A DNA stretch of 46,856 nucleotides. It comes from a virus. The stretch spans positions 1-46,856 of IMG/VR virus record IMGVR_UViG_3300020205_003425; one strand, 5' to 3'. The notes under the pieces were generated by a model. That model had not been told where the DNA came from, searched no databases, and worked only from the letters and a program-made list of their open reading frames with translations. Shown here piece after piece: positions 1-46,856 of this stretch. The translations under genes were made by a program, and so were the position numbers. The stretch's first letter is position 1; each line of letters starts with the position of its first letter.

Positions 1-339
1 GAGTTGGGAACCTTGCACAACAGCATCAATGGTTTGTTAGAGCAAGCCGCAAAAGAAAAACGCCAACCCCTGACGCGTGATGAAAAAGAAAACATCATGC
101 GCAAAGAAATGGCCAAGACCGTCACCATTGGTGGCATGTTGCCATTTGGTTGGTCAGACTCTTCAAAGCCAATTGCTCAACTCAGTGATGATGAACGCCG
201 CAAGGTGGTCATTCCACCTGCTGAGCGTCAATTGATTTCGGCAAAGATGGCTGAGCGCTTCAAAGTCTCTCAAGACCCGCTGTTTGCGCCAACTGAAGAC
301 AACCTGCGCAATTGGTATTTGGTCGGGCTGCGCAAATAA
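1..339 (+). CDS. Internal virion (ejection) protein, C-terminal fragment cut by window edge
   Basis: Only the last 112 codons lie in the window; the reading frame is open from base 1 and ends in TAA. The fragment matches the C-terminus of the complete gene at 44197-45972 residue for residue over most of its length, with the shared ending NLRNWYL.GLRK, so the product is the same ejection-type protein from a related phage. The stop overlaps the start of the next gene (TAATG), the same junction as in the complete copy. In podoviruses, proteins at this position are carried inside the capsid and ejected into the cell with the DNA. The role is inferred from position, length and neighbours rather than from a recognised domain. 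Confidence 0.8.
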   Translation, partial: ELGTLHNSINGLLEQAAKEKRQPLTRDEKENIMRKEMAKTVTIGGMLPFGWSDSSKPIAQLSDDERRKVVIPPAERQLISAKMAERFKVSQDPLFAPTEDNLRNWYLVGLRK

Positions 340-1223
340 TGGCTGACTATGACCAATTGATGGACCGTGCACTTGCCCCCAAAGGCCCGGGCACAGCCTC
401 CACCCTCAATGACACCTTTGGTTCCTCGATGGATATGTACATCCAGCGCAAGAACCAGTCGTTCCTTGGTCAAGTCAACCAAGCGGTTGATGTCAATCCA
501 GACAAATTCAACGAGCAACGCAAAATTGCCAAGCAGCTTGACACCGTACCGGCAGCGGTTGAAGCCCTTCCAGAGGACACCAGTCGAGCGTCCAAAGTAC
601 AAACCCTTGCGACCAACACGACAAATGCACCCGTTTTGCGCCAGCAGTACACGGACGCTGACTTTGCCAAGCTTGCGCATGATGACTCGTTTTCACTGTC
701 AAGCATGGAACGGGTGGTGTCTGATGTCACCAAATATTTCATGGGGGTGGGCGCAGGACAGGGACTCATCGGAACCATCAAGGCCTCACCATTTGTAGCC
801 GCCGAGTCTTTCTCTGGTGTTAAGCGCGCAACCTATGACTTGGTGGAACCCTTTGCCCGAGCGCTAGTTGGGCCAGACAACATCTTTGGCAACCTCTCAA
901 AGTACAACGCACAAAAAGCCCAAGAGTTCAGTGCAATGGCTAAATCCATTGCCCAGCCTGAGCAGGGGATAGTGATGGGGGGCTTGCAGTCTGGCGGCCA
1001 GTCCTTTTTGCAAAGCTCCAAGTATTTACCCTTGGCGTTGTATGGGGGGCCGATTGGGGGCGCTGTTGCGCTAGCCGGTATGTCATTGGAGACATTCGGT
1101 CAAAGCTACAACAAAGCAGCGGACAAAAACCTACCCCTTTATCAAACCTTGGCCTATGCAGCCAGTGATGCCACCATTGAATGGGCCACTGAAAAGGGAC
1201 CTCTGGGCGCTTTGGTGCAAAAC
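1..1223. repeat. Left homologous end (related to 45634-46856)
   Basis: This stretch aligns base for base, with no net insertion or deletion, to the last 1223 bases of the window. A hand comparison of the first 339 bases gave 63 mismatches (about 81% identity), many at third codon positions, so both copies look like functional genes under selection. It covers the end of the ejection-protein gene and the start of the giant virion-protein gene. The spacing between copies, 45633 bases, is a plausible genome length for this phage. See the tandem-prophage finding. Confidence 0.9.
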
Positions 1224-4200
1224 CTGAAAGCTGGTACGCCCGTTTTTATATCCATCCTCTCAAATGCCTGGAAAGAAAACAAAGGCGAGCAGGTCGCAAC
1301 AGCACTCCAAGATTTAAACGAATGGGCCACCTTAAACCCCGAAAAACCGTTCAGTGACTATCTAGACGCACGACCAGCGGCTGCTGCTCAAACTGCAATC
1401 GCAGTCCTCTTTGGCGCAAGCGGGAACGTGGTGCTGGGTGACACGCTTGAGAAAATCGCCAACCACCAAGCCAAAAACGCAGACTTGGCCGTACGCAACG
1501 ATATGTTTGCGCAGATGCAGCCCCTCATTGATGAAAGCAAGCTCAGGGCGCGCGATCCATCGGTCTTTAGCCAGTTTCTAGCCGCAACCACTGACGGCAC
1601 GCCCACACAAGACCTCTTCATCAGTGCTCAGACTTTGCAGCAGTCAGGTGTTGCTGAGCAACTCGCAGCCGCAATCCCCAGTGTTGCAGCACAACTCCCC
1701 GATGCACTGGCAAGCAACGGGCTCGTGCGTATCCCGACTGCTGATTACGCGGCCTTAATAGCCGGGACCCCCATCTCTGACGCCATCATCGAGCACATCA
1801 AGACCGAGCCCAACGGGTACACCTTCGCTGAGTCCAAGCAGTATGAGACGAGTTTTAACCAAGAGATGCAAGCGCAGTTGGAGACAAAGCTCAACGAAGC
1901 TGCGCTCGACAACGGTTTCAAAGAAAGCCGGGATGCGGTTCGAGACATCTTTGCCCAACAACTGAACACAGCAGGGCGCTTTACCAATGAAGTCAACAAC
2001 GCATATGCCGGGTTATTGGCAAACTTTTATGCCGTCACAGCGGCCAAGTTAGGCATGACGCCACAAGAGCTGGTCAATAAATACCAGCTCAACGTGGTCA
2101 ACCAAACCCAAGCAAACGCACAGTTTGACCAAGCCGGGGACTTCTTTTACCAAGATGGCCGACTGATGGGCATCAATGTGCGCACCGATACCCAAGCAGG
2201 TATTCGCTACGCAGACGAGATCATCAGTGGGAAAAAGGTCTACGAAAGCCGCAACACCGATTCCCTGCGCCCCTATGTGGGCCAACGCATCGCCATCGTG
2301 CGCACGGGTGAGGGCTCAGCCAAAGCCATTGGAGAGGTCACATTAGGTGAACCGATTGTGGTGAATGAGGAGCAGTTCAACGCAATGCGTGAGCAGCACC
2401 TCGTGCCCGCTGGCAGCACTTTCGATGTGCCCCCAGGTGGGGTTAAGTATTTGTATCCCGTTCAAGAGCCAACGCGATATGAAACAGAACGTGATGTTGG
2501 ACAAGGTATTGTTTCAAGGCAAGTGCTCAACCAACGCGGTGTCCAAGAAAAAGGACGAACTGTGCCGGATGCCGTGCAAGCTGTATCAAACGTTGAGTCA
2601 TCGTTCGAGTTTGCGGCTTCTCAGTCATTCCCAACCAATCGTGATTTCAAACTTGCGCTGCAAGGCAGAGTCCTGGAAGCTGCCAAAGCAGCCAAAGTGA
2701 ATTTGGCTGATTTCAGCATCGCAACGGAGGAGTATTTGGTGCGCATGGCTTATGCAGATGGGATAACCGCGCTGCGCACAAACCCAAACGCTGTGGGTTG
2801 GTACAACGAGAAAGTCACAAAAGCACTGCGCTTGGTCTCCCTCGTCCACCCTGAAATCTTGACTGACCGCAACGCTAAGTTTGCATTTGTTTGGGCGCTT
2901 GCCGTCACCAGTAATGGCCTAAAGGTTGATAAAAACTTCGATTTGGCTGAAAAAGCCTATGAGCAATGGAAAAACAGCTCACCCGACATCGCCAAAAGGA
3001 CCATGCCAACGGACATTGGCATCGGCACGGCATCCATCTCCATCAACAAAAGCCTTGGTCTGTACAACACCCTCATAGCCCGGGACGGCTTTGAAGCGAT
3101 TGAGACCTTCATGACTACGGTGCAGACCGTGGGTGAGGTGCAAAAGTTCACAGGCGAGAACGTGAGCGGCGAGAACAAAACCACCCAGGTCTATGGTGCC
3201 GCTGCACTGGGCCCCAAGATCGGCAATGGGTTCTTTATGAACCTTTATGGTCATTTTGAGCAATTGACGATGGACCGGTGGCTCATGCGGACTTGGGGGA
3301 GGTGGACCGGCACCCTGGTCGAAGTTAACCAAGCGCAGGTCAAATCTAAGCGCGTCCAACTCAAGTCACTCATCCAGTCGCTCAACCCAGCGGACAAAAA
3401 GGCGTTTGAAGCCATTATCAAACGCAAGCTCACCATTGGAGACATTGACGCTGTTGCCCAAGCCATTTGGAAAGCCAGCCAAAAGCCAGCCAATCGAATT
3501 GAAATGGCAAAAATCGGTATTGCCCAGGATGCCGACCAAGCCGCATTTGTTGAAATCTTGGGGGATCTTGTCAAAGGGCAAAGGCGTGTTTCGTATGGGG
3601 ATGAGTTGCGCAAAGCCGGTAATGCCCTAGATAAGTACAGGGACGGACAAAACGAAGCCCCAAGTGGTCCACCCCAGCGCGGAAACATCCGAAAGGTGTT
3701 TTCTCAGGTCTTGTTAATGCTCCAAAAAGACCACCCGGCGCTTACAATGAGTGACTACCAAGCGCTTCTTTGGTACCCTGAGAAACGACTCTACGACACC
3801 GCAAAAACCTCTGATGAGGCGACAGAGAGTTACGAAGACAATGAGGCACCAGACTATGCAAACGCAGCAGCAAAACTCGTCCGATCCAAAGGCGTCTCAG
3901 ACGAGCGAATCAGCTCAGCCCTCGCAGCCGTCGACGCAGAGCTTTCGGCCAATGTCGGAGCAAGAGGAGTTCAATCAGGAACTGGAAGACAAGGTAATAG
4001 CGGAAATGGTTCTGTCCTTGAGCAAGCAGCCCAAGTAAACAACGCCCCTCGCGGGCAAATCTTCTTTGGCAATGACATCACCCAGCAGCCTAGCGTGCTG
4101 GCGTTACTAGAAAAAGCCGATCTATCCACGTTCCTTCACGAGTCCGGACACTTCTTCCTTCAAGTCCAGGCTGACTTGGCAATGCGCATTCAGTCACGCA

Positions 4201-7200
4201 TCAGCGCAGGTGACGTGGCAAGCAACGCTGAGCGCAGCATTGTTGAAGACATGGATCGGCTCTTCAATTGGTTTGGTATCAAAGCCGATACCGATGTCAG
4301 TGCCTTGGATCAGTGGGCGCAGATGTCGCTCGACGAGCAGCGCAAATATCACGAACAGTTCGCCCGCGGCTTTGAGGCGTACCTACTTGAGGGCAATGCA
4401 CCAACCCTTGAGCTGCAAAGCCTGTTTCAAAAGTTCAGGTCCTGGTTACTCAACATCTATCGAGACTTGAAGGCACTTGATGTCCAGCTAACAAATGAGG
4501 TGCGAGGCGTCATGGACCGCATGGTTGCCACATCCCAAGAAATTGCAACTGCACAAGATGCCCGCAACATGGGTCCGCTATTTAACCCTCAAAACGGCAG
4601 TGGCCTGATTGAGGACTGGCGCGCATATCACGACCTTGCAAACGATGCGACCGCCACTGCGATTGACCAACTCCAAGCCAAGAGCATGCGCGATATGCAG
4701 TGGCTCAGTAATGCCAAGAGCCGAGTCCTTAAAAAGCTGCAGCAGCAACACGACGAACTTCGGTCTGAAATTCGCAGGGAAGTTAGCCAAGGTGTGATGA
4801 GCCAGCCCATCTATCAGGTCTGGCAGTTCCTGACCGCAAGAAGTGGTGAAGAGATGGTCTTAGGTCAGACGCCTATGGTCCCCGAGTCGTTGGCGTTCTT
4901 TAGAGGAAAGCTCGACGCACAAATACTCAAAGAAATGTACGCAAATGAGCCAAACATCAATTGGCAAGCATTGACCCGTTTGAGCATGACCAGTACCAAA
5001 TCAGGCCTGCATCCGGAGGTGGTTGCGGAGTTGGCCGGTTTTAGTTCTGCCGATCAAATGGTCAAGGCACTGATCGATGTGCAGCCACCCTCTGAGGTCA
5101 TCGAAGCAGAAACTGATCAGCGCATGCTTGAGGAAAATGGGGATGTGGCAGATCAAGATGCAATGGACCGTGCGGCTGATGCAGCAGTGCACAACGAGCT
5201 GCGCGCCAAGATGCTGCAAACAGAGGCCCGTGCTCTTGAGATGGCAATGCAAGTCAAAGTAGATGGCACGCGCACCAACGCCAAGGGCACGCGCTTGAGC
5301 TTCAATGTGCTGCCTAAAGTGGCGAGAGAATTTGCACAAAGCCTGATTTTGAAACTCAAGGTGCGTGACATTCGTCCCAACCAATACGCAGCAGCAGAGG
5401 TGCGCGCAGCCAAAGAGGCCGAACGCGCATTTTCCAAAGGCGACATCCAGGCCGCTGCTGAACAAAAGCGCAACCAGATCATCAACAGCTACGCGACCCG
5501 CGCGGCTTATGACGCCCAAGACGAGGTCAGACGCACTGTGGCGTACCTGCGCCGCTTTGACGCAAAAAGCAAAGGGCTTGATGCGGACTACTACGACCAG
5601 ATCGCTCAGATGCTCGAGCGCTTTGATCTGCTTGCAACCACCAGCCTCAAAGAGATTGACAAGCGTACGAGCTTAGCCAATTGGCTCAAAGCACAAGAGG
5701 AGGCAGGCTACAAGCCCGATGTACCACCTGCTTTGGAGGCCGAGGCTTTTAGGAAGAGCTACAAAGACATGACGCTTGAGGAGTTGCGGGGTCTGCGCGA
5801 CACCATCCAGCAAATTGAGCACTTGGGTCGATTAAAGCAAAGGCTCTTAACGGCACATGACCAGCGCGAGTTTGACCAAATTCGAGATGAGATGGCGTAC
5901 TCGATCCAAAGTAATTCCAAAGGCAGAAAAGCTGACAACCGCACACCTAACACCGTTCTTGGCGAAAAACTTGTTTCTGTCAAAAGCTTCTTTGCCGCTC
6001 ACATCAAGGCCGCAACTTGGGCCCGCATCATGGACGGCGGCAAAGACGGTGGCCCTGTCTGGGAATATTTGATCCGAACGGCCAATGATGCCGGTAACAG
6101 GGAAGTTGCCATGCGCGAGCGCGCAACCCGTGAGCTGTCAGCCTTGATCTCGCCGGTGCTGGGGCAGGGCAAGCTGGGCGGCAAAGGTACGTTCTTTCCG
6201 GCCATCAACCGATCCCTGAATAAAGAAGCCATCTTGGCTATCGCTTTAAACGTGGGCAACGAATCCAACGCCCAGCGCCTTTTGGGGGGTGAAGGGTGGA
6301 CGATTGCTCAAATCAAACCCGTGCTCGATACGTTAAGCACTGAGGATTGGAACTTTGTGCAAGGGGTGTGGGATTACTTTGAGACCTATCGCCCAGATAT
6401 TGGTGCCAAAGAGCGGCGCATTTACGGCAAAGAGCCAAAGTGGATTGATGCTCGATCATTACAAGTTGAAACGAAAGATGGTGACAAGATATTTCTGCGC
6501 GGCGGCTACTACCCGGTCAAGTTCGACCCGCGTGCGACCGAGCGTGCAGAGCAGCATGCTGAGGCTGAAGAAGCCAAACGCATGCTTCAAGGGGCCTACA
6601 CCAGTGCGACCACACGGCGCAGCTTCACCAAGGAGCGCGTTCAGGAGGTCAACGGCAGACCGCTGTTGTACTCACTAGACGGAATCTATAACGGCATTAA
6701 CGAGGTCATTCACGACCTGTCTTGGCATGAGTGGTTGATTGACGCCAACCGGATTTTGAAAAACCCAAAGGTTTCAGATGCAATGCGCAACGCCTATGGG
6801 GCTGAAGTGCATCAGCAATTTAAGTCCTGGGTCAAAGATGTTGCCGAAGGTGACCGCGGTGCTCAAAACGCAGGAGAAAAGTCCCTGGCCTGGATTCGCC
6901 AAGGCGTCTCAGTTGCCGGTCTGGGCATTAACGTCATGTCCGCGTTGTTGCAACCCTTTGGTATTACTCAGTCGATTGTGCGTATCGGCGGTGCTTATGT
7001 GGGCAAGGGCCTAGCTAAGTTTGTCTCAGACCCGATCGGTTTGAACGCTGCAATTTCTGAGATGAGCGAATTCATGCGCACCAGAAGCCTGACCCAGATG
7101 CGTGAGCTGGCAGAGCTTCGCAATCAGGTGAAGGGTCAGACTGAGACTCGGCGCAATGTGGACGCGGCTATGTACGCGCTCATGCTGCGCGCCCAGCAGT

Positions 7201-7901
7201 TGGTAGACCTGCCAACTTGGTGGGGAGCGTATGAGAAGGCCATTGCTGAAGGCAGCGACCAGGATCGATCAGTCACCTTGGCTGATCAAGCTGTGATTGA
7301 TGCGCAGGGGAGTGGCACGACCAAAGACCTTTCAGCTATTGAGCGAGGTGGTCCAGCCATGAAGCTGTTCACGGTGTTCTATTCATTTATGAATACATCT
7401 CTAAACTTGGGCTTTGCGCAAACCATGACGCGTGACTCCAAGATGAAGCTGGCCGCGGACTATTTGCTGATCTACGTGGTCCCTGTGGTGCTGATCTCTC
7501 TCATGAAGTCAGCTTTTACCCCCGGGGATTCGGGCGACTGGGACGATCCCAAAAAGATCGCAGCCAAGCTCATCAAAGAAGAAGTCTCTTATCTGATGGG
7601 TATGTTCTTTGGGCTCAGAGAGGTTTCAAACATAGTTGATGCGTTCCAAGCTAAACCCAGTGGCGAGTACAAGGGTCCGGCTGGAACCCGGTTGATTGGG
7701 GACACATTGGTGCTGGCTAAACAAATTGGGCAAGGTGAGATGGATGACGGTCTGCGAAAAGCTGTTATCAACGTTTCTGGTGAGTTGCTGAGGCTTCCAA
7801 GCGCCCAGATCAACCGCACGATCACAGGTGTAGTGGCCCTAAAGGAGGGCAAAACCAAGAACCCCGCAGCTATCGTCTTTGGCTACGAGCAACCGCACTA
7901 A
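339..7901 (+). CDS. Giant polyvalent internal virion protein (2520 aa)
   Basis: The start ATG overlaps the stop of the upstream ejection-protein gene (TAATG) and gives the conserved N-terminus MADYD also seen in the second copy at 45972. The architecture is that of large polyvalent phage proteins thought to be packaged and injected with DNA. An ASCH-like nucleic-acid-binding segment lies at about residues 600-705 (EIISGKKVYESR, then GQRIAIV and GEVTLGEP). A zinc-metallopeptidase-like HESGH motif lies at about residue 1267. Long charged helical stretches fill about 1400-1950, and hydrophobic segments lie near the C-terminus (about 2200-2220 and 2370-2395, with YVVPVVLISLM). The N-terminal 300 residues are glycine- and alanine-rich around 230-260 and may contact membrane. 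As the last gene of the ejection operon it probably forms the trans-envelope conduit and delivers enzymatic domains to the host. The metallopeptidase assignment rests on one motif. Confidence 0.8.
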   Translation: MADYDQLMDRALAPKGPGTASTLNDTFGSSMDMYIQRKNQSFLGQVNQAVDVNPDKFNEQRKIAKQLDTVPAAVEALPEDTSRASKVQTLATNTTNAPVLRQQYTDADFAKLAHDDSFSLSSMERVVSDVTKYFMGVGAGQGLIGTIKASPFVAAESFSGVKRATYDLVEPFARALVGPDNIFGNLSKYNAQKAQEFSAMAKSIAQPEQGIVMGGLQSGGQSFLQSSKYLPLALYGGPIGGAVALAGMSLETFGQSYNKAADKNLPLYQTLAYAASDATIEWATEKGPLGALVQNLKAGTPVFISILSNAWKENKGEQVATALQDLNEWATLNPEKPFSDYLDARPAAAAQTAIAVLFGASGNVVLGDTLEKIANHQAKNADLAVRNDMFAQMQPLIDESKLRARDPSVFSQFLAATTDGTPTQDLFISAQTLQQSGVAEQLAAAIPSVAAQLPDALASNGLVRIPTADYAALIAGTPISDAIIEHIKTEPNGYTFAESKQYETSFNQEMQAQLETKLNEAALDNGFKESRDAVRDIFAQQLNTAGRFTNEVNNAYAGLLANFYAVTAAKLGMTPQELVNKYQLNVVNQTQANAQFDQAGDFFYQDGRLMGINVRTDTQAGIRYADEIISGKKVYESRNTDSLRPYVGQRIAIVRTGEGSAKAIGEVTLGEPIVVNEEQFNAMREQHLVPAGSTFDVPPGGVKYLYPVQEPTRYETERDVGQGIVSRQVLNQRGVQEKGRTVPDAVQAVSNVESSFEFAASQSFPTNRDFKLALQGRVLEAAKAAKVNLADFSIATEEYLVRMAYADGITALRTNPNAVGWYNEKVTKALRLVSLVHPEILTDRNAKFAFVWALAVTSNGLKVDKNFDLAEKAYEQWKNSSPDIAKRTMPTDIGIGTASISINKSLGLYNTLIARDGFEAIETFMTTVQTVGEVQKFTGENVSGENKTTQVYGAAALGPKIGNGFFMNLYGHFEQLTMDRWLMRTWGRWTGTLVEVNQAQVKSKRVQLKSLIQSLNPADKKAFEAIIKRKLTIGDIDAVAQAIWKASQKPANRIEMAKIGIAQDADQAAFVEILGDLVKGQRRVSYGDELRKAGNALDKYRDGQNEAPSGPPQRGNIRKVFSQVLLMLQKDHPALTMSDYQALLWYPEKRLYDTAKTSDEATESYEDNEAPDYANAAAKLVRSKGVSDERISSALAAVDAELSANVGARGVQSGTGRQGNSGNGSVLEQAAQVNNAPRGQIFFGNDITQQPSVLALLEKADLSTFLHESGHFFLQVQADLAMRIQSRISAGDVASNAERSIVEDMDRLFNWFGIKADTDVSALDQWAQMSLDEQRKYHEQFARGFEAYLLEGNAPTLELQSLFQKFRSWLLNIYRDLKALDVQLTNEVRGVMDRMVATSQEIATAQDARNMGPLFNPQNGSGLIEDWRAYHDLANDATATAIDQLQAKSMRDMQWLSNAKSRVLKKLQQQHDELRSEIRREVSQGVMSQPIYQVWQFLTARSGEEMVLGQTPMVPESLAFFRGKLDAQILKEMYANEPNINWQALTRLSMTSTKSGLHPEVVAELAGFSSADQMVKALIDVQPPSEVIEAETDQRMLEENGDVADQDAMDRAADAAVHNELRAKMLQTEARALEMAMQVKVDGTRTNAKGTRLSFNVLPKVAREFAQSLILKLKVRDIRPNQYAAAEVRAAKEAERAFSKGDIQAAAEQKRNQIINSYATRAAYDAQDEVRRTVAYLRRFDAKSKGLDADYYDQIAQMLERFDLLATTSLKEIDKRTSLANWLKAQEEAGYKPDVPPALEAEAFRKSYKDMTLEELRGLRDTIQQIEHLGRLKQRLLTAHDQREFDQIRDEMAYSIQSNSKGRKADNRTPNTVLGEKLVSVKSFFAAHIKAATWARIMDGGKDGGPVWEYLIRTANDAGNREVAMRERATRELSALISPVLGQGKLGGKGTFFPAINRSLNKEAILAIALNVGNESNAQRLLGGEGWTIAQIKPVLDTLSTEDWNFVQGVWDYFETYRPDIGAKERRIYGKEPKWIDARSLQVETKDGDKIFLRGGYYPVKFDPRATERAEQHAEAEEAKRMLQGAYTSATTRRSFTKERVQEVNGRPLLYSLDGIYNGINEVIHDLSWHEWLIDANRILKNPKVSDAMRNAYGAEVHQQFKSWVKDVAEGDRGAQNAGEKSLAWIRQGVSVAGLGINVMSALLQPFGITQSIVRIGGAYVGKGLAKFVSDPIGLNAAISEMSEFMRTRSLTQMRELAELRNQVKGQTETRRNVDAAMYALMLRAQQLVDLPTWWGAYEKAIAEGSDQDRSVTLADQAVIDAQGSGTTKDLSAIERGGPAMKLFTVFYSFMNTSLNLGFAQTMTRDSKMKLAADYLLIYVVPVVLISLMKSAFTPGDSGDWDDPKKIAAKLIKEEVSYLMGMFFGLREVSNIVDAFQAKPSGEYKGPAGTRLIGDTLVLAKQIGQGEMDDGLRKAVINVSGELLRLPSAQINRTITGVVALKEGKTKNPAAIVFGYEQPH

Positions 7902-7911
7902 AATATGCTTT

Positions 7912-8442
7912 ATGAGAGCTTTGTTTATTTTAATAATTACTCTGATTCAAATATCAGGTGGATCAATCGCCCAAGCTCGCAGTCCTTCAAGTAATCGTGT
8001 GCTTTCAGCCGAGGAGTTAGATAGGCTACAGCGATCTGCATTGGGAAATCCATGCCTTGATGGATACACCCCCAACGCACAGGCCGACTGTACGCGAGAT
8101 GTAAGCAAACAGCCTCTTCCTAACCAGAGTCAGCAAGATCAAACTAAAAAACCAAACAACGAAAGAGTGTCGGAAGCCGCGCTCATTGCTAAAAATAAGA
8201 AGGAGATTATTAAGCGTTGTGGTCTGGAAGAGTCGGCAACAACCAAAATTATTGGCATGAAAGAAGATGACCGAAGAAATATTCTCCTCAATATAACGGA
8301 AGAGAGAAATGCACTCGCGATTTATTGGGTAATCACTTATCGCACCGACACCGGTAATGTGATTTTTGGCGAAAGACAATTTCAAAAAAGAGTTTGTGAA
8401 ATCAACAAAAAAACCGGTGAAGCAGTTTTGAAAGATGAGTAA
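7912..8442 (+). CDS. Secreted accessory protein of unknown function
   Basis: The product has 176 residues. I start it at ATG 7912 because this gives a clean signal peptide (MRALFILIITLIQISGG, cleavage after AQA). The longer reading from 7879 overlaps the previous gene and adds a non-signal extension. The mature part is polar and Lys/Glu-rich, with four cysteines (NPCLDG, ADC, KRCGLEE, KRVCEIN) that could form two disulfides in the periplasm. The C-terminal half (IIGMKEDDRRNILLNI to FGERQFQKRVCEINKKTG) looks like a compact domain, but I do not recognise the family. The gene is more AT-rich than its neighbours and sits between the ejection gene and the tail fibre, which fits a transferred accessory gene. 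It might be expressed during lysogeny, but no promoter is evident. Confidence 0.65.
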   Translation: MRALFILIITLIQISGGSIAQARSPSSNRVLSAEELDRLQRSALGNPCLDGYTPNAQADCTRDVSKQPLPNQSQQDQTKKPNNERVSEAALIAKNKKEIIKRCGLEESATTKIIGMKEDDRRNILLNITEERNALAIYWVITYRTDTGNVIFGERQFQKRVCEINKKTGEAVLKDE

Positions 8443-8470
8443 TCATCATTGGAATCATTCCGATGTCTAA

Positions 8471-8481
8471 GGTACGCGTGA
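8471..8481 (+). promoter_or_regulatory. GGTACGCATGA-type element, copy 1
   Basis: The sequence here is GGTACGCGTGA (one mismatch to the consensus). It lies between the secreted accessory gene and the tail-fibre gene, 43 bases before the fibre start codon. It is one of six close copies found where virion or lysis genes resume after accessory genes. Its function is unknown; a promoter, leader or processing element is possible. Confidence 0.5.
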
Positions 8482-8523
8482 TGAGGATGGTCTGTATCAA
8501 ACTCCTATAAATTGGAGTTGTAC

Positions 8524-10473
8524 ATGACGATTAACAGTTCAACGCGAATCGCTGGTCCTTACACAGGAAACGGTAGTACCACAGCATTTCCATTCTCATT
8601 TAAAGTTTTTGCCACGGCTGATGTGACCGTAGTGCGCACCAACTTGACAGGTGTTGAGAGCACATTGACGTTGGGGACCGACTACACGGTTTCGTTAAAC
8701 GCAAACCAAAATAGCAACCCTGGTGGCACAGTCACGATGCTGACCGCCCCTGCATCTGGGTTTTTGATTACGCTCACAAGTTCACTTGGTTACACCCAGA
8801 CTTTGGACTTAACCAATCAAGGTGGCTTTTACCCATCAACCATCAACGATGCTCTGGATAGGACAACGATCCAAATTCAGCAATTGAATGAGCAGGTTGC
8901 CCGATCAGTAAAAGTTGATATCTCTAGCAGCACAACCCCAGCGGCCTACATAGCCGCAATAATTACTGGGGCTGCAAGTGCTACAACATCCGCAACTAAT
9001 GCTGCAACCAGCGCAACAGCTGCGGCCTCTAGCGCCAGCTCAGCATCAAGCTCGGCAAGCACAGCAACCACTCAGGCCAGCAACGCATCAACAAGCGCGA
9101 CTAATGCGGCAACATCTGCCAGCACGGCCACAACACAGGCTGCATTGGCCACAACAAATGGTGCCGCTCAAGTAACCCTTGCCACAACACAAGCAACAAA
9201 TGCAAGCACCTCTGCAACTAATGCGGCTGCTTCAGCAACTACTGCGACCACCCAAGCCAGCAATGCCAGTGCATCAGCTACTAGTGCCAGCACATCTGCA
9301 ACCAATGCGACCACCAGCGCAACAAGCGCAGCAAACGCAAAAACTGCAGCAGAGTCTGCACGCGATGCAACCTTGGCCTCATACGACAGCTTTGATGACC
9401 GTTATCTTGGATCTAAATCTACAGAACCGACTGTTGACAACGATGGGAATGCACTAATCACTGGAGCGTTATATTTCAACAGCGTTGACAGTGCAATGAA
9501 GGTCTGGACTGCTGGGAGCGTATGGGCCGCGGCTTATGTACCTGGAAGCAGCTACATGGATTTGGTATCAAGCCAAACAGCGGCAGGTACAAAAACATTT
9601 AGCTCAAACCCGATATTGTCTGGCGGCACAGCCAATGGTGTTCCCTATTTGAATGCCAGCAAGGTTCTGACAACGGGTAGTGTGCTGACATTTAATGGCA
9701 CAACTCTTGGTGCAAATATTTCTGGAAGTGCTACCAGCTTATCAGCAACTTTGGTGGCTACTTCTGGTGGCACAGGCCAATCAAGCTATGCAGTTGGGGA
9801 TTTGCTTTATGCGTCAACTACTACAGCATTGTCAAAACTTGCTGATGTTGCAACTGGTAATGTGCTGATTTCTGGCGGTGTATCAACTGCCCCCAGTTGG
9901 GGAAAGATTGCGCTTACTACCCATGTCAGCGGCAACCTTCCAGTTACTAATCTGAACAGTGGAACATCTGCTTCAGCCAGCACATTCTGGCGTGGGGATG
10001 GCACTTGGGCTGCCGCTGGCGCAGGAACAGTCACTTCTGTTACCGGTACTGGTACTGCAAGTGGTTTGACTTTAAGTGGAACTGTAACAACATCAGGTAG
10101 TTTGACTTTAAGCGGTACGGTTAGTGTTGCGGCTCTTTCAACTGCATCTGGGTCTGCGCCGTCGTACTCTGCAAGAGCGTGGGTAAATTTTAATGGCATA
10201 GGTACAGTGGCTATTCGCGGCAGTGGGAATGTGTCGAGCATTACTGACAATGGCACTGGTGACTACACGGTGAACTTCACGACGGCAATGCCTGATACAA
10301 ATTATTGTGGAGTAGGTAGTGGTAGAAGACTCATTTCGTATAAGGCTTACGGAAATGTTTGCGTAAAGGTAAATTCCACATCTGCCGCAGATGTAACTTG
10401 TGGTGTTGAAGATACTTACTCAGGTGAAGTTATGCAAGACAACGAGTGGATGTTTGCTGCTTTTTTTAGATAG
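8524..10473 (+). CDS. Tail fibre / receptor-binding protein
   Basis: The product has 649 residues. The start ATG 8524 is preceded by GGAG with about 7 bases of spacing. Residues 1-140 form the N-terminal attachment domain typical of podovirus fibres ([15 protein letters not shown], then a beta-rich segment and [23 protein letters not shown]). Residues about 145-290 are a low-complexity Ala/Ser/Thr shaft of short ATSATNA- and TTQASNAS-type repeats. Residues about 350-540 are Gly/Ser/Thr-rich shaft. The C-terminal 100 residues ([24 protein letters not shown]) match a tip type shared by many phage fibres and probably bind the host surface. The two small genes that follow are common companions of such fibres. 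The DNA repeats of the shaft could allow length variation by recombination. Confidence 0.9.
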
Positions 10474-10480
10474 GAAAACC

Positions 10481-10672
10481 ATGAACCAACGAATTATTTA
10501 CCCAACAGATGATGGCGGTGTTGTAGTCATTGTTCCAGCCGCTGAGTGCGGTTTAACTATTGAGGAAATTGCCACCAAGGACGTTCCTGCTTGCAAGCCT
10601 TACAAAATCGTGGATGTTGCTGACATTCCATCAGACCGTACATTCCGCAACGCTTGGGAGTATTCAGCGTGA
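10481..10672 (+). CDS. Small fibre-linked conserved phage protein
   Basis: The product has 63 residues. The start ATG 10481 follows an AGGA ribosome site and lies 7 bases after the fibre stop, so I discard the longer reading that runs back into the fibre gene. The sequence (IIYPTDDGGVVVIVPAAECGLTIEEIA..DVP, then DIPSDRTFRNAWEY) is a pattern I recognise as a small conserved protein commonly found just after tail fibres in phages of Proteobacteria. It may help fibre assembly or form part of the fibre tip, but its function is not established. It overlaps the next gene by four bases (GTGA), indicating translational coupling. Confidence 0.75.
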   Translation: MNQRIIYPTDDGGVVVIVPAAECGLTIEEIATKDVPACKPYKIVDVADIPSDRTFRNAWEYSA

Positions 10673-10890
10673 TTACCGTCAATATTACCAAGGCAAAGAA
10701 TATAGCCCACGACGCTAGACGCACGGCTCGATCTGCTGAATTTGCGCCATTGGACATTAAGGCAACCATCCCAAGCGAAGCCGTAGCTGCTGAAGCTGAG
10801 CGACAACTGGTGCGTGATAAGTACGCCACCATGCAAACAGCTATTAATGTTGCAACTACTGCAAATGAAATTAAAGCTGCAATGCCATGA
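10669..10890 (+). CDS. Small conserved phage protein downstream of the fibre
   Basis: The product has 73 residues. The GTG start at 10669 overlaps the previous stop in a GTGA junction, and the gene ends in an ATGA overlap with the next gene, so three small genes are translationally linked. The product is helical and charged (ITKAKNIAHDARRTARSAEFAPLDI, then EAERQLVRDKYATMQTAI) and looks like a short coiled coil with no membrane segment. The pair of this gene and the previous one recurs after fibre genes in related prophages, to my knowledge without an assigned function. A fibre chaperone or assembly role is inference from position. Confidence 0.7.
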   Translation: MITVNITKAKNIAHDARRTARSAEFAPLDIKATIPSEAVAAEAERQLVRDKYATMQTAINVATTANEIKAAMP

Positions 10891-11084
10891 GCGACAGTAC
10901 TGAGACACGGCTTGCGGTGCATGAAGCTGTATGCACAGAGAGGATGAAATTTATTTCTGAATCTCTGAGCAAAGGATCAGAGCGCATGACCAAGATTGAG
11001 GTGCTCTTGTACCTACTCCTTGTGGCTGTGCTGTTTGGCCCGGGTGTGGCTGGCGAGTTTGTCAAAAAGATTCTGGGGACATGA
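10887..11084 (+). CDS. Small coiled-coil membrane protein, XhlA/holin-like
   Basis: The product has 65 residues. The ATG overlaps the previous stop (ATGA). The first 35 residues are polar and helical (TETRLAVHEAVCTERMKFISESL). A single transmembrane helix follows at about 37-58 (KIEVLLYLLLVAVLFGPGVAG), with a short Lys-containing tail. This order of amphipathic helix then one C-terminal membrane helix is that of haemolysin XhlA-type proteins, which assist holins. A second, clearer holin candidate lies at 15262, so this protein may be an accessory lysis or membrane-anchoring factor. The assignment is by topology only. Confidence 0.6.
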   Translation: MSDSTETRLAVHEAVCTERMKFISESLSKGSERMTKIEVLLYLLLVAVLFGPGVAGEFVKKILGT

Positions 11085-11085
11085 A

Positions 11086-11655
11086 ATTGACCCCATTACA
11101 GCTTTCGCACTCTGCAAAGGTGCCTATGAGGGCATAAAGGGCTGCGTTGCCGTTTATCAAGACCTGAAGAAAACGGGCCATGATCTCTCGCAGATCACAG
11201 GTGAAGTCGGTGGGACGCTGTCCAAATTCTTCAAAGGCCAAGCGGAACTTGAAACCAGTCACGAAAAAGCTGAGGCCCAACGGGAAGAAAACAAGCGCAA
11301 GGGGATCAAAGACGATCTAGCAGCCCAAGCTATCGACAACGTGATGTACCTCAGACAAGCCAAGCAGTTTTACACCGACTTAGAGCGAATGGTCCGCTGG
11401 GAGATGGGGATGCCCGACCTCTGGCATGACATTGTTGAAGAGTACCAACGGCTGCTGGATCAAAAAGCTGAAGCAAACGCGAGGGAATTGCACAAAAAAC
11501 GGGTGGCTGAATGGCGGCGACGAAGATTAAAAAATCAGATATTGGACAGAACGCTGGAAACGGTGGTGGTAGCTTTCGTGTTCGCCTACCTGATATGCCT
11601 GATGTGGCTGATAAGTCTTCATCGTCGGGGTCGACTGGATACCTTTTTGTCCTGA
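11086..11655 (+). CDS. Phage protein with coiled coil and C-terminal membrane helix; unclear start
   Basis: The product has about 189 residues. The recognisable part begins IDPITAFALCKGAYEGIKGCV, then KFFKGQAELETSHEKAEAQ, a Trp-containing middle (MVRWEMGMPDLWHDIVEEY), a basic coiled coil, and a membrane helix near the end (TVVVAFVFAYLICLMWLI). No ATG, GTG or TTG sits at the natural N-terminus. An ATG at 11081 is one base out of frame, and a single extra A in its AAA run would give MKIDPITAF. I therefore mark the in-frame ATT at 11086, preceded by GGGGA, as a nominal start; TTG 11059 and GTG 11044 are alternatives. The last 145 bases overlap the next gene in another frame. I recall similar proteins near fibre or lysis genes of short-tailed phages, with unknown function. 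Confidence 0.6.
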   Translation: MDPITAFALCKGAYEGIKGCVAVYQDLKKTGHDLSQITGEVGGTLSKFFKGQAELETSHEKAEAQREENKRKGIKDDLAAQAIDNVMYLRQAKQFYTDLERMVRWEMGMPDLWHDIVEEYQRLLDQKAEANARELHKKRVAEWRRRRLKNQILDRTLETVVVAFVFAYLICLMWLISLHRRGRLDTFLS

Positions 11656-11825
11656 TCCTGTTTGCACTGGTGTTTGTGCTGATACTACCCCTTGTGGGGA
11701 TGCTCTATGTCGACACGATGGTGGTCAAGCGAGAGGCAAAAGCTCAGATGGAAAAGACCGAAAAATTGCGCAAGCAAATTGAAGATGATCGCAAGCAAAT
11801 TCAGAAGGGAGAGCCGGGCGGGTGA
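11511..11825 (+). CDS. Single-pass membrane protein with C-terminal coiled coil
   Basis: The product has 104 residues. The gene begins at ATG 11511 inside the end of the previous gene (145-base overlap in a different frame). The N-terminal 40 residues are Gly/Ser-rich and soluble, then comes one strong transmembrane helix (about 44-66, YLFVLILFALVFVLILPLVG), then a charged coiled coil (REAKAQMEKTEKLRKQIEDDRKQ). The shape is loosely like an inner-membrane spanin (membrane helix followed by a periplasmic coiled coil), although the long N-terminal part is unusual for that. No partner outer-membrane spanin overlaps it. The gene meets the reverse-strand gene at 11826 tail to tail with no gap. Confidence 0.6.
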   Translation: MAATKIKKSDIGQNAGNGGGSFRVRLPDMPDVADKSSSSGSTGYLFVLILFALVFVLILPLVGMLYVDTMVVKREAKAQMEKTEKLRKQIEDDRKQIQKGEPGG

Positions 11826-12209
11826 TTACAATGCACAAGCGTATTTGAATCTTAGATCAACGGCAGTGCCTGGTGGGATATCAAGCCATGGTGCAAGTTC
11901 ATTTATAGGTCTAACTAATAAGACGGTTCCTGAAGCCATTGCTCCAGAATGAGTAGAAAAAGAGAGTCTGCGATAACGTTCCAGGCTACAGTCGTATTCA
12001 ATTCGTGAGCGCCTAGATAACTCGCCAGACTTGTCCCTGACTTTCAAATCTTCAATTTCCCACATAAGACGCTTGTTTCCATTTATTCGGACACTTTGTG
12101 GGTCGGAATAGTATCGGTCTCCATCTTCCGTTACGGTTGCTACTAGCTGCCACTCAGCCCAAGCAGAGCCGGTGAGCAGCATCAGGCAGCTAAGTATTAG
12201 CGATTTCAT
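11826..12209 (-). CDS. Secreted surface-adhesin-E-like protein
   Basis: The product has 127 residues. I start it at ATG 12209, which opens directly with a signal peptide (MKSLILSCLMLLTGSAWA). Longer readings add the translated 12-base repeat tract upstream and look artificial; MRTLK at 12224 is a possible alternative. The mature sequence follows the surface-adhesin E pattern: W.LV.......YYDP-like (DRYYSDPQSVR), a central KRLMWEIEDLK strand, EYDCS with LERYRRLS, then SGTVLLV near the end. Two cysteines probably pair. Relatives occur in many bacterial genomes as short periplasmic or surface proteins, so this is likely a host-derived accessory gene. It runs against the virion operon, and element copy 2 lies 7 bases before its start. 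Confidence 0.7.
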   Translation of the reverse strand: MKSLILSCLMLLTGSAWAEWQLVATVTEDGDRYYSDPQSVRINGNKRLMWEIEDLKVRDKSGELSRRSRIEYDCSLERYRRLSFSTHSGAMASGTVLLVRPINELAPWLDIPPGTAVDLRFKYACAL

Positions 12210-12215
12210 TTTTAA

Positions 12216-12226
12216 GGTGCGCATGA
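12216..12226 (+). promoter_or_regulatory. GGTACGCATGA-type element, copy 2
   Basis: The sequence is GGTGCGCATGA (one mismatch). It lies just upstream of the reverse-strand adhesin-E-like gene and upstream of the forward protease gene, so it is divergent to both. It is the same element as at 8471, 15206, 32119, 33984 and 37459. Confidence 0.45.
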
Positions 12227-12261
12227 TAATTACTATAACTTCTTGGCTTCGGTTGATATCC

Positions 12262-12317
12262 ACTTGCAGTCCAACTTGCAGTCCAACTTGCAGTCCAACT
12301 TGCAGTCCAACTTGCAG
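12262..12317. repeat. 12-base tandem repeat tract
   Basis: Four exact copies of ACTTGCAGTCCA plus a partial fifth (ACTTGCAG) run head to tail. The tract lies between two divergent accessory genes. Because the unit is a multiple of three, both strands stay open and yield spurious LQSN- and LQVG-repeat extensions on the neighbouring reading frames. Copy number could vary by slippage, and the tract could be a regulator-binding array or a junction scar. Confidence 0.9.
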
Positions 12318-12359
12318 GCGCGTCAGCAATGTATCATCATCAAATCAGTTAAGAAAAGA

Positions 12360-13937
12360 ATGCAAATGGAATCGTTTTGGCTTACCTGTTTGATGCTGAT
12401 CCGGTGGTGCCGTGGGATTGCCGGCATCCGCCGAAGGCTTCCCCGGTGGGCTTTGGCAAAGGAACTCAGTTTGCATATACCCAGGCTGGCGCTGGTGGCC
12501 CTGCTGGCCTTGGCTGTGCTGCCCTACGCCAACGCGCAGATGTCGACCGGCACGGCATTCTCTGTGGCCCCGCAGCTGCTGATAACAAACCACCATGTCA
12601 TCCATGGGTGCAGGTCGGTGTCTGTGGTCACCCCTGAGGGGCGCAGGGCCGCCAGCATTGTTAGCTCCGAGGCTTCTATTGACTTAGCCCTCCTACGGGT
12701 CTTTGGGATGCGTGGTGCGGTTGCCAGCCTCAGGAATCCTCGTAAAGTTGCTCTTGGCGAAGCTGTTTCGGTGTTTGGATTTCCCTTGACAGGGACTCTG
12801 TCAAGTAGCGGCAATTTCACTGGCGGCTTGGTGAGTTCGCTCCAAGGGCTGCGCAATGCGGCTGGCGAGATTCAAATCACAGCACCCGTGCAGCCTGGCA
12901 ACAGTGGTGGCCCGGTAATGGACGCCTCTGGCCTGATTGTGGGAGTCGTACAGTCCAAACTTGATGCGGTCAGGGCCGCCGCACTGACCGGTGACATGCC
13001 CCAAAACGTGAACTTTGCGGTCGCACTGGATGTGTTAGCTGACTTTTTGGAGATGAATCAAGTACCCTTTCGCAGCAGCCCCCGTGGCGTGAACCTAGAC
13101 ACCGCACAAATAGCGAGGATGGCTCAACAGTTTACTTATAGGGTTGAGTGCGAAGGGACAGCACCTTTGTCAGCTCCTCCTCAACAGGCCTCGCGAATTT
13201 TGCCGCCATGCCCCAGCGACACTTCTGTGCTCTGGACCAACTGTGTCGGGACCATTTCCGCCCCTAACGGCGATAGGTACGTGGGTGAGTTCAGGGATGA
13301 CAAGAGACATGGCCAAGGGACCTACACCTTCACCAACGGCGAGAAGTACGTGGGTGAGTACAGGGATAACAAGAGATCTGGCCAAGGGACCACCACCTTT
13401 CCTAACGGCGAGAGCTACGTGGGTGAATTCAGGGACGGCAAATACCATGGCCAAGGGACCACCACCTTTCCTAACGGCGAGAGCTACGTGGGTGAATTCA
13501 GGGATGGCAAATTCCATGGCAAAGGGACCTACACCCAATCTAACGGCGAGAAGTACGTGGGTGAGTACAGGGATGACAAGAGATCTGAAGGGACCTACAC
13601 CTTCACCAACGGCGATAGGTACGAGGGTGAGTTCAGGGATGGCAAATTCCATGGCAAAGGGACCTACACCCACTCTAACGGCGAGAAGTACGTGGGTGAG
13701 TACAGAGATAACAAGAGATCTGGCCAAGGAACCTTCACCTTTCCTAACGGCGAGAGCTACGTGGGTGAGTTTAGGGATGGCAAACTCCATGGCCAAGGAA
13801 CCAACACCTTTCCAGACGGCGCGAAGTACGTGGGTGAGTACAGGGATGGCAATAGATCTGGCCAAGGGACGTTTTGGGGATCTTCAGGTAACGTCATTTA
13901 CTCTGGTCGATGGGTGAGTAATAAACCTGCCCCTTGA
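12360..13937 (+). CDS. Exported trypsin/HtrA-like serine protease with C-terminal MORN repeats
   Basis: The product has 525 residues. I start it at ATG 12360, after the repeat tract, preceded by purine-rich AAGAAAAGA. About 45 mostly basic residues precede a hydrophobic export segment (LALVALLALAVLPYANA). The protease domain follows with a full triad: His79 (TNHHVIHGC), Asp108 (SIDLALLRV) and Ser182 (QPGNSGGPVMD). After a short linker, about residues 295-510 hold nine MORN repeats of about 23 residues (YVGEFRDGK..GQGT.TF), plus a degenerate tenth. The fifth is two residues short. MORN repeats usually mediate membrane or protein contact, so this looks like a tethered envelope protease. It lacks a PDZ domain, unlike DegP. 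It is not a known lysis component; a lysogen surface or defence role is possible. The near-identical DNA repeats could recombine. Confidence 0.85.
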   Translation: MQMESFWLTCLMLIRWCRGIAGIRRRLPRWALAKELSLHIPRLALVALLALAVLPYANAQMSTGTAFSVAPQLLITNHHVIHGCRSVSVVTPEGRRAASIVSSEASIDLALLRVFGMRGAVASLRNPRKVALGEAVSVFGFPLTGTLSSSGNFTGGLVSSLQGLRNAAGEIQITAPVQPGNSGGPVMDASGLIVGVVQSKLDAVRAAALTGDMPQNVNFAVALDVLADFLEMNQVPFRSSPRGVNLDTAQIARMAQQFTYRVECEGTAPLSAPPQQASRILPPCPSDTSVLWTNCVGTISAPNGDRYVGEFRDDKRHGQGTYTFTNGEKYVGEYRDNKRSGQGTTTFPNGESYVGEFRDGKYHGQGTTTFPNGESYVGEFRDGKFHGKGTYTQSNGEKYVGEYRDDKRSEGTYTFTNGDRYEGEFRDGKFHGKGTYTHSNGEKYVGEYRDNKRSGQGTFTFPNGESYVGEFRDGKLHGQGTNTFPDGAKYVGEYRDGNRSGQGTFWGSSGNVIYSGRWVSNKPAP

Positions 13938-14169
13938 AAGGCAAGCGTGGCCGAAAGTGGATAACTGTGAGACCAAATGACTGGGGCCTTAGAAACCGTT
14001 AAACCGAGACTGAAGAAACGTTATCGATATGGTTTCTTATAAAAAACGAATCGGTTTCGATTGGCTAACGCTTGGGTTACGCTAAAAATGGCGCCAAATG
14101 AAAACCACCCTACAACTGGACTTCTCTTTCACACAACAGAACATAGTTTCTTGAATTTTCAATATAAGT

Positions 14170-14475
14170 TTATCTTTCACACATGGACTTATATTGCCGG
14201 ATTGATTGCTCCAGTTGCTGTCCTGAACCAAGCGCTCCACCAATAGCGTTGCCCATTTGACAACTACCGGATTCGATTGAGCATCGACTTTGCGCCATGT
14301 TGTAGTTAGGAGCGTATCTAGCATTGGCCATGCATTGTTGATACATGGATGCACATTGATTTGGCGCATTTACCTGCTCCATAATCTGTTGCCTCATAAT
14401 TTGGCATTCGATTGTCTGCTGAGCATACAAAATTGTTGGTAATAAGGTCGCAAAAAACAAGATTATTTTATTCAT
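14170..14475 (-). CDS. Small secreted cysteine-containing protein
   Basis: The product has 101 residues. It begins with a signal peptide (MNKIILFFATLLPTILYAQ). The mature part is rich in Gln, Met and Cys (ECQIMRQQIMEQV, QCASMYQQCMANARYAPNY, SRCSIESGSCQMGNAIGGALG), with six cysteines that suggest disulfides in the periplasm. The family is unknown to me, though similar short proteins with Met/Gln/Cys spacing occur in Burkholderiales genomes. It lies 34 bases downstream of the octapeptide-repeat gene on the same strand, so the two probably form one reverse-strand accessory unit. It is AT-rich compared with the virion genes. Confidence 0.6.
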   Translation of the reverse strand: MNKIILFFATLLPTILYAQQTIECQIMRQQIMEQVNAPNQCASMYQQCMANARYAPNYNMAQSRCSIESGSCQMGNAIGGALGSGQQLEQSIRQYKSMCER

Positions 14476-14509
14476 GATGTGAGTGTTGATTAAAGTTTTT
14501 CACATTGGC

Positions 14510-14926
14510 CTACCTTCGGCAAATTGCAGGGCAGTTTTCCCCCGTACCGCCAACACCTGCGTAACAAGGCCCTCCCACACCGGCAAAGCAAACACCCCCG
14601 ACTCCGTTGTAAGCCGGACCGCCCACGCCGTCATATGCTGGACCTCCCACACCTCGATATGCGGGGCCACCAACACCGTCATATTGAGGCCCGCCTACAC
14701 CACGGAATCTAGGACCACCAACGCCGGCAAAGCAAGGGCCGCCAACTCCTGCGTACGCAGGACCACCAACGCCAGCGTAAGCCGGGCCGCCAACTCCTGC
14801 ATAACAAACACCACCTACCCCTGCATATCCTTGACAGTTGCAAACATCGTTGGCCAAGGAAAAAACTGACCACAGGCTTAAAAAGCAAAAAAGCGAAAGA
14901 GTTTTGAAAAAACCACAACTGCTCAT
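14510..14926 (-). CDS. Secreted octapeptide-repeat (YxGVGGP) protein
   Basis: The product has 138 residues. A signal peptide (FFKTLSLFCFLSLWSVFSLA) follows a short N-terminus, and the start is preceded by AGGAAGAAGG. The mature protein consists almost entirely of twelve octapeptides of the form [A/C]-Y/F-x-GVGGP between short Cys-containing ends (NDVCNCQGY and NCPAICRR). Four repeats begin or end around cysteines (VCYAG, PCFAG, VCFAG, PCYAG). The Gly/Pro/aromatic repetition suggests an extended, elastic or surface-coating structure. The 24-base DNA units make it prone to copy-number change. I know no assigned function. It leads a two-gene reverse-strand unit with the gene at 14170. Confidence 0.7.
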   Translation of the reverse strand: MSSCGFFKTLSLFCFLSLWSVFSLANDVCNCQGYAGVGGVCYAGVGGPAYAGVGGPAYAGVGGPCFAGVGGPRFRGVGGPQYDGVGGPAYRGVGGPAYDGVGGPAYNGVGGVCFAGVGGPCYAGVGGTGENCPAICRR

Positions 14927-15005
14927 GTAAACCTTCTTCCTAAAAGAATCCCAATGTGCTGCCCAAATAGAAAGAAGTCAAGATAAAGATTGCCCCAGCA
15001 CACCT

Positions 15006-15030
15006 AAAAGGCGAAGGATCACCCTCCGCC
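15006..15030 (-). terminator. Possible reverse-strand terminator hairpin
   Basis: On the reverse strand GGCGGAGG, a five-base loop and CCTTCGCC form an 8-bp stem (one G-U pair) followed by TTTT. It would stop leftward transcription before the octapeptide gene. It could instead be a leader hairpin of that gene. Confidence 0.4.
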
Positions 15031-15205
15031 AAATGAATACTTTTTAATCTAACAACCCTCAAAATGCCTTTTCCCCATCGAAATTTGGCTCGTTAGTCAG
15101 CGCTCGCGCCTCTGGGTGGTTAGTTAAATGTCATCTTGAAAGTCTTTTAAAAATATTTGTCTTACCTTTTGCCATTCAAAGGTGAAAACTGCTTTTGGTA
15201 AGGTT

Positions 15206-15216
15206 GGTACGCATAA
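15206..15216 (+). promoter_or_regulatory. GGTACGCATGA-type element, copy 3
   Basis: The sequence is GGTACGCATAA (one mismatch). It lies 46 bases upstream of the holin start, at the point where forward lysis genes resume after reverse-strand accessory genes. Confidence 0.5.
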
Positions 15217-15261
15217 CAACCCCTTTCTTATTTACATTGGGCCACTCTAATAGGGGCTTAC

Positions 15262-15756
15262 ATGGACTTGTTAAAGATGATTGCACCCACGATCGCCACT
15301 GCGCTTTGCGGTCCATTGGCCGGCCTTGCCGTGGATGCGGTTAGTAAAGCCATTGGCATTGACCCCAAGGACGTCAACAAGACCATTGCTGACGGCAAGC
15401 TAACCGCTGACCAGATCGCGGCCATCAAAGAAGCAGATATCGCAATGGCGGCAAGGGCCCAGGAGTTGGGCCTGGATTTTGAAAAGCTGGCAGTCGATGA
15501 CCGCAAATCTGCGCGCCAGATGCAAGCCACCACCCAGTCATACATCCCAGGCTTGATGGCCGTATCTGTAACGGCTGGTTTCTTTGGCATCTTGATTGGC
15601 TTGATGACCGAGCACTTCAAGACCAGCGACGCATTGATGTTGATGCTCGGATCGCTGGGCACAGCCTGGACGGGGATCATCGCTTTTTATTTCGGTTCGT
15701 CGGCTGGTTCACAGGCTAAGGACCAGATGATTCACAACTCGACTCCAGCCAAATGA
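15262..15756 (+). CDS. Holin, 3TM family type
   Basis: The product has 164 residues, preceded by AGGGGC. A hydrophobic segment lies at about 10-30 (ATALCGPLAGLAVDAV). A soluble helical region follows (DVNKTIADGKLTADQIAAIKEADIAM, then LAVDDRKSARQMQ). Two strong membrane helices close the hydrophobic part (GLMAVSVTAGFFGILIGLM at about 97-115 and ALMLMLGSLGTAWTGIIAFYFGSS at about 123-146), with a short hydrophilic tail. The D.KSAR.M motif before the paired helices is characteristic of the 3TM holin family found in many proteobacterial phages. It would permeabilise the inner membrane at the end of the lytic cycle. It overlaps the endolysin gene by four bases, so the pair forms a lysis cassette. 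Confidence 0.85.
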   Translation: MDLLKMIAPTIATALCGPLAGLAVDAVSKAIGIDPKDVNKTIADGKLTADQIAAIKEADIAMAARAQELGLDFEKLAVDDRKSARQMQATTQSYIPGLMAVSVTAGFFGILIGLMTEHFKTSDALMLMLGSLGTAWTGIIAFYFGSSAGSQAKDQMIHNSTPAK

Positions 15757-16193
15757 ACTTGTCGCCTAACTTCACACTTGCTGAGTTATCGCACACGGAC
15801 CACCGTGAACTGGAGAACGTACCCAATGAAGCAGAAATTCAAAATCTTTATCGACTGGCTCAGTTCCTTGAGCAAGTCCGTTATCTTCTGGCCCGGCCAA
15901 TCATGGTCAACAGTGCGTTCCGCAGCAAGGCGGTTAACGATGCGGTTGGGTCGAAAGACACCAGCCAGCACCGATTAGGCTGTGCTGCTGACATCCGAGT
16001 GCCCGGTATGACGCCTGATGAGGTGGTCAGAGCAATCATGGGTTCGGGTTTGGAGTACGACCAATTGATTCGTGAGTTCGCCACACCTACGGGAGGAGGG
16101 TGGACACACGTCTCGATACCCAGCACACCGGTTGCTGTTGCAAGAGGTCAGGCGTTGGTGATTGATCGCTTGGGGACTAAGGTTTACTCATAA
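15753..16193 (+). CDS. Endolysin, peptidase M15 (D-Ala-D-Ala carboxypeptidase-like)
   Basis: The product has 146 residues and its ATG overlaps the holin stop (ATGA). The sequence has the M15 zinc-peptidase layout. An N-terminal FTLAELSHTDHRELENVP segment is followed by NSAFRSKAVNDAVG, then the zinc ligands in SQHRLGCAADIRV (His and Asp), and the last His in GWTHVSI near residue 130. The family cleaves peptide cross-links of peptidoglycan, so the product should act as the lysis enzyme once the holin opens the membrane. There is no signal peptide or cell-wall-binding domain, as is usual in phages of Gram-negative hosts. The length is normal for single-domain members. Confidence 0.9.
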   Translation: MNLSPNFTLAELSHTDHRELENVPNEAEIQNLYRLAQFLEQVRYLLARPIMVNSAFRSKAVNDAVGSKDTSQHRLGCAADIRVPGMTPDEVVRAIMGSGLEYDQLIREFATPTGGGWTHVSIPSTPVAVARGQALVIDRLGTKVYS

Positions 16194-16243
16194 ATTACAG
16201 ACGGATAACTATCATTTTTGTATCGAACTGCTATAGTGGATAG

Positions 16244-16492
16244 ATGAAAAACATATTTCTCATCCTTTGCCTTGTATTTCTTTCTGGTTGCTCTCTAACG
16301 CTAGAGCAAAAGCAGGCCTTGGCAGAAGGGCTGCGAGGCGCAGGGGACAATGTGTCTAGAGAGGCAAATTTGATGAGACAAAGAGCACACGAGCGAAGCC
16401 TACAGCCAGTACAAATTCCTGAGCGAGTGCAAACTAATTGCACAACGACCTATAGTCAAATGTTCAAAGAATATACAACGACCTGCCAATGA
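16244..16492 (+). CDS. Small lipoprotein
   Basis: The product has 82 residues with a lipoprotein signal (MKNIFLILCLVFLSGC, lipobox LSGC, lipidated Cys16). The mature part is helical (LEQKQALAEGLRGAGDNVSREANLMRQ) with a Cys-containing tail (QTNCTTTYSQMFKEYTTTC) that may form one disulfide. It follows the endolysin by 50 bases, where an outer-membrane spanin could sit, but it lacks the proline-rich middle typical of those. The TNCTTTY-type tail resembles short lipoproteins seen in Burkholderiales chromosomes, so it may be a host-derived accessory gene. Its upstream sequence is AT-rich and could hold its own promoter. Confidence 0.6.
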   Translation: MKNIFLILCLVFLSGCSLTLEQKQALAEGLRGAGDNVSREANLMRQRAHERSLQPVQIPERVQTNCTTTYSQMFKEYTTTCQ

Positions 16493-16580
16493 TATTTGAT
16501 ATATGAATATTCACTTGAGATTCAATCAAGTAGCAATATCCATAGCAATTCACTAAACTATTGATTTATATGTAAGTATT

Positions 16581-16628
16581 CGGATTGCAAATCCGTGTAG
16601 GTCGGTTCGACTCCGGCCCGCGCCTCCA
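16581..16628 (+). other. Attachment-site core: 3' half of tRNA-Cys (GCA)
   Basis: The 48 bases match the 3' half of a bacterial tRNA-Cys. They show the anticodon loop TTGCAAA, a GTCGG/CCGGC T-stem with the loop TTCGACT, a seven-base 3' acceptor strand CCGCGCC, discriminator T and an encoded CCA. No matching 5' acceptor strand or D-arm lies upstream, where the sequence is AT-rich, so this is not a whole tRNA gene. Its position 215 bases before the integrase gene makes it the integration core (attP, or the hybrid site between two tandem prophages). Confidence 0.9.
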
Positions 16629-16842
16629 GTTAAATCGTTTAAATTCAATAGGTTATGAATTTAAGTCGATTTGTGAGTGCTTGCTCTAGTGCTCAATCAC
16701 CCCTCAAATCACCCTGCTGCTACTGAAAATTCGTAGCCTTGCTACTATAATTCGGATCAAGTTGTCCGTGTAGCCAAGATAACTCGACTACTCAGATTGG
16801 TAGTCCGATGCTTGCTACTTTGCTACTTTTTGGAGGGTTCGG
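16629..16842. promoter_or_regulatory. Integrase upstream region with TGCTACT repeats and a promoter
   Basis: Four TGCTACT heptamers lie in the same orientation between about 16717 and 16825, and a GTAGC/GCTAC dyad lies around 16733-16745. They could be arm-type binding sites for integrase. A sigma70-like promoter is visible: CTGAAA at 16723, a 17-base spacer and a perfect TATAAT at 16746-16751, about 90 bases ahead of the integrase start. Confidence 0.5.
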
Positions 16843-17979
16843 ATGGCAGTAAATATCCAAGAGCGATCGGGCAATTACCAACTCAGAATCACACATAAAT
16901 TGCTGCCAAAGCAGTTCTTTTTTACATTCAAAACAAGAGTTGAAGCGGCTAACTATGGTGACCAACTTTCGCTGTTACTAGCCAACGGTGTAATCCCGGA
17001 CGAGATGCTCGCAAAAGCTGCCAAGCCATCCAACCCGGCGCTTTCGGTCATCCTCCTGGATTATTTAAAAAAGGCTGCGATCACAGACTCAGATGCAGAG
17101 CTTTTGAAGGTGATTTTTTCTGAAATTGTGGGTCTCAAATACTCAGACATAACCTTCGTATGGGTCGAGGATTACGTCAGGTCGCTCAAGAGCCCTGAGA
17201 AGAACTTGGCACCGGGGACGATCAGAAAGCGCATCGGTGCACTAGGCCGAGTGCTCGATTGGCACATCAACAATACGACCAAGAATGGTGAAACACCTCG
17301 GGCCAATCCATTCAGAATGATGACAAGGGGCTACAGCACATACTCAAAGCAAGATGCCAAAAAGTCAGTCATCAAGCGTGATGTAGTCAGGAATCGCCGT
17401 CTTAGCCCAGAGGAAAACCAGCGCATATTGGCTGTTCTTGCGGGTCATAAGCGTGAAAACCGTGAGCGGCCATACACCGATGACAAAGCGTTCAAATTAC
17501 TTTATGAGTTGATTGTTGATACCGGCCTTCGACTTTTTGAAGCGTATCGGTTGAACGCCAATAGCTTTGACTTCAAGACAAACATCATCAATGTAGAAGG
17601 TTCAAAGGGGCATCGGGGCTTTATCAAACAGCGAGTGGTGCCAATCAAGCATGAGTTGAGAGAGCCGCTGAAGGCTTGGTGTGCGGGGAGGGTGGGGCTG
17701 ATATTTCCCTACTGGAGCGGTGATTTAGAAAACAAGCGTGATGCGACCAACAAGCTCTCAAAACGCTTTACAGGTCTATTTGCCTATGCCAGCGTTGATG
17801 ACTTCACAGAGCATGATTTACGGCATGAGGCAGCTTGCAGGTGGTTTGAATTGCGAAACGAGCGAGGCTGGGTTTTCAGCGAAATTGAAGTGTGCCGGAT
17901 CATGGGTTGGACCGACACGCGAATGGCATTACGCTATGCGTCATTGCGCGGTGAAGATTTAAGCTCTAGGCTTGGGTAG
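16843..17979 (+). CDS. int: Tyrosine-type site-specific integrase
   Basis: The product has 378 residues; the start ATG is preceded by GGAGGG. The N-terminal 180 residues comprise an arm-binding beta segment (NYQLRITHKLLPKQFFFTF) and a helical core-binding domain. The catalytic domain has the family residues: first Arg in DTGLRLFEAYRL (about 229), HDLRHEA with His324, Arg327 and His328, and Tyr365 in MALRYASLRG. The third catalytic His/Trp position is Trp (MGWTDT), a known natural variant. It would recombine the phage at the tRNA-Cys core just upstream. Its end overlaps the convergent HTH gene by 14 bases, so transcription from the two sides may interfere. Confidence 0.95.
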   Translation: MAVNIQERSGNYQLRITHKLLPKQFFFTFKTRVEAANYGDQLSLLLANGVIPDEMLAKAAKPSNPALSVILLDYLKKAAITDSDAELLKVIFSEIVGLKYSDITFVWVEDYVRSLKSPEKNLAPGTIRKRIGALGRVLDWHINNTTKNGETPRANPFRMMTRGYSTYSKQDAKKSVIKRDVVRNRRLSPEENQRILAVLAGHKRENRERPYTDDKAFKLLYELIVDTGLRLFEAYRLNANSFDFKTNIINVEGSKGHRGFIKQRVVPIKHELREPLKAWCAGRVGLIFPYWSGDLENKRDATNKLSKRFTGLFAYASVDDFTEHDLRHEAACRWFELRNERGWVFSEIEVCRIMGWTDTRMALRYASLRGEDLSSRLG

Positions 17980-18265
17980 CCTTTTTGAGTGGCTCAAAAT
18001 TTATATTGGGCAACCGCGGGGGCAATCTTTCAATCCCAGGTTTGTACCTCGCAGTCGGCTGAGGTTTTGGTTTATTGGCGAGTGCTTTGTTGTGCAACGC
18101 TTCAAGTAAAGCAGATTTTGGAAATCTCCATGAGCGTCCGAACTTAACGCCGGGCAGTTCGCCCATCCTGGCCTTTTCTTGAACGGTCTTTGGCTCACAG
18201 TCCAAAAGGGCTGCGACTTCATCCTCGCTCATGACTGCTGCCAACTCCACCTCAGTCATACACAT
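17966..18265 (-). CDS. HTH_17-type DNA-binding protein, excisionase-like
   Basis: The product has 99 residues. An N-terminal winged-helix motif of the excisionase/MerR-like kind is clear (SEDEVAALLDCEPKTVQEKARMGELPGVKFGRSWRFPKSALLEAL). A basic proline-rich tail follows (NKPKPQPTARYKPGIERLPP). The first ATG (18265) has AGG nearby; a second ATG two codons later and MSEDE further in are alternatives. Next to an integrase, such proteins usually act as directionality factors or small regulators. It runs against integrase and is downstream of the small reverse gene at 18323, so the two could form a leftward lysogeny-side transcript starting near 18490. Confidence 0.75.
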   Translation of the reverse strand: MCMTEVELAAVMSEDEVAALLDCEPKTVQEKARMGELPGVKFGRSWRFPKSALLEALHNKALANKPKPQPTARYKPGIERLPPRLPNINFEPLKKATQA

Positions 18266-18322
18266 AAACCTGTCGGATTCGGGTTTGATTTAAATCTGGC
18301 GTGAAAGAGACAAACGGGGATT

Positions 18323-18490
18323 TCATTGTTCGCATCTCGGTCTGTTTAGTATTTGACAGATCAACACGCGCACCTCTTCACTCACAGCATGTCCTAAATC
18401 TTCCGGGTCGATCAAGCGCAGCAGCAAGCAGCGCAACTGGACGTTGTGCTTGGCTATGGCCTCGGCGGCTTGTTCTATTGGGGTTTGCAT
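18323..18490 (-). CDS. Small reverse-strand protein (55 aa), possible regulator
   Basis: The reading begins MQTPIEQAAEAIAKHNVQL and continues CLLLRLIDPEDLGHAVSEEV, ending RPRCEQ; it is 55 residues, mostly helical. It fills an otherwise empty space between the excisionase-like gene and the forward gene at 18542. Its start abuts an AGGTC-N6-GACCT dyad, and the divergent operator lies just beyond. Position opposite the early genes is where a temperate phage usually keeps its repressor side, but I see no helix-turn-helix and make no functional claim. No strong ribosome site is visible. Confidence 0.5.
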   Translation of the reverse strand: MQTPIEQAAEAIAKHNVQLRCLLLRLIDPEDLGHAVSEEVRVLICQILNRPRCEQ

Positions 18491-18506
18491 AGGTCATATT
18501 GGACCT
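18491..18506. promoter_or_regulatory. AGGTC-N6-GACCT inverted repeat between divergent genes
   Basis: A perfect 5-bp dyad with a 6-base spacer directly abuts the start of the reverse 55-residue gene and lies upstream of the forward gene at 18542. It could be an operator or part of a divergent promoter. Confidence 0.4.
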
Positions 18507-18512
18507 AGTTGT

Positions 18513-18542
18513 TTGTGACGTGGATAGTTACCAGTGTCACAA
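18513..18542. promoter_or_regulatory. Operator candidate 1: TTGTGAC-N16-GTCACAA
   Basis: The 7-bp arms are exact inverse complements separated by 16 bases. The site ends on the first base of the ATG at 18542, so binding would block translation start or transcription of that gene. The same arms and the same spacing recur at 22631-22660, and a 6-bp version with the same spacing at 21565-21592. Confidence 0.65.
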
Positions 18543-19975
18543 TGATAAAAACCCCACTACATTGCAACTGGACTCAAATGGCCGACTTTATTCGACTGGT
18601 TGATGTGTTGAAGAACGATGAAGAAATTACGATCGTTGTTGAATCAATATACAGAGGTGGAATCTTTCGCAAAGATGGACATAGCTCCAATTCGCAAATC
18701 GTTCCCCCATGGTTCTATCTTGAGGCTGGAAGAAAAGACTGGTCTTTTGGTATTTTTGAGGTTTTGGATTTATTGGCCCAATACCAAGATGATGTAGCCG
18801 ATGGCTTTTTGGCAACCTTGGGCCACGAAGAATTTATAAAAATAAACTCGACCTTTTCTGATTTTGGTTGGCCCATTGACAAAGTGCCAAAATTTGAAGA
18901 GATACGGCAAGAGCTACTACCGACTCTGATCTCGCTCCACAGCTTATTGTTTGGTGCCCATAAACACTTGGGGATTGAGTACATGCAATTGGCTTGGCAA
19001 ATCGAAACAAATGGTATTTATGTGTTGGACCAATCCGGAGCAACAACTACAAAACATTCAGCTGATAGCAAAGCAGCCAACTACGCACTTGTAGGTTTAT
19101 CTGTGTATTACGATTATTCAACTAGAGATTGGCCAGACAGAGAAAGTGATCCTTATGGGCACAACCCAGAGGATGACCCAACGTATATCTACGGTTGGCC
19201 TAAGGACAACTTACCTGAATTCGAATCGCCCAATGACGAAGAAAGGCCGCAGTACCTTGATTGCCTTCACAAATTAAAGTATGAATTTAGAACCGCTTTT
19301 TTTAAACCTGATCTTTACACAGTTGGTCGACTATTCCTTTTAAACAAAGCTACACCTGCGATGGTGACCAATGCGATTGAAAAGGAGGGGATCTATGGAT
19401 ACGACAAAGTTGGACGGCTCGAATGGATAAATCCGTCTTTGTTCTCTGATTTCTTTGGCGCCGCCTTTGGCTTAAAGACAGCTATTGAAAGTTATGCAAA
19501 ACCTTTGGTACTTACTGGGCGTTATGAACTGAACGCGTTAGAAGATGTGGTTTTTGCAAATTACGGATGGCCGAAAGAAATGCTGCCTGACTTCAAGGTA
19601 AGCAATAACAATTTATTCATCATCAATGATCCAAGCCAAATGCCCGAGCCTTCTCAAACACATGTAATCGAGTCTGAAAAACCAGAGAAACATACTAAAG
19701 CTGGAGCAATGACCAAGCATGAAAAGCAAAGCTATATGACATTGGTTGCTGGGTTGTTATGGTTCATCCAAGGTCGACTCGGAAACAAAAAACACCCTGA
19801 GTACACAAAAGAAGCCCCATTGATCAGGACGCTTCTGAAGGAAATGGAAAATGTGGCTGGCGCAGGCGAGCGCTTTTTGAAAGATACCTTCAGAGATGTA
19901 AAGGCGCTCGAGCCACAAAAATTCACACAGGAAGCAATGAACCGCCACACGGAAAGTGAAAAAGAAGATGGCTGA
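18542..19975 (+). CDS. Unknown protein with three GWP.D..P.FE repeats
   Basis: The product has 477 residues from ATG 18542 (TTG 18509 would add 11). No strong ribosome site is seen, and an operator-like dyad overlaps the start, suggesting autoregulation or repression. Three spaced copies of a short motif are visible: FGWPIDKVPKFEEI (about 115), YGWPKDNLPEFESP (about 220) and YGWPKEMLPDFKVS (about 346). Each follows a helical region, implying a triplicated domain. The C-terminal part (KHEKQSYMTLVAGLLWFIQGRLGN, then EAPLIRTLLKEMENVAGAGERFLKDTFRDVKAL) resembles a C-terminal module found on diverse accessory proteins of Proteobacteria. It is AT-richer than the replication genes. It stands where early or immunity genes would be expected; repressor, exclusion or defence roles are all possible. 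Confidence 0.6.
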   Translation: MIKTPLHCNWTQMADFIRLVDVLKNDEEITIVVESIYRGGIFRKDGHSSNSQIVPPWFYLEAGRKDWSFGIFEVLDLLAQYQDDVADGFLATLGHEEFIKINSTFSDFGWPIDKVPKFEEIRQELLPTLISLHSLLFGAHKHLGIEYMQLAWQIETNGIYVLDQSGATTTKHSADSKAANYALVGLSVYYDYSTRDWPDRESDPYGHNPEDDPTYIYGWPKDNLPEFESPNDEERPQYLDCLHKLKYEFRTAFFKPDLYTVGRLFLLNKATPAMVTNAIEKEGIYGYDKVGRLEWINPSLFSDFFGAAFGLKTAIESYAKPLVLTGRYELNALEDVVFANYGWPKEMLPDFKVSNNNLFIINDPSQMPEPSQTHVIESEKPEKHTKAGAMTKHEKQSYMTLVAGLLWFIQGRLGNKKHPEYTKEAPLIRTLLKEMENVAGAGERFLKDTFRDVKALEPQKFTQEAMNRHTESEKEDG

Positions 19976-20050
19976 TCAAACGATCGGTCACTTGCTGTTT
20001 AAATAAAACCGACAAGAGCGAAAAGCATGCGTAGTATTTTTCGTTTTTTT

Positions 20051-20110
20051 TTTGGTGCAATCGGTGCAATTGCACTGATTGCACCAAACACTTCGCCTTA
20101 TTGCACCAAA
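20051..20110. repeat. 38-bp palindrome and GGTGCAAT iterons
   Basis: Bases 20051-20088 form a palindrome with a single mismatched pair, built from two GGTGCAAT units followed by two ATTGCAC[C/T] units in inverse orientation. A further ATTGCACCAAA lies at 20100. A T-run precedes the palindrome, and a further dyad (GACCG[C/T]C) follows around 20156-20180 before the next start. This could be an initiator- or repressor-binding array. There is no T-tract after the hairpin on the forward strand, so it is not a simple terminator. Confidence 0.75.
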
Positions 20111-20197
20111 AAACCGCCTAACCTCCGCCCCATACGACCCCACCTTATGGGCGTATGACCGCCAAAATAGTTTGACGGTCTCTACTAGGAGAGCGCA

Positions 20198-20440
20198 GTG
20201 GTGGAATTACGAATTGGCGGCTTGACCCCGCAGGAGCATTACAGGTTGCATGGCTGCTTGCCACCTGAGACCCAAGAAAAACTCTTGGACGTATTAGAGG
20301 ACTGGACATTACTGCTCAATGCGGCCATCGATCTGGTATCAGATCTGCGTGATTGGGAATATGTGCTGAAAGATGAATTTGACACATCCTATGCCAGCGC
20401 ATTTTTAAAAGTCGTGGAGGGTCAGCATGTCTACGCATGA
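20198..20440 (+). CDS. Small early protein of unknown function
   Basis: The product has 80 residues. The GTG start at 20198 is preceded by AGGAGAG with normal spacing. The product is acidic and helical (LTPQEHYRLHGCLPPETQEKLLDVLEDWTLLLNAAIDLVSDLRDW), with no membrane segment or recognised motif. It is the first of a run of forward genes leading into replication and overlaps the next gene by 14 bases. The upstream palindromes probably control it. Confidence 0.65.
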   Translation: MVELRIGGLTPQEHYRLHGCLPPETQEKLLDVLEDWTLLLNAAIDLVSDLRDWEYVLKDEFDTSYASAFLKVVEGQHVYA

Positions 20441-20672
20441 AACCTTCAAACAGCGCGCAGAGTGCTTTTGCAAGCAGGGGTATGTCGAGCGCGAGTTCTA
20501 TTCACCCGATAACCCGTATTCCAAATGTTGGACTGGTAAGCCTGCTATCACCTGTGCATTCTGCGAAATAGTCTGGTGCTTCAGCAATGATGATGTGCTG
20601 ACCGTCAAAGAAGACTTGCAGCATGAGGGCACGGCCATAAAACGCCATCGCCTAAATTGGCAAATGGCATGA
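20427..20672 (+). CDS. Small early cysteine-containing protein
   Basis: The product has 81 residues. The start ATG 20427 has GGAGG upstream inside the preceding gene. Cysteines at FCKQG, KCWTGKP, TCAFC and VWC could make a zinc site (C.AFC plus flanking Cys). The remainder is charged and basic at the end (AIKRHRLNWQ). I do not recognise the family; small zinc-binding phage proteins often modulate host transcription, but nothing here proves that. The region after it is the palindromic control segment at 20700-20802. Confidence 0.6.
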   Translation: MSTHETFKQRAECFCKQGYVEREFYSPDNPYSKCWTGKPAITCAFCEIVWCFSNDDVLTVKEDLQHEGTAIKRHRLNWQMA

Positions 20673-20699
20673 GCCGTCCCTAGCACGAATTCTGTTGCA

Positions 20700-20802
20700 C
20701 TCAATACGCTATCTGTAGTGTTTTTCGATATTTCAATCGCAAATTGAAAAAGTGAAAAGCACTACGTCAAATAACGAAAAACGCTACCCATAGCGTATTG
20801 AG
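20700..20802. repeat. Imperfect 34-bp inverted repeat with inner hairpins
   Basis: Arms 20700-20733 and 20769-20802 match as inverse complements with about four mismatches; the outer 13 bases (CTCAATACGCTAT) are exact. Between them lie further dyads: TTTCAAT/ATTGAAA around 20731-20747, and GTAGTG/CACTAC linking about 20715 to 20765. This nested structure lies in the gap between small early genes and the replication block. An origin, or a regulatory cruciform, fits. Confidence 0.75.
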
Positions 20803-20833
20803 AATCAAAAGAATTCAACACAAAATTCAAAGG

Positions 20834-21694
20834 ATGGCTGCAGCCGAAAAAGCTCGACAACTACACCCGATCGTTTTAACCGATCGGGTGGTTGGTGCCG
20901 ACCGTGTTGGTCAGCTTGAGTGGGCTTTGACTGACACCATCCATCGGTACTTTTTGCCGGTAGGTCTTCAAAATTGCAAAAGACCCGTTTATATTCTTTA
21001 CAACAAGATTGAGCATCTCGACTCATTGGTGTCTGTGGGCGTGGCTCTTTCTGCAATGGCTAACGTGCAGCCGTCGGATTTTGACCTTTTGTGCACAGCT
21101 CACATCAATTCCCAAGCCATCATTGCGCGCGCTTTGAACTTTACCGCCCAGGTCAACCTAGTAAAAGCAAAAGAAGCACAAGCAATTTGTCCCTTGCTTT
21201 GTGACAAACTGATGCTGTTGTTGGAGGGGGCTTCAAAACCATTGCCCGCATTCAGCAAGCGTTGGGAGATTGCATTGCCACTCTATGCAAGCATGACACT
21301 TGAGGACTTGAGGAAAGATGCTCAACTGATCCACCGTTCCCTGTTTGGATGCGACGATCGTATGCCAGCAACAATTCGCAAGGATGAACAAAGAGCGCGC
21401 GATTTCATGAAGGGGCTGGAGTCCAAAAGCCAAAATGAATGCTCAGATGCTCCAAAATCGGCGGTTATTCGAGAACTGAGTGAAAAGTTTCTGCATGCAC
21501 TGATCCCAATGTTGACCCAACAGCAATACACCCCAGTGCAAATTAACTTCTCTGCGCTGATACCTGTGACACGGCGTGGTGGTGCTGTCACACGCAATGC
21601 AGAAAAATATGCACATGGAAAAAACACTAGACCCTTTAATTCAGCACCCCTCGCTGCGCTATCTACGGGATTCTTTAATGGTGCGAGACCCTGA
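20834..21694 (+). CDS. Unknown early protein upstream of the replication genes
   Basis: The product has 286 residues from ATG 20834. The in-frame TTG at 20798 is rejected as it lies inside the inverted-repeat arm, though the ATG has no well-spaced ribosome site (AAAGG touches it). The sequence (ADRVGQLEWALTDTIHRYFLPVGLQNCKRPVYILYNKIEHLDSL) suggests a structured domain; later segments are helical (LCDKLMLLLEGASKPLPAFSKRWEI, REKFLHALIPML-like). No catalytic motif is clear. Position directly after the palindromic segment and before nuclease, SSB and polymerase genes suggests a replication or regulatory role, possibly an origin-binding protein; that is inference only. Operator candidate 2 lies within its 3' end. 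Confidence 0.6.
   Translation: MAAAEKARQLHPIVLTDRVVGADRVGQLEWALTDTIHRYFLPVGLQNCKRPVYILYNKIEHLDSLVSVGVALSAMANVQPSDFDLLCTAHINSQAIIARALNFTAQVNLVKAKEAQAICPLLCDKLMLLLEGASKPLPAFSKRWEIALPLYASMTLEDLRKDAQLIHRSLFGCDDRMPATIRKDEQRARDFMKGLESKSQNECSDAPKSAVIRELSEKFLHALIPMLTQQQYTPVQINFSALIPVTRRGGAVTRNAEKYAHGKNTRPFNSAPLAALSTGFFNGARP
21565..21592. promoter_or_regulatory. Operator candidate 2: TGTGAC-N16-GTCACA
   Basis: This has 6-bp exact arms with the same 16-base spacing as candidates 1 and 3. It lies inside the end of the 20834 gene, ahead of every possible start of the HTH gene, so it could control an internal promoter for the HTH gene and the nuclease. Confidence 0.5.
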
Positions 21695-21926
21695 CGCTTT
21701 GGTGGCCGGTGAGGGATTTGTGACTCGAATTTTGCTGTTGGCGACCATGAATATGCGGTTGCCTGCAGACCGATTGGTGACAACGTCAGATGCTGCCCGG
21801 TTAATCGGCGTCGATGAGCAGACGCTTGATCGACTTTGCTACGACGCACAAATACGGCCCAAGTACACGCTATCAAAGAACACATACTGGCTGGCTCGTG
21901 ATATTTACCGGTTGATTGATGAGTAG
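21678..21926 (+). CDS. Small HTH DNA-binding protein
   Basis: The product has 82 residues from ATG 21678, with GGGA 7 bases upstream and a 17-base overlap with the previous gene. Starts at 21597, 21609 or 21615 would add 21-27 residues (MEKTLDPLIQHPSLRYLRDSL) and cannot be excluded. The C-terminal half holds a MerR/excisionase-like helix-turn-helix (VTTSDAARLIGVDEQTLDRLCYDAQIRPKYTLSKNTYWLARDIYRLI). It probably binds DNA as a regulator of the early or replication genes. It overlaps the nuclease gene by 8 bases, so the two are co-translated. Confidence 0.65.
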   Translation: MVRDPDALVAGEGFVTRILLLATMNMRLPADRLVTTSDAARLIGVDEQTLDRLCYDAQIRPKYTLSKNTYWLARDIYRLIDE

Positions 21927-22629
21927 TCACGCTCGGCTGGGCCCATCAAGCGCCCACCGCTGGATGAGTTGCCCAGCGTCTATTCGGCTTTGTGCCGACT
22001 TGCCCGAACAAACCACAGGAAGCGCAGCCGCTGCTGGGACGGTCATGCACACGGCATTCGAGCGAAGTCTGCTTGGGCAGGGGACCTTGACCTCAGATGA
22101 AATTGAAGCTCTAGCCGAGCTGGATGTGGGTGAGTCAAAGGCCACCAAAATTGTTGACCAAGCGGTGACGGCAGCACGCAAATTGTTGCTGCGATATGAC
22201 ATCTCGGAGTTTTTAACTGAGCAGCGGGTTGATCCAGGCGAGTTGATGGAGCGGGACGACTTCTGGGGAACAGCGGACCTGATCGGTGCCAATGAAGCTA
22301 CCAACACTTTGTTGATTGCGGATTTAAAGACTGGCAGGGGGCGTGTTGACCCACAGTACAACGAACAGATGCTCTCCTATGGTGTCGGTAGTTTGTCGTT
22401 GATTGACTTTGAACCGCAGCGAGTGGTGCTTGCCATCATCCAGCCCCCGTTGCTTGGGGATAGTGCTGCGATTTGGGAGGCTGATGCAGTAACACTGCGC
22501 GAGTTCATGGTCTTTGCAGCCACAAAAGCTGCGCTAACAGACGATCCAAACGAGCAGCCAACCCCCTCAGGCCCAGCGTGTCAGTGGTGCCCAGCTAAAC
22601 AAATTTGCCCTGCCCATAAAAGTAATTGA
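21919..22629 (+). CDS. DUF2800 / Cas4-like PDDEXK exonuclease
   Basis: The product has 236 residues from ATG 21919. The N-terminus (ARLGPSSAHRWMSCPASIRLCADLPE) and GTVMHTAFE are typical of DUF2800 and related Cas4/RecB-like nucleases. Catalytic residues appear in the order GTADLIG (Asp, about 115), then LLIADLKTGRG (D-x-K), followed by QMLSYG (QxxxY motif). Cysteines CQWCPAKQICP at the end, with an earlier Cys in SCPAS, match the iron-sulphur cluster ligands of this group. It would process DNA ends during replication or recombination. The DUF2800, DUF2815, SNF2, polymerase gene order is common in temperate phages. Confidence 0.85.
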   Translation: MSSHARLGPSSAHRWMSCPASIRLCADLPEQTTGSAAAAGTVMHTAFERSLLGQGTLTSDEIEALAELDVGESKATKIVDQAVTAARKLLLRYDISEFLTEQRVDPGELMERDDFWGTADLIGANEATNTLLIADLKTGRGRVDPQYNEQMLSYGVGSLSLIDFEPQRVVLAIIQPPLLGDSAAIWEADAVTLREFMVFAATKAALTDDPNEQPTPSGPACQWCPAKQICPAHKSN

Positions 22630-22630
22630 G

Positions 22631-22660
22631 TTGTGACATGGGTTGAGTGACCTGTCACAA
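22631..22660. promoter_or_regulatory. Operator candidate 3: TTGTGAC-N16-GTCACAA
   Basis: The arms and the 16-base spacing are identical to candidate 1 at 18513; the dyad here extends one more base pair inward (TTGTGACA/TGTCACAA). It lies in the 101-base gap between the nuclease and SSB genes, where a promoter for SSB and the downstream replication genes is expected. Confidence 0.65.
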
Positions 22661-22730
22661 ACATGTGGATTCAATCGGTTTTGGCTTGCAATTTCTGCAT
22701 GACCAATCTCCAACTTGAAAGACACTTTTT

Positions 22731-23348
22731 ATGGCCAACTTTAAATCCACCGTTACCAAACCCAATGCTGTGGCCCCCACAGCGACAGCGTCCAAGTCTC
22801 CTGGCGCTGAAATACAAGGGGTGATCTGCTATCCCAATTTGGTAGATAAAGACCCACAGAGCGACAAATATGCCGCCTTGCTCTTGGTCACCGATGAAGA
22901 GAGCAAACAAGCCTTGAGCGAGATGGTCGCTGACGCTTCTGAGCAGACATTTCGTACAGCCGAGCTGCCAGCGGGTTCACACAATCCGTTGCGGGACGCA
23001 AACGAAAAGAATGCTGCTGGCGAATATGCGTTCAAGCACCCGATCTTTCGACAGGGTGGCATGGTCGTGAGGGCAAAGACTGGCTTTCAACCTGAGTGTG
23101 TTTGGGGTCCAAACCGAACCACCATTGAGCCCACTGAGATCAATGGGGGCGATGACGTCGTAGTTGAGTTGTCTGCATACGGTTACAACAACCAATCAAA
23201 GGGTTGCGGTATCAGTCTTGGCCGTGTGTGGCTCATCGGCAAAGGCGCACAAAAGGTCGAACGTGGCACTGGCAGCGGGGCGAACATAAAACGCATTGAC
23301 CGCTCACGACTGCGGTTCACCTCGGAGGCAACCACTGAGGCGGCTTGA
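22731..23348 (+). CDS. ssDNA-binding protein, DUF2815 (Enc34-type)
   Basis: The product has 205 residues. An OB-fold-like domain matches DUF2815: EIQGVICYPNLVDKDPQSDKYAALLLV, a middle with NPLRDANEKN, then KTGFQPECVWGPN, VVVELSAYGYNNQSKGCGISLGRVWLIGKG. The family comprises single-strand DNA-binding proteins that protect replication intermediates. The C-terminus (RLRFTSEATTEAA) lacks the very acidic tail of host SSB but ends in several Thr/Glu. A terminator follows, so the SSB gene may be transcribed more strongly than the helicase and polymerase genes behind it. Operator candidate 3 lies upstream. Confidence 0.85.
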   Translation: MANFKSTVTKPNAVAPTATASKSPGAEIQGVICYPNLVDKDPQSDKYAALLLVTDEESKQALSEMVADASEQTFRTAELPAGSHNPLRDANEKNAAGEYAFKHPIFRQGGMVVRAKTGFQPECVWGPNRTTIEPTEINGGDDVVVELSAYGYNNQSKGCGISLGRVWLIGKGAQKVERGTGSGANIKRIDRSRLRFTSEATTEAA

Positions 23349-23362
23349 TGATCTCTCCTGTT

Positions 23363-23393
23363 GGGGCGGCCATAAAAAGGTCGCCCCTTTTTT
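23363..23393 (+). terminator. Rho-independent terminator after the SSB gene
   Basis: GGGGCGGCC and GGTCGCCCC form a 9-bp stem (one G-U pair) around a 7-base loop, followed by six T. It may be partly read through, since the helicase gene starts 19 bases later with only an AAGGA ribosome site in between. Confidence 0.85.
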
Positions 23394-23411
23394 ATCCCTG
23401 AAGGACATCCC

Positions 23412-23963
23412 ATGCTGACCTTTACCCAGCTGCGCAAATGGCAGCGAAAAACAATTGAGATTTTGGCGACCAAGCCATATTTGCTTGTCGGTGCTCAACC
23501 CGGCTCTGGCAAGACGGCCACTGTGCTGTCGGCGTTGGCCCAAAAGAAAACCCGGACGTTATTGATCGCACCTTGCATCATCTTGGACCAAGTGTGGTCC
23601 CAAGAAGCGCTTGCTTGGGAGCACACACGACATCTCACTTTTGACATGGCACACCGCTTAAGCGGCAATGGCCGTTCGGGGCTATGGTTTGAAGGTACGG
23701 GCGACATCACAACCTGCACCCCTGACACGCTGGCTAAATTTCTTGATGCGATACATGAACGAAAGATCATCCCTGTCGAGCAAATCGTTGTTGACGAAAG
23801 CCAATTTTTCAAAAACGCCACAGCCGTTCGCACTGCTGCCTTGCACGTCTTGTCTGAGCATGTGCCAACTTGGCTTTTAAGTGGCACGCCCACACCCAAT
23901 GGGACCATCGACTGTTGGTCGCCTGGACGCATCTTGTCAAAACAAGGGGGGTTTTGGCAATGA
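23412..23963 (+). CDS. SNF2-type helicase, N-terminal half (RecA1 domain)
   Basis: The product has 183 residues; the start follows AAGGA. It contains the first helicase lobe: Q-motif-like WQRKTIEIL, Walker A GAQPGSGKT (27-35), TLLIAPCIILDQVWSQEA (motif Ia), TPDTLAKF (Ib), Walker B VVDESQ (128-131, DESQ where most SNF2 proteins have DExH or DEAH) and motif III WLLSGTPTPNG. It stops right where the linker to lobe 2 begins, with a stop codon overlapping the next start as ATGA. In other phages both lobes form one protein of about 450-480 residues; here 183 plus 281 gives 464. A run of six G and four T just before the junction is also a possible slippage or indel point. Each half alone should lack helicase activity. 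Confidence 0.85.
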   Translation: MLTFTQLRKWQRKTIEILATKPYLLVGAQPGSGKTATVLSALAQKKTRTLLIAPCIILDQVWSQEALAWEHTRHLTFDMAHRLSGNGRSGLWFEGTGDITTCTPDTLAKFLDAIHERKIIPVEQIVVDESQFFKNATAVRTAALHVLSEHVPTWLLSGTPTPNGTIDCWSPGRILSKQGGFWQ

Positions 23964-24805
23964 AAGAGTTCTACACGTGGCGTAAAAAGCACTTCAACCG
24001 TGTGTCTGAGTACTCATGGCGGGTCAAAAGCAAGGAGGTCGAGGCTGAAATTCGGGCCGAATTCTCCCAATACGCTTTGGCAATCAAGCTTGAGGATGCG
24101 GTTTCTGGTATTCCCGAGCCGCTTTACAGCGTCTACCCATTTGGATGGGATAAGGATCACTACGAGAGAATCGATTCATTCATTCAGACCAACCGTGTCG
24201 CGCTACCCAAAGGCAAATCACGGGTCGCGACAAACGAGGGGTCGTATTTGGCGATATTGCGACAGCTCACCTCCGGGTTGGCCTATGACAGCGAGTCGCT
24301 TGCTTACGAACTATCCACATCGAGGGCTGATGCGCTTGAAAGTGTGATTGATGATGTGCAAGGGCCAGTATTGGTCTCTGTTTTCTACAAAGCGGAGGTG
24401 GTTGCACTGCGTCGCAGGTTTGGCGCAAGGGCACGAGCGTTTGTTGGTGATACGCCCATTAGTGAGCGCAGCCGTCTTATTCATGCGTGGAACGCTGATG
24501 AGATTCCGATTTTGCTGGCTGCCCCTGCTGCGATGGGTCATGGAATCAATTTACAGCATGGTTCAGCGCGCACCATTGTTTGGCATTCCCACTCCTTTGA
24601 TTGGGCTCAGCGTTCACAGTTCAATGCACGGTTGGTGCGCTCAGGGCAAACCAAAACGGTATCCATCGTTGACTTGGTGGGAGACATAGGGATCGACAGG
24701 GCAGTACTCACGGCTTTGGCAAACAAACAAGCCGGGGAATCAGCAATCATGGAGGTGCTTGATATTCGCCATCGGTTCACGCCAAGGGAGGTGGCTTATG
24801 GCTGA
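23960..24805 (+). CDS. SNF2-type helicase, C-terminal half (RecA2 domain)
   Basis: The product has 281 residues. The ATG at 23960 overlaps the stop of the N-terminal half (ATGA), and the preceding GGGGGG run could serve as ribosome site. FYTWRKKHF is the usual start of the inter-lobe region. Lobe 2 motifs are present: GPVLVSVFYKAEVVALRRRF (motif IV region), AAPAAMGHGINLQHG (motif V, about 187-201) and QFNARLVRSGQ (motif VI with arginine finger, about 220-230). Nothing appears to be missing between the halves. The two products must associate, or be made as one by a -1 frameshift at the G/T run, to form an active translocase. The gene overlaps the polymerase gene by 8 bases (ATGGCTGA). Confidence 0.85.
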   Translation: MKEFYTWRKKHFNRVSEYSWRVKSKEVEAEIRAEFSQYALAIKLEDAVSGIPEPLYSVYPFGWDKDHYERIDSFIQTNRVALPKGKSRVATNEGSYLAILRQLTSGLAYDSESLAYELSTSRADALESVIDDVQGPVLVSVFYKAEVVALRRRFGARARAFVGDTPISERSRLIHAWNADEIPILLAAPAAMGHGINLQHGSARTIVWHSHSFDWAQRSQFNARLVRSGQTKTVSIVDLVGDIGIDRAVLTALANKQAGESAIMEVLDIRHRFTPREVAYG

Positions 24806-26036
24806 GCGCAAGGTTTATGACTTTGAAGTGGCGTGTCAAAGGGCCGTGCTCGGCATACAGGAGCACGGTCAGCCCCCAGAGCATTTGGTAATTGATGCGC
24901 CTATTGATGCCGACACAGCTATCGAAATACACAATCGACTGGGGGACGGGTGTGAAGTCGCGGGGTACAACAACTTTGGTTTTGATACCTATTTGCTCAA
25001 TGCCCTTTTGAATGGTGCTGGGCCACAGTATTTGCACGAGGTCGCCCAGGAAATCATTGGGTTCAGAGGGCCAGCTTGGAAAGTAGCGCAGGCGCACGGG
25101 TTGGGGAAAAGCGGGTTCAATGAACTTGACCTGATGCACTACACACCGAGGGGGCGGTTGAAAGAGTACGAGGGTCGGCTGGGGATGGAGATCAAGGATT
25201 TGCCATTTGATCCATCGGCCCCCATTACCGACGAGATGCTTCCCGCAGTCATCAAATACCTGGAGCATGACCTATATGCCACTGAGAAGCTGCGTCAAGC
25301 GGTAGACGGGGATATTCTGGCCCGCGTTCTTTTGGAAGAGATGTTTGGGGTCGCTGAGCTAACTAAAAAGACAGCGGCAAACGTCGCAGCAGCCATCATC
25401 GTTGCCGAATACAGCCGAGAAATGCCAGGGGTCGATTTGCGCGATATGAAGGCGGCATCGAGCCGTATGCGCAATTGCTCCTTTGATTTCTACGTTCCAG
25501 ACTGGGTGCGCAAGGGTATTGCTGGGACGATTGCGCAAGGGATCGCCGATGCTATTGACGGGACTGAATTCAAAATTGTCGATGGGGTCAGACAGCCACC
25601 TTCGCGCGAATGGCCTGAACTGATCACTTTGTCGGATGATGATTGTCTCGAGGCGAATTTTGGGTTGGGTGGCATCCACACCAAAGACGAGGCTTGTAAC
25701 TATGCGGCGATTAGTTTTGACGTTGCAAGCCTGTACCCACACATCATCATGCATGAGGACTGTGCTCCAACTCATTTGGATGCCAGCATCTTCCATGAAA
25801 TATACGGTCGTCTGATCAAGCGTCGGCTGGAGGCCAAAAGAGCCTCTGACAAGCCAACATCAAACGCACTGAAGCTGGTTTTGAACAGTTGCTTTGGGGC
25901 ATACAACTTCCCCTTTTCGCCGTTGTACAGCCTAGACGCCTTCTTATCCATCACGGTTTCGGGTCAGCTTTGTTTGCTGGCCTTGGCTGACCGAATGAAA
26001 CAAACACAAAAACAAGAGGTAATTGAGCATGTTTGA
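24798..26036 (+). CDS. Family B DNA polymerase, N-terminal part (exonuclease, motifs A and B)
   Basis: The product has 412 residues from ATG 24798. The 3'-5' exonuclease residues are present: YDFE (Asp8, Glu10), YNNFGFD (Asn59 to Asp63) and YLEHD (Tyr154, Asp158). The polymerase palm carries motif A, SFDVASLYPHI (Asp308), and motif B, ALKLVLNSCFGAYNF (Lys359, Asn363, Gly367). It then ends shortly after GQLCLLALADRM, before motif C. Motif C and the thumb are encoded at the start of the next gene. The exonuclease resembles the short type found in other phage B polymerases (NELDLMHYTPRGRLKEYEGRLG). The split may be genuine or may require a +1 shift; the 8-base overlap and a ribosome site for the second gene favour two proteins. 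Confidence 0.85.
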   Translation: MAERKVYDFEVACQRAVLGIQEHGQPPEHLVIDAPIDADTAIEIHNRLGDGCEVAGYNNFGFDTYLLNALLNGAGPQYLHEVAQEIIGFRGPAWKVAQAHGLGKSGFNELDLMHYTPRGRLKEYEGRLGMEIKDLPFDPSAPITDEMLPAVIKYLEHDLYATEKLRQAVDGDILARVLLEEMFGVAELTKKTAANVAAAIIVAEYSREMPGVDLRDMKAASSRMRNCSFDFYVPDWVRKGIAGTIAQGIADAIDGTEFKIVDGVRQPPSREWPELITLSDDDCLEANFGLGGIHTKDEACNYAAISFDVASLYPHIIMHEDCAPTHLDASIFHEIYGRLIKRRLEAKRASDKPTSNALKLVLNSCFGAYNFPFSPLYSLDAFLSITVSGQLCLLALADRMKQTQKQEVIEHV

Positions 26037-29000
26037 TACAAAACTGACGGACCGAACACGGGTTGTGTCTTTGAATACTGACAGTATTTCCATTCAAGTG
26101 CAGCGTGGAGATGAGGAGCGTGTCGCCCGTGTCATTGGCGAGTGGGAGGAGACATTCAATTTTGAAATGGAACGCTTGGATGTGTTGGAGCACAGGGCGC
26201 TCAACATCAACAGCTACATCGAAGTAGTCCAAGAGGGTGGCGGTTCGCCTGTTATCAAAAGCAAGGGCCTGCTATCACACGACCCAGGTATCAATTCAAA
26301 CCATAACCAGCTAATCGTCTCTCAGGCCATTGGGCAGTGGATGCTGGATGGGACACCTGTGGAGCAATTCATTTTGGAAGCGGCGAAGCAGCAAGACATT
26401 TTGAAGTTCACAGAAATGCGAACTGCACCTTCAAGCAATATTCGGTACGGCAATGAGCCCATTGGCAGGATTATTCGCGTTTACCGGTCAACCCGGCAAG
26501 ACCTGCCCAAACTTACCAAGGACGCGACTGGTGCGGCCTCAGAGCAACAATTTGAACCTGGGTTTGCATACTTGCCTGGGGTTGCTTGGCCCGAAGATGA
26601 TGATTTGGATGTGCAGTGGTACATCTTGCAAGCCAAATTGATTTTGGCCCAGACTTCCACACCGTATAGCCCACAGCACAACAAGCTTGCAAAACAGCTT
26701 TCAAATTTAGGTTTGCAGGTGGCAGGTGTGGGTGGAGCGGCCACTGTTCTCACTGATGGGGCTATCAACGAAGAGGCAATTGCCAGGGGTACTGCAAAAA
26801 ATCCACGTAACTATTCGGGTGACCGAGGGCTGGCTGTCAATATTGGCAAAAGCACTGGGCTGATTTGTATCGACCCGGGGCATCTCTCGCACGACTCCTT
26901 GGTGTTGAGCTTTGGTTTTTCTGATCAGAATGTAGTTGGCGAAATACACAACAAATCGAATATCGACAAAGCCAAGCAACGAGAGTTAAAAAAAGCAGGG
27001 GTAGAGGTCAACGAAAAGGGCTATGTAAAGGTCTACGACCAGCGTGACGGCCTTGTGCCGCTGCATATGGGTTCGGCTGTAGAAGCGGTTCAAGAGAGGT
27101 CCTTGTCCTTGGGGGGTTCTGAAGCTGAACTTGCTTCAAACGATGATTTCTTGCAGGTCATGTTCGGACCATCAATTGACAGTTGTTTTGTCTGCTCAAA
27201 CACAACACCGCCAGATTCTGAGGATGAGTTTGCCAAGGCTGGTATGTGGATTGGTGGGCCCTTGCAGTACTCGCGGGACTTGTACAAAGACCCGCAACGC
27301 CAAAACTACATCTGTGTGAGCACCTTCAAAACGGACTCGGAAGGGGTTTATTACCGGCAAGGCGAATTTTTTGATGCGTTGCACTTTATTGTTTTGGATG
27401 ATATTGGATCGAAAGTTGGCGTTGACCCAAGAACCTTGGGGTTTGGTGAGCCGACCTTCATCAATGAGACATCACCAGGGAACTTCCAGTGGTATTACAA
27501 GCTAAAAGAGCCAGTTCGTGACCTGTCGGTAGCCAGTTTTCTGACAAAGCAAGTTTTGGCGACGCCGGTTCAGGGCTTTTTGATGACCGATCAGGGGGCA
27601 AAGGGGATCACAAGGCTTTGCAAGTTGCCATTTGGGCGAAATCTCAAGTTGTCGCTTGGCAAGGTTTGGCAAAACCGACCTACATCTTGGACGCCTAAAA
27701 CCGAATACACCGCGCAAGAGATTGCGGGTTGGTTTGGGTTGTCATTGGATTCTGTTCCGCACATCAGTGCGGGGCCTGCGGCTACGGCTGAAGCTGCCGG
27801 TGACCACCCTCTGATACTTGCCTTGCATGCTGCAGGGCTTTTATTGTCAGCCCAGCAAAAGGGCTCGGGGTGGTGGGACATGCTTTGCCACAACCGGGGT
27901 TCACACAGTACAGGTGCTGGTGTTGATTCAGGGACAGCCGTCAAGATTAGGCAAGACGGCTCTTGGACATTCAGGTGTCAGCATGGTCATTGTGCAGATT
28001 TAAAACCCCGAGACTTGTACAGGCATCTGTCTGAGCAGGGGTTTGTGCCAACACCCCCGCAGCACAAAATCTACATCAAGCGAATTGATCCTGCCGAAAT
28101 ATTTGATTTGGCCTCTTTTGCTGAAGATGACTTTTCATTTTTGGACCCGGACGATGGTGGGGCCGGTGAGGAGGTGGATTATCCCGATCCTGAAATCGGT
28201 GGAGGCGGTGCTGGCATTCCTATCTCAGCCGGTGGGTTGGGATCGGGAGGGGGGAAACCATGCATTTATATTGACCCGGGCCATTTGCCAAGGATGGTTC
28301 ATGAATGTGCGGAAATTCTTAACGATGTCGTTTACAAGCGTGGCATTTACTTGGTGCGCATCGGTCAAGGTTGTGAGTTGGTGGATGGGCTATCAAGAAT
28401 CGGAACACAACCCATAGTGATGCCGGTGACAAGAGCTTGGCTGGTTAGAGAGCTGACACAACGGGCTACTTTTATGCGGTGGAATGTAAAAGCCAACGAC
28501 TACAAGGTCTGTGACTGCCCTCAAAACATTGCAATGACGCTTGAGACGGGAACAGATGACTACACGTTTAGGCCGCTCACAGCCTTAGCTAACGCACCAT
28601 TCCTACGCGTAGACGGCTCTATTTGCGATAGCCCCGGATACGACGCAGACACGGGCATTTATTACGCCCCGAGCCTTGTTTTCCCATCGATCAGTGCGAA
28701 CCCCTCTTGGCAAGAAGCCAGGGACGCACTGGATTTGATAAGTGAATTGGTTAAACAGTTCCCGTTTGCCAACGAGGTCTCGAGGTCTGTGTTCTTGTCT
28801 GATGTATTGACTTCGATTGCTAGACCCACATTACCCAAGTCACCGGTTATTTTGTACAACGCCACGATGGCTGGTTCAGGCAAGACGCTGATGGCTTCTG
28901 TCGCTAATTTAATTGCTTACGGGCATGCAACGACGCACCCTTGGCCTGGGGTGAATGAAGAGGAGTTGAAAAAGGTTTTCACATCTGTGTTGCTGGCTGG

Positions 29001-29781
29001 TGACCCGGTGGTTGTCTTCGATAACTTGCCAAATGGGGCAATGATTAAGAGCGCAGCGTTGTCACAGTTTGCAACTTCAGATGATTACGCCGATCGAAAG
29101 TTGGGGGTTTCTGAGCGGGTTAAGTTTCGCAACAGGACTCGTGTTGTTTTGACTGGTAACAACATAACGCTTGCAAGCGACAACGCACGACGAACACTGG
29201 TTTGTGATTTGCAGCTTGAGGTTGAATCCATCAAAGACCGGGTCGTTGATTTTGAACACCCCAGTTTGGCGTCCCACATCAAACAAAACCGACCCCTATA
29301 CATATCTGCGGCTTTAACAGTCTTGAAAGCGTATGCCATGCATAGCGCCCCATTGATGCTGTCACCTCTTGATAGCTTTGAGGATTGGTCTTGGAGGGTC
29401 AGAGAAGCATTGGTGTGGCTGGGGGAAGAAGACCCTGTTGCGGCCATCCAATATGAGAACGATGGGTCGGGGGAAATTGCAATGGTTTTTGCAACGATTC
29501 AGGACTTGGCAAATATCAAGCAAGCCCACAGCAAAGAAAAAGATTTCAAGTCCAGTGATTTAGCCAACTGGGTCGCTTCAAACATGGCGCTGCGCGATGC
29601 CTTGGAGCAGGCTGGTTGTACCGATATCACCAGTTCAGGGAAGTTGGGATTTTGGCTGAGGGCACATAAAAACCGAATTGCTGGTGGTTTGAAGTTGATT
29701 TCCAAACAAATGCATGGCGGTCGAGAACCGGCGCGCTGGAGCTTGATTTCATCAATCAACGGAAAAAACAAGGATTTTTAG
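26029..29781 (+). CDS. Fusion: PolB motif C and thumb, primase, Zn finger, helicase
   Basis: The product has 1250 residues. ATG 26029 lies inside the previous gene's end (overlap ATGTTTGA) and is preceded by AAGAGGT. Residues 1-230 complete the polymerase: motif C VVSLNTDSISI (Asn16-Thr-Asp18; family consensus has Asp first) and a thumb region. About 440-590 resembles an archaeo-eukaryotic-type RepB primase (HFIVLDDIGSK, NETSPGNFQWYYKL, GITRLCKLPFGRN). About 615-660 is a putative zinc finger (LCHNRG then FRCQHGHC). About 855-880 has FLRVDGSICDSPGYDADTGIYY, seen in primase-helicases of phages and plasmids. Walker A MAGSGKTL (about 946-953), VVFDNLP and VVLTGNN form a ring-helicase ATPase. Primer synthesis, unwinding and polymerase C-terminus on one chain is unusual. 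I recognise no stand-alone primase or replicative helicase elsewhere. Confidence 0.8.
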   Translation: MFDTKLTDRTRVVSLNTDSISIQVQRGDEERVARVIGEWEETFNFEMERLDVLEHRALNINSYIEVVQEGGGSPVIKSKGLLSHDPGINSNHNQLIVSQAIGQWMLDGTPVEQFILEAAKQQDILKFTEMRTAPSSNIRYGNEPIGRIIRVYRSTRQDLPKLTKDATGAASEQQFEPGFAYLPGVAWPEDDDLDVQWYILQAKLILAQTSTPYSPQHNKLAKQLSNLGLQVAGVGGAATVLTDGAINEEAIARGTAKNPRNYSGDRGLAVNIGKSTGLICIDPGHLSHDSLVLSFGFSDQNVVGEIHNKSNIDKAKQRELKKAGVEVNEKGYVKVYDQRDGLVPLHMGSAVEAVQERSLSLGGSEAELASNDDFLQVMFGPSIDSCFVCSNTTPPDSEDEFAKAGMWIGGPLQYSRDLYKDPQRQNYICVSTFKTDSEGVYYRQGEFFDALHFIVLDDIGSKVGVDPRTLGFGEPTFINETSPGNFQWYYKLKEPVRDLSVASFLTKQVLATPVQGFLMTDQGAKGITRLCKLPFGRNLKLSLGKVWQNRPTSWTPKTEYTAQEIAGWFGLSLDSVPHISAGPAATAEAAGDHPLILALHAAGLLLSAQQKGSGWWDMLCHNRGSHSTGAGVDSGTAVKIRQDGSWTFRCQHGHCADLKPRDLYRHLSEQGFVPTPPQHKIYIKRIDPAEIFDLASFAEDDFSFLDPDDGGAGEEVDYPDPEIGGGGAGIPISAGGLGSGGGKPCIYIDPGHLPRMVHECAEILNDVVYKRGIYLVRIGQGCELVDGLSRIGTQPIVMPVTRAWLVRELTQRATFMRWNVKANDYKVCDCPQNIAMTLETGTDDYTFRPLTALANAPFLRVDGSICDSPGYDADTGIYYAPSLVFPSISANPSWQEARDALDLISELVKQFPFANEVSRSVFLSDVLTSIARPTLPKSPVILYNATMAGSGKTLMASVANLIAYGHATTHPWPGVNEEELKKVFTSVLLAGDPVVVFDNLPNGAMIKSAALSQFATSDDYADRKLGVSERVKFRNRTRVVLTGNNITLASDNARRTLVCDLQLEVESIKDRVVDFEHPSLASHIKQNRPLYISAALTVLKAYAMHSAPLMLSPLDSFEDWSWRVREALVWLGEEDPVAAIQYENDGSGEIAMVFATIQDLANIKQAHSKEKDFKSSDLANWVASNMALRDALEQAGCTDITSSGKLGFWLRAHKNRIAGGLKLISKQMHGGREPARWSLISSINGKNKDF

Positions 29782-29785
29782 CAAA

Positions 29786-29911
29786 TAGGGGGGGGGTGAT
29801 GGGGGTGATAGGGGGTGATCTTTTAACCGTACACGTGCAATTTCGCAATTTCTAAATATATAAGGGACGGCTGGAACATCACCCCCTATCACCCCCATCA
29901 CCCCCCCCCTA
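29786..29911. repeat. Perfect 34-bp G-rich inverted repeat around an AT-rich core
   Basis: Arms 29786-29819 and 29878-29911 are exact inverse complements, made of G-runs of nine, five and five spaced by TGAT or TGATA. The 58-base interior holds GCAATTTC twice in tandem and an AT-rich stretch (AAATATATAA). The element fills the gap between the replicase fusion and the resolvase gene. Three long G-runs per strand allow G-quadruplex formation. A replication origin, terminator-like cruciform or recombination site are candidates. A ribosome site for the next gene follows at once. Confidence 0.9.
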
Positions 29912-29929
29912 CATAAAAGGAGTCGGCTT

Positions 29930-30334
29930 ATGGGAAAAATGCAAAGAACTAAAGGTCAGGTCGGTGAGAGAGAGGCCGCGGCCTTGATTAGCCAACACAC
30001 GGGTTGGCAGGTCCGAAGGCGTGTGAGAAACGCTCATGGGGATTCCGACTTGGTTGGAGTACCAGGATGGTCCTTGGAGATTAAGCGTTACGCCCGTGGC
30101 ACTAGATCGGACGTACAGGGTTGGTGGAGGCAGTGTCTAGAGCAAAGCGGATCAAAGAGGCCAGTTTTGTTTTACCGCTTTGATCGTTGTGAATGGCGTG
30201 CAGTGTGGCTACTTAGCGATCAGTGGAGGGAATTTGATTGGACTGTGGATGGCAGCGTCCCTTTGTGGGCTTCTGTTGCCAGAGATGGGGTGCTGGGTAC
30301 GGCAGTGGATGAGCTTATAGATTTTGAAAATTGA
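29930..30334 (+). CDS. Resolvase-like PDDEXK nuclease
   Basis: The product has 134 residues, with AAGGAG before the start. The order of residues fits a small archaeal-Hjc-like or phage Holliday-junction nuclease: an N-terminal Glu (GQVGEREAAALIS, Glu13), then GDSDLVGVPGWSLEIKRY (Asp39, Glu51, Lys53) and a downstream helix with WWRQCLEQSGSKRPVLFYRFD. This protein group is frequent in temperate phages next to replication genes, where it resolves branched DNA before packaging. It directly follows the 34-bp inverted repeat, which could extrude as a cruciform and is thus a potential substrate; that link is speculative. The length is typical of the group. Confidence 0.8.
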   Translation: MGKMQRTKGQVGEREAAALISQHTGWQVRRRVRNAHGDSDLVGVPGWSLEIKRYARGTRSDVQGWWRQCLEQSGSKRPVLFYRFDRCEWRAVWLLSDQWREFDWTVDGSVPLWASVARDGVLGTAVDELIDFEN

Positions 30335-30404
30335 TCGCGGCTGTACGCATCACAAGCGCATCACCGCATAAAGTTTGGCTTAACTGGTGCTACTTGTTTT
30401 TACA

Positions 30405-30560
30405 TCAGCTCTTTGCAAATCCGAGCAGCACATCGCCATCGCTGTCCCAGTGGCGCACACAAATAACGGCAGCAGCACGCAATGTGATGAGACGAGCCGC
30501 ACAGTGTTCCTCTTCTAGCTGGCTAAGCGGCGGCAGGTGCGTATTTTTTAAAGGGTTCAT
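30405..30560 (-). CDS. Possible small reverse-strand protein (51 aa)
   Basis: The reading begins MNPLKNTHLPPLSQLEEEHC and ends HWDSDGDVLLGFAKS. The composition looks protein-like (ALR-type helix, hydrophobic strand, acidic turn), and it fills most of the 224-base gap between the resolvase and HTH genes. It has no visible ribosome site and runs against its neighbours, overlapping the next start by two bases. It may equally be non-coding leader DNA of the HTH gene. Confidence 0.3.
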   Translation of the reverse strand: MNPLKNTHLPPLSQLEEEHCAARLITLRAAAVICVRHWDSDGDVLLGFAKS

Positions 30561-30804
30561 GATGATTAAACGAGTCCCGGTCAACGAGTATGGCAAGCGC
30601 ATTGGCGAGGGTCACCCTCGTGCTCGGTTGACTGATGAGCAGATCGATCGCATTCGTGACTTGCATGAGGACCACAACCTCACCTATCTACAACTGTCAG
30701 AGATGTACTCTGTGCCCAGGACAACCATTGCTTCAATTTGTCAATACGCCAGACGGGCACAGACCCCGTTTGGGTGGAAGAGGTTAGAGGTTGAGTGTGT
30801 TTAG
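30559..30804 (+). CDS. Helix-turn-helix DNA-binding protein
   Basis: The product has 81 residues from ATG 30559 (or 30562), with AAAGGG upstream; the longer reading from 30331 has a poor, non-protein-like N-terminus. The core is a homeodomain-like or resolvase-type HTH: EGHPRARLTDEQIDRIRDLHEDHNLTYLQLSEMYSVPRTTIASICQYARR. Such proteins occur near the end of replication modules and may be late-gene regulators. Lying just before the packaging genes, it is a candidate activator for late transcription, although no target is shown. It overlaps the end of the convergent reverse gene by four bases. Confidence 0.65.
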   Translation: MMIKRVPVNEYGKRIGEGHPRARLTDEQIDRIRDLHEDHNLTYLQLSEMYSVPRTTIASICQYARRAQTPFGWKRLEVECV

Positions 30805-31109
30805 TTTTTAGGTATTAATTTGTTGAAAATAAGAGTCATGCCGTTTGATACGTCATCATCAATCTTCTCTTGAAAATCCCACTCATTTGCAAACTCATTT
30901 GCATAGTAGTCTTCAAGAAAACAAGATATTTCTTGAGTATCTGCATACACCATAATTTTCTTGATCTCTTCACCCGATGGCATCAGAACAATCATTCCTA
31001 CAAATGGAGGAATTGGTAAATTCATATCCCTTGTGGTTGATGCAATGTTCTTAGAGTCATCATATGATGAGCCATCATAAATTCTTCTGATTATTTTTAC
31101 TTTAAACAT
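30801..31109 (-). CDS. Unknown accessory protein
   Basis: The product has 102 residues. The gene is AT-rich, unlike the flanking phage genes. The product begins with a short beta segment (MFKVKIIRRIYDGSSYDD), then NLPIPPFVGMIVLMPSG and an acidic region (ISCFLEDYYANEFANEWDFQEKIDDD). There is no signal peptide, membrane helix or recognised motif. It lies 31 bases downstream of the membrane protein gene on the same strand, so both are probably transcribed together from the terminase side. As a pair they look like a late-region accessory insertion, perhaps expressed by the prophage; exclusion or defence functions are possible but unproven. Confidence 0.6.
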   Translation of the reverse strand: MFKVKIIRRIYDGSSYDDSKNIASTTRDMNLPIPPFVGMIVLMPSGEEIKKIMVYADTQEISCFLEDYYANEFANEWDFQEKIDDDVSNGMTLIFNKLIPKN

Positions 31110-31140
31110 ACGATGAGGGCTGAACCCATATTTTTAAGAT

Positions 31141-32106
31141 TTAAAGATTATTTTTTGGATTCAAATTTACATTGATTTGATGTTTTTCAATTTCAATTTG
31201 TTCCTTTGCCCTTGCGATTTCATGCTGCCCGTCAAACTCTATACCTAAATTTACAATGCTTGAAATCCAGATATCTGGTTTGCAAAATTCAATGCTGTCA
31301 TAAAAGGTGCTGTTGTAGCAATTCCACTTGCTATATTCCTCACTGTCTTGATGCACCTTTATATCAATTACGAGTTGACCGTCGACTTTAATTAAAAGTC
31401 TGCCTAATCCATTCAAGTAGCTACTGATATATTTATAAATAAATAATGTGATGTGCTTTCGATTTTCATCGATAAAACCAAAACAACTTTCCAATTTGTA
31501 GGTGGATTCATTTATTTCGCCCGTACTGGGCATAAGTTCAGGCAGTGCGAGTTCATCCCCACGCTGGTTGACTGGTAATTTGACGCGTTCGAAAATCCAA
31601 TCATCATATTTCCACTCACCGTTTTGGTTGTTTATCCATGAACTCCAATGGTAAGTTTCTTTAATGATTTTTAAGGCTGATGGAATGACTTCTGATCTGA
31701 GAATTATCTCTTTGGTTTTTTCTATCCTCTCAAGATCATCACTGCTTTCAAGCCGCCATTTTTCAAGCATCCTGTTTTTTGAATCTTCGAGGTTTCGTTT
31801 CAATGCATTTTTTGATTTTTCTATTTCGTATAGAAAATCTTCCTCAGACTCGCGTGGCGAGTCTGTAACTGGGACCTCTGGAATTAATTCTTTCGTAATC
31901 TGATTAGGTGTATTTTTATCTTGAGGCCAGCCAAGTGCGCCATTGAGTACGTAACAGCCAATCAAACCAAAAAAAGCGGGCCAACCAAATACGATCAGGT
32001 TGAGTGTCAACTGCCCTTGCGCTGTTCCAAAGGTACCGCCATAAATAAGAAGTCCAAGCCACGACAGGCTAACTATCCAGACAATTCTAAGAAGTCTAGT
32101 TTTCAT
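31141..32106 (-). CDS. Membrane-anchored accessory protein
   Basis: The product has 321 residues. Two N-terminal transmembrane helices (about 6-25, LRIVWIVSLSWLGLLIYGG, and 33-57, TLNLIVFGWPAFFGLIGCYVL) are followed by an acidic linker, a Lys/Glu-rich helical region (EIEKSKNALKRNLEDSKNRMLEKWRLES) and a C-terminal folded domain with TLFIYKYISSYLNGLGRLLIKVDGQLVIDI. No enzymatic motif is seen. It is markedly AT-rich and opposed to the packaging genes. Membrane-bound accessory proteins at such positions often mediate superinfection exclusion, which is only a suggestion here. Element copy 4 lies 13 bases upstream. Confidence 0.65.
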   Translation of the reverse strand: MKTRLLRIVWIVSLSWLGLLIYGGTFGTAQGQLTLNLIVFGWPAFFGLIGCYVLNGALGWPQDKNTPNQITKELIPEVPVTDSPRESEEDFLYEIEKSKNALKRNLEDSKNRMLEKWRLESSDDLERIEKTKEIILRSEVIPSALKIIKETYHWSSWINNQNGEWKYDDWIFERVKLPVNQRGDELALPELMPSTGEINESTYKLESCFGFIDENRKHITLFIYKYISSYLNGLGRLLIKVDGQLVIDIKVHQDSEEYSKWNCYNSTFYDSIEFCKPDIWISSIVNLGIEFDGQHEIARAKEQIEIEKHQINVNLNPKNNL

Positions 32107-32118
32107 TTAGAGGTTATT

Positions 32119-32129
32119 GGTACGCATCA
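32119..32129 (+). promoter_or_regulatory. GGTACGCATGA-type element, copy 4
   Basis: The sequence is GGTACGCATCA (one mismatch). It lies between the reverse accessory genes and the small terminase gene, 15 bases before the terminase start at 32144. A partial copy (TGTACGCATCA) lies at 30342. Confidence 0.5.
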
Positions 32130-32143
32130 CATTTCATTCTGAC

Positions 32144-32440
32144 ATGAAAATGATCGGCATGACAACTAAATTAGTGAAACCTAGAGGAAACACCGCTAAC
32201 CTGAAGCGGGCCGGTATGGGTCGACCAAAAGGCGTCCCCAACAAGGCTACAAAGGCCTTAAAGGAGATGATTTTGGGAGCCCTGGATCAGGCGGGTGGTG
32301 AGGCGTATTTGCTTTCACAGGCCCAGATTAACCCGGTTGCCTTCATGACCCTGATTGGCAAAGTCTTGCCCTCTGAAATCCAGGCCCAACTGACCGGCGC
32401 ATTGAGCGTACATGTCAACACTGGCATTGAAAGAACTTAG
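32144..32440 (+). CDS. Small terminase-like packaging protein
   Basis: The product has 98 residues from ATG 32144; ATG 32150 and 32159 are alternatives, and the longer TTG reading from 32117 would run through element copy 4. The sequence carries GRPKGVPNKATKALKEMIL, the basic N-terminal motif of many small terminase-like phage proteins, followed by a helical region (GGEAYLLSQAQINPVAFMTLIGKVLPSEIQ). Its place directly before the large terminase supports the role: binding packaging sites on the phage DNA and handing them to the ATPase. It is shorter than typical small terminases. It is separated from the large terminase gene by five bases. Confidence 0.7.
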   Translation: MKMIGMTTKLVKPRGNTANLKRAGMGRPKGVPNKATKALKEMILGALDQAGGEAYLLSQAQINPVAFMTLIGKVLPSEIQAQLTGALSVHVNTGIERT

Positions 32441-32445
32441 GTCGT

Positions 32446-33771
32446 TTGAGCCGTATAAACGTCGACCTCAATTACTACCCACGCTCCTGGCAGCGTGAGT
32501 GTCATGCCAATCGCAAGCGTTTTACTGTTTTGGCGTTGCACCGGAGAGCGGGTAAGACTGAGCTTGCCATCATGGAGCTACTGGATCATGCACTTAGATT
32601 CAATAAAGACCTGGGGATGTTCTTTTATGTGGCCCCGTTCCTCAAACAAGCCAAGGCTATTGCTTGGTCGCGCCTTAAGCAGCGCATTGAGCCTATGCGT
32701 CAACACGGTGTCGTGGATGTCAATGAAGCTGACCTGTCGTGTACGTTTAAGCACAACGGGGCAGTCATTCGCATATTTGGCGGTGATTTGCCTAACGCTA
32801 TGCGCGGCGTACGGCTCGACGGGTGCGTAATTGATGAGGTGGCTCAGATTAAGCCAGAGGTGTGGACAGATATCTTGCAGCCAGCGCTATCTGACCGCTT
32901 AGGCTGGGCGTTGTTCATTGGTACGCCGTCAGGTATTAACCTGTTTTCTGAGCTGTATTTCAAGGCCAAAGAGTATGAAGACTGGTGGAGCAGCAGATAC
33001 ACGGTCTATGACACCAATTCAATTGATGAGGGTGAGGTGGTGCGTTTAAAGCGTGACATGAGCGACACATCCTTCTCCCGGGAGTATCTGTGCGACTTCA
33101 ATGCATCTGGCGACGATCAACTAATTTCCTTGTCTGATGTCGAAGTGGCATGCACCAAGGTGCTTAAGGCCGATCAGATTAGCTTTGCGGCTAAAGTGAT
33201 GGGTATCGACCCTGCTCGGTTTGGGGATGATCGATCAGTTATCTTTAACCGCCAAGGGTTACAAGCCTTTGATCCACATGTCTACCGGGGCATAGACAAC
33301 ATGGACTTGGCATCAAGGGCCGCGGCCATCATCAATGAGTGGCAGCCTGACGCGGTGTTTTGTGATGCGGGGAATGGTTCAGGGGTGATTGATAGGCTCA
33401 GACAACTGGGTTTTGACATCATTGAGGTGCACTTCGGGGGCAAGCCCAACAACATCAAATACCTCAACAAACGCGCTGAGATGTGGTTTGAGCTGAGGGA
33501 GTGGCTAAAGCTGGGTGCCTCCATTCCAAACAATATTGATCTCAAGCAAGACCTTGCAGCCCCAATCTACTGGTACGACAGTGCTGGGCGTGTCCAGCTT
33601 GAACCCAAAGACGATATTAAAAAGCGTGGTCTACCGAGTCCTGACTTGGGGGATGCGTTGGCAGTGACGTTTGCGCACCCTGTGTCTAAAGCATCGGAGC
33701 TGGAGCTTTACAAGCGCAACAGCAAAGAGAAGAGAACTCGAGAGTACGACCCGTTTGAGAGCATTCGATAA
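32446..33771 (+). CDS. terL: Terminase large subunit
   Basis: The product has 441 residues, starting with TTG at 32446 (no better in-frame start precedes YYPRSWQRECH). The ATPase motor has Walker A HRRAGKTELA and Walker B GCVIDEVAQ, with a coupling motif LFIGTPSGIN. The RNase-H-like nuclease follows with GIDPARFGDDRSV, AVFCDAGNGSG and LGDALAVTFAHPV supplying the acidic residues. It cuts concatemers and pumps DNA into the prohead through the portal. The length is normal. The gene abuts the reverse small membrane gene, and its stop lies one base from that gene's end. Confidence 0.95.
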   Translation: MSRINVDLNYYPRSWQRECHANRKRFTVLALHRRAGKTELAIMELLDHALRFNKDLGMFFYVAPFLKQAKAIAWSRLKQRIEPMRQHGVVDVNEADLSCTFKHNGAVIRIFGGDLPNAMRGVRLDGCVIDEVAQIKPEVWTDILQPALSDRLGWALFIGTPSGINLFSELYFKAKEYEDWWSSRYTVYDTNSIDEGEVVRLKRDMSDTSFSREYLCDFNASGDDQLISLSDVEVACTKVLKADQISFAAKVMGIDPARFGDDRSVIFNRQGLQAFDPHVYRGIDNMDLASRAAAIINEWQPDAVFCDAGNGSGVIDRLRQLGFDIIEVHFGGKPNNIKYLNKRAEMWFELREWLKLGASIPNNIDLKQDLAAPIYWYDSAGRVQLEPKDDIKKRGLPSPDLGDALAVTFAHPVSKASELELYKRNSKEKRTREYDPFESIR

Positions 33772-33772
33772 T

Positions 33773-33955
33773 TTATTTATCTGTATTCTTGATTGAGTTG
33801 TCGACCAAGGTTGCAAGAAGAATTGCAACAAAGTAAAGCAGCACAAAAATACCCAAAGCAAGCCATTCAATGTTGCCAAATGTCGCCTTGTCCACTTTAA
33901 AGGCGATAAACACCAAGAGCAAAGGGCCAGCAATGAGGATGCGAATTAGGTTCAT
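33773..33955 (-). CDS. Small membrane protein (60 aa)
   Basis: The product has two predicted transmembrane helices (IRILIAGPLLLVFIAFKV and EWLALGIFVLLYFVAILLATLV) joined by a short loop (DKATFGNIE), with a polar tail (DNSIKNTDK). The reverse-strand start is preceded by AAAAGG. It is inserted between the large terminase and the next virion gene, opposite to both, and element copy 5 lies 29 bases before its start. Such tiny membrane proteins can be exclusion or holin-like factors, but nothing specific can be said. Confidence 0.65.
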   Translation of the reverse strand: MNLIRILIAGPLLLVFIAFKVDKATFGNIEWLALGIFVLLYFVAILLATLVDNSIKNTDK

Positions 33956-33983
33956 AAATTACCTTTTCTACCAATTCATTATA

Positions 33984-33994
33984 GGTACGCATGA
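33984..33994 (+). promoter_or_regulatory. GGTACGCATGA element, copy 5
   Basis: This is an exact copy of GGTACGCATGA. It lies 51 bases before the start of the forward virion gene at 34045 and upstream of the reverse membrane gene. Confidence 0.55.
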
Positions 33995-34044
33995 GAGTGT
34001 GAACTGACCATAAAGTCACGACTAACCTTTAAAGGAGTGTGACT

Positions 34045-34428
34045 ATGTGTGGAAGTGGTGCTGCTGCTGGTGCTTTGCTTGGCGTGTTGTTAGCCCCAGT
34101 CACAGGTGGTGCGTCTTTGGCACTGGCTGCAGCTGCTGGTGCCGCAGCGGGGGATGCCTTGATCGATCAACCCCAAAAGCGCTCCCAAGACGCATTGGAC
34201 ATGCAAAAAACCGCTGCTCAGCAAGCAACGGTACAGGCCACCAAGCAAGCAGACATGGCAGATCAAGCCAACAACCGAGCCAATGCCAAGTCTCCCGACG
34301 TTTCTGCGGCTCTTTCAGCCAATGCACAGGCCGTCAGGGGAGGGCAGTCCAGCACGATGCTGACAGGTCCAACGGGTGTTGATATGTCTCAACTCAATTT
34401 GGGCAAGAACACACTGCTTGGTTCTTAA
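34045..34428 (+). CDS. Small virion-associated protein before the portal
   Basis: The product has 127 residues, with a strong AAAGGAGT site before ATG 34045. The N-terminus (MCGSGAAAGALLGVLLAPVTGGASLALAAAAGAAAGDAL) is a Gly/Ala-rich hydrophobic stretch. A Gln/Ala-rich helix follows (QDALDMQKTAAQQATVQATKQADMADQANN), then a short tail. Similar short MCG-starting proteins stand next to portal or ejection genes in many podoviruses, and the later gene at 43643 also starts MC.G. A minor virion or ejection component is likely. The stop overlaps the portal start (TAATG). Confidence 0.65.
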   Translation: MCGSGAAAGALLGVLLAPVTGGASLALAAAAGAAAGDALIDQPQKRSQDALDMQKTAAQQATVQATKQADMADQANNRANAKSPDVSAALSANAQAVRGGQSSTMLTGPTGVDMSQLNLGKNTLLGS

Positions 34429-36146
34429 TGTCCGAATACACAGGGGACAACCAACCAAACGTGCGCGGATCAAACCGCGAGAAGATTTACACGCGTTGGG
34501 GTCAACTCAAAGCTGAGCGAGCCAGTTGGCTTGCCCACTGGAAAGAGATCAGCGACTACCTGTTGCCCAGGTCCGGGCGCTACTTCATCCAAGACAGAGA
34601 CAAGGGTTGGCGACGCCACAACTCAATCTACGACTCGACCGGTACACGTTCACTGCGCATTCTTGCAGCCGGAATGATGTCTGGCATGACAAGCCCGGCG
34701 CGCCCTTGGTTTCGGCTAACGACAGCCATTCCCGAGATCGATAGCCAAGGGGATGTGAAGCTGTGGCTATCCCAATGCCAAAAGATCATGCTGGACATCT
34801 TTGCAAGGTCGAACACCTACCGGTCCTTGCATTCGATGTACGAGGAGATTGCAGCCTTTGGCACGGGAGCTTCCATCATCTTGCCCGATTTTGATAACGT
34901 GGTGCACCACTATCCGCTGACCACTGGCGAGTACTGCATCGCAACCAACTACAAGGGTGAGGTTGACACCTTGTACCGGGAGTTTCAAAAGACGGTTCAC
35001 GAGGTCATTGCTGAGTTTGGGTATGAGAACTGCTCCAACTCCACCAAAAGCCTGTATGACCGCGGCTCACTAGACGCTTGGATCACCATAGTTCACGCCA
35101 TTGAGCCCAGAAGTGCCAGGGACCCTTCAAAGTCCGACTCCAAGAACATGGCTTGGAAGTCTTGCTACTTCGAGCTAAATGGTGAGCGCAGCCAATACCT
35201 GCGCGAGTCTGGGTTTAAGAAGTTCCCAGCCGTATGTCCAAGGTGGGCTACTACGGGTGGGGACATCTACGGCAATTCGCCCGGCATGGAAGCACTGGGG
35301 GACATAAAGCAGCTGCAGCATGAGCAGTTGCGCAAAGCTCAGGCCATTGACTTTAAGACCAAGCCACCACTTCAAGTGCCAACCAGCATGAAAAACAGGG
35401 ATGTCGAGACATTACCTGGGGGTATCAGCTTTGTTGACATGAACTCACCAAGCGGGGGCATCAAAACAGCCTTTGAGGTCAATCTTGACCTGTCCCACTT
35501 GCTGGCTGACATTGGGGATGTGCGCGAGCGCATAAGAGGGAGCTTTTATGCTGACCTTTTCCTGATGCTGGCAAACCAAACCAACTCCAACATGACCGCC
35601 ACTGAGGTAGCAGAGCGCCATGAGGAAAAGCTATTGATGCTGGGCCCCGTGCTAGAGCGCCTTCAAAATGAGCTGCTCGACCCGTTGATTGAGATAACTT
35701 TTGATCACATGATGGAGGCAGGCATCGTCCCACCCCCTCCACAGGTGCTCCAAGGCGTTAATTTGAACGTCGAATACGTCAGCATGCTGGCCCAGGCTCA
35801 ACGAGCTGTAGGGACTAACTCCATTGATCGCTTCATGGGCACATTGGGCCAAGTCGCCCAATTCAAGCCAGAGGTGCTGGATAAGGTGAATACCGACAAG
35901 TGGGCCGATCAATATGCAGACTTGCTGGGCGTGGACCCGGAACTCATGGTCCAAGAGGACCAAGTGGCCGCAATACGCCAGCAGCGCGCAAAAGCTCAAC
36001 AGCAAGCCGCTCAGTTGGAGCAATTGAACCAAGCATCCACGGCTGCAAAGAACCTGGGTCAAACACCCACGGGCAGTCAGAACGCTCTGACAGATGTGAT
36101 GAACATGTTCTCTGGCTACAACTCGCCATCACCTAGTCAGTTGTAA
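34428..36146 (+). CDS. Portal (head-to-tail connector) protein
   Basis: The product has 572 residues. It matches the podovirus head-tail connector family: WGQLKAERASWLAHWKEISDYLLPRSGRYF near the start, SGMTSPARPWFRL, FGTGASIILPDFDNVVHHYPLTTGEY, a long central region with TTGGDIYGNSPGMEALGDIKQLQ, and MTATEVAERHEEKLLMLGPVLERLQNELLDPLI. The C-terminus is Gln/Ala-rich (RQQRAKAQQQAAQLEQL). Twelve copies would form the ring through which DNA enters and leaves and to which the tail tube is fixed. The length fits the family. The reverse accessory gene begins 3 bases beyond its stop. Confidence 0.95.
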   Translation: MSEYTGDNQPNVRGSNREKIYTRWGQLKAERASWLAHWKEISDYLLPRSGRYFIQDRDKGWRRHNSIYDSTGTRSLRILAAGMMSGMTSPARPWFRLTTAIPEIDSQGDVKLWLSQCQKIMLDIFARSNTYRSLHSMYEEIAAFGTGASIILPDFDNVVHHYPLTTGEYCIATNYKGEVDTLYREFQKTVHEVIAEFGYENCSNSTKSLYDRGSLDAWITIVHAIEPRSARDPSKSDSKNMAWKSCYFELNGERSQYLRESGFKKFPAVCPRWATTGGDIYGNSPGMEALGDIKQLQHEQLRKAQAIDFKTKPPLQVPTSMKNRDVETLPGGISFVDMNSPSGGIKTAFEVNLDLSHLLADIGDVRERIRGSFYADLFLMLANQTNSNMTATEVAERHEEKLLMLGPVLERLQNELLDPLIEITFDHMMEAGIVPPPPQVLQGVNLNVEYVSMLAQAQRAVGTNSIDRFMGTLGQVAQFKPEVLDKVNTDKWADQYADLLGVDPELMVQEDQVAAIRQQRAKAQQQAAQLEQLNQASTAAKNLGQTPTGSQNALTDVMNMFSGYNSPSPSQL

Positions 36147-36149
36147 CCA

Positions 36150-36647
36150 TTAGTATTTGAAGTTTGCGTTAATCATTTCTTGTGTAGATTTAACTAAATC
36201 GCGGGCTTCAAAAATATATCGCGTGGTTTCGTTATCTTTGGAGAATTTAGATAGAGCCTCTATGCTACTTACCCGCATAGACAATTCTTTGAATAATTGA
36301 GATTGACGTACTTGCAACAGCTTTTTTGCTTTAGTGATCTGAGCAGGAGAAGAAATCAATTCAAAAAGCATTTGCTGTATTTGCATATTAGTAAGCATAG
36401 GGGAGACAGCCTGTAAATGATCATTTATTAAAGCTTGCAAATCGTGAGTGTCCTGTCTAGTACTGATGAAATTAGTCGAGTTCAGAGCAAGTATTCTTTC
36501 ATTGCTTGTAATTATTTGATTTTGTAAAAAGTCAATCTTCTTTTGGTGTAGTTCGATGGCATCAGCCCACTTTTGGGCAAAGACATTAGCACTGATGCAT
36601 GACAATAAAACCGCAATGAAAGTGATTGATTTAAATTTCATTTGCAT
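36150..36647 (-). CDS. Periplasmic helical accessory protein
   Basis: The product has 165 residues with a signal peptide (KFKSITFIAVLLSCISANVFA). The mature part is helical and Gln/Lys-rich (ADAIELHQKKIDFLQNQIITSNERILAL, then LQALINDHLQAVSPMLTNMQIQQMLFELI and LFKELSMRVSSIEALSKF), most likely a coiled-coil periplasmic protein. ATG 36641 is an alternative start two codons in. It is AT-rich and lies 10 bases behind the FGE-domain lipoprotein on the same strand, so the pair forms one reverse-strand accessory unit inserted between the portal and the next virion gene. Function unknown. Confidence 0.65.
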   Translation of the reverse strand: MQMKFKSITFIAVLLSCISANVFAQKWADAIELHQKKIDFLQNQIITSNERILALNSTNFISTRQDTHDLQALINDHLQAVSPMLTNMQIQQMLFELISSPAQITKAKKLLQVRQSQLFKELSMRVSSIEALSKFSKDNETTRYIFEARDLVKSTQEMINANFKY

Positions 36648-36657
36648 CTTTCATAAA

Positions 36658-37437
36658 TTAAGGAGTTCTAACAACACGGATACCTAGGTACTGAAACCCC
36701 TCTTTTGCGGAACTATAGAATCGAAATGCACTTCGCAACCCATCTGGGTGTGAGCCCCATTCGCCGCCACGCATTACCCTTTTTGTAGAGCAGTTTCCAG
36801 CTATCCAAGCGCTACCGTCATTCGGGGCACCGTTATAGTTTTCATTCCAGCAATCTTGTGTCCATTCCCATACGTTGCCAAACATGTCGTATAGACCAAA
36901 CTGATTGGGTTTCTTTAGACCAACCATTTGCGATTTATTTTCTGAAATTGAATCATACCAAGCATATTCTCTAGTTTGTTTTTTATCCTCTCCCCAAAAA
37001 TAGGTTGTTGTTGTTCCAGCACGTGCTGCGTATTCCCATTCGGCTTCTGTTGGTAGTCTGTAGTTCTTGCCAGTTTTTTGGCTGATTTTTTGTGCAAATA
37101 AACCTGCTTCATCCCACGATATATTTTCAACAGGCAGTTTCCGTCCTTTATTTACACTCGGGTTATATCCCATCACTTCATACCACTGCTCCTGAGTAAC
37201 TTCATACTTACCTATTGCAAACGCCTTAATCTGAACACGATGTTGGGGTTTTTCAAATTCGGTAGCTTCGTTGGTAAATGGGTCCGATCCCATCAAAAAA
37301 GTGCCAGCAGGAATATTCATCATTTCGGGGCACTCTTCGCAGTCTTTAAAAGCTGCTTGAAGCTTTGGCGCACAGGCCATCTGTGTAACGCATAGCCACC
37401 CAAGAAATATTACTGAGCAATATTGATACAGCCTCAT
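36658..37437 (-). CDS. Lipoprotein with FGE-sulfatase (SUMF1-like) domain
   Basis: The product has 259 residues. I start it at ATG 37437 (GGGGA upstream), giving a signal ending in a Cys (LGWLCVTQMAC). The start at 37467 would lie inside element copy 6. The domain matches FGE-sulfatase proteins: IPAGTFLMGS, KPQHRVQIKAFAIGKYEVTQEQW, PVENISWDEA, YRLPTEAEWEYAARAGT, GLYDMFGNVWEWTQDCW, RVMRGGEWG and GIRVVRTP. Family members include sulfatase-activating enzymes and many non-catalytic surface binders. The C-type-lectin-like fold and lipid anchor suggest display on the host envelope during lysogeny. I see no sulfatase partner and no reverse transcriptase nearby. The gene is AT-rich and opposite to the virion genes. 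Confidence 0.85.
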   Translation of the reverse strand: MRLYQYCSVIFLGWLCVTQMACAPKLQAAFKDCEECPEMMNIPAGTFLMGSDPFTNEATEFEKPQHRVQIKAFAIGKYEVTQEQWYEVMGYNPSVNKGRKLPVENISWDEAGLFAQKISQKTGKNYRLPTEAEWEYAARAGTTTTYFWGEDKKQTREYAWYDSISENKSQMVGLKKPNQFGLYDMFGNVWEWTQDCWNENYNGAPNDGSAWIAGNCSTKRVMRGGEWGSHPDGLRSAFRFYSSAKEGFQYLGIRVVRTP

Positions 37438-37458
37438 TATTTTTCCCCAGGTAATGGT

Positions 37459-37469
37459 GGTACGCATGA
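37459..37469 (+). promoter_or_regulatory. GGTACGCATGA element, copy 6
   Basis: This is an exact copy of GGTACGCATGA. It lies 28 bases before the forward gene at 37497 and 22 bases upstream of the reverse lipoprotein start. Confidence 0.55.
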
Positions 37470-37496
37470 TAAGCCAATCGTCCCTTAAATTAAACC

Positions 37497-37817
37497 ATGA
37501 ACAGTTTCGATCCTCTCGATTTACGCGGTCAGGAGAAGGCTGTCGCTGATAACAGCGATCGCAACAAGCTGACGCTCTTAACGGAGCAAGAGGATTTCAA
37601 GTGGCTGATGGGCAACAAGCGCGGCAGACGAATCGTTTGGCGACTGCTTGAGCGCACAGGGGTGTATCGAAGTAGCTTTACAGGCAACTCCGAAACATTC
37701 TTTCGCGAAGGGATGAGAAATGTGGGGCTGGCTCTTTTGGACCAAGTCCACACCATCACACCTGACCAATTTGCCGTGATGTTGAAGGAACAAAAGGAAT
37801 TTAAAGATGACAGATAA
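37497..37817 (+). CDS. Bbp19-like virion-module protein
   Basis: The product has 106 residues. The core (EDFKWLMGNKRGRRIVWRLLERTGVYRSSFTGNSETFFREGMRNVGLALLDQVHTITPDQFAVML) is the conserved domain found in Bordetella phage BPP-1 protein Bbp19 and many podovirus prophages, always between portal and capsid genes. Its exact role is not established; a head-assembly function is likely. No clear ribosome site precedes the ATG. It overlaps the scaffold gene by 11 bases, so the two are co-translated. After the inserted accessory genes it is the first gene of the continuous capsid and tail operon. Confidence 0.8.
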   Translation: MNSFDPLDLRGQEKAVADNSDRNKLTLLTEQEDFKWLMGNKRGRRIVWRLLERTGVYRSSFTGNSETFFREGMRNVGLALLDQVHTITPDQFAVMLKEQKEFKDDR

Positions 37818-38478
37818 CGCGCTAATGATGGACGCCACAAACACCACTGACGGCCCCGTTCAAGCGAGCGCTGCGCCAGTAGAAGCGGTTTCCTCCGCAA
37901 CTGCAAACGCAGCACCACAACAGCAATCTACCCAAGGTAGCGACTCTGCTGCTGCGACAAACCCCGCAGCAGCAGAGCAGTCCGAGGGCGCTCAGAAGGC
38001 TGACTCTGCTAAGCAGACAGCGCCTGTGAGTTATGAGTTCAAAGCACCCGATGGCGTCGTTATTGACGACACCACCATCAGCGCTTTCTCTGACGTCGCC
38101 AAAGAACTGAATCTACCCCAGGCTGATGCGCAAAAGTTAATCGACAAAGTTGGGCCAGTTATGGCTAAGCAACAAACCGAAGCTCTTAATCAACTGAACA
38201 CTTCATGGCTTGAAGGCGTACAGGCTGATAAAGAAATAGGTGGAGCAAAACTTCAAGAGAACTTAGCAGTTGCCAAAAAAGCGATGGAACGTTTTGGCAC
38301 ACCTGCACTGCGCGAGCTGTTGAACGAGTCCCGCTTGGGAAACAACCCGGAAGTTATCCGGTTTATGTACCGAGCAGGTAAAGCAATCAGTGAGGATAAG
38401 TTTGTGGCCGGAGGCCCAGCAAGTCCCAGTGGAATGAGAGACCCAGCTAAGTTTCTCTATCCGAACCAAACCACCTAA
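37807..38478 (+). CDS. Capsid scaffold-like protein
   Basis: The product has 223 residues, with AAGGAA upstream. The N-terminal 75 residues are Ala/Gln/Ser/Thr-rich and disordered. The folded part begins YEFKAPDGVVIDDTTISAFSDVAKELNLPQADAQKLIDKVGPVM, a pattern typical of scaffold proteins in podoviruses of Proteobacteria. Helices follow (QLNTSWLEGVQADKEIGGAKLQENLAVAKKAMERFG), and the end has GMRDPAKFLYPN. It would guide coat assembly and be lost or cleaved later. The position immediately before the major capsid gene supports this; the assignment is by pattern and location. Confidence 0.8.
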   Translation: MTDNALMMDATNTTDGPVQASAAPVEAVSSATANAAPQQQSTQGSDSAAATNPAAAEQSEGAQKADSAKQTAPVSYEFKAPDGVVIDDTTISAFSDVAKELNLPQADAQKLIDKVGPVMAKQQTEALNQLNTSWLEGVQADKEIGGAKLQENLAVAKKAMERFGTPALRELLNESRLGNNPEVIRFMYRAGKAISEDKFVAGGPASPSGMRDPAKFLYPNQTT

Positions 38479-38489
38479 AGGATTTATAA

Positions 38490-39509
38490 ATGGCTACCTT
38501 ATCCACCTCAGCCCTAACCCTTGCGGACTGGGCAAAGCGCATCGACCCCGAAGGTCGTGTTCCCGTTGTTGCAGAACTCTTGTCTCAATCAAACGAGATT
38601 CTTGAAGACTGTATGTTCATGGAAGGCAATTTGCCCACCGGTCACCGCGTTGTGATCCGCACGGGCTTGCCAACTGTGTACTGGCGTGCCATCAACCAAG
38701 GCATCCCAACCACCAAGTCCACCACCGCACAGGTCGATGAGTCTTGCGGAATGCTCGAAGCCTACTCCGAGGTTGACAAAGACTTGGCTGAACTGAACGG
38801 CAACACTGCACAGTTCCGACTGTCTGAGGACACCGCCTTCTTGGAGTCGATGAACCAGACGCAAGCTCAGACCTTGTTCTATGGCAACCCCGGTACGGAC
38901 CCCAAGCAGTTCCTGGGTCTGGCTACGCGCTATAGCTCGACCTCAGCAGGTAACGGCCAAAACGTGATTTCTGCGGGTGGCTCGGGCTCAGACAACGCAT
39001 CCATCTACCTCGTGGTCTGGGGTGACAACACCGTCTTCTGTCCTTTTCCCAAGGGCTCAAAAGCCGGTTTGATTCACGAGGACCTGGGTCTGAACACGGT
39101 GTGGGACTCCACCGGTGCACGCTACCAAGCCTACCGCACCCACTATCAGTGGAAGAACGGCCTAGTCGTTAAAGACTGGCGCTACGTTGTGCGCATTGCA
39201 AACGTTGACATCTCTGATTTGGTTGGACAAACCGGCACCCAAGCTGCGTCTGCTGCAACCAATATCGTGAAATTGATGGCGCGCGCTCTGTACCGCATTC
39301 CCAATATGGCAATGGGTCGTCCAGCCTTCTACATGAACCGCACCGTTCACAGTGGTTTGGCTTTGGCAGCACTCGACAAGAGCCAGTACGTCTTGAAGAT
39401 CAACGAAGGTTTGACCCAGTTCGGTTCACCTAGCAGCTACCTGTCCTTCTTGGGCGTACCGCTGCGTCGTGTGGATCAACTCCTCAACACTGAAGCCGTC
39501 GTGTCTTAA
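38490..39509 (+). CDS. Major capsid protein
   Basis: The product has 339 residues, with AAAGGA before the start. The sequence begins STSALTLADWAKRIDPEGRVPVVAELLSQSNEILEDCMFMEGNLPTGHRV and continues LPTVYWRAINQGIPTTKSTTAQV, characteristic of the HK97-fold coat proteins of BPP-1-like podoviruses. A variable loop (YSSTSAGNGQNVISAGGSGSDN) lies in the middle, and the C-terminal part has FYMNRTVHSGLALAALDKS and LSFLGVPLRRVDQLL. It forms the icosahedral shell together with the small protein encoded next. The base composition is the most GC-rich and codon-biased of the window, as expected of a highly expressed gene. Confidence 0.9.
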   Translation: MATLSTSALTLADWAKRIDPEGRVPVVAELLSQSNEILEDCMFMEGNLPTGHRVVIRTGLPTVYWRAINQGIPTTKSTTAQVDESCGMLEAYSEVDKDLAELNGNTAQFRLSEDTAFLESMNQTQAQTLFYGNPGTDPKQFLGLATRYSSTSAGNGQNVISAGGSGSDNASIYLVVWGDNTVFCPFPKGSKAGLIHEDLGLNTVWDSTGARYQAYRTHYQWKNGLVVKDWRYVVRIANVDISDLVGQTGTQAASAATNIVKLMARALYRIPNMAMGRPAFYMNRTVHSGLALAALDKSQYVLKINEGLTQFGSPSSYLSFLGVPLRRVDQLLNTEAVVS

Positions 39510-39532
39510 ACCATTTTTAAGGAAAACCAATC

Positions 39533-39961
39533 ATGATTACCGATGCATTCTTGCGTCTAAGCGACGCTCAACTGCTGACCACTACAGCAGTCTCCACCAA
39601 CACCATTGATTTGGGCGTTGCCCGTGACATTGGTGCCGGTGAAGACATCTACATGTACTTCACGGTCCCGGTCGCACTGGCTGGTGGCACGAGCGTGACC
39701 TTTCAAGCCATCACCTCTGCTGCCGCGGCTTTGACCTCACCAACCATCGTGGGCTCAAGCAACGCAGTTGTGACCGCTTCCTTGGTGGCTGGTTACAAGA
39801 CAGCCATTCGCATCAACCCTTCGTTGTTTGCAAACGGTCAGCGCTATCTTGGGGCGCAGTACACCATCTCCGGCACCTACAGCTCCGGTTCGGTTACTGC
39901 TGACATCGTCCACGACATCGCTGACTTCAAGACCTACGCCTCTGGCTTTAGCGTGACTTGA
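39533..39961 (+). CDS. Capsid cement / decoration protein
   Basis: The product has 142 residues, with AAGGAA upstream. The protein is almost entirely beta-forming, rich in Ala, Thr, Ser and Val (LRLSDAQLLTTTAVSTNTIDLGVARDIGAGEDIYMYFTVPVALAGGTSVTFQAI, then ADIVHDIADFKTYASGFSV). This matches the jellyroll cement proteins next to the coat gene in BPP-1-like phages (Bbp16-type), which stabilise the shell at symmetry axes. Like the capsid gene it has strong codon bias. It is followed after 12 bases by the small gene at 39974. Confidence 0.8.
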   Translation: MITDAFLRLSDAQLLTTTAVSTNTIDLGVARDIGAGEDIYMYFTVPVALAGGTSVTFQAITSAAAALTSPTIVGSSNAVVTASLVAGYKTAIRINPSLFANGQRYLGAQYTISGTYSSGSVTADIVHDIADFKTYASGFSVT

Positions 39962-39973
39962 TAGGAGAAACAT

Positions 39974-40150
39974 ATGGCGCAGTACAAAGTTTTGCAAAAG
40001 AGTTTCATCAACAACAACATCGTTGAGGAAGGGGAAATCGTCGAGTACGAGGGTAAACCCGGAACCAACCTTGAGTTGTTGAAGTCAAAACGCTCATCGA
40101 AACCCGATGCGTCAGATGAGGCCTCACCTTATCAAAAGACCGAGAGCTAA
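39974..40150 (+). CDS. Small virion-operon protein (58 aa)
   Basis: The reading begins MAQYKVLQKSFINNNIVEEG and continues EIVEYEGKPGTNLELL, ending in a Lys/Ser-rich tail. AGGAGAAA stands 5 bases before the ATG. The first 40 residues form a small beta unit of a kind often seen as a separate small gene near capsid genes. It is followed by a clear terminator, which ends the capsid transcript. It may be a minor capsid or head-completion factor; the family is not certain. Confidence 0.75.
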   Translation: MAQYKVLQKSFINNNIVEEGEIVEYEGKPGTNLELLKSKRSSKPDASDEASPYQKTES

Positions 40151-40176
40151 AAGCTCCAGGTTTTATTGAAGGTAAT

Positions 40177-40209
40177 GCGGGGGGCCACGCGCTCCCCGCT
40201 TTTTCTTTT
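40177..40209 (+). terminator. Rho-independent terminator after the capsid genes
   Basis: GCGGGG (40177-40182) and CCCCGC (40194-40199) form a GC stem, followed by a T-rich run. It separates the capsid-cement group from the tail genes and would raise capsid transcript levels relative to tail transcripts. The tail gene starts 11 bases later, so partial readthrough or a nearby promoter is needed. Confidence 0.85.
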
Positions 40210-40220
40210 GAAGGACAACT

Positions 40221-40889
40221 ATGGCGTCTGAAGTTGATATCTGTAACTTGGCTCTGGGGCATCTTGGGGATACGGCTACGGTGTCATCGATCAACCCACC
40301 GGAAGGTTCAGTCCAGGCAGAACATTGCCAACGCTTTTATTACCCTGCGCGGGATGTCCTTCTTGAAATGCACCCCTGGGGCTTTGCTACCAAGCGCGTG
40401 ACGCTTGCACTCCTCAGTACAACATGGACCGAATGGCAATATGCCTACGCAGTCCCATCGGATGCCATCAATTTGATGGCTGTCATGCCACCAGACGCAA
40501 CATCGGACTACAGCGTTGGTATTAATTACATGTTCAGCCAGACGGGCTTGCCAATGGTCGCAGGGGGTGTCTATCAGCCACAGCCGTACTCTTGGGAAAT
40601 CCAAGCCGATGGCTCACAGATCATCTATACCAACCAAGCCAACGCTGTGCTTCGGTATGGCGCACAAATCACAGACACAACCCAGTTCTCCCCCCTCTTT
40701 GTGATCAGCCTGAGCTATTTGCTTGCAAGCTACCTAGCTGGTCCCGTCATCAAAGGTGAAGTCGGCGCAGCAGAGGCTAAGCGGTGCCTGGGTCTGTTTC
40801 AAGCCACCTTTGGTAAAGCCACAGCCAGTGATGCGAGCCAGCGCCGAAACACCATTAGCCAAAACGTCGGATGGATATCGGGTCGCTAA
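40221..40889 (+). CDS. Tail tubular protein A (adaptor, T7 gp11-like)
   Basis: The product has 222 residues, with GAAGGA upstream. The N-terminus ASEVDICNLALGHLGDTATVSSINPPEGSVQAEHCQRFYYPARDVLLEMHPWGFATKRVTLA is a textbook start for this family. The middle (YAYAVPSDAINLMAVMPPD) and the C-terminal helix (LLASYLAGPVIKGEVGAAEAKRCLGLFQATFGKA) also fit. It forms the dodecameric ring that joins portal to nozzle in short-tailed phages. Its stop is immediately followed by the tubular B start with no gap. Confidence 0.92.
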   Translation: MASEVDICNLALGHLGDTATVSSINPPEGSVQAEHCQRFYYPARDVLLEMHPWGFATKRVTLALLSTTWTEWQYAYAVPSDAINLMAVMPPDATSDYSVGINYMFSQTGLPMVAGGVYQPQPYSWEIQADGSQIIYTNQANAVLRYGAQITDTTQFSPLFVISLSYLLASYLAGPVIKGEVGAAEAKRCLGLFQATFGKATASDASQRRNTISQNVGWISGR

Positions 40890-43193
40890 ATGGGTAACGT
40901 TCGCTCTCTTCAACGCTCATTCAATGGAGGTGAACTCTCGGGCGAGATGTTCGGCCAAGTCACTGACGGCAAAGTGCAGTCTGGCCTTGCAACATGCAGA
41001 AACTTTATCGTTCTCCCCCACGGCCCCGTCACCAACCGTCCGGGCACAACGTTTGTAAGGGCAGTAAAAGACAGCACAAAAAGAACACGACTGATTCCAT
41101 TTAGCTACAGCACCACCCAAACAATGATGATTGAGTTGGGTGTGGGTTACTTTAGGTTTCATACCAATGGTGCAACCCTGTTCTCTGGCGGCTCGCCATA
41201 TGAGATCAGCAATTCCTATGCTGAGACCGATCTGTTTGACATCCATTATGTGCAGTCTGCCGATGTGCTCACGCTCGTGCACCCAAACTACCCGCCCGCA
41301 GAGCTTAAGCGTCTGGGTGCTACCAATTGGACGCTTACCAACATCAGCTTTGTCTCTGCATTGATGGCCCCAACGGGAGTGGCTGCCACTGCAAGTGGTG
41401 GCACTACGTACACCTATAAATATGTGGTGACCGCCGTGGGCACCAATGGGATTGATGAGTCACTTGCGTCTTCTGTTGCAACCACAACGGGTAATTTGCT
41501 CACCACAGGGGCCTACAACACGGTCACTTGGAGCGCGGCTACCGGCGCACAACGCTACAACATCTATAAATTCAGCGGTGGCCTGTATGGTTACATAGGA
41601 CAGACAGATGCATTGACCTTCACCGATGACAACATCACAGCAGCACTCAGCAAAACACCACCCATCTCCAACAACCCGTTTTCCAGCACAAATAACTACC
41701 CTGGTGCAGTGTCCTATTTTGAGCAGCGCAGGTGCTTTGCTGGAACTACCAGCGCACCTCAGAACCTGTGGATGACCAAATCAGGCACTGAGTCCAATTT
41801 GCAGTACTCGCTGCCCACAAGAGACGATGACGCGATTAGCTTCCGAGTAGCTGCGCGCGAGGCCAACACTGTTCGCCACATCGTACCGCTCACTAACCTC
41901 GTACTGCTCACAAGTTCAGCAGAATGGCGCGTCACATCTTTGAACTCGGATGCCATTACCCCAACCACAGTCTCAGTTCGTCCGCAGTCCTACATCGGAG
42001 CAGCCAACACGCAGCCCGTGATCATCAATAACAACTTGATCTATGCCGCAGCACGCGGGGGGCATGTGCGTGAGCTGGCCTACAACTGGCAAGCCAGTGG
42101 CTACGTGACAGGTGACTTGTCACTTCGAGCGCCGCACCTGTTTGATAACTTGACGATTGTGGATATGGCTTATGGCAAGTCCCCCCAACCCCTGGTCTGG
42201 GCAGTGTCAAGCAACGGAAACTTGCTGGGCCTGACCTATGTGCCAGAGCAGCAAGTTGGTGCTTGGCATCGTCACGATACAGACGGGGTGTTTGAGTCCT
42301 GCGCCGTGGTGGCAGAAGGCAACGAGGACTATCTGTACGTGATCGTCAAGCGCACCATCAATGGTTCAAGTGTGCGGTATGTCGAGCGCCTAGCCTCGCG
42401 ACAGTGGGCGTCCCAAGCGGATGCGTTTTATGTGGACTGCGGAGCCACCTTTAATGGTCTCAACACCTCTGCAACCACCGTTACCGTAACGGGCGGCACC
42501 AGCTGGGTCAGTGGGGAGACCGTGACCATAACGGCTTCTACGGCACTGTTTGCCTATTCCGCACAAACTGATGTCAATGACGCCATTGTGTTTGTTGACT
42601 CTGCTGGTGTGAACTACACCCTCACCATTTTGGCAACCACCAGCACCACGGTCGCAACCGCAAGGCTCTCGAGCACCTTGCCAGCCGCTTACCGTGCAAC
42701 TGCAACCTCTAACTACTCCTTCGCCCGGGATTCTGTCTCTGGTCTGAGCTGGTTAGAGGGTAAAACGGTCAATGTACTCACGGACGGCGCTGTGCATCGC
42801 CAAGTCACGGTCACAAGCGGGGCCATACAGCTAGATTACGCTGCTCGGAAAATTCATATCGGCCTGCCAATCACCGCAGATATTCAGACCATGCCCTGGT
42901 CGTCGCAAATTGACGCGGGGTATGGGCAGGGTAGAACCAAGAACGTAGACAAGGTGTGGCTGCGGGTTAGCAACTCGGGCTCTGTCTTTGTAGGGCCAGA
43001 CGCAGATAACCTGACTGAGGCCAAACAACGCACAACCGAGGTCTACGGCACACCACCAGCCCTTGTGACCAAAGAAATATTGGTCGTGATTACACCAAGC
43101 CAATATGAATTAGGCCAAGTCTTTATCCGTCAAAGTAACCCACTGCCCATCACATTGGTGTCAATGACGATGGAGGTGTCCATTGGCTCTTGA
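40890..43193 (+). CDS. Tail tubular protein B (nozzle, T7 gp12-like)
   Basis: The product has 767 residues; the ATG touches the previous stop. The N-terminus NVRSLQRSFNGGELSGEMFGQVTDGKVQSGLATCRNFIVLPHGPVTNRPGTTFVRAVKD is diagnostic for the nozzle family. A fibronectin-like insertion appears at about 155-240 (APTGVAATASGGTTYTYKYVVTAVGTNGIDES.A, TWSAATGAQRYNIYKF), and beta-propeller-like segments follow (PVIINNNLIYAAARGGHVRELAYNW, WAVSSNGNLLGLTYVPEQQVGAWHRHDTDG). It makes the tube closing the virion end and the docking site of the fibres. The last 11 bases overlap the acetyltransferase gene. Confidence 0.92.
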   Translation: MGNVRSLQRSFNGGELSGEMFGQVTDGKVQSGLATCRNFIVLPHGPVTNRPGTTFVRAVKDSTKRTRLIPFSYSTTQTMMIELGVGYFRFHTNGATLFSGGSPYEISNSYAETDLFDIHYVQSADVLTLVHPNYPPAELKRLGATNWTLTNISFVSALMAPTGVAATASGGTTYTYKYVVTAVGTNGIDESLASSVATTTGNLLTTGAYNTVTWSAATGAQRYNIYKFSGGLYGYIGQTDALTFTDDNITAALSKTPPISNNPFSSTNNYPGAVSYFEQRRCFAGTTSAPQNLWMTKSGTESNLQYSLPTRDDDAISFRVAAREANTVRHIVPLTNLVLLTSSAEWRVTSLNSDAITPTTVSVRPQSYIGAANTQPVIINNNLIYAAARGGHVRELAYNWQASGYVTGDLSLRAPHLFDNLTIVDMAYGKSPQPLVWAVSSNGNLLGLTYVPEQQVGAWHRHDTDGVFESCAVVAEGNEDYLYVIVKRTINGSSVRYVERLASRQWASQADAFYVDCGATFNGLNTSATTVTVTGGTSWVSGETVTITASTALFAYSAQTDVNDAIVFVDSAGVNYTLTILATTSTTVATARLSSTLPAAYRATATSNYSFARDSVSGLSWLEGKTVNVLTDGAVHRQVTVTSGAIQLDYAARKIHIGLPITADIQTMPWSSQIDAGYGQGRTKNVDKVWLRVSNSGSVFVGPDADNLTEAKQRTTEVYGTPPALVTKEILVVITPSQYELGQVFIRQSNPLPITLVSMTMEVSIGS

Positions 43194-43638
43194 GATTCGT
43201 GCAGCTCAAGATAACGACACAAGACAGCTCATCGTGCTTGCAGCATTGATGACGAAAGAGTCCCCGCGGTTCGGACAGCATGAATTTTCAGTAGAAAAGG
43301 CGAACTCCTTTATCAACACCTTGATTCAACACGGTGGTCTTTTTGTGGCCGCAAAGGGCGAGCAGATCGTTGGATTTTTTGCAGGCTTTGTGGTTGAGCA
43401 TTTCTTGAGCAACCTGTCCTATGCAAGTGATGCAGGTGTTTATGTCCTGCCCGAGCACCGCGGTGGGAGTGCTTTTCTCCGATTGGTTAAAGCCTTTGAA
43501 GCCTGGGCGTATGAGCGCGGTGCACACGAGATTCAGTTGGGCACATCTACCGGTGTTCACCCTGAAAAAACGGTACGCATGTATCAAAGATTGGGCTACA
43601 CAATGAATTCCTACGGCTTACTGAAGGCGAGGGAATAG
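43183..43638 (+). CDS. GNAT-family N-acetyltransferase
   Basis: The product has 151 residues, with a TTG start at 43183 and GGAGG 7 bases before it, overlapping the nozzle gene by 11 bases. GNAT features are present: an N-terminal IRAAQDNDTRQLIVLAALM, GGLFVAAKGEQIVGFFAGFV (beta strands 2-3), ASDAGVYVLPEHRGGSAFLRLVKAFEAWAYERG (acetyl-CoA-binding motif V.PEHRGG) and MYQRLGY near the end. Genes of this type lie between nozzle and ejection genes in a number of podovirus genomes. It may acetylate a virion or host protein; its substrate is unknown. The fully coupled position argues for a late-cycle role rather than a stray accessory gene. Confidence 0.85.
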   Translation: MALEIRAAQDNDTRQLIVLAALMTKESPRFGQHEFSVEKANSFINTLIQHGGLFVAAKGEQIVGFFAGFVVEHFLSNLSYASDAGVYVLPEHRGGSAFLRLVKAFEAWAYERGAHEIQLGTSTGVHPEKTVRMYQRLGYTMNSYGLLKARE

Positions 43639-43642
43639 CTTT

Positions 43643-44197
43643 ATGTGCACAGGTGCGGAAATTGGATTGGCTTCAATTGGAGTACAGGCATTTGGCGCAC
43701 TCAGTGGTGCTAATGCTGCACAAAACAACGCCACCTCGAACCAAATTCAGCTCAATTTCCAAGCTGATATGGCAAAGATCAACGCGCGTCTAAATGAAAG
43801 TAATGCGCAAGCAACCCTCCTAGCCGGGCAGCGTCAAGAGCAAAACATCGGTCTCAAGGCGGCATCCATGAAAAGCTCCCAAATCGCCCACATGGCTGCG
43901 GGAAACATTGATCTCGGGTCCGATACAGCCATCAACATAGTCACAACAACGGATGTGATGAGCGAGATCGATCGCCAGACCGCAGCATCAAACGCTGTGC
44001 GCAGTGCATGGGGATACAGAACCAATGCAGCCAACAATGAGGCTGAAGCTGCCATGAAGCGAGCCAGCGCAGCCGCAATCAACCCCGCAGACGCATACAC
44101 CTCTTCGCTTTTAGGTAGCGCAGCAACCGTTGCTGGCTCTTGGTACGCGCAAAGCAAAGGGATTGGCTGGGCTTCTACCGCAAAGGCTGGCTCCTGA
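43643..44197 (+). CDS. Internal virion protein (ejection protein, gp14-like position)
   Basis: The product has 184 residues. It starts MCTGAEIGLASIGVQAFGALSGANAAQNNA, a short hydrophobic head, then long Ala/Gln/Asn-rich helices (LNFQADMAKINARLNESNAQATLLAGQRQEQNIGLKAASMKSSQIAHMAAGNIDLGSDTAINI). The end is SLLGSAATVAGSWYAQSKG, also weakly hydrophobic. Size, composition and order (nozzle, small ejection protein, middle ejection protein, giant ejection protein) match the T7 gp14-15-16 arrangement, in which the first protein forms a pore in the outer membrane. Its stop overlaps the next start (TGATG). Confidence 0.8.
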   Translation: MCTGAEIGLASIGVQAFGALSGANAAQNNATSNQIQLNFQADMAKINARLNESNAQATLLAGQRQEQNIGLKAASMKSSQIAHMAAGNIDLGSDTAINIVTTTDVMSEIDRQTAASNAVRSAWGYRTNAANNEAEAAMKRASAAAINPADAYTSSLLGSAATVAGSWYAQSKGIGWASTAKAGS

Positions 44198-45972
44198 TGC
44201 CCCAAGTGCCTACTTACGACACTTTTCAAGTCGCACCAACGGTCAATCCAGAAGCGCGGGTAGTTGCGCCTGAGTACCAAGACTTTGCCAGCCAACAGCA
44301 ATCCAAGACGGGAGCGGCCTTACTGAGCGCAGGGTCAGTGGGTTCACGAATTGCAGCCGACATGCAAAACACTGCCAACGCAGTGCGCGTGGATGATGCC
44401 GTCAATCAGACCAAAGAGGCCGCACTCGCGCTCACCTACGACAAAGATAACGGCTTTACAACCATCAAAGGCCAAGCCGCTTTGGACCGTGCAAGCGGTC
44501 AACCCCTGGCAGTTGAATACAAAAATAAGCTCACCCAGCGGATTTCAGAACTCTCGGAAAAGCTCGGCAACGATGCCCAGCGACAAGCATTTGCGATGAA
44601 AGCCAATGACTTGGTAACAAATTTCTACGGCACTGCCACTGCCCATGAGACCAAGGAGGTCACCGACTACACCCTGAGCGTTCAAGACGGGAAGCTAAGG
44701 AACGCCAGCAATGCAATTGTGCTCGACCCATTAAATGCGGCCAGTGTGCGCAGCAATATTGAAGATATCAATAGTGCCGTCTACACAGTCGGAAAAACCA
44801 AAGGCCTGAGCGCAGAACAAATCACCGCTGCACAACGAGAAGCCCTGAGCCAAACTCACATGAATGTGGTCAAGTCCATGCTCGAGAAAGAAGACCCCGA
44901 CGGTGCATCTGTCTACTTCAAGGAGTACAGCAAACAGATGTCTGGCGTCCAGGTGGCTGATGCCCAAAAGATGCTCAATCAGGCAGATAACGCCAAAGTT
45001 GCCATCACCACATCCAACCAGCTTTGGAACACCTTGGGTCCAAAGTTCTATAACGATCCCGTTGACATCTACAAGATGGAACAAAAGGCCCGCGAGATGT
45101 ACCCCGATAGCCCAACCAAGTCGGCTGCGATCATCACGGAGTTGCGTAATCGCAAAGCCGCCTTTGATTCAAGTGAGTCAGAGTTTGTGTCCGCTAACGT
45201 CAACTCAGTTGGCAAACTGATGCTGTTGGGCAAAACCATCAACCAAATCAAAGCGAGCCCAGAGTTCAATGCGTTGCCCGGGGCTAAACAAAACGAACTC
45301 AGCAACTTTATCAACGACCGCAGCCATATGTTGTGGGCCAGAAGCGGTGAGGACCTAATAAGGCTTGAGCGGGAGACGGCACGCAAGAACATTGCGGCGT
45401 ATTTTGAATATACCGACCCCAACAAGATCGTCAGCATGAAGCGCGATGAGGTCGCCGCCTTGTTTCCGAAGCTTGGAATCGAGCACACGGCAAATCTCTT
45501 GCAACGCTGGGACACCCTACAAAACAAAGATGCGCTGTTGACTTCAAAGATGGATGCCGAGCAATTTAATGCCCTTGCCAACCAATTTAATCTGAACCCA
45601 TTCGAGCCCAAAAAGAGCGAATCTCAAAAGGCTGAGTTGGGAACCTTGCACAACAACATCAATGGTTTGCTGGAGCAAGCAGCCAAAGAAAAGCGTCAAC
45701 CCCTCACGCGGGAAGAAAAAGAAAACATCATGCGTAAAGAAATGGCCAAGACTGTGACGGTCGGCGGCATGATGCCTTTTGGTTTATCTGATTCGTCTAA
45801 ACCAATTGCCCAACTCAGTGACGAGGAACGCAAAAAAGTTATTGTTCCCTCAGCTGCACGCCAAGAAATCTCGGCCAAGATGGCTGAGCGCTACAAGAGC
45901 ACACAAGACCCCATGTTTGCGCCAACAGAAGACAACCTGCGCAATTGGTACTTATTGGGGCTGCGTAAGTAA
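44197..45972 (+). CDS. Internal virion protein (ejection protein, gp15-like position)
   Basis: The product has 591 residues from ATG 44197 (TGATG overlap); the longer reading into the preceding gene is rejected. The N-terminus is PQVPTYDTFQVAPTVNPEARVVAPEY, and the rest is almost wholly helical (NAVRVDDAVNQTKEAALALTYDKDNGFTTIKGQAALDRASGQPLAVEYKN, then LTQRISELSEKLGNDAQRQAFAMKANDL). GFTTIKGQAAL with a following long helical repeat region is typical of middle ejection proteins, which build the periplasmic tunnel for DNA. It is translationally coupled to the giant protein. A divergent homologue of its end is at 1-339. Confidence 0.85.
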   Translation: MPQVPTYDTFQVAPTVNPEARVVAPEYQDFASQQQSKTGAALLSAGSVGSRIAADMQNTANAVRVDDAVNQTKEAALALTYDKDNGFTTIKGQAALDRASGQPLAVEYKNKLTQRISELSEKLGNDAQRQAFAMKANDLVTNFYGTATAHETKEVTDYTLSVQDGKLRNASNAIVLDPLNAASVRSNIEDINSAVYTVGKTKGLSAEQITAAQREALSQTHMNVVKSMLEKEDPDGASVYFKEYSKQMSGVQVADAQKMLNQADNAKVAITTSNQLWNTLGPKFYNDPVDIYKMEQKAREMYPDSPTKSAAIITELRNRKAAFDSSESEFVSANVNSVGKLMLLGKTINQIKASPEFNALPGAKQNELSNFINDRSHMLWARSGEDLIRLERETARKNIAAYFEYTDPNKIVSMKRDEVAALFPKLGIEHTANLLQRWDTLQNKDALLTSKMDAEQFNALANQFNLNPFEPKKSESQKAELGTLHNNINGLLEQAAKEKRQPLTREEKENIMRKEMAKTVTVGGMMPFGLSDSSKPIAQLSDEERKKVIVPSAARQEISAKMAERYKSTQDPMFAPTEDNLRNWYLLGLRK

Positions 45973-46856
45973 TGGCAGATTACGACAAGCTGATGGACAG
46001 TGCTGTGAGCACAAACGGTTCAAGCACACTGCCCAATCTAAATGACACCTTTGGCTCTTCAATGGATATGTATATCCAGCGAAAGAACCAATCGTTTCTT
46101 GGCCAAGTAAACCTTGCTGTTGATATCAACCCGGATAAATTTAACGAGCAACGCAAAGTAGCTAAGCAACTCGATACCGTACCTGCTGCGGTAGAGGCCC
46201 TACCTGAGGACACCAGCCGAGCGGCCAAAGTACAAACGCTTGCAACCAATACAACGAATGCACCGGTATTGCGTCAGCAGTACACGGACGCAGACTTTGC
46301 CAAGCTCGCGCATGACGACTCGTTTTCTCTATCGGGGATGGAGAAGGTGGTCTCTGATGTCACCAAGTACTTTATGGGCGTTGGTCCCGGTCAGGGCTTT
46401 ATCGGAACTATCAAGGCTGCACCCTTTGTTGCTGCAGAGTCCTTTTCAGGTGTTAAGCGTGCAGCCTTTGATCTAGTTGAACCCTTTGCCCGTGTGTTGG
46501 TGGGACCGGACAACATCTTTGGCAACCTCTCCAAATACAACGCCCAAAAGGCGCAAGAATTTAACGCGCAAGCTAAATCCATTACGCAACCAGAGCAGGG
46601 CATCGTCTCTGGTGGCTTGCAGTCTGGTGGCCAGTCGTTTATACAAAGCTCCAAGTATTTGCCTCTTGCTTTATATGGTGGCCCCATCGGTGGCTCGATT
46701 GCACTGGCTGGTATGTCGATGGAGACATTTGGTCAAAGCTATAACAAAGCGGCAGATAAGAATCTTCCCTTGTTTCAGACCTTGGCCTACGCAGCCAGTG
46801 ACGCCACCATCGAGTGGGCAACTGAGAAAGGGCCATTAGGTTCTTTGGTTCAAAAC
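45634..46856. repeat. Right homologous end (related to 1-1223)
   Basis: This is the gap-free counterpart of the left end, diverged by about 19% over the first 339 bases. The most changed protein stretch is the early N-terminus of the giant protein (residues about 6-22), while the following 200 residues are largely conserved. See the tandem-prophage finding. Confidence 0.9.
45972..46856 (+). CDS. Giant polyvalent virion protein, N-terminal part cut by window edge
   Basis: The first 295 codons are present and open to the window end. The sequence begins MADYDKLMDSAVSTNGS and continues LNDTFGSSMDMYIQRKNQSFLGQVN, closely matching the complete protein at 339-7901, with a short variable patch near residues 6-22. 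The start overlaps the ejection-protein stop (TAATG) exactly as in the other copy. It holds only the N-terminal region with the glycine-rich hydrophobic stretch (LPLALYGGPIGGSIALAGMSMETFG); the ASCH-like and HESGH parts would lie beyond the edge. Confidence 0.9.
   Translation, partial: MADYDKLMDSAVSTNGSSTLPNLNDTFGSSMDMYIQRKNQSFLGQVNLAVDINPDKFNEQRKVAKQLDTVPAAVEALPEDTSRAAKVQTLATNTTNAPVLRQQYTDADFAKLAHDDSFSLSGMEKVVSDVTKYFMGVGPGQGFIGTIKAAPFVAAESFSGVKRAAFDLVEPFARVLVGPDNIFGNLSKYNAQKAQEFNAQAKSITQPEQGIVSGGLQSGGQSFIQSSKYLPLALYGGPIGGSIALAGMSMETFGQSYNKAADKNLPLFQTLAYAASDATIEWATEKGPLGSLVQN

Follow-up and report, generated by a model that had tools for sequence, protein, structure and literature searches.

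Two SNF2 reading frames in a temperate phage

The window, by which we mean the whole 46,856-bp virus record analysed here, belongs to a temperate phage. It encodes an integrase, replication proteins, a T7-like head-tail connector, a major head protein, tail proteins and an endolysin. The replication block opens with a DUF2800/PD-(D/E)XK nuclease gene, followed in order by genes for an Enc34-type single-stranded DNA-binding protein and by two SNF2 helicase ORFs (ORF1 and ORF2). It then continues with the N-terminal part of a family-B DNA polymerase, a fusion of the polymerase C-terminal part with a primase-helicase, and a RusA-like resolvase (Table 1). Elsewhere in the window, one very long ORF has an LPD22 (large polyvalent protein) domain towards its N-terminus, and a kinase-like gene (PHROG 18508) lies between the head-tail connector and major head protein genes.

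Table 1. Coordinates of features in the window
Feature	Position	Strand	Remarks
SNF2 helicase ORF1	23412..23963	+	183 aa; RecA lobe 1 core, motifs I-III
SNF2 helicase ORF2	23960..24805	+	281 aa; linker region and RecA lobe 2, motifs V, VI
ATGA stop/start overlap of ORF1 and ORF2	23960..23963	+	ORF2 in the -1 frame
Shine-Dalgarno-like tract AAGGGGGG	23944..23951	+	8 nt before ORF2 start; contains G run
Six-G run	23946-23951		upstream of ATGA
Four-T run	23952-23955		follows the G run
Family-B DNA polymerase, N-terminal part	24798..26036	+	412 aa; exonuclease region and palm to motif B; PHROG 1252 positions 89-453
Polymerase C-terminal part with primase- and helicase-like regions	26029..29781	+	1250 aa; from motif C (NTDS)
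Integrase	16843-17979
ORF with LPD22 domain	312-7901		2529 aa
Terminator-like hairpin	23363-23393		followed by six T
PHROG 11354 match	24476-24763		within ORF2
Kinase-like gene	36658-37467	-	PHROG 18508

The two ORFs, judged by their sequences, are the halves of one phage SNF2 (superfamily 2, SF2) enzyme of PHROG 62, a family annotated as DNA helicase. The match of ORF1 to that profile (8.7e-27) covers positions 695-859, and the match of ORF2 (1.8e-41) adjoins it at positions 872-1134. Pfam places SNF2-rel_dom in ORF1 (1e-13) and Helicase_C in ORF2 (4e-5). ORF1 contains motif I (GAQPGSGKT), motif II (DESQ) and motif III (SGTPTPNG), and ORF2 contains motif V (AMGHGINLQ) and motif VI (QFNARLVRSGQTKTVS). 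The original prediction had described two ORFs of these lengths joined by an ATGA overlap, with the G and T runs upstream and the motifs divided in this way, and all of this was found as described. It had also held that the two products together equal a normal phage SNF2 protein. This was borne out by the alignment, in which the joined ORFs are collinear with intact phage proteins of 420-504 aa and nothing is lost.

In that alignment, the break point reads DxGxR | LGxxxxYRxRxF. The split itself is real, but its proposed position exactly between the two RecA lobes is only approximate: the cut lies 3' of motif III and its helix, within the Pfam SNF2 N-terminal domain, which leaves the helical and linker region on the side of the second lobe. 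Sequence searches against solved structures brought up SNF2 and other SF2 proteins, all of them distant, and gave no finer placement of the lobe boundary. AlphaFold2 models of each half alone, built from three-row alignments, had mean pLDDT values of 38 and 49 and were not used. As a separate observation, residues 173-268 of ORF2 also match PHROG 11354 (116 positions, no known function), which hints that some other phages may have the C-terminal part of a helicase as a short gene product of its own.

Conservation of the break in related loci

Five relatives have the helicase divided at this very residue, which makes six loci with the window. Three of these relatives are 63-68% identical to the window: L002, from IMG/VR; L005, which belongs to a named strain, Limnohabitans radicicola JUR4; and L015, from a further genome that the same search of the genus returned. 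Their ORF1 has exactly 183 codons and their ORF2 has 285-286. The other two, L037 and L038, are distant contigs with 49-52% identity to the window over ORF2. Early IMG/VR searches found one relative, and the distant clade surfaced with a four-sequence alignment. The recurrence of the split in five relatives makes it more than a chance observation.

Comparison of homologues, which the original prediction had proposed as a check on the ATGA junction, shows that the overlap is conserved more widely than its exact letters. ATGA is identical in L002, L005 and L015, and so occurs in four of the six loci. In L037 and L038, ORF1 ends in FWH-TAA and ORF2 begins at a TTG codon 7 nt upstream of that stop, so that the start overlaps here too. 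Across the loci, between 4 and about 10 bases are shared by the two frames. At the N-terminus of ORF2 there are 5 extra residues in L038 and 17 in L037, as expected of a free terminus, and this counts in favour of separate chains. All six loci share one gene order. Motif VI is conserved across them as QxNARLxRxGQTKTVS, and motifs I, II, III and V are likewise kept.

In the phylogenetic tree, all six split sequences group in a single clade (support 100/100) to the exclusion of 17 intact homologues. A single origin suffices to explain this grouping, and most simply the split would date from a single event no later than the base of the phage clade. The branch between split and intact proteins amounts to 2.48 changes per column, and thus there is no close intact cousin by which to date the split. 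Several intact rows are themselves long-branched, which makes their deep placement uncertain.

The distribution of the split appears narrow. The family, the order and the class of L. radicicola were each sampled with about 400 genomes, and that genome apart there were only weak homologues; all those that could be reconstructed are intact, while the ORF filter used gave no reconstruction of L044, L047 and L050. Most sampled genomes and phages lack a close relative of the split locus. On the sequences compared, the split SNF2 is a feature of a small group of freshwater Limnohabitans-type prophages, represented by the six loci.

Expression of the two frames

The arrangement of the junction fits a coupled pair, in which ORF2 would be translated by termination-reinitiation with the help of the overlap and of a Shine-Dalgarno-like tract. 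The tract in the window has a predicted pairing with the 16S tail of -11.6 kcal/mol. Counterpart purine tracts (GGGGGG, GGGGAG, GGGAAG or AAGGAG) lie 7-8 nt before the ORF2 start in all six loci; in L037 and L038 it is AAGGAG, 7 nt before the TTG. The weakest predicted pairing among the loci is -7.4 kcal/mol and the strongest -11.6, whereas background 20-mers average -3.2 (sd 2.7). A pairing of -7.9 kcal/mol or stronger, comparable to the weaker junctions, turns up in about 6% of such 20-mers, and given this rate and the kinship of the six loci we regard the Shine-Dalgarno evidence as moderate. Two reports describe short gene overlaps as coupling the translation of neighbours that frequently belong to a common complex (PMC6728339, PMC10666635). 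Overlap and tract persist across six loci and about 50% protein divergence, in surroundings whose sequence varies, and the two-subunit helicase made by coupled translation, one of two options in the original prediction, is supported.

The other option was slippage. Programmed -1 frameshifting or transcriptional slippage would give a fused full-length helicase, either alone or beside a short ORF1 product. ORF2 is in the -1 frame at every one of the six loci, and this frame has no stop over the 48-210 nt ahead of the end of ORF1, so that a shift would yield a full-length protein; the window also offers a run of six G followed by four T. Counter to this, the GGGGGGTTTT run occurs in the window only and is absent from the five other loci, and initiation accounts for a purine tract placed at a fixed distance from the start codon. 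In none of the six loci do the final 60 nt of ORF1 contain an in-frame canonical slippery heptamer (X XXY YYZ). Downstream, in a search for stimulatory RNA structure, pseudoknot-free folding was no better than that of shuffles in five loci (z from -0.2 to +1.5). Slippage at GGGGGGTTTT is thus disfavoured, as is canonical frameshifting generally, which would have neither a conserved run nor an in-frame heptamer nor a remarkable downstream fold. We judge the production of a fused helicase unlikely. Two separate chains are the best reading, and a minor fused product may be made beside them.

Divided replication enzymes and a probable two-subunit motor

Estimates of dN/dS are 0.07-0.16 for both helicase halves (from pairs with estimable dS, 0.45-2.1; several dS comparisons involving the window were saturated), which indicates that both halves are under purifying selection. 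The two proteins could nonetheless both be made and no longer cooperate, one or both having taken another role. The long branch separating split from intact proteins permits such a change. Against it, ORF1 retains motifs I-III and ORF2 motifs V and VI, and none of the six loci departs from the common gene order; we consider a change of role even less probable than fusion by slippage.

Least credible by far is that an indel broke an intact SNF2 frame, through sequencing or assembly error or in a decaying gene: the six-G run does adjoin the break and the window record is a metagenome-derived contig, but the break recurs at the same residue in five more records with differing local sequence, one of them a named strain, there is purifying selection on either side of it, and it has outlasted heavy synonymous divergence. 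A run-length error, which the original prediction had itself named, is effectively excluded by separate assemblies that have different nucleotides and the same frames.

We therefore return to two cooperating chains. In SF2 enzymes, motifs I, II, III, V and VI form one ATP site from both lobes, and such a motor runs through the opening and closing of two lobes that belong to a single chain. Other phage members of the SNF2 family carry both lobes on one polypeptide; here, a stop codon and a frame change follow motif III in all six loci. We think it quite likely that this is a naturally split SNF2 helicase, in which two polypeptides are made from one message by termination-reinitiation and assemble into one ATPase. 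The first polypeptide would supply RecA lobe 1 with motifs I-III, and the second the linker and RecA lobe 2 with motifs IV-VI. Reinitiation at the overlapping stop and start, aided by the Shine-Dalgarno-like tract at the 3' end of ORF1, would keep the subunits at near equal amounts. The halves would then assemble without a covalent link, with the active site between them, and would do the job of an intact phage SNF2 protein in replication or recombination. Sequence and gene order argue strongly for the two-subunit motor, its biochemistry being predicted from that of the SNF2 family. If this is correct, the covalent link between the lobes is dispensable in an SF2 motor, and the phage provides a split motor ready for use, with an activity that might be controlled through the joining of its halves.

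The helicase lies directly before a split polymerase, as the original prediction had stated, and that second split is conserved as well. In all six loci the polymerase is divided just before motif C, with overlapping frames (ATGTTTGA in the window), and its C-terminal part is joined to a primase-helicase in a protein of about 1,250 aa. In the window, residues 6-216 of this protein match PHROG 1252 positions 445-658, with RepB-primase-like and helicase-like matches beyond. Among the matches listed for INPHARED phages, none covers more than 34% of the fusion protein, so the polymerase-primase-helicase fusion appears to be limited to this phage group. An apparent D-to-N change in motif C (NTDS) was considered as an oddity and set aside, since polymerases of this family ordinarily have NTDG, among them those of Acidovorax phage ACPWH, Alteromonas phage R7M and BcepGomr.

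As far as the compared loci indicate, the unusual feature of the lineage is that two adjacent replication enzymes are both divided and kept divided. On balance, and with less assurance than for the split helicase itself, we favour an obligate two-subunit SNF2 motor, with an ATP site formed only upon assembly, in a lineage whose polymerase was re-divided and its C-terminal part joined to a primase-helicase, together making a rearranged replisome under selection. In that case, the polymerase split and fusion would show how freely phage replication machines are cut and rejoined.

Searches confined to open-licence papers brought up no natural SNF2 or other SF2 motor split between its lobes, which is weak evidence that none has been described. 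Split family-B DNA polymerases occur in Methanothermobacter (PolB) and in some T4-like phages, where two genes encode one replication enzyme; these are polymerases rather than a helicase, and the C-terminal part of the window polymerase is additionally fused to a primase-helicase. Fractured genes with split inteins also encode a phage enzyme in two pieces. Unlike these, the helicase junction has overlapping frames and no extra intein-like sequence: intein halves were absent at the break, and clade A has no extra sequence and is collinear with intact homologues. The intact PHROG 62 proteins, such as Brevibacillus phage Emery gp99 and Bacteriophage Phobos Pho15, share family, motifs and total length with the joined ORFs and are collinear throughout, but are one polypeptide where the window has two ORFs.

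In group 2.2 jumbo phages, a minimal DNA polymerase III alpha is encoded in two proteins that are proposed to reconstitute an active enzyme (PMC7824862). This is likewise a phage replication enzyme divided between subdomains, but it is another enzyme and its halves come from distant genes, whereas the SNF2 frames overlap and are probably coupled. The ATGA gene pairs treated in PMC6728339 and PMC10666635 have the same overlap and, by extension, would share termination-reinitiation and membership of one complex; those are general gene pairs, whereas the pair in the window comprises two lobes of a single motor domain.

A further observation concerns the region between the single-stranded DNA-binding protein gene and ORF1, where the window has a terminator-like hairpin (GGGGCG...CGCCCC). 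L002, L005 and L015 have a GGGGCGG...CCGCCCC hairpin with a pyrimidine tract at the same place upstream of ORF1. Such a hairpin could lower expression of the helicase and polymerase relative to the single-stranded DNA-binding protein.

Follow-up and report, generated by a model that had tools for sequence, protein, structure and literature searches.

We analyzed a 46,856-nucleotide stretch of viral DNA (IMG/VR record IMGVR_UViG_3300020205_003425, hereafter the window), which belongs to a temperate phage. Two overlapping genes, A and B, together encode most of the replication machine of this phage; all coordinates below refer to the plus strand. Gene A (24798..26036; ATG at 24798, stop at 26036; 412 amino acids) encodes the N-terminal chain of a B-family DNA polymerase (PolB). 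Gene B (26029..29781; ATG at 26029, stop at 29781; 1250 amino acids) lies in the +1 frame relative to A and encodes, in this order, polymerase motif C, the thumb, a RepB-like AEP primase, a probable zinc site and an apparent DUF5906/SF3-type helicase. The split of the polymerase and its fusion to the primase-helicase are real. An earlier note on this DNA, made from the sequence alone, had proposed a split before motif C and this succession of domains; the former was borne out by the presence of the exonuclease and motifs A and B on A and of motif C on B, and the latter by profiles and motifs, joined for the polymerase and primase parts by fold matches.

Gene A contains ExoI (YDFE, D8/E10), ExoII (N58, D63), ExoIII (Y154, D158), motif A (D308 in DVASLYP), motif B (K359 in KLVLNSCFG, N363) and the fingers, and terminates in a palm helix and a disordered tail. 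The C-terminal part of the polymerase occupies residues 1-208 of gene B (26029..26652), as identified by a match to the phrog_1252 profile, alignment and a structural model. It carries motif C (NTDS within LNTDS, 26074..26085; D18 of gene B), KSKG at residues 77-80, and a thumb that, in an alignment with nine unsplit phage polymerases, extends to their usual C-terminal helix. Exo I-III and Pol motifs A, B and C are all intact in A and B taken together. With its catalytic motifs divided between separate chains, as the earlier note had also argued, two chains would be required to complete one active site. On the 663-position profile phrog_1252, A aligns to positions 90-453 with E 7e-65 (about 51-453 at its widest) and B to 445-658 with E 6e-27, and the coverage of exonuclease, palm, fingers and thumb is satisfied only by the two proteins jointly. 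Because they match complementary halves of one family profile, the split is not a product of chance.

Residues D63, Y154, D158, D308, K359, N363 and N426-T427-D428 (fused numbering) are invariant in 60 sequences, across which D8/E10/N58 are conserved in more than 90%. Among the related genomes L001, L016 and L018, dN/dS is about 0.07-0.13 for gene A and about 0.08-0.10 for the PolB part of gene B, values that indicate purifying selection on both. The asparagine in motif C, previously singled out as an oddity, turned out not to be one: NTDG is found in 80 of 80 unsplit relatives examined, and Asn is the norm for this polymerase family.

Chains A and B were folded separately. The AlphaFold2 model of A has a mean pLDDT of 90.4, with disorder confined to residues 408-412, and its top Foldseek matches are all B-family polymerases (E 1.7e-6, prob 1.00), with modest query-normalised TM-scores of 0.34-0.51 against solved polymerases. 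In the model of B, residues 1-5 are disordered, the motif C strand starts from residue 11, and strands E11-15/E20-23 flank motif C. In the predicted folds, the chain break falls in disordered tails, after a palm helix and ahead of the motif C strand. The modest pTM of the B model (0.49) means that the relative placement of its domains is not readable from it. As a viral fold match, the PolB part of B hits the C-part of a crAss-like DNA polymerase (TMt 0.73). Short crAss-like "DNA polymerase" matches in the fold library were not counted as free PolB C-halves, because PolBs of crAss-like phages are reported to be interrupted by introns and reassigned stop codons (PMC7886860) and the cr10_1 polymerase is one chain.

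Downstream of the polymerase part, gene B residues 209-370 (26653..27138) form a connecting region without a match in a Pfam search. It is partly confidently folded (pLDDT about 89-95 in residues 271-350) and evolves fastest within B. Near residues 350-366 there are candidate internal starts, preceded by an SD-like sequence in four members, which, as a lead, might yield a free primase-helicase. The RepB-like AEP primase domain follows (27139..27708; residues 371-560), with motifs LDDIG (D457, D458), ETSPGNxQ (480-487) and TDQG...R (D521, R529), whose columns are invariant across MGE primases in the alignment. Pfam RepB_primase scores below its 24.3 cut-off both for gene B (E 0.0051, 17.1 bits) and for the stand-alone primase-helicase L019 (22.1 bits). 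The phrog_4861 DNA primase profile matches gene B with E 5e-9, which supports a distant relationship to RepB-type AEP primases, and the domain in the B model matches the S-2L PrimPol AEP (6zp9; Foldseek E 2.5e-5, prob 1.00) and RepB' (3h20/3h25, prob 1.00). Next lies the probable zinc site (27841..28038), where C620/H626/C650/H652, with H654 and C655, are invariant columns in an 11-sequence alignment and may bind metal. Profiles and motifs point to a DUF5906/SF3-type helicase in the C-terminal part (28246..29751; residues 740-1241). This region matches phrog_29234 (E 3e-80) and the polymerase/primase profile phrog_19930 (E 2e-30), and Pfam DUF5906 stays below its 27.6 cut-off for gene B (E 0.011, 16.8 bits) and for L016 (19.9 bits). 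Walker A (GSGKT, 949-953), Walker B (VVVFDN, 994-999), sensor (TGNN, 1042) and arginine (NARR, 1052) motifs are present and conserved in the alignment.

At the junction, the start of B overlaps the stop of A by 8 bases (ATGTTTGA, 26029..26036), as had been claimed. The overlap is kept as ATGTTTRA in L001, L016 and L018 and is replaced by 11-nt overlaps in L042 (ATGGCACATGA) and L129 (ATGAGCCATGA). The earlier note had also given B its own ribosome site. A moderate one is present in the window, where a Shine-Dalgarno-like AGAGG (26014..26018) lies about 9-10 nt upstream of the ATG and the duplex energy of -7.6 kcal/mol ranks in the top 8% of random sites, but its strength is unsupported among relatives: AGAGG is not conserved in L001, L016 and L018, and their sites are weak or absent (-3.3, -0.9 and -3.3 kcal/mol, respectively). 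The ribosome site of A is strong in the window and in these three genomes (about -14 to -17), with -8.4 in L042. Since the B site is weak in several relatives, translational coupling of A and B is taken here as an assumption. The spacing between motifs B and C is exactly 57 residues in five members versus 40 in nearly all unsplit relatives, and the extra junction DNA in those five is 43-46 nt long, a length of 3n+1.

The same loop is broken in six independent contigs or prophages, with start/stop overlaps of 8 or 11 bases: the window, L001, L016, L018, L042 and L129, each independently sequenced. The split members have about 58-70% amino acid identity to the window (68% for L001), and one split-bearing prophage belongs to the isolate Limnohabitans radicicola JUR4. 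Wherever the junction could be read, A and B lie side by side and overlap. When homologues were checked for motif C inside the first gene, distant unsplit ones had it there, and all five close relatives whose junction could be read were split. Because all five share the split, we regard it as a derived trait of the clade and not an error. An unsplit, unfused single chain is found in 80 of 80 other members of the polymerase family from virus contigs, and a search of the Limnohabitans family (401 genomes) turned up no further member. Next to A and B, an SNF2-like gene is likewise spread over two frames, and that split too recurs in independent genomes. Stand-alone primase-helicases without PolB occur in L019, the Legionella plasmid L122 and many viral contigs; a search of the flanks of the L019 element found no attachment-site repeats of at least 14 bases.

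The earlier note knew of no split B polymerase with this fusion. A polymerase/primase/helicase fusion as such has been published as HelPrimPolB, in which PolB is fused with an SF3 helicase and PrimPol in one chain (Kazlauskas et al. 2020, PMC7544198). The likeness to HelPrimPolB (Gordonia phage Gravy gp61, phrog_4210) lies in the physical joining of these parts. What stands of the claim is the arrangement: in HelPrimPolB the helicase-PrimPol is N-terminal and PolB comes last in an unsplit chain, whereas in the window PolB-N stands alone and is followed by PolB-C, primase and helicase. Gravy gp61 matches phrog_4210 over 1-1296; gene A matches only its exonuclease part (positions 763-907 of 1304, E 4e-10). 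Judged by domain order and by the merely partial match to phrog_4210, the window proteins fall outside HelPrimPolB.

Split polymerases are also known. The gp43A/gp43B proteins of Aeromonas phages 44RR2 and 25 likewise make one complete B-family polymerase from two adjacent genes, and the halves from phage 25 reportedly co-purify and are active (PMC2988022). In 44RR2, however, the cut lies between motifs A and B (T4 residues about 500-512), leaving motif B on the second chain, whereas the window is cut between B and C; gp43A/gp43B also have no primase-helicase fusion, and their genes are separated by intercistronic sequence instead of overlapping. The PolB of Methanothermobacter thermautotrophicus is also cut before motif C. 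It consists of two polypeptides (Kelman et al. 1999, via PMC7776575), belongs to a different subfamily and is not reported there as fused to a primase or helicase. The nearest polymerase relatives (25-30% identity) are phrog_1252 phage polymerases such as those of Acidovorax phage ACPWH and Vibrio phage LP.1, which share the NTD motif C and similar neighbours (DUF2800 exonuclease, SSB, SNF2) but are unfused single chains of about 560-730 amino acids. Over B residues ~368-1248, L019 (67% identity; at most 917 amino acids) and Legionella adelaidensis WP_162261887.1 (about 31%; at most 826 amino acids) are similar but lack the polymerase part. No split PolB fused to a primase-helicase was found in the literature searched, which lacked most subscription journals.

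We consider it likely that A and B are the two polypeptides of a single replicative B-family DNA polymerase, the second of them permanently fused to primase and helicase. Established for this reading are the split, its conservation in the clade, complementary family coverage, intact motifs, predicted folds and overlapping codons; that the two chains assemble into one enzyme is what we infer. A contrary reading is that no polymerase is reconstituted, A being an exonuclease and B a primase-helicase whose PolB C-part is only structural or DNA-binding. Such a division would fit the existence of primase-helicases without PolB (L019, L122). Yet the polymerase catalytic motifs of both chains are under purifying selection, the genes stay together in every readable junction, and a look at the replication region showed no second polymerase there; we therefore hold this reading to be unlikely. 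Alternatively, a programmed +1 ribosomal frameshift could join the frames, so that the active enzyme would be a single PolB-primase-helicase of ~1660 residues and A a by-product. All members have B in the +1 frame, and GTTTRA at the A stop, which loosely resembles the prfB +1 site, is conserved in four of them. However, the junction DNA is not conserved (ACATGA in L042 and CCATGA in L129 replace GTTTRA, with shifted overlaps), an in-frame ATG is found at every junction, and the SD-like element of the window, at 9-10 nt, has the spacing of initiation and not of frameshifting, all of which makes this explanation very unlikely.

Two further explanations were weighed. The two-frame SNF2-like neighbour initially suggested an error-prone contig, but both splits recur in L001, L016, L018, L042 and L129, so that a base error joining the frames near the junction, as the earlier note had envisaged, is not the case, and six independent genomes refute sequencing error for the clade. 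Moreover, the junction carries extra residues, so a one-base correction could not restore the unsplit sequence, and the low dN/dS argues against a decaying pseudogene; a frameshift error of sequencing or assembly, or gene decay, is extremely improbable. Removal of an intein or self-splicing intron, known from phage PolB genes (MIJ3, PMC6892783; crAss-like phages), could in principle join A and B, but the 43-46 extra nucleotides between conserved parts in five members are far too few and the A stop and B start overlap, leaving it hardly any probability.

For the two-chain polymerase, we propose that ribosomes finishing A would re-initiate at the overlapping ATG, so that B would be made beside new A. 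The chains would co-fold into one palm in which D308 of A and D18 of B hold the catalytic metals, with the chain break situated in an exposed loop that links a palm helix to the strand of motif C. Since the chain of B runs on from the thumb to the AEP primase and then the SF3-type helicase, the polymerase and its proofreading exonuclease would move together with the primase and the fork helicase in a single assembly, for which the helicase ring is the probable base. As to origin, an out-of-frame change at the loop probably detached the polymerase C-part, which also joined a RepB primase-helicase like those that persist as stand-alone proteins in mobile elements; either event could have come before the other. 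It is possible, if rather doubtful, that the split is functional: the active site would be completed only on the chain of the helicase ring, polymerisation would occur only where a fork has been assembled, and a single hexamer could bear several polymerase halves recruiting A from a pool that would be larger because A has the stronger ribosome site. If true, catalysis in this replisome would be licensed by the helicase-primase that belongs to it.

Split PolBs and PolB fusions are each known elsewhere; their combination and this cut position were found nowhere else searched. The locus apparently encodes a naturally occurring heterodimeric polymerase whose cut separates two catalytic motifs and which is hard-wired to primase and helicase, with a copy in the prophage of a cultivated bacterium, and it would serve as a compact model for the coordination of polymerase, primase and helicase at the fork. 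It also points to a place at which B-family polymerases naturally tolerate being cut, of use in split-enzyme work, and hints that the PolB-PrimPol-SF3 fusion arose more than once, in differing orders.

The window encodes its B-family polymerase (PolB) in two overlapping genes. Gene A (24798-26036; 412 residues) carries the exonuclease motifs D8/E10, N58/D63 and Y154/D158 together with polymerase motifs A (D308) and B (K359), and gene B (26029-29781; 1250 residues) opens with motif C (RVVSLNTDSI, D18), followed by the thumb. On phrog_1252, a phage polymerase profile of 663 positions, A covers positions 90-453 and B 445-658, with similar coverage in the relatives L016 and L042. Further along B, DNA primase families match at about residues 403-541 and primase-helicase families at 737-1241, confirming the proposed order of polymerase C-part, primase and helicase. 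In alignments, AEP residues D457, D458, D521 and R529 and the putative zinc set C620/H626/C650/H652 are invariant among related mobile-element primases. The polymerase-to-primase stretch (B residues 209-370; 26653-27138) is conserved yet fast-evolving, lacks a Pfam match and has a partly confident predicted fold.

The initial suspicion of a frameshift-prone contig, raised because an upstream SNF2-like gene also occupies two frames, was excluded by relatives with the same splits. A search of related phages, suggested in the earlier note, upheld its placement of the split ahead of motif C: the polymerase is cut at the identical place in IMG/VR contigs L001 (68% identity to the window), L042 and L129, in L016, a prophage of the isolate Limnohabitans radicicola JUR4, and in L018, a prophage in a Comamonadaceae MAG. 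In L017, B is present and the contig stops short of A, leaving the junction unreadable. The SNF2/SF2-like helicase gene directly upstream comprises two genes (23412-23963 and 23960-24805, ATGA overlap), cut between the two helicase lobes in the window and all five relatives; two neighbouring replication genes are split within one clade.

The overlap of B start and A stop reads ATGTTTRA in the window, L001, L016 and L018, and is 11 nt long with a different sequence in L042 and L129. Gene A has a strong ribosome site in most members; the site attributed to B in the earlier note has moderate strength in the window, and L001, L016 and L018 have a weak one. Given this overlap and these site strengths, independent initiation and a conserved frameshift site both fit the sequences less well than termination-reinitiation coupling would. 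Motif B and motif C landmarks lie 57 residues apart in five members versus 40 in nearly all unsplit relatives; the A tail of L129 is longer. Each of the two predicted chains has a low-confidence end at the junction (pLDDT below 50 at A 408-412 and B 1-5), and the extra residues sit there. These disordered ends, around A's final helix (379-403) and B's first strand (11-15), place the cut in the modelled loop joining the palm helix to the motif C strand.

Catalytic residues are kept across 60 split and unsplit sequences, and dN/dS among L001, L016 and L018 is about 0.07-0.13 for A and 0.08-0.10 for the polymerase part of B. In structure searches, the predicted fold of A matches solved B-family polymerases and that of B the AEP primases S-2L PrimPol and RepB' (probability 1.00); the polymerase part of B matches phage polymerases in a viral fold library. 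The motif C Asn, previously considered an oddity, is no innovation, since all of the 80 unsplit relatives that were checked carry NTDG, as do nine annotated phage polymerases. Active PolBs without the first Asp have been reported (PMC7544198).

The best 80 IMG/VR matches to the polymerase family comprise one split, fused member (L042) and 79 single chains; L015 is likewise a single chain. Within the Limnohabitans family, only one genome out of 401 has the split, fused form, that of L016. The polymerase part is absent from the primase-helicase relatives examined outside the clade. With unfused polymerases and polymerase-free primase-helicases outside it, and given its rarity, the simplest reading makes the fusion a derived trait of a single small phage clade, whose hosts, where known, are betaproteobacteria. 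The window carries a terminase, a major head protein and an integrase (phrog_1, 16843-17979); the integrase indicates that the phage is probably temperate, in agreement with its prophage relatives.

One such stand-alone primase-helicase (L019, 6012-10643), beside an integrase, is 67% identical to B residues 370-1248. It may represent a minimal element that has integrated, a satellite, or what is left of a decayed prophage; its contig is labelled an Akkermansia MAG, which looks like contamination, its other genes appearing betaproteobacterial. Roughly where it begins, several clade members have candidate internal starts with Shine-Dalgarno-like sequence (B residues about 350-366; window 27076-27126), which could yield a free primase-helicase. 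An island of integrase, AlpA-like regulator and RepB primase-helicase on a Legionella adelaidensis plasmid (L122, 2476-8412) is probably an integrated mobile element. A short, helicase-free RepB-like primase form is apparently common: many viral contigs (L142-L205) have small ORFs that carry the ETSPGN AEP motif and measure about 310-350 residues from stop to stop. In the Vibrio phage 1.185.O record (L005, 22-239), CRISPR spacers are annotated over a hypothetical protein gene on the opposite strand.

Fusion of PolB, primase and helicase is not unprecedented as such: HelPrimPolB joins PolB, SF3 helicase and PrimPol (PMC7544198), although in the opposite order (helicase, PrimPol, PolB) and on one unsplit chain. 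This order is directly visible in gp61 of Gordonia phage Gravy, which has a DUF5906 helicase at 182-295 and PolB motifs from about 930 onward (motif C KTDS). PolB of M. thermautotrophicus is also two polypeptides (PMC7776575). In the split gp43 of Aeromonas phage 44RR2 the break separates motif A from motif B, whereas the window's cut lies between B and C; the two gp43 chains of the related Aeromonas phage 25 are reported to co-purify and to be active (PMC2988022). A cut between motifs B and C, a C-part fused to primase-helicase and overlapping genes were not found combined elsewhere in the sequences and literature searched. Sequence, conservation and predicted folds are directly documented, while assembly, coupling and the arrangement at the fork are inferred: most likely, A and B would assemble into one polymerase whose thumb runs covalently into primase and helicase. 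If the split serves a purpose at all, it might be to license polymerisation at assembled forks.
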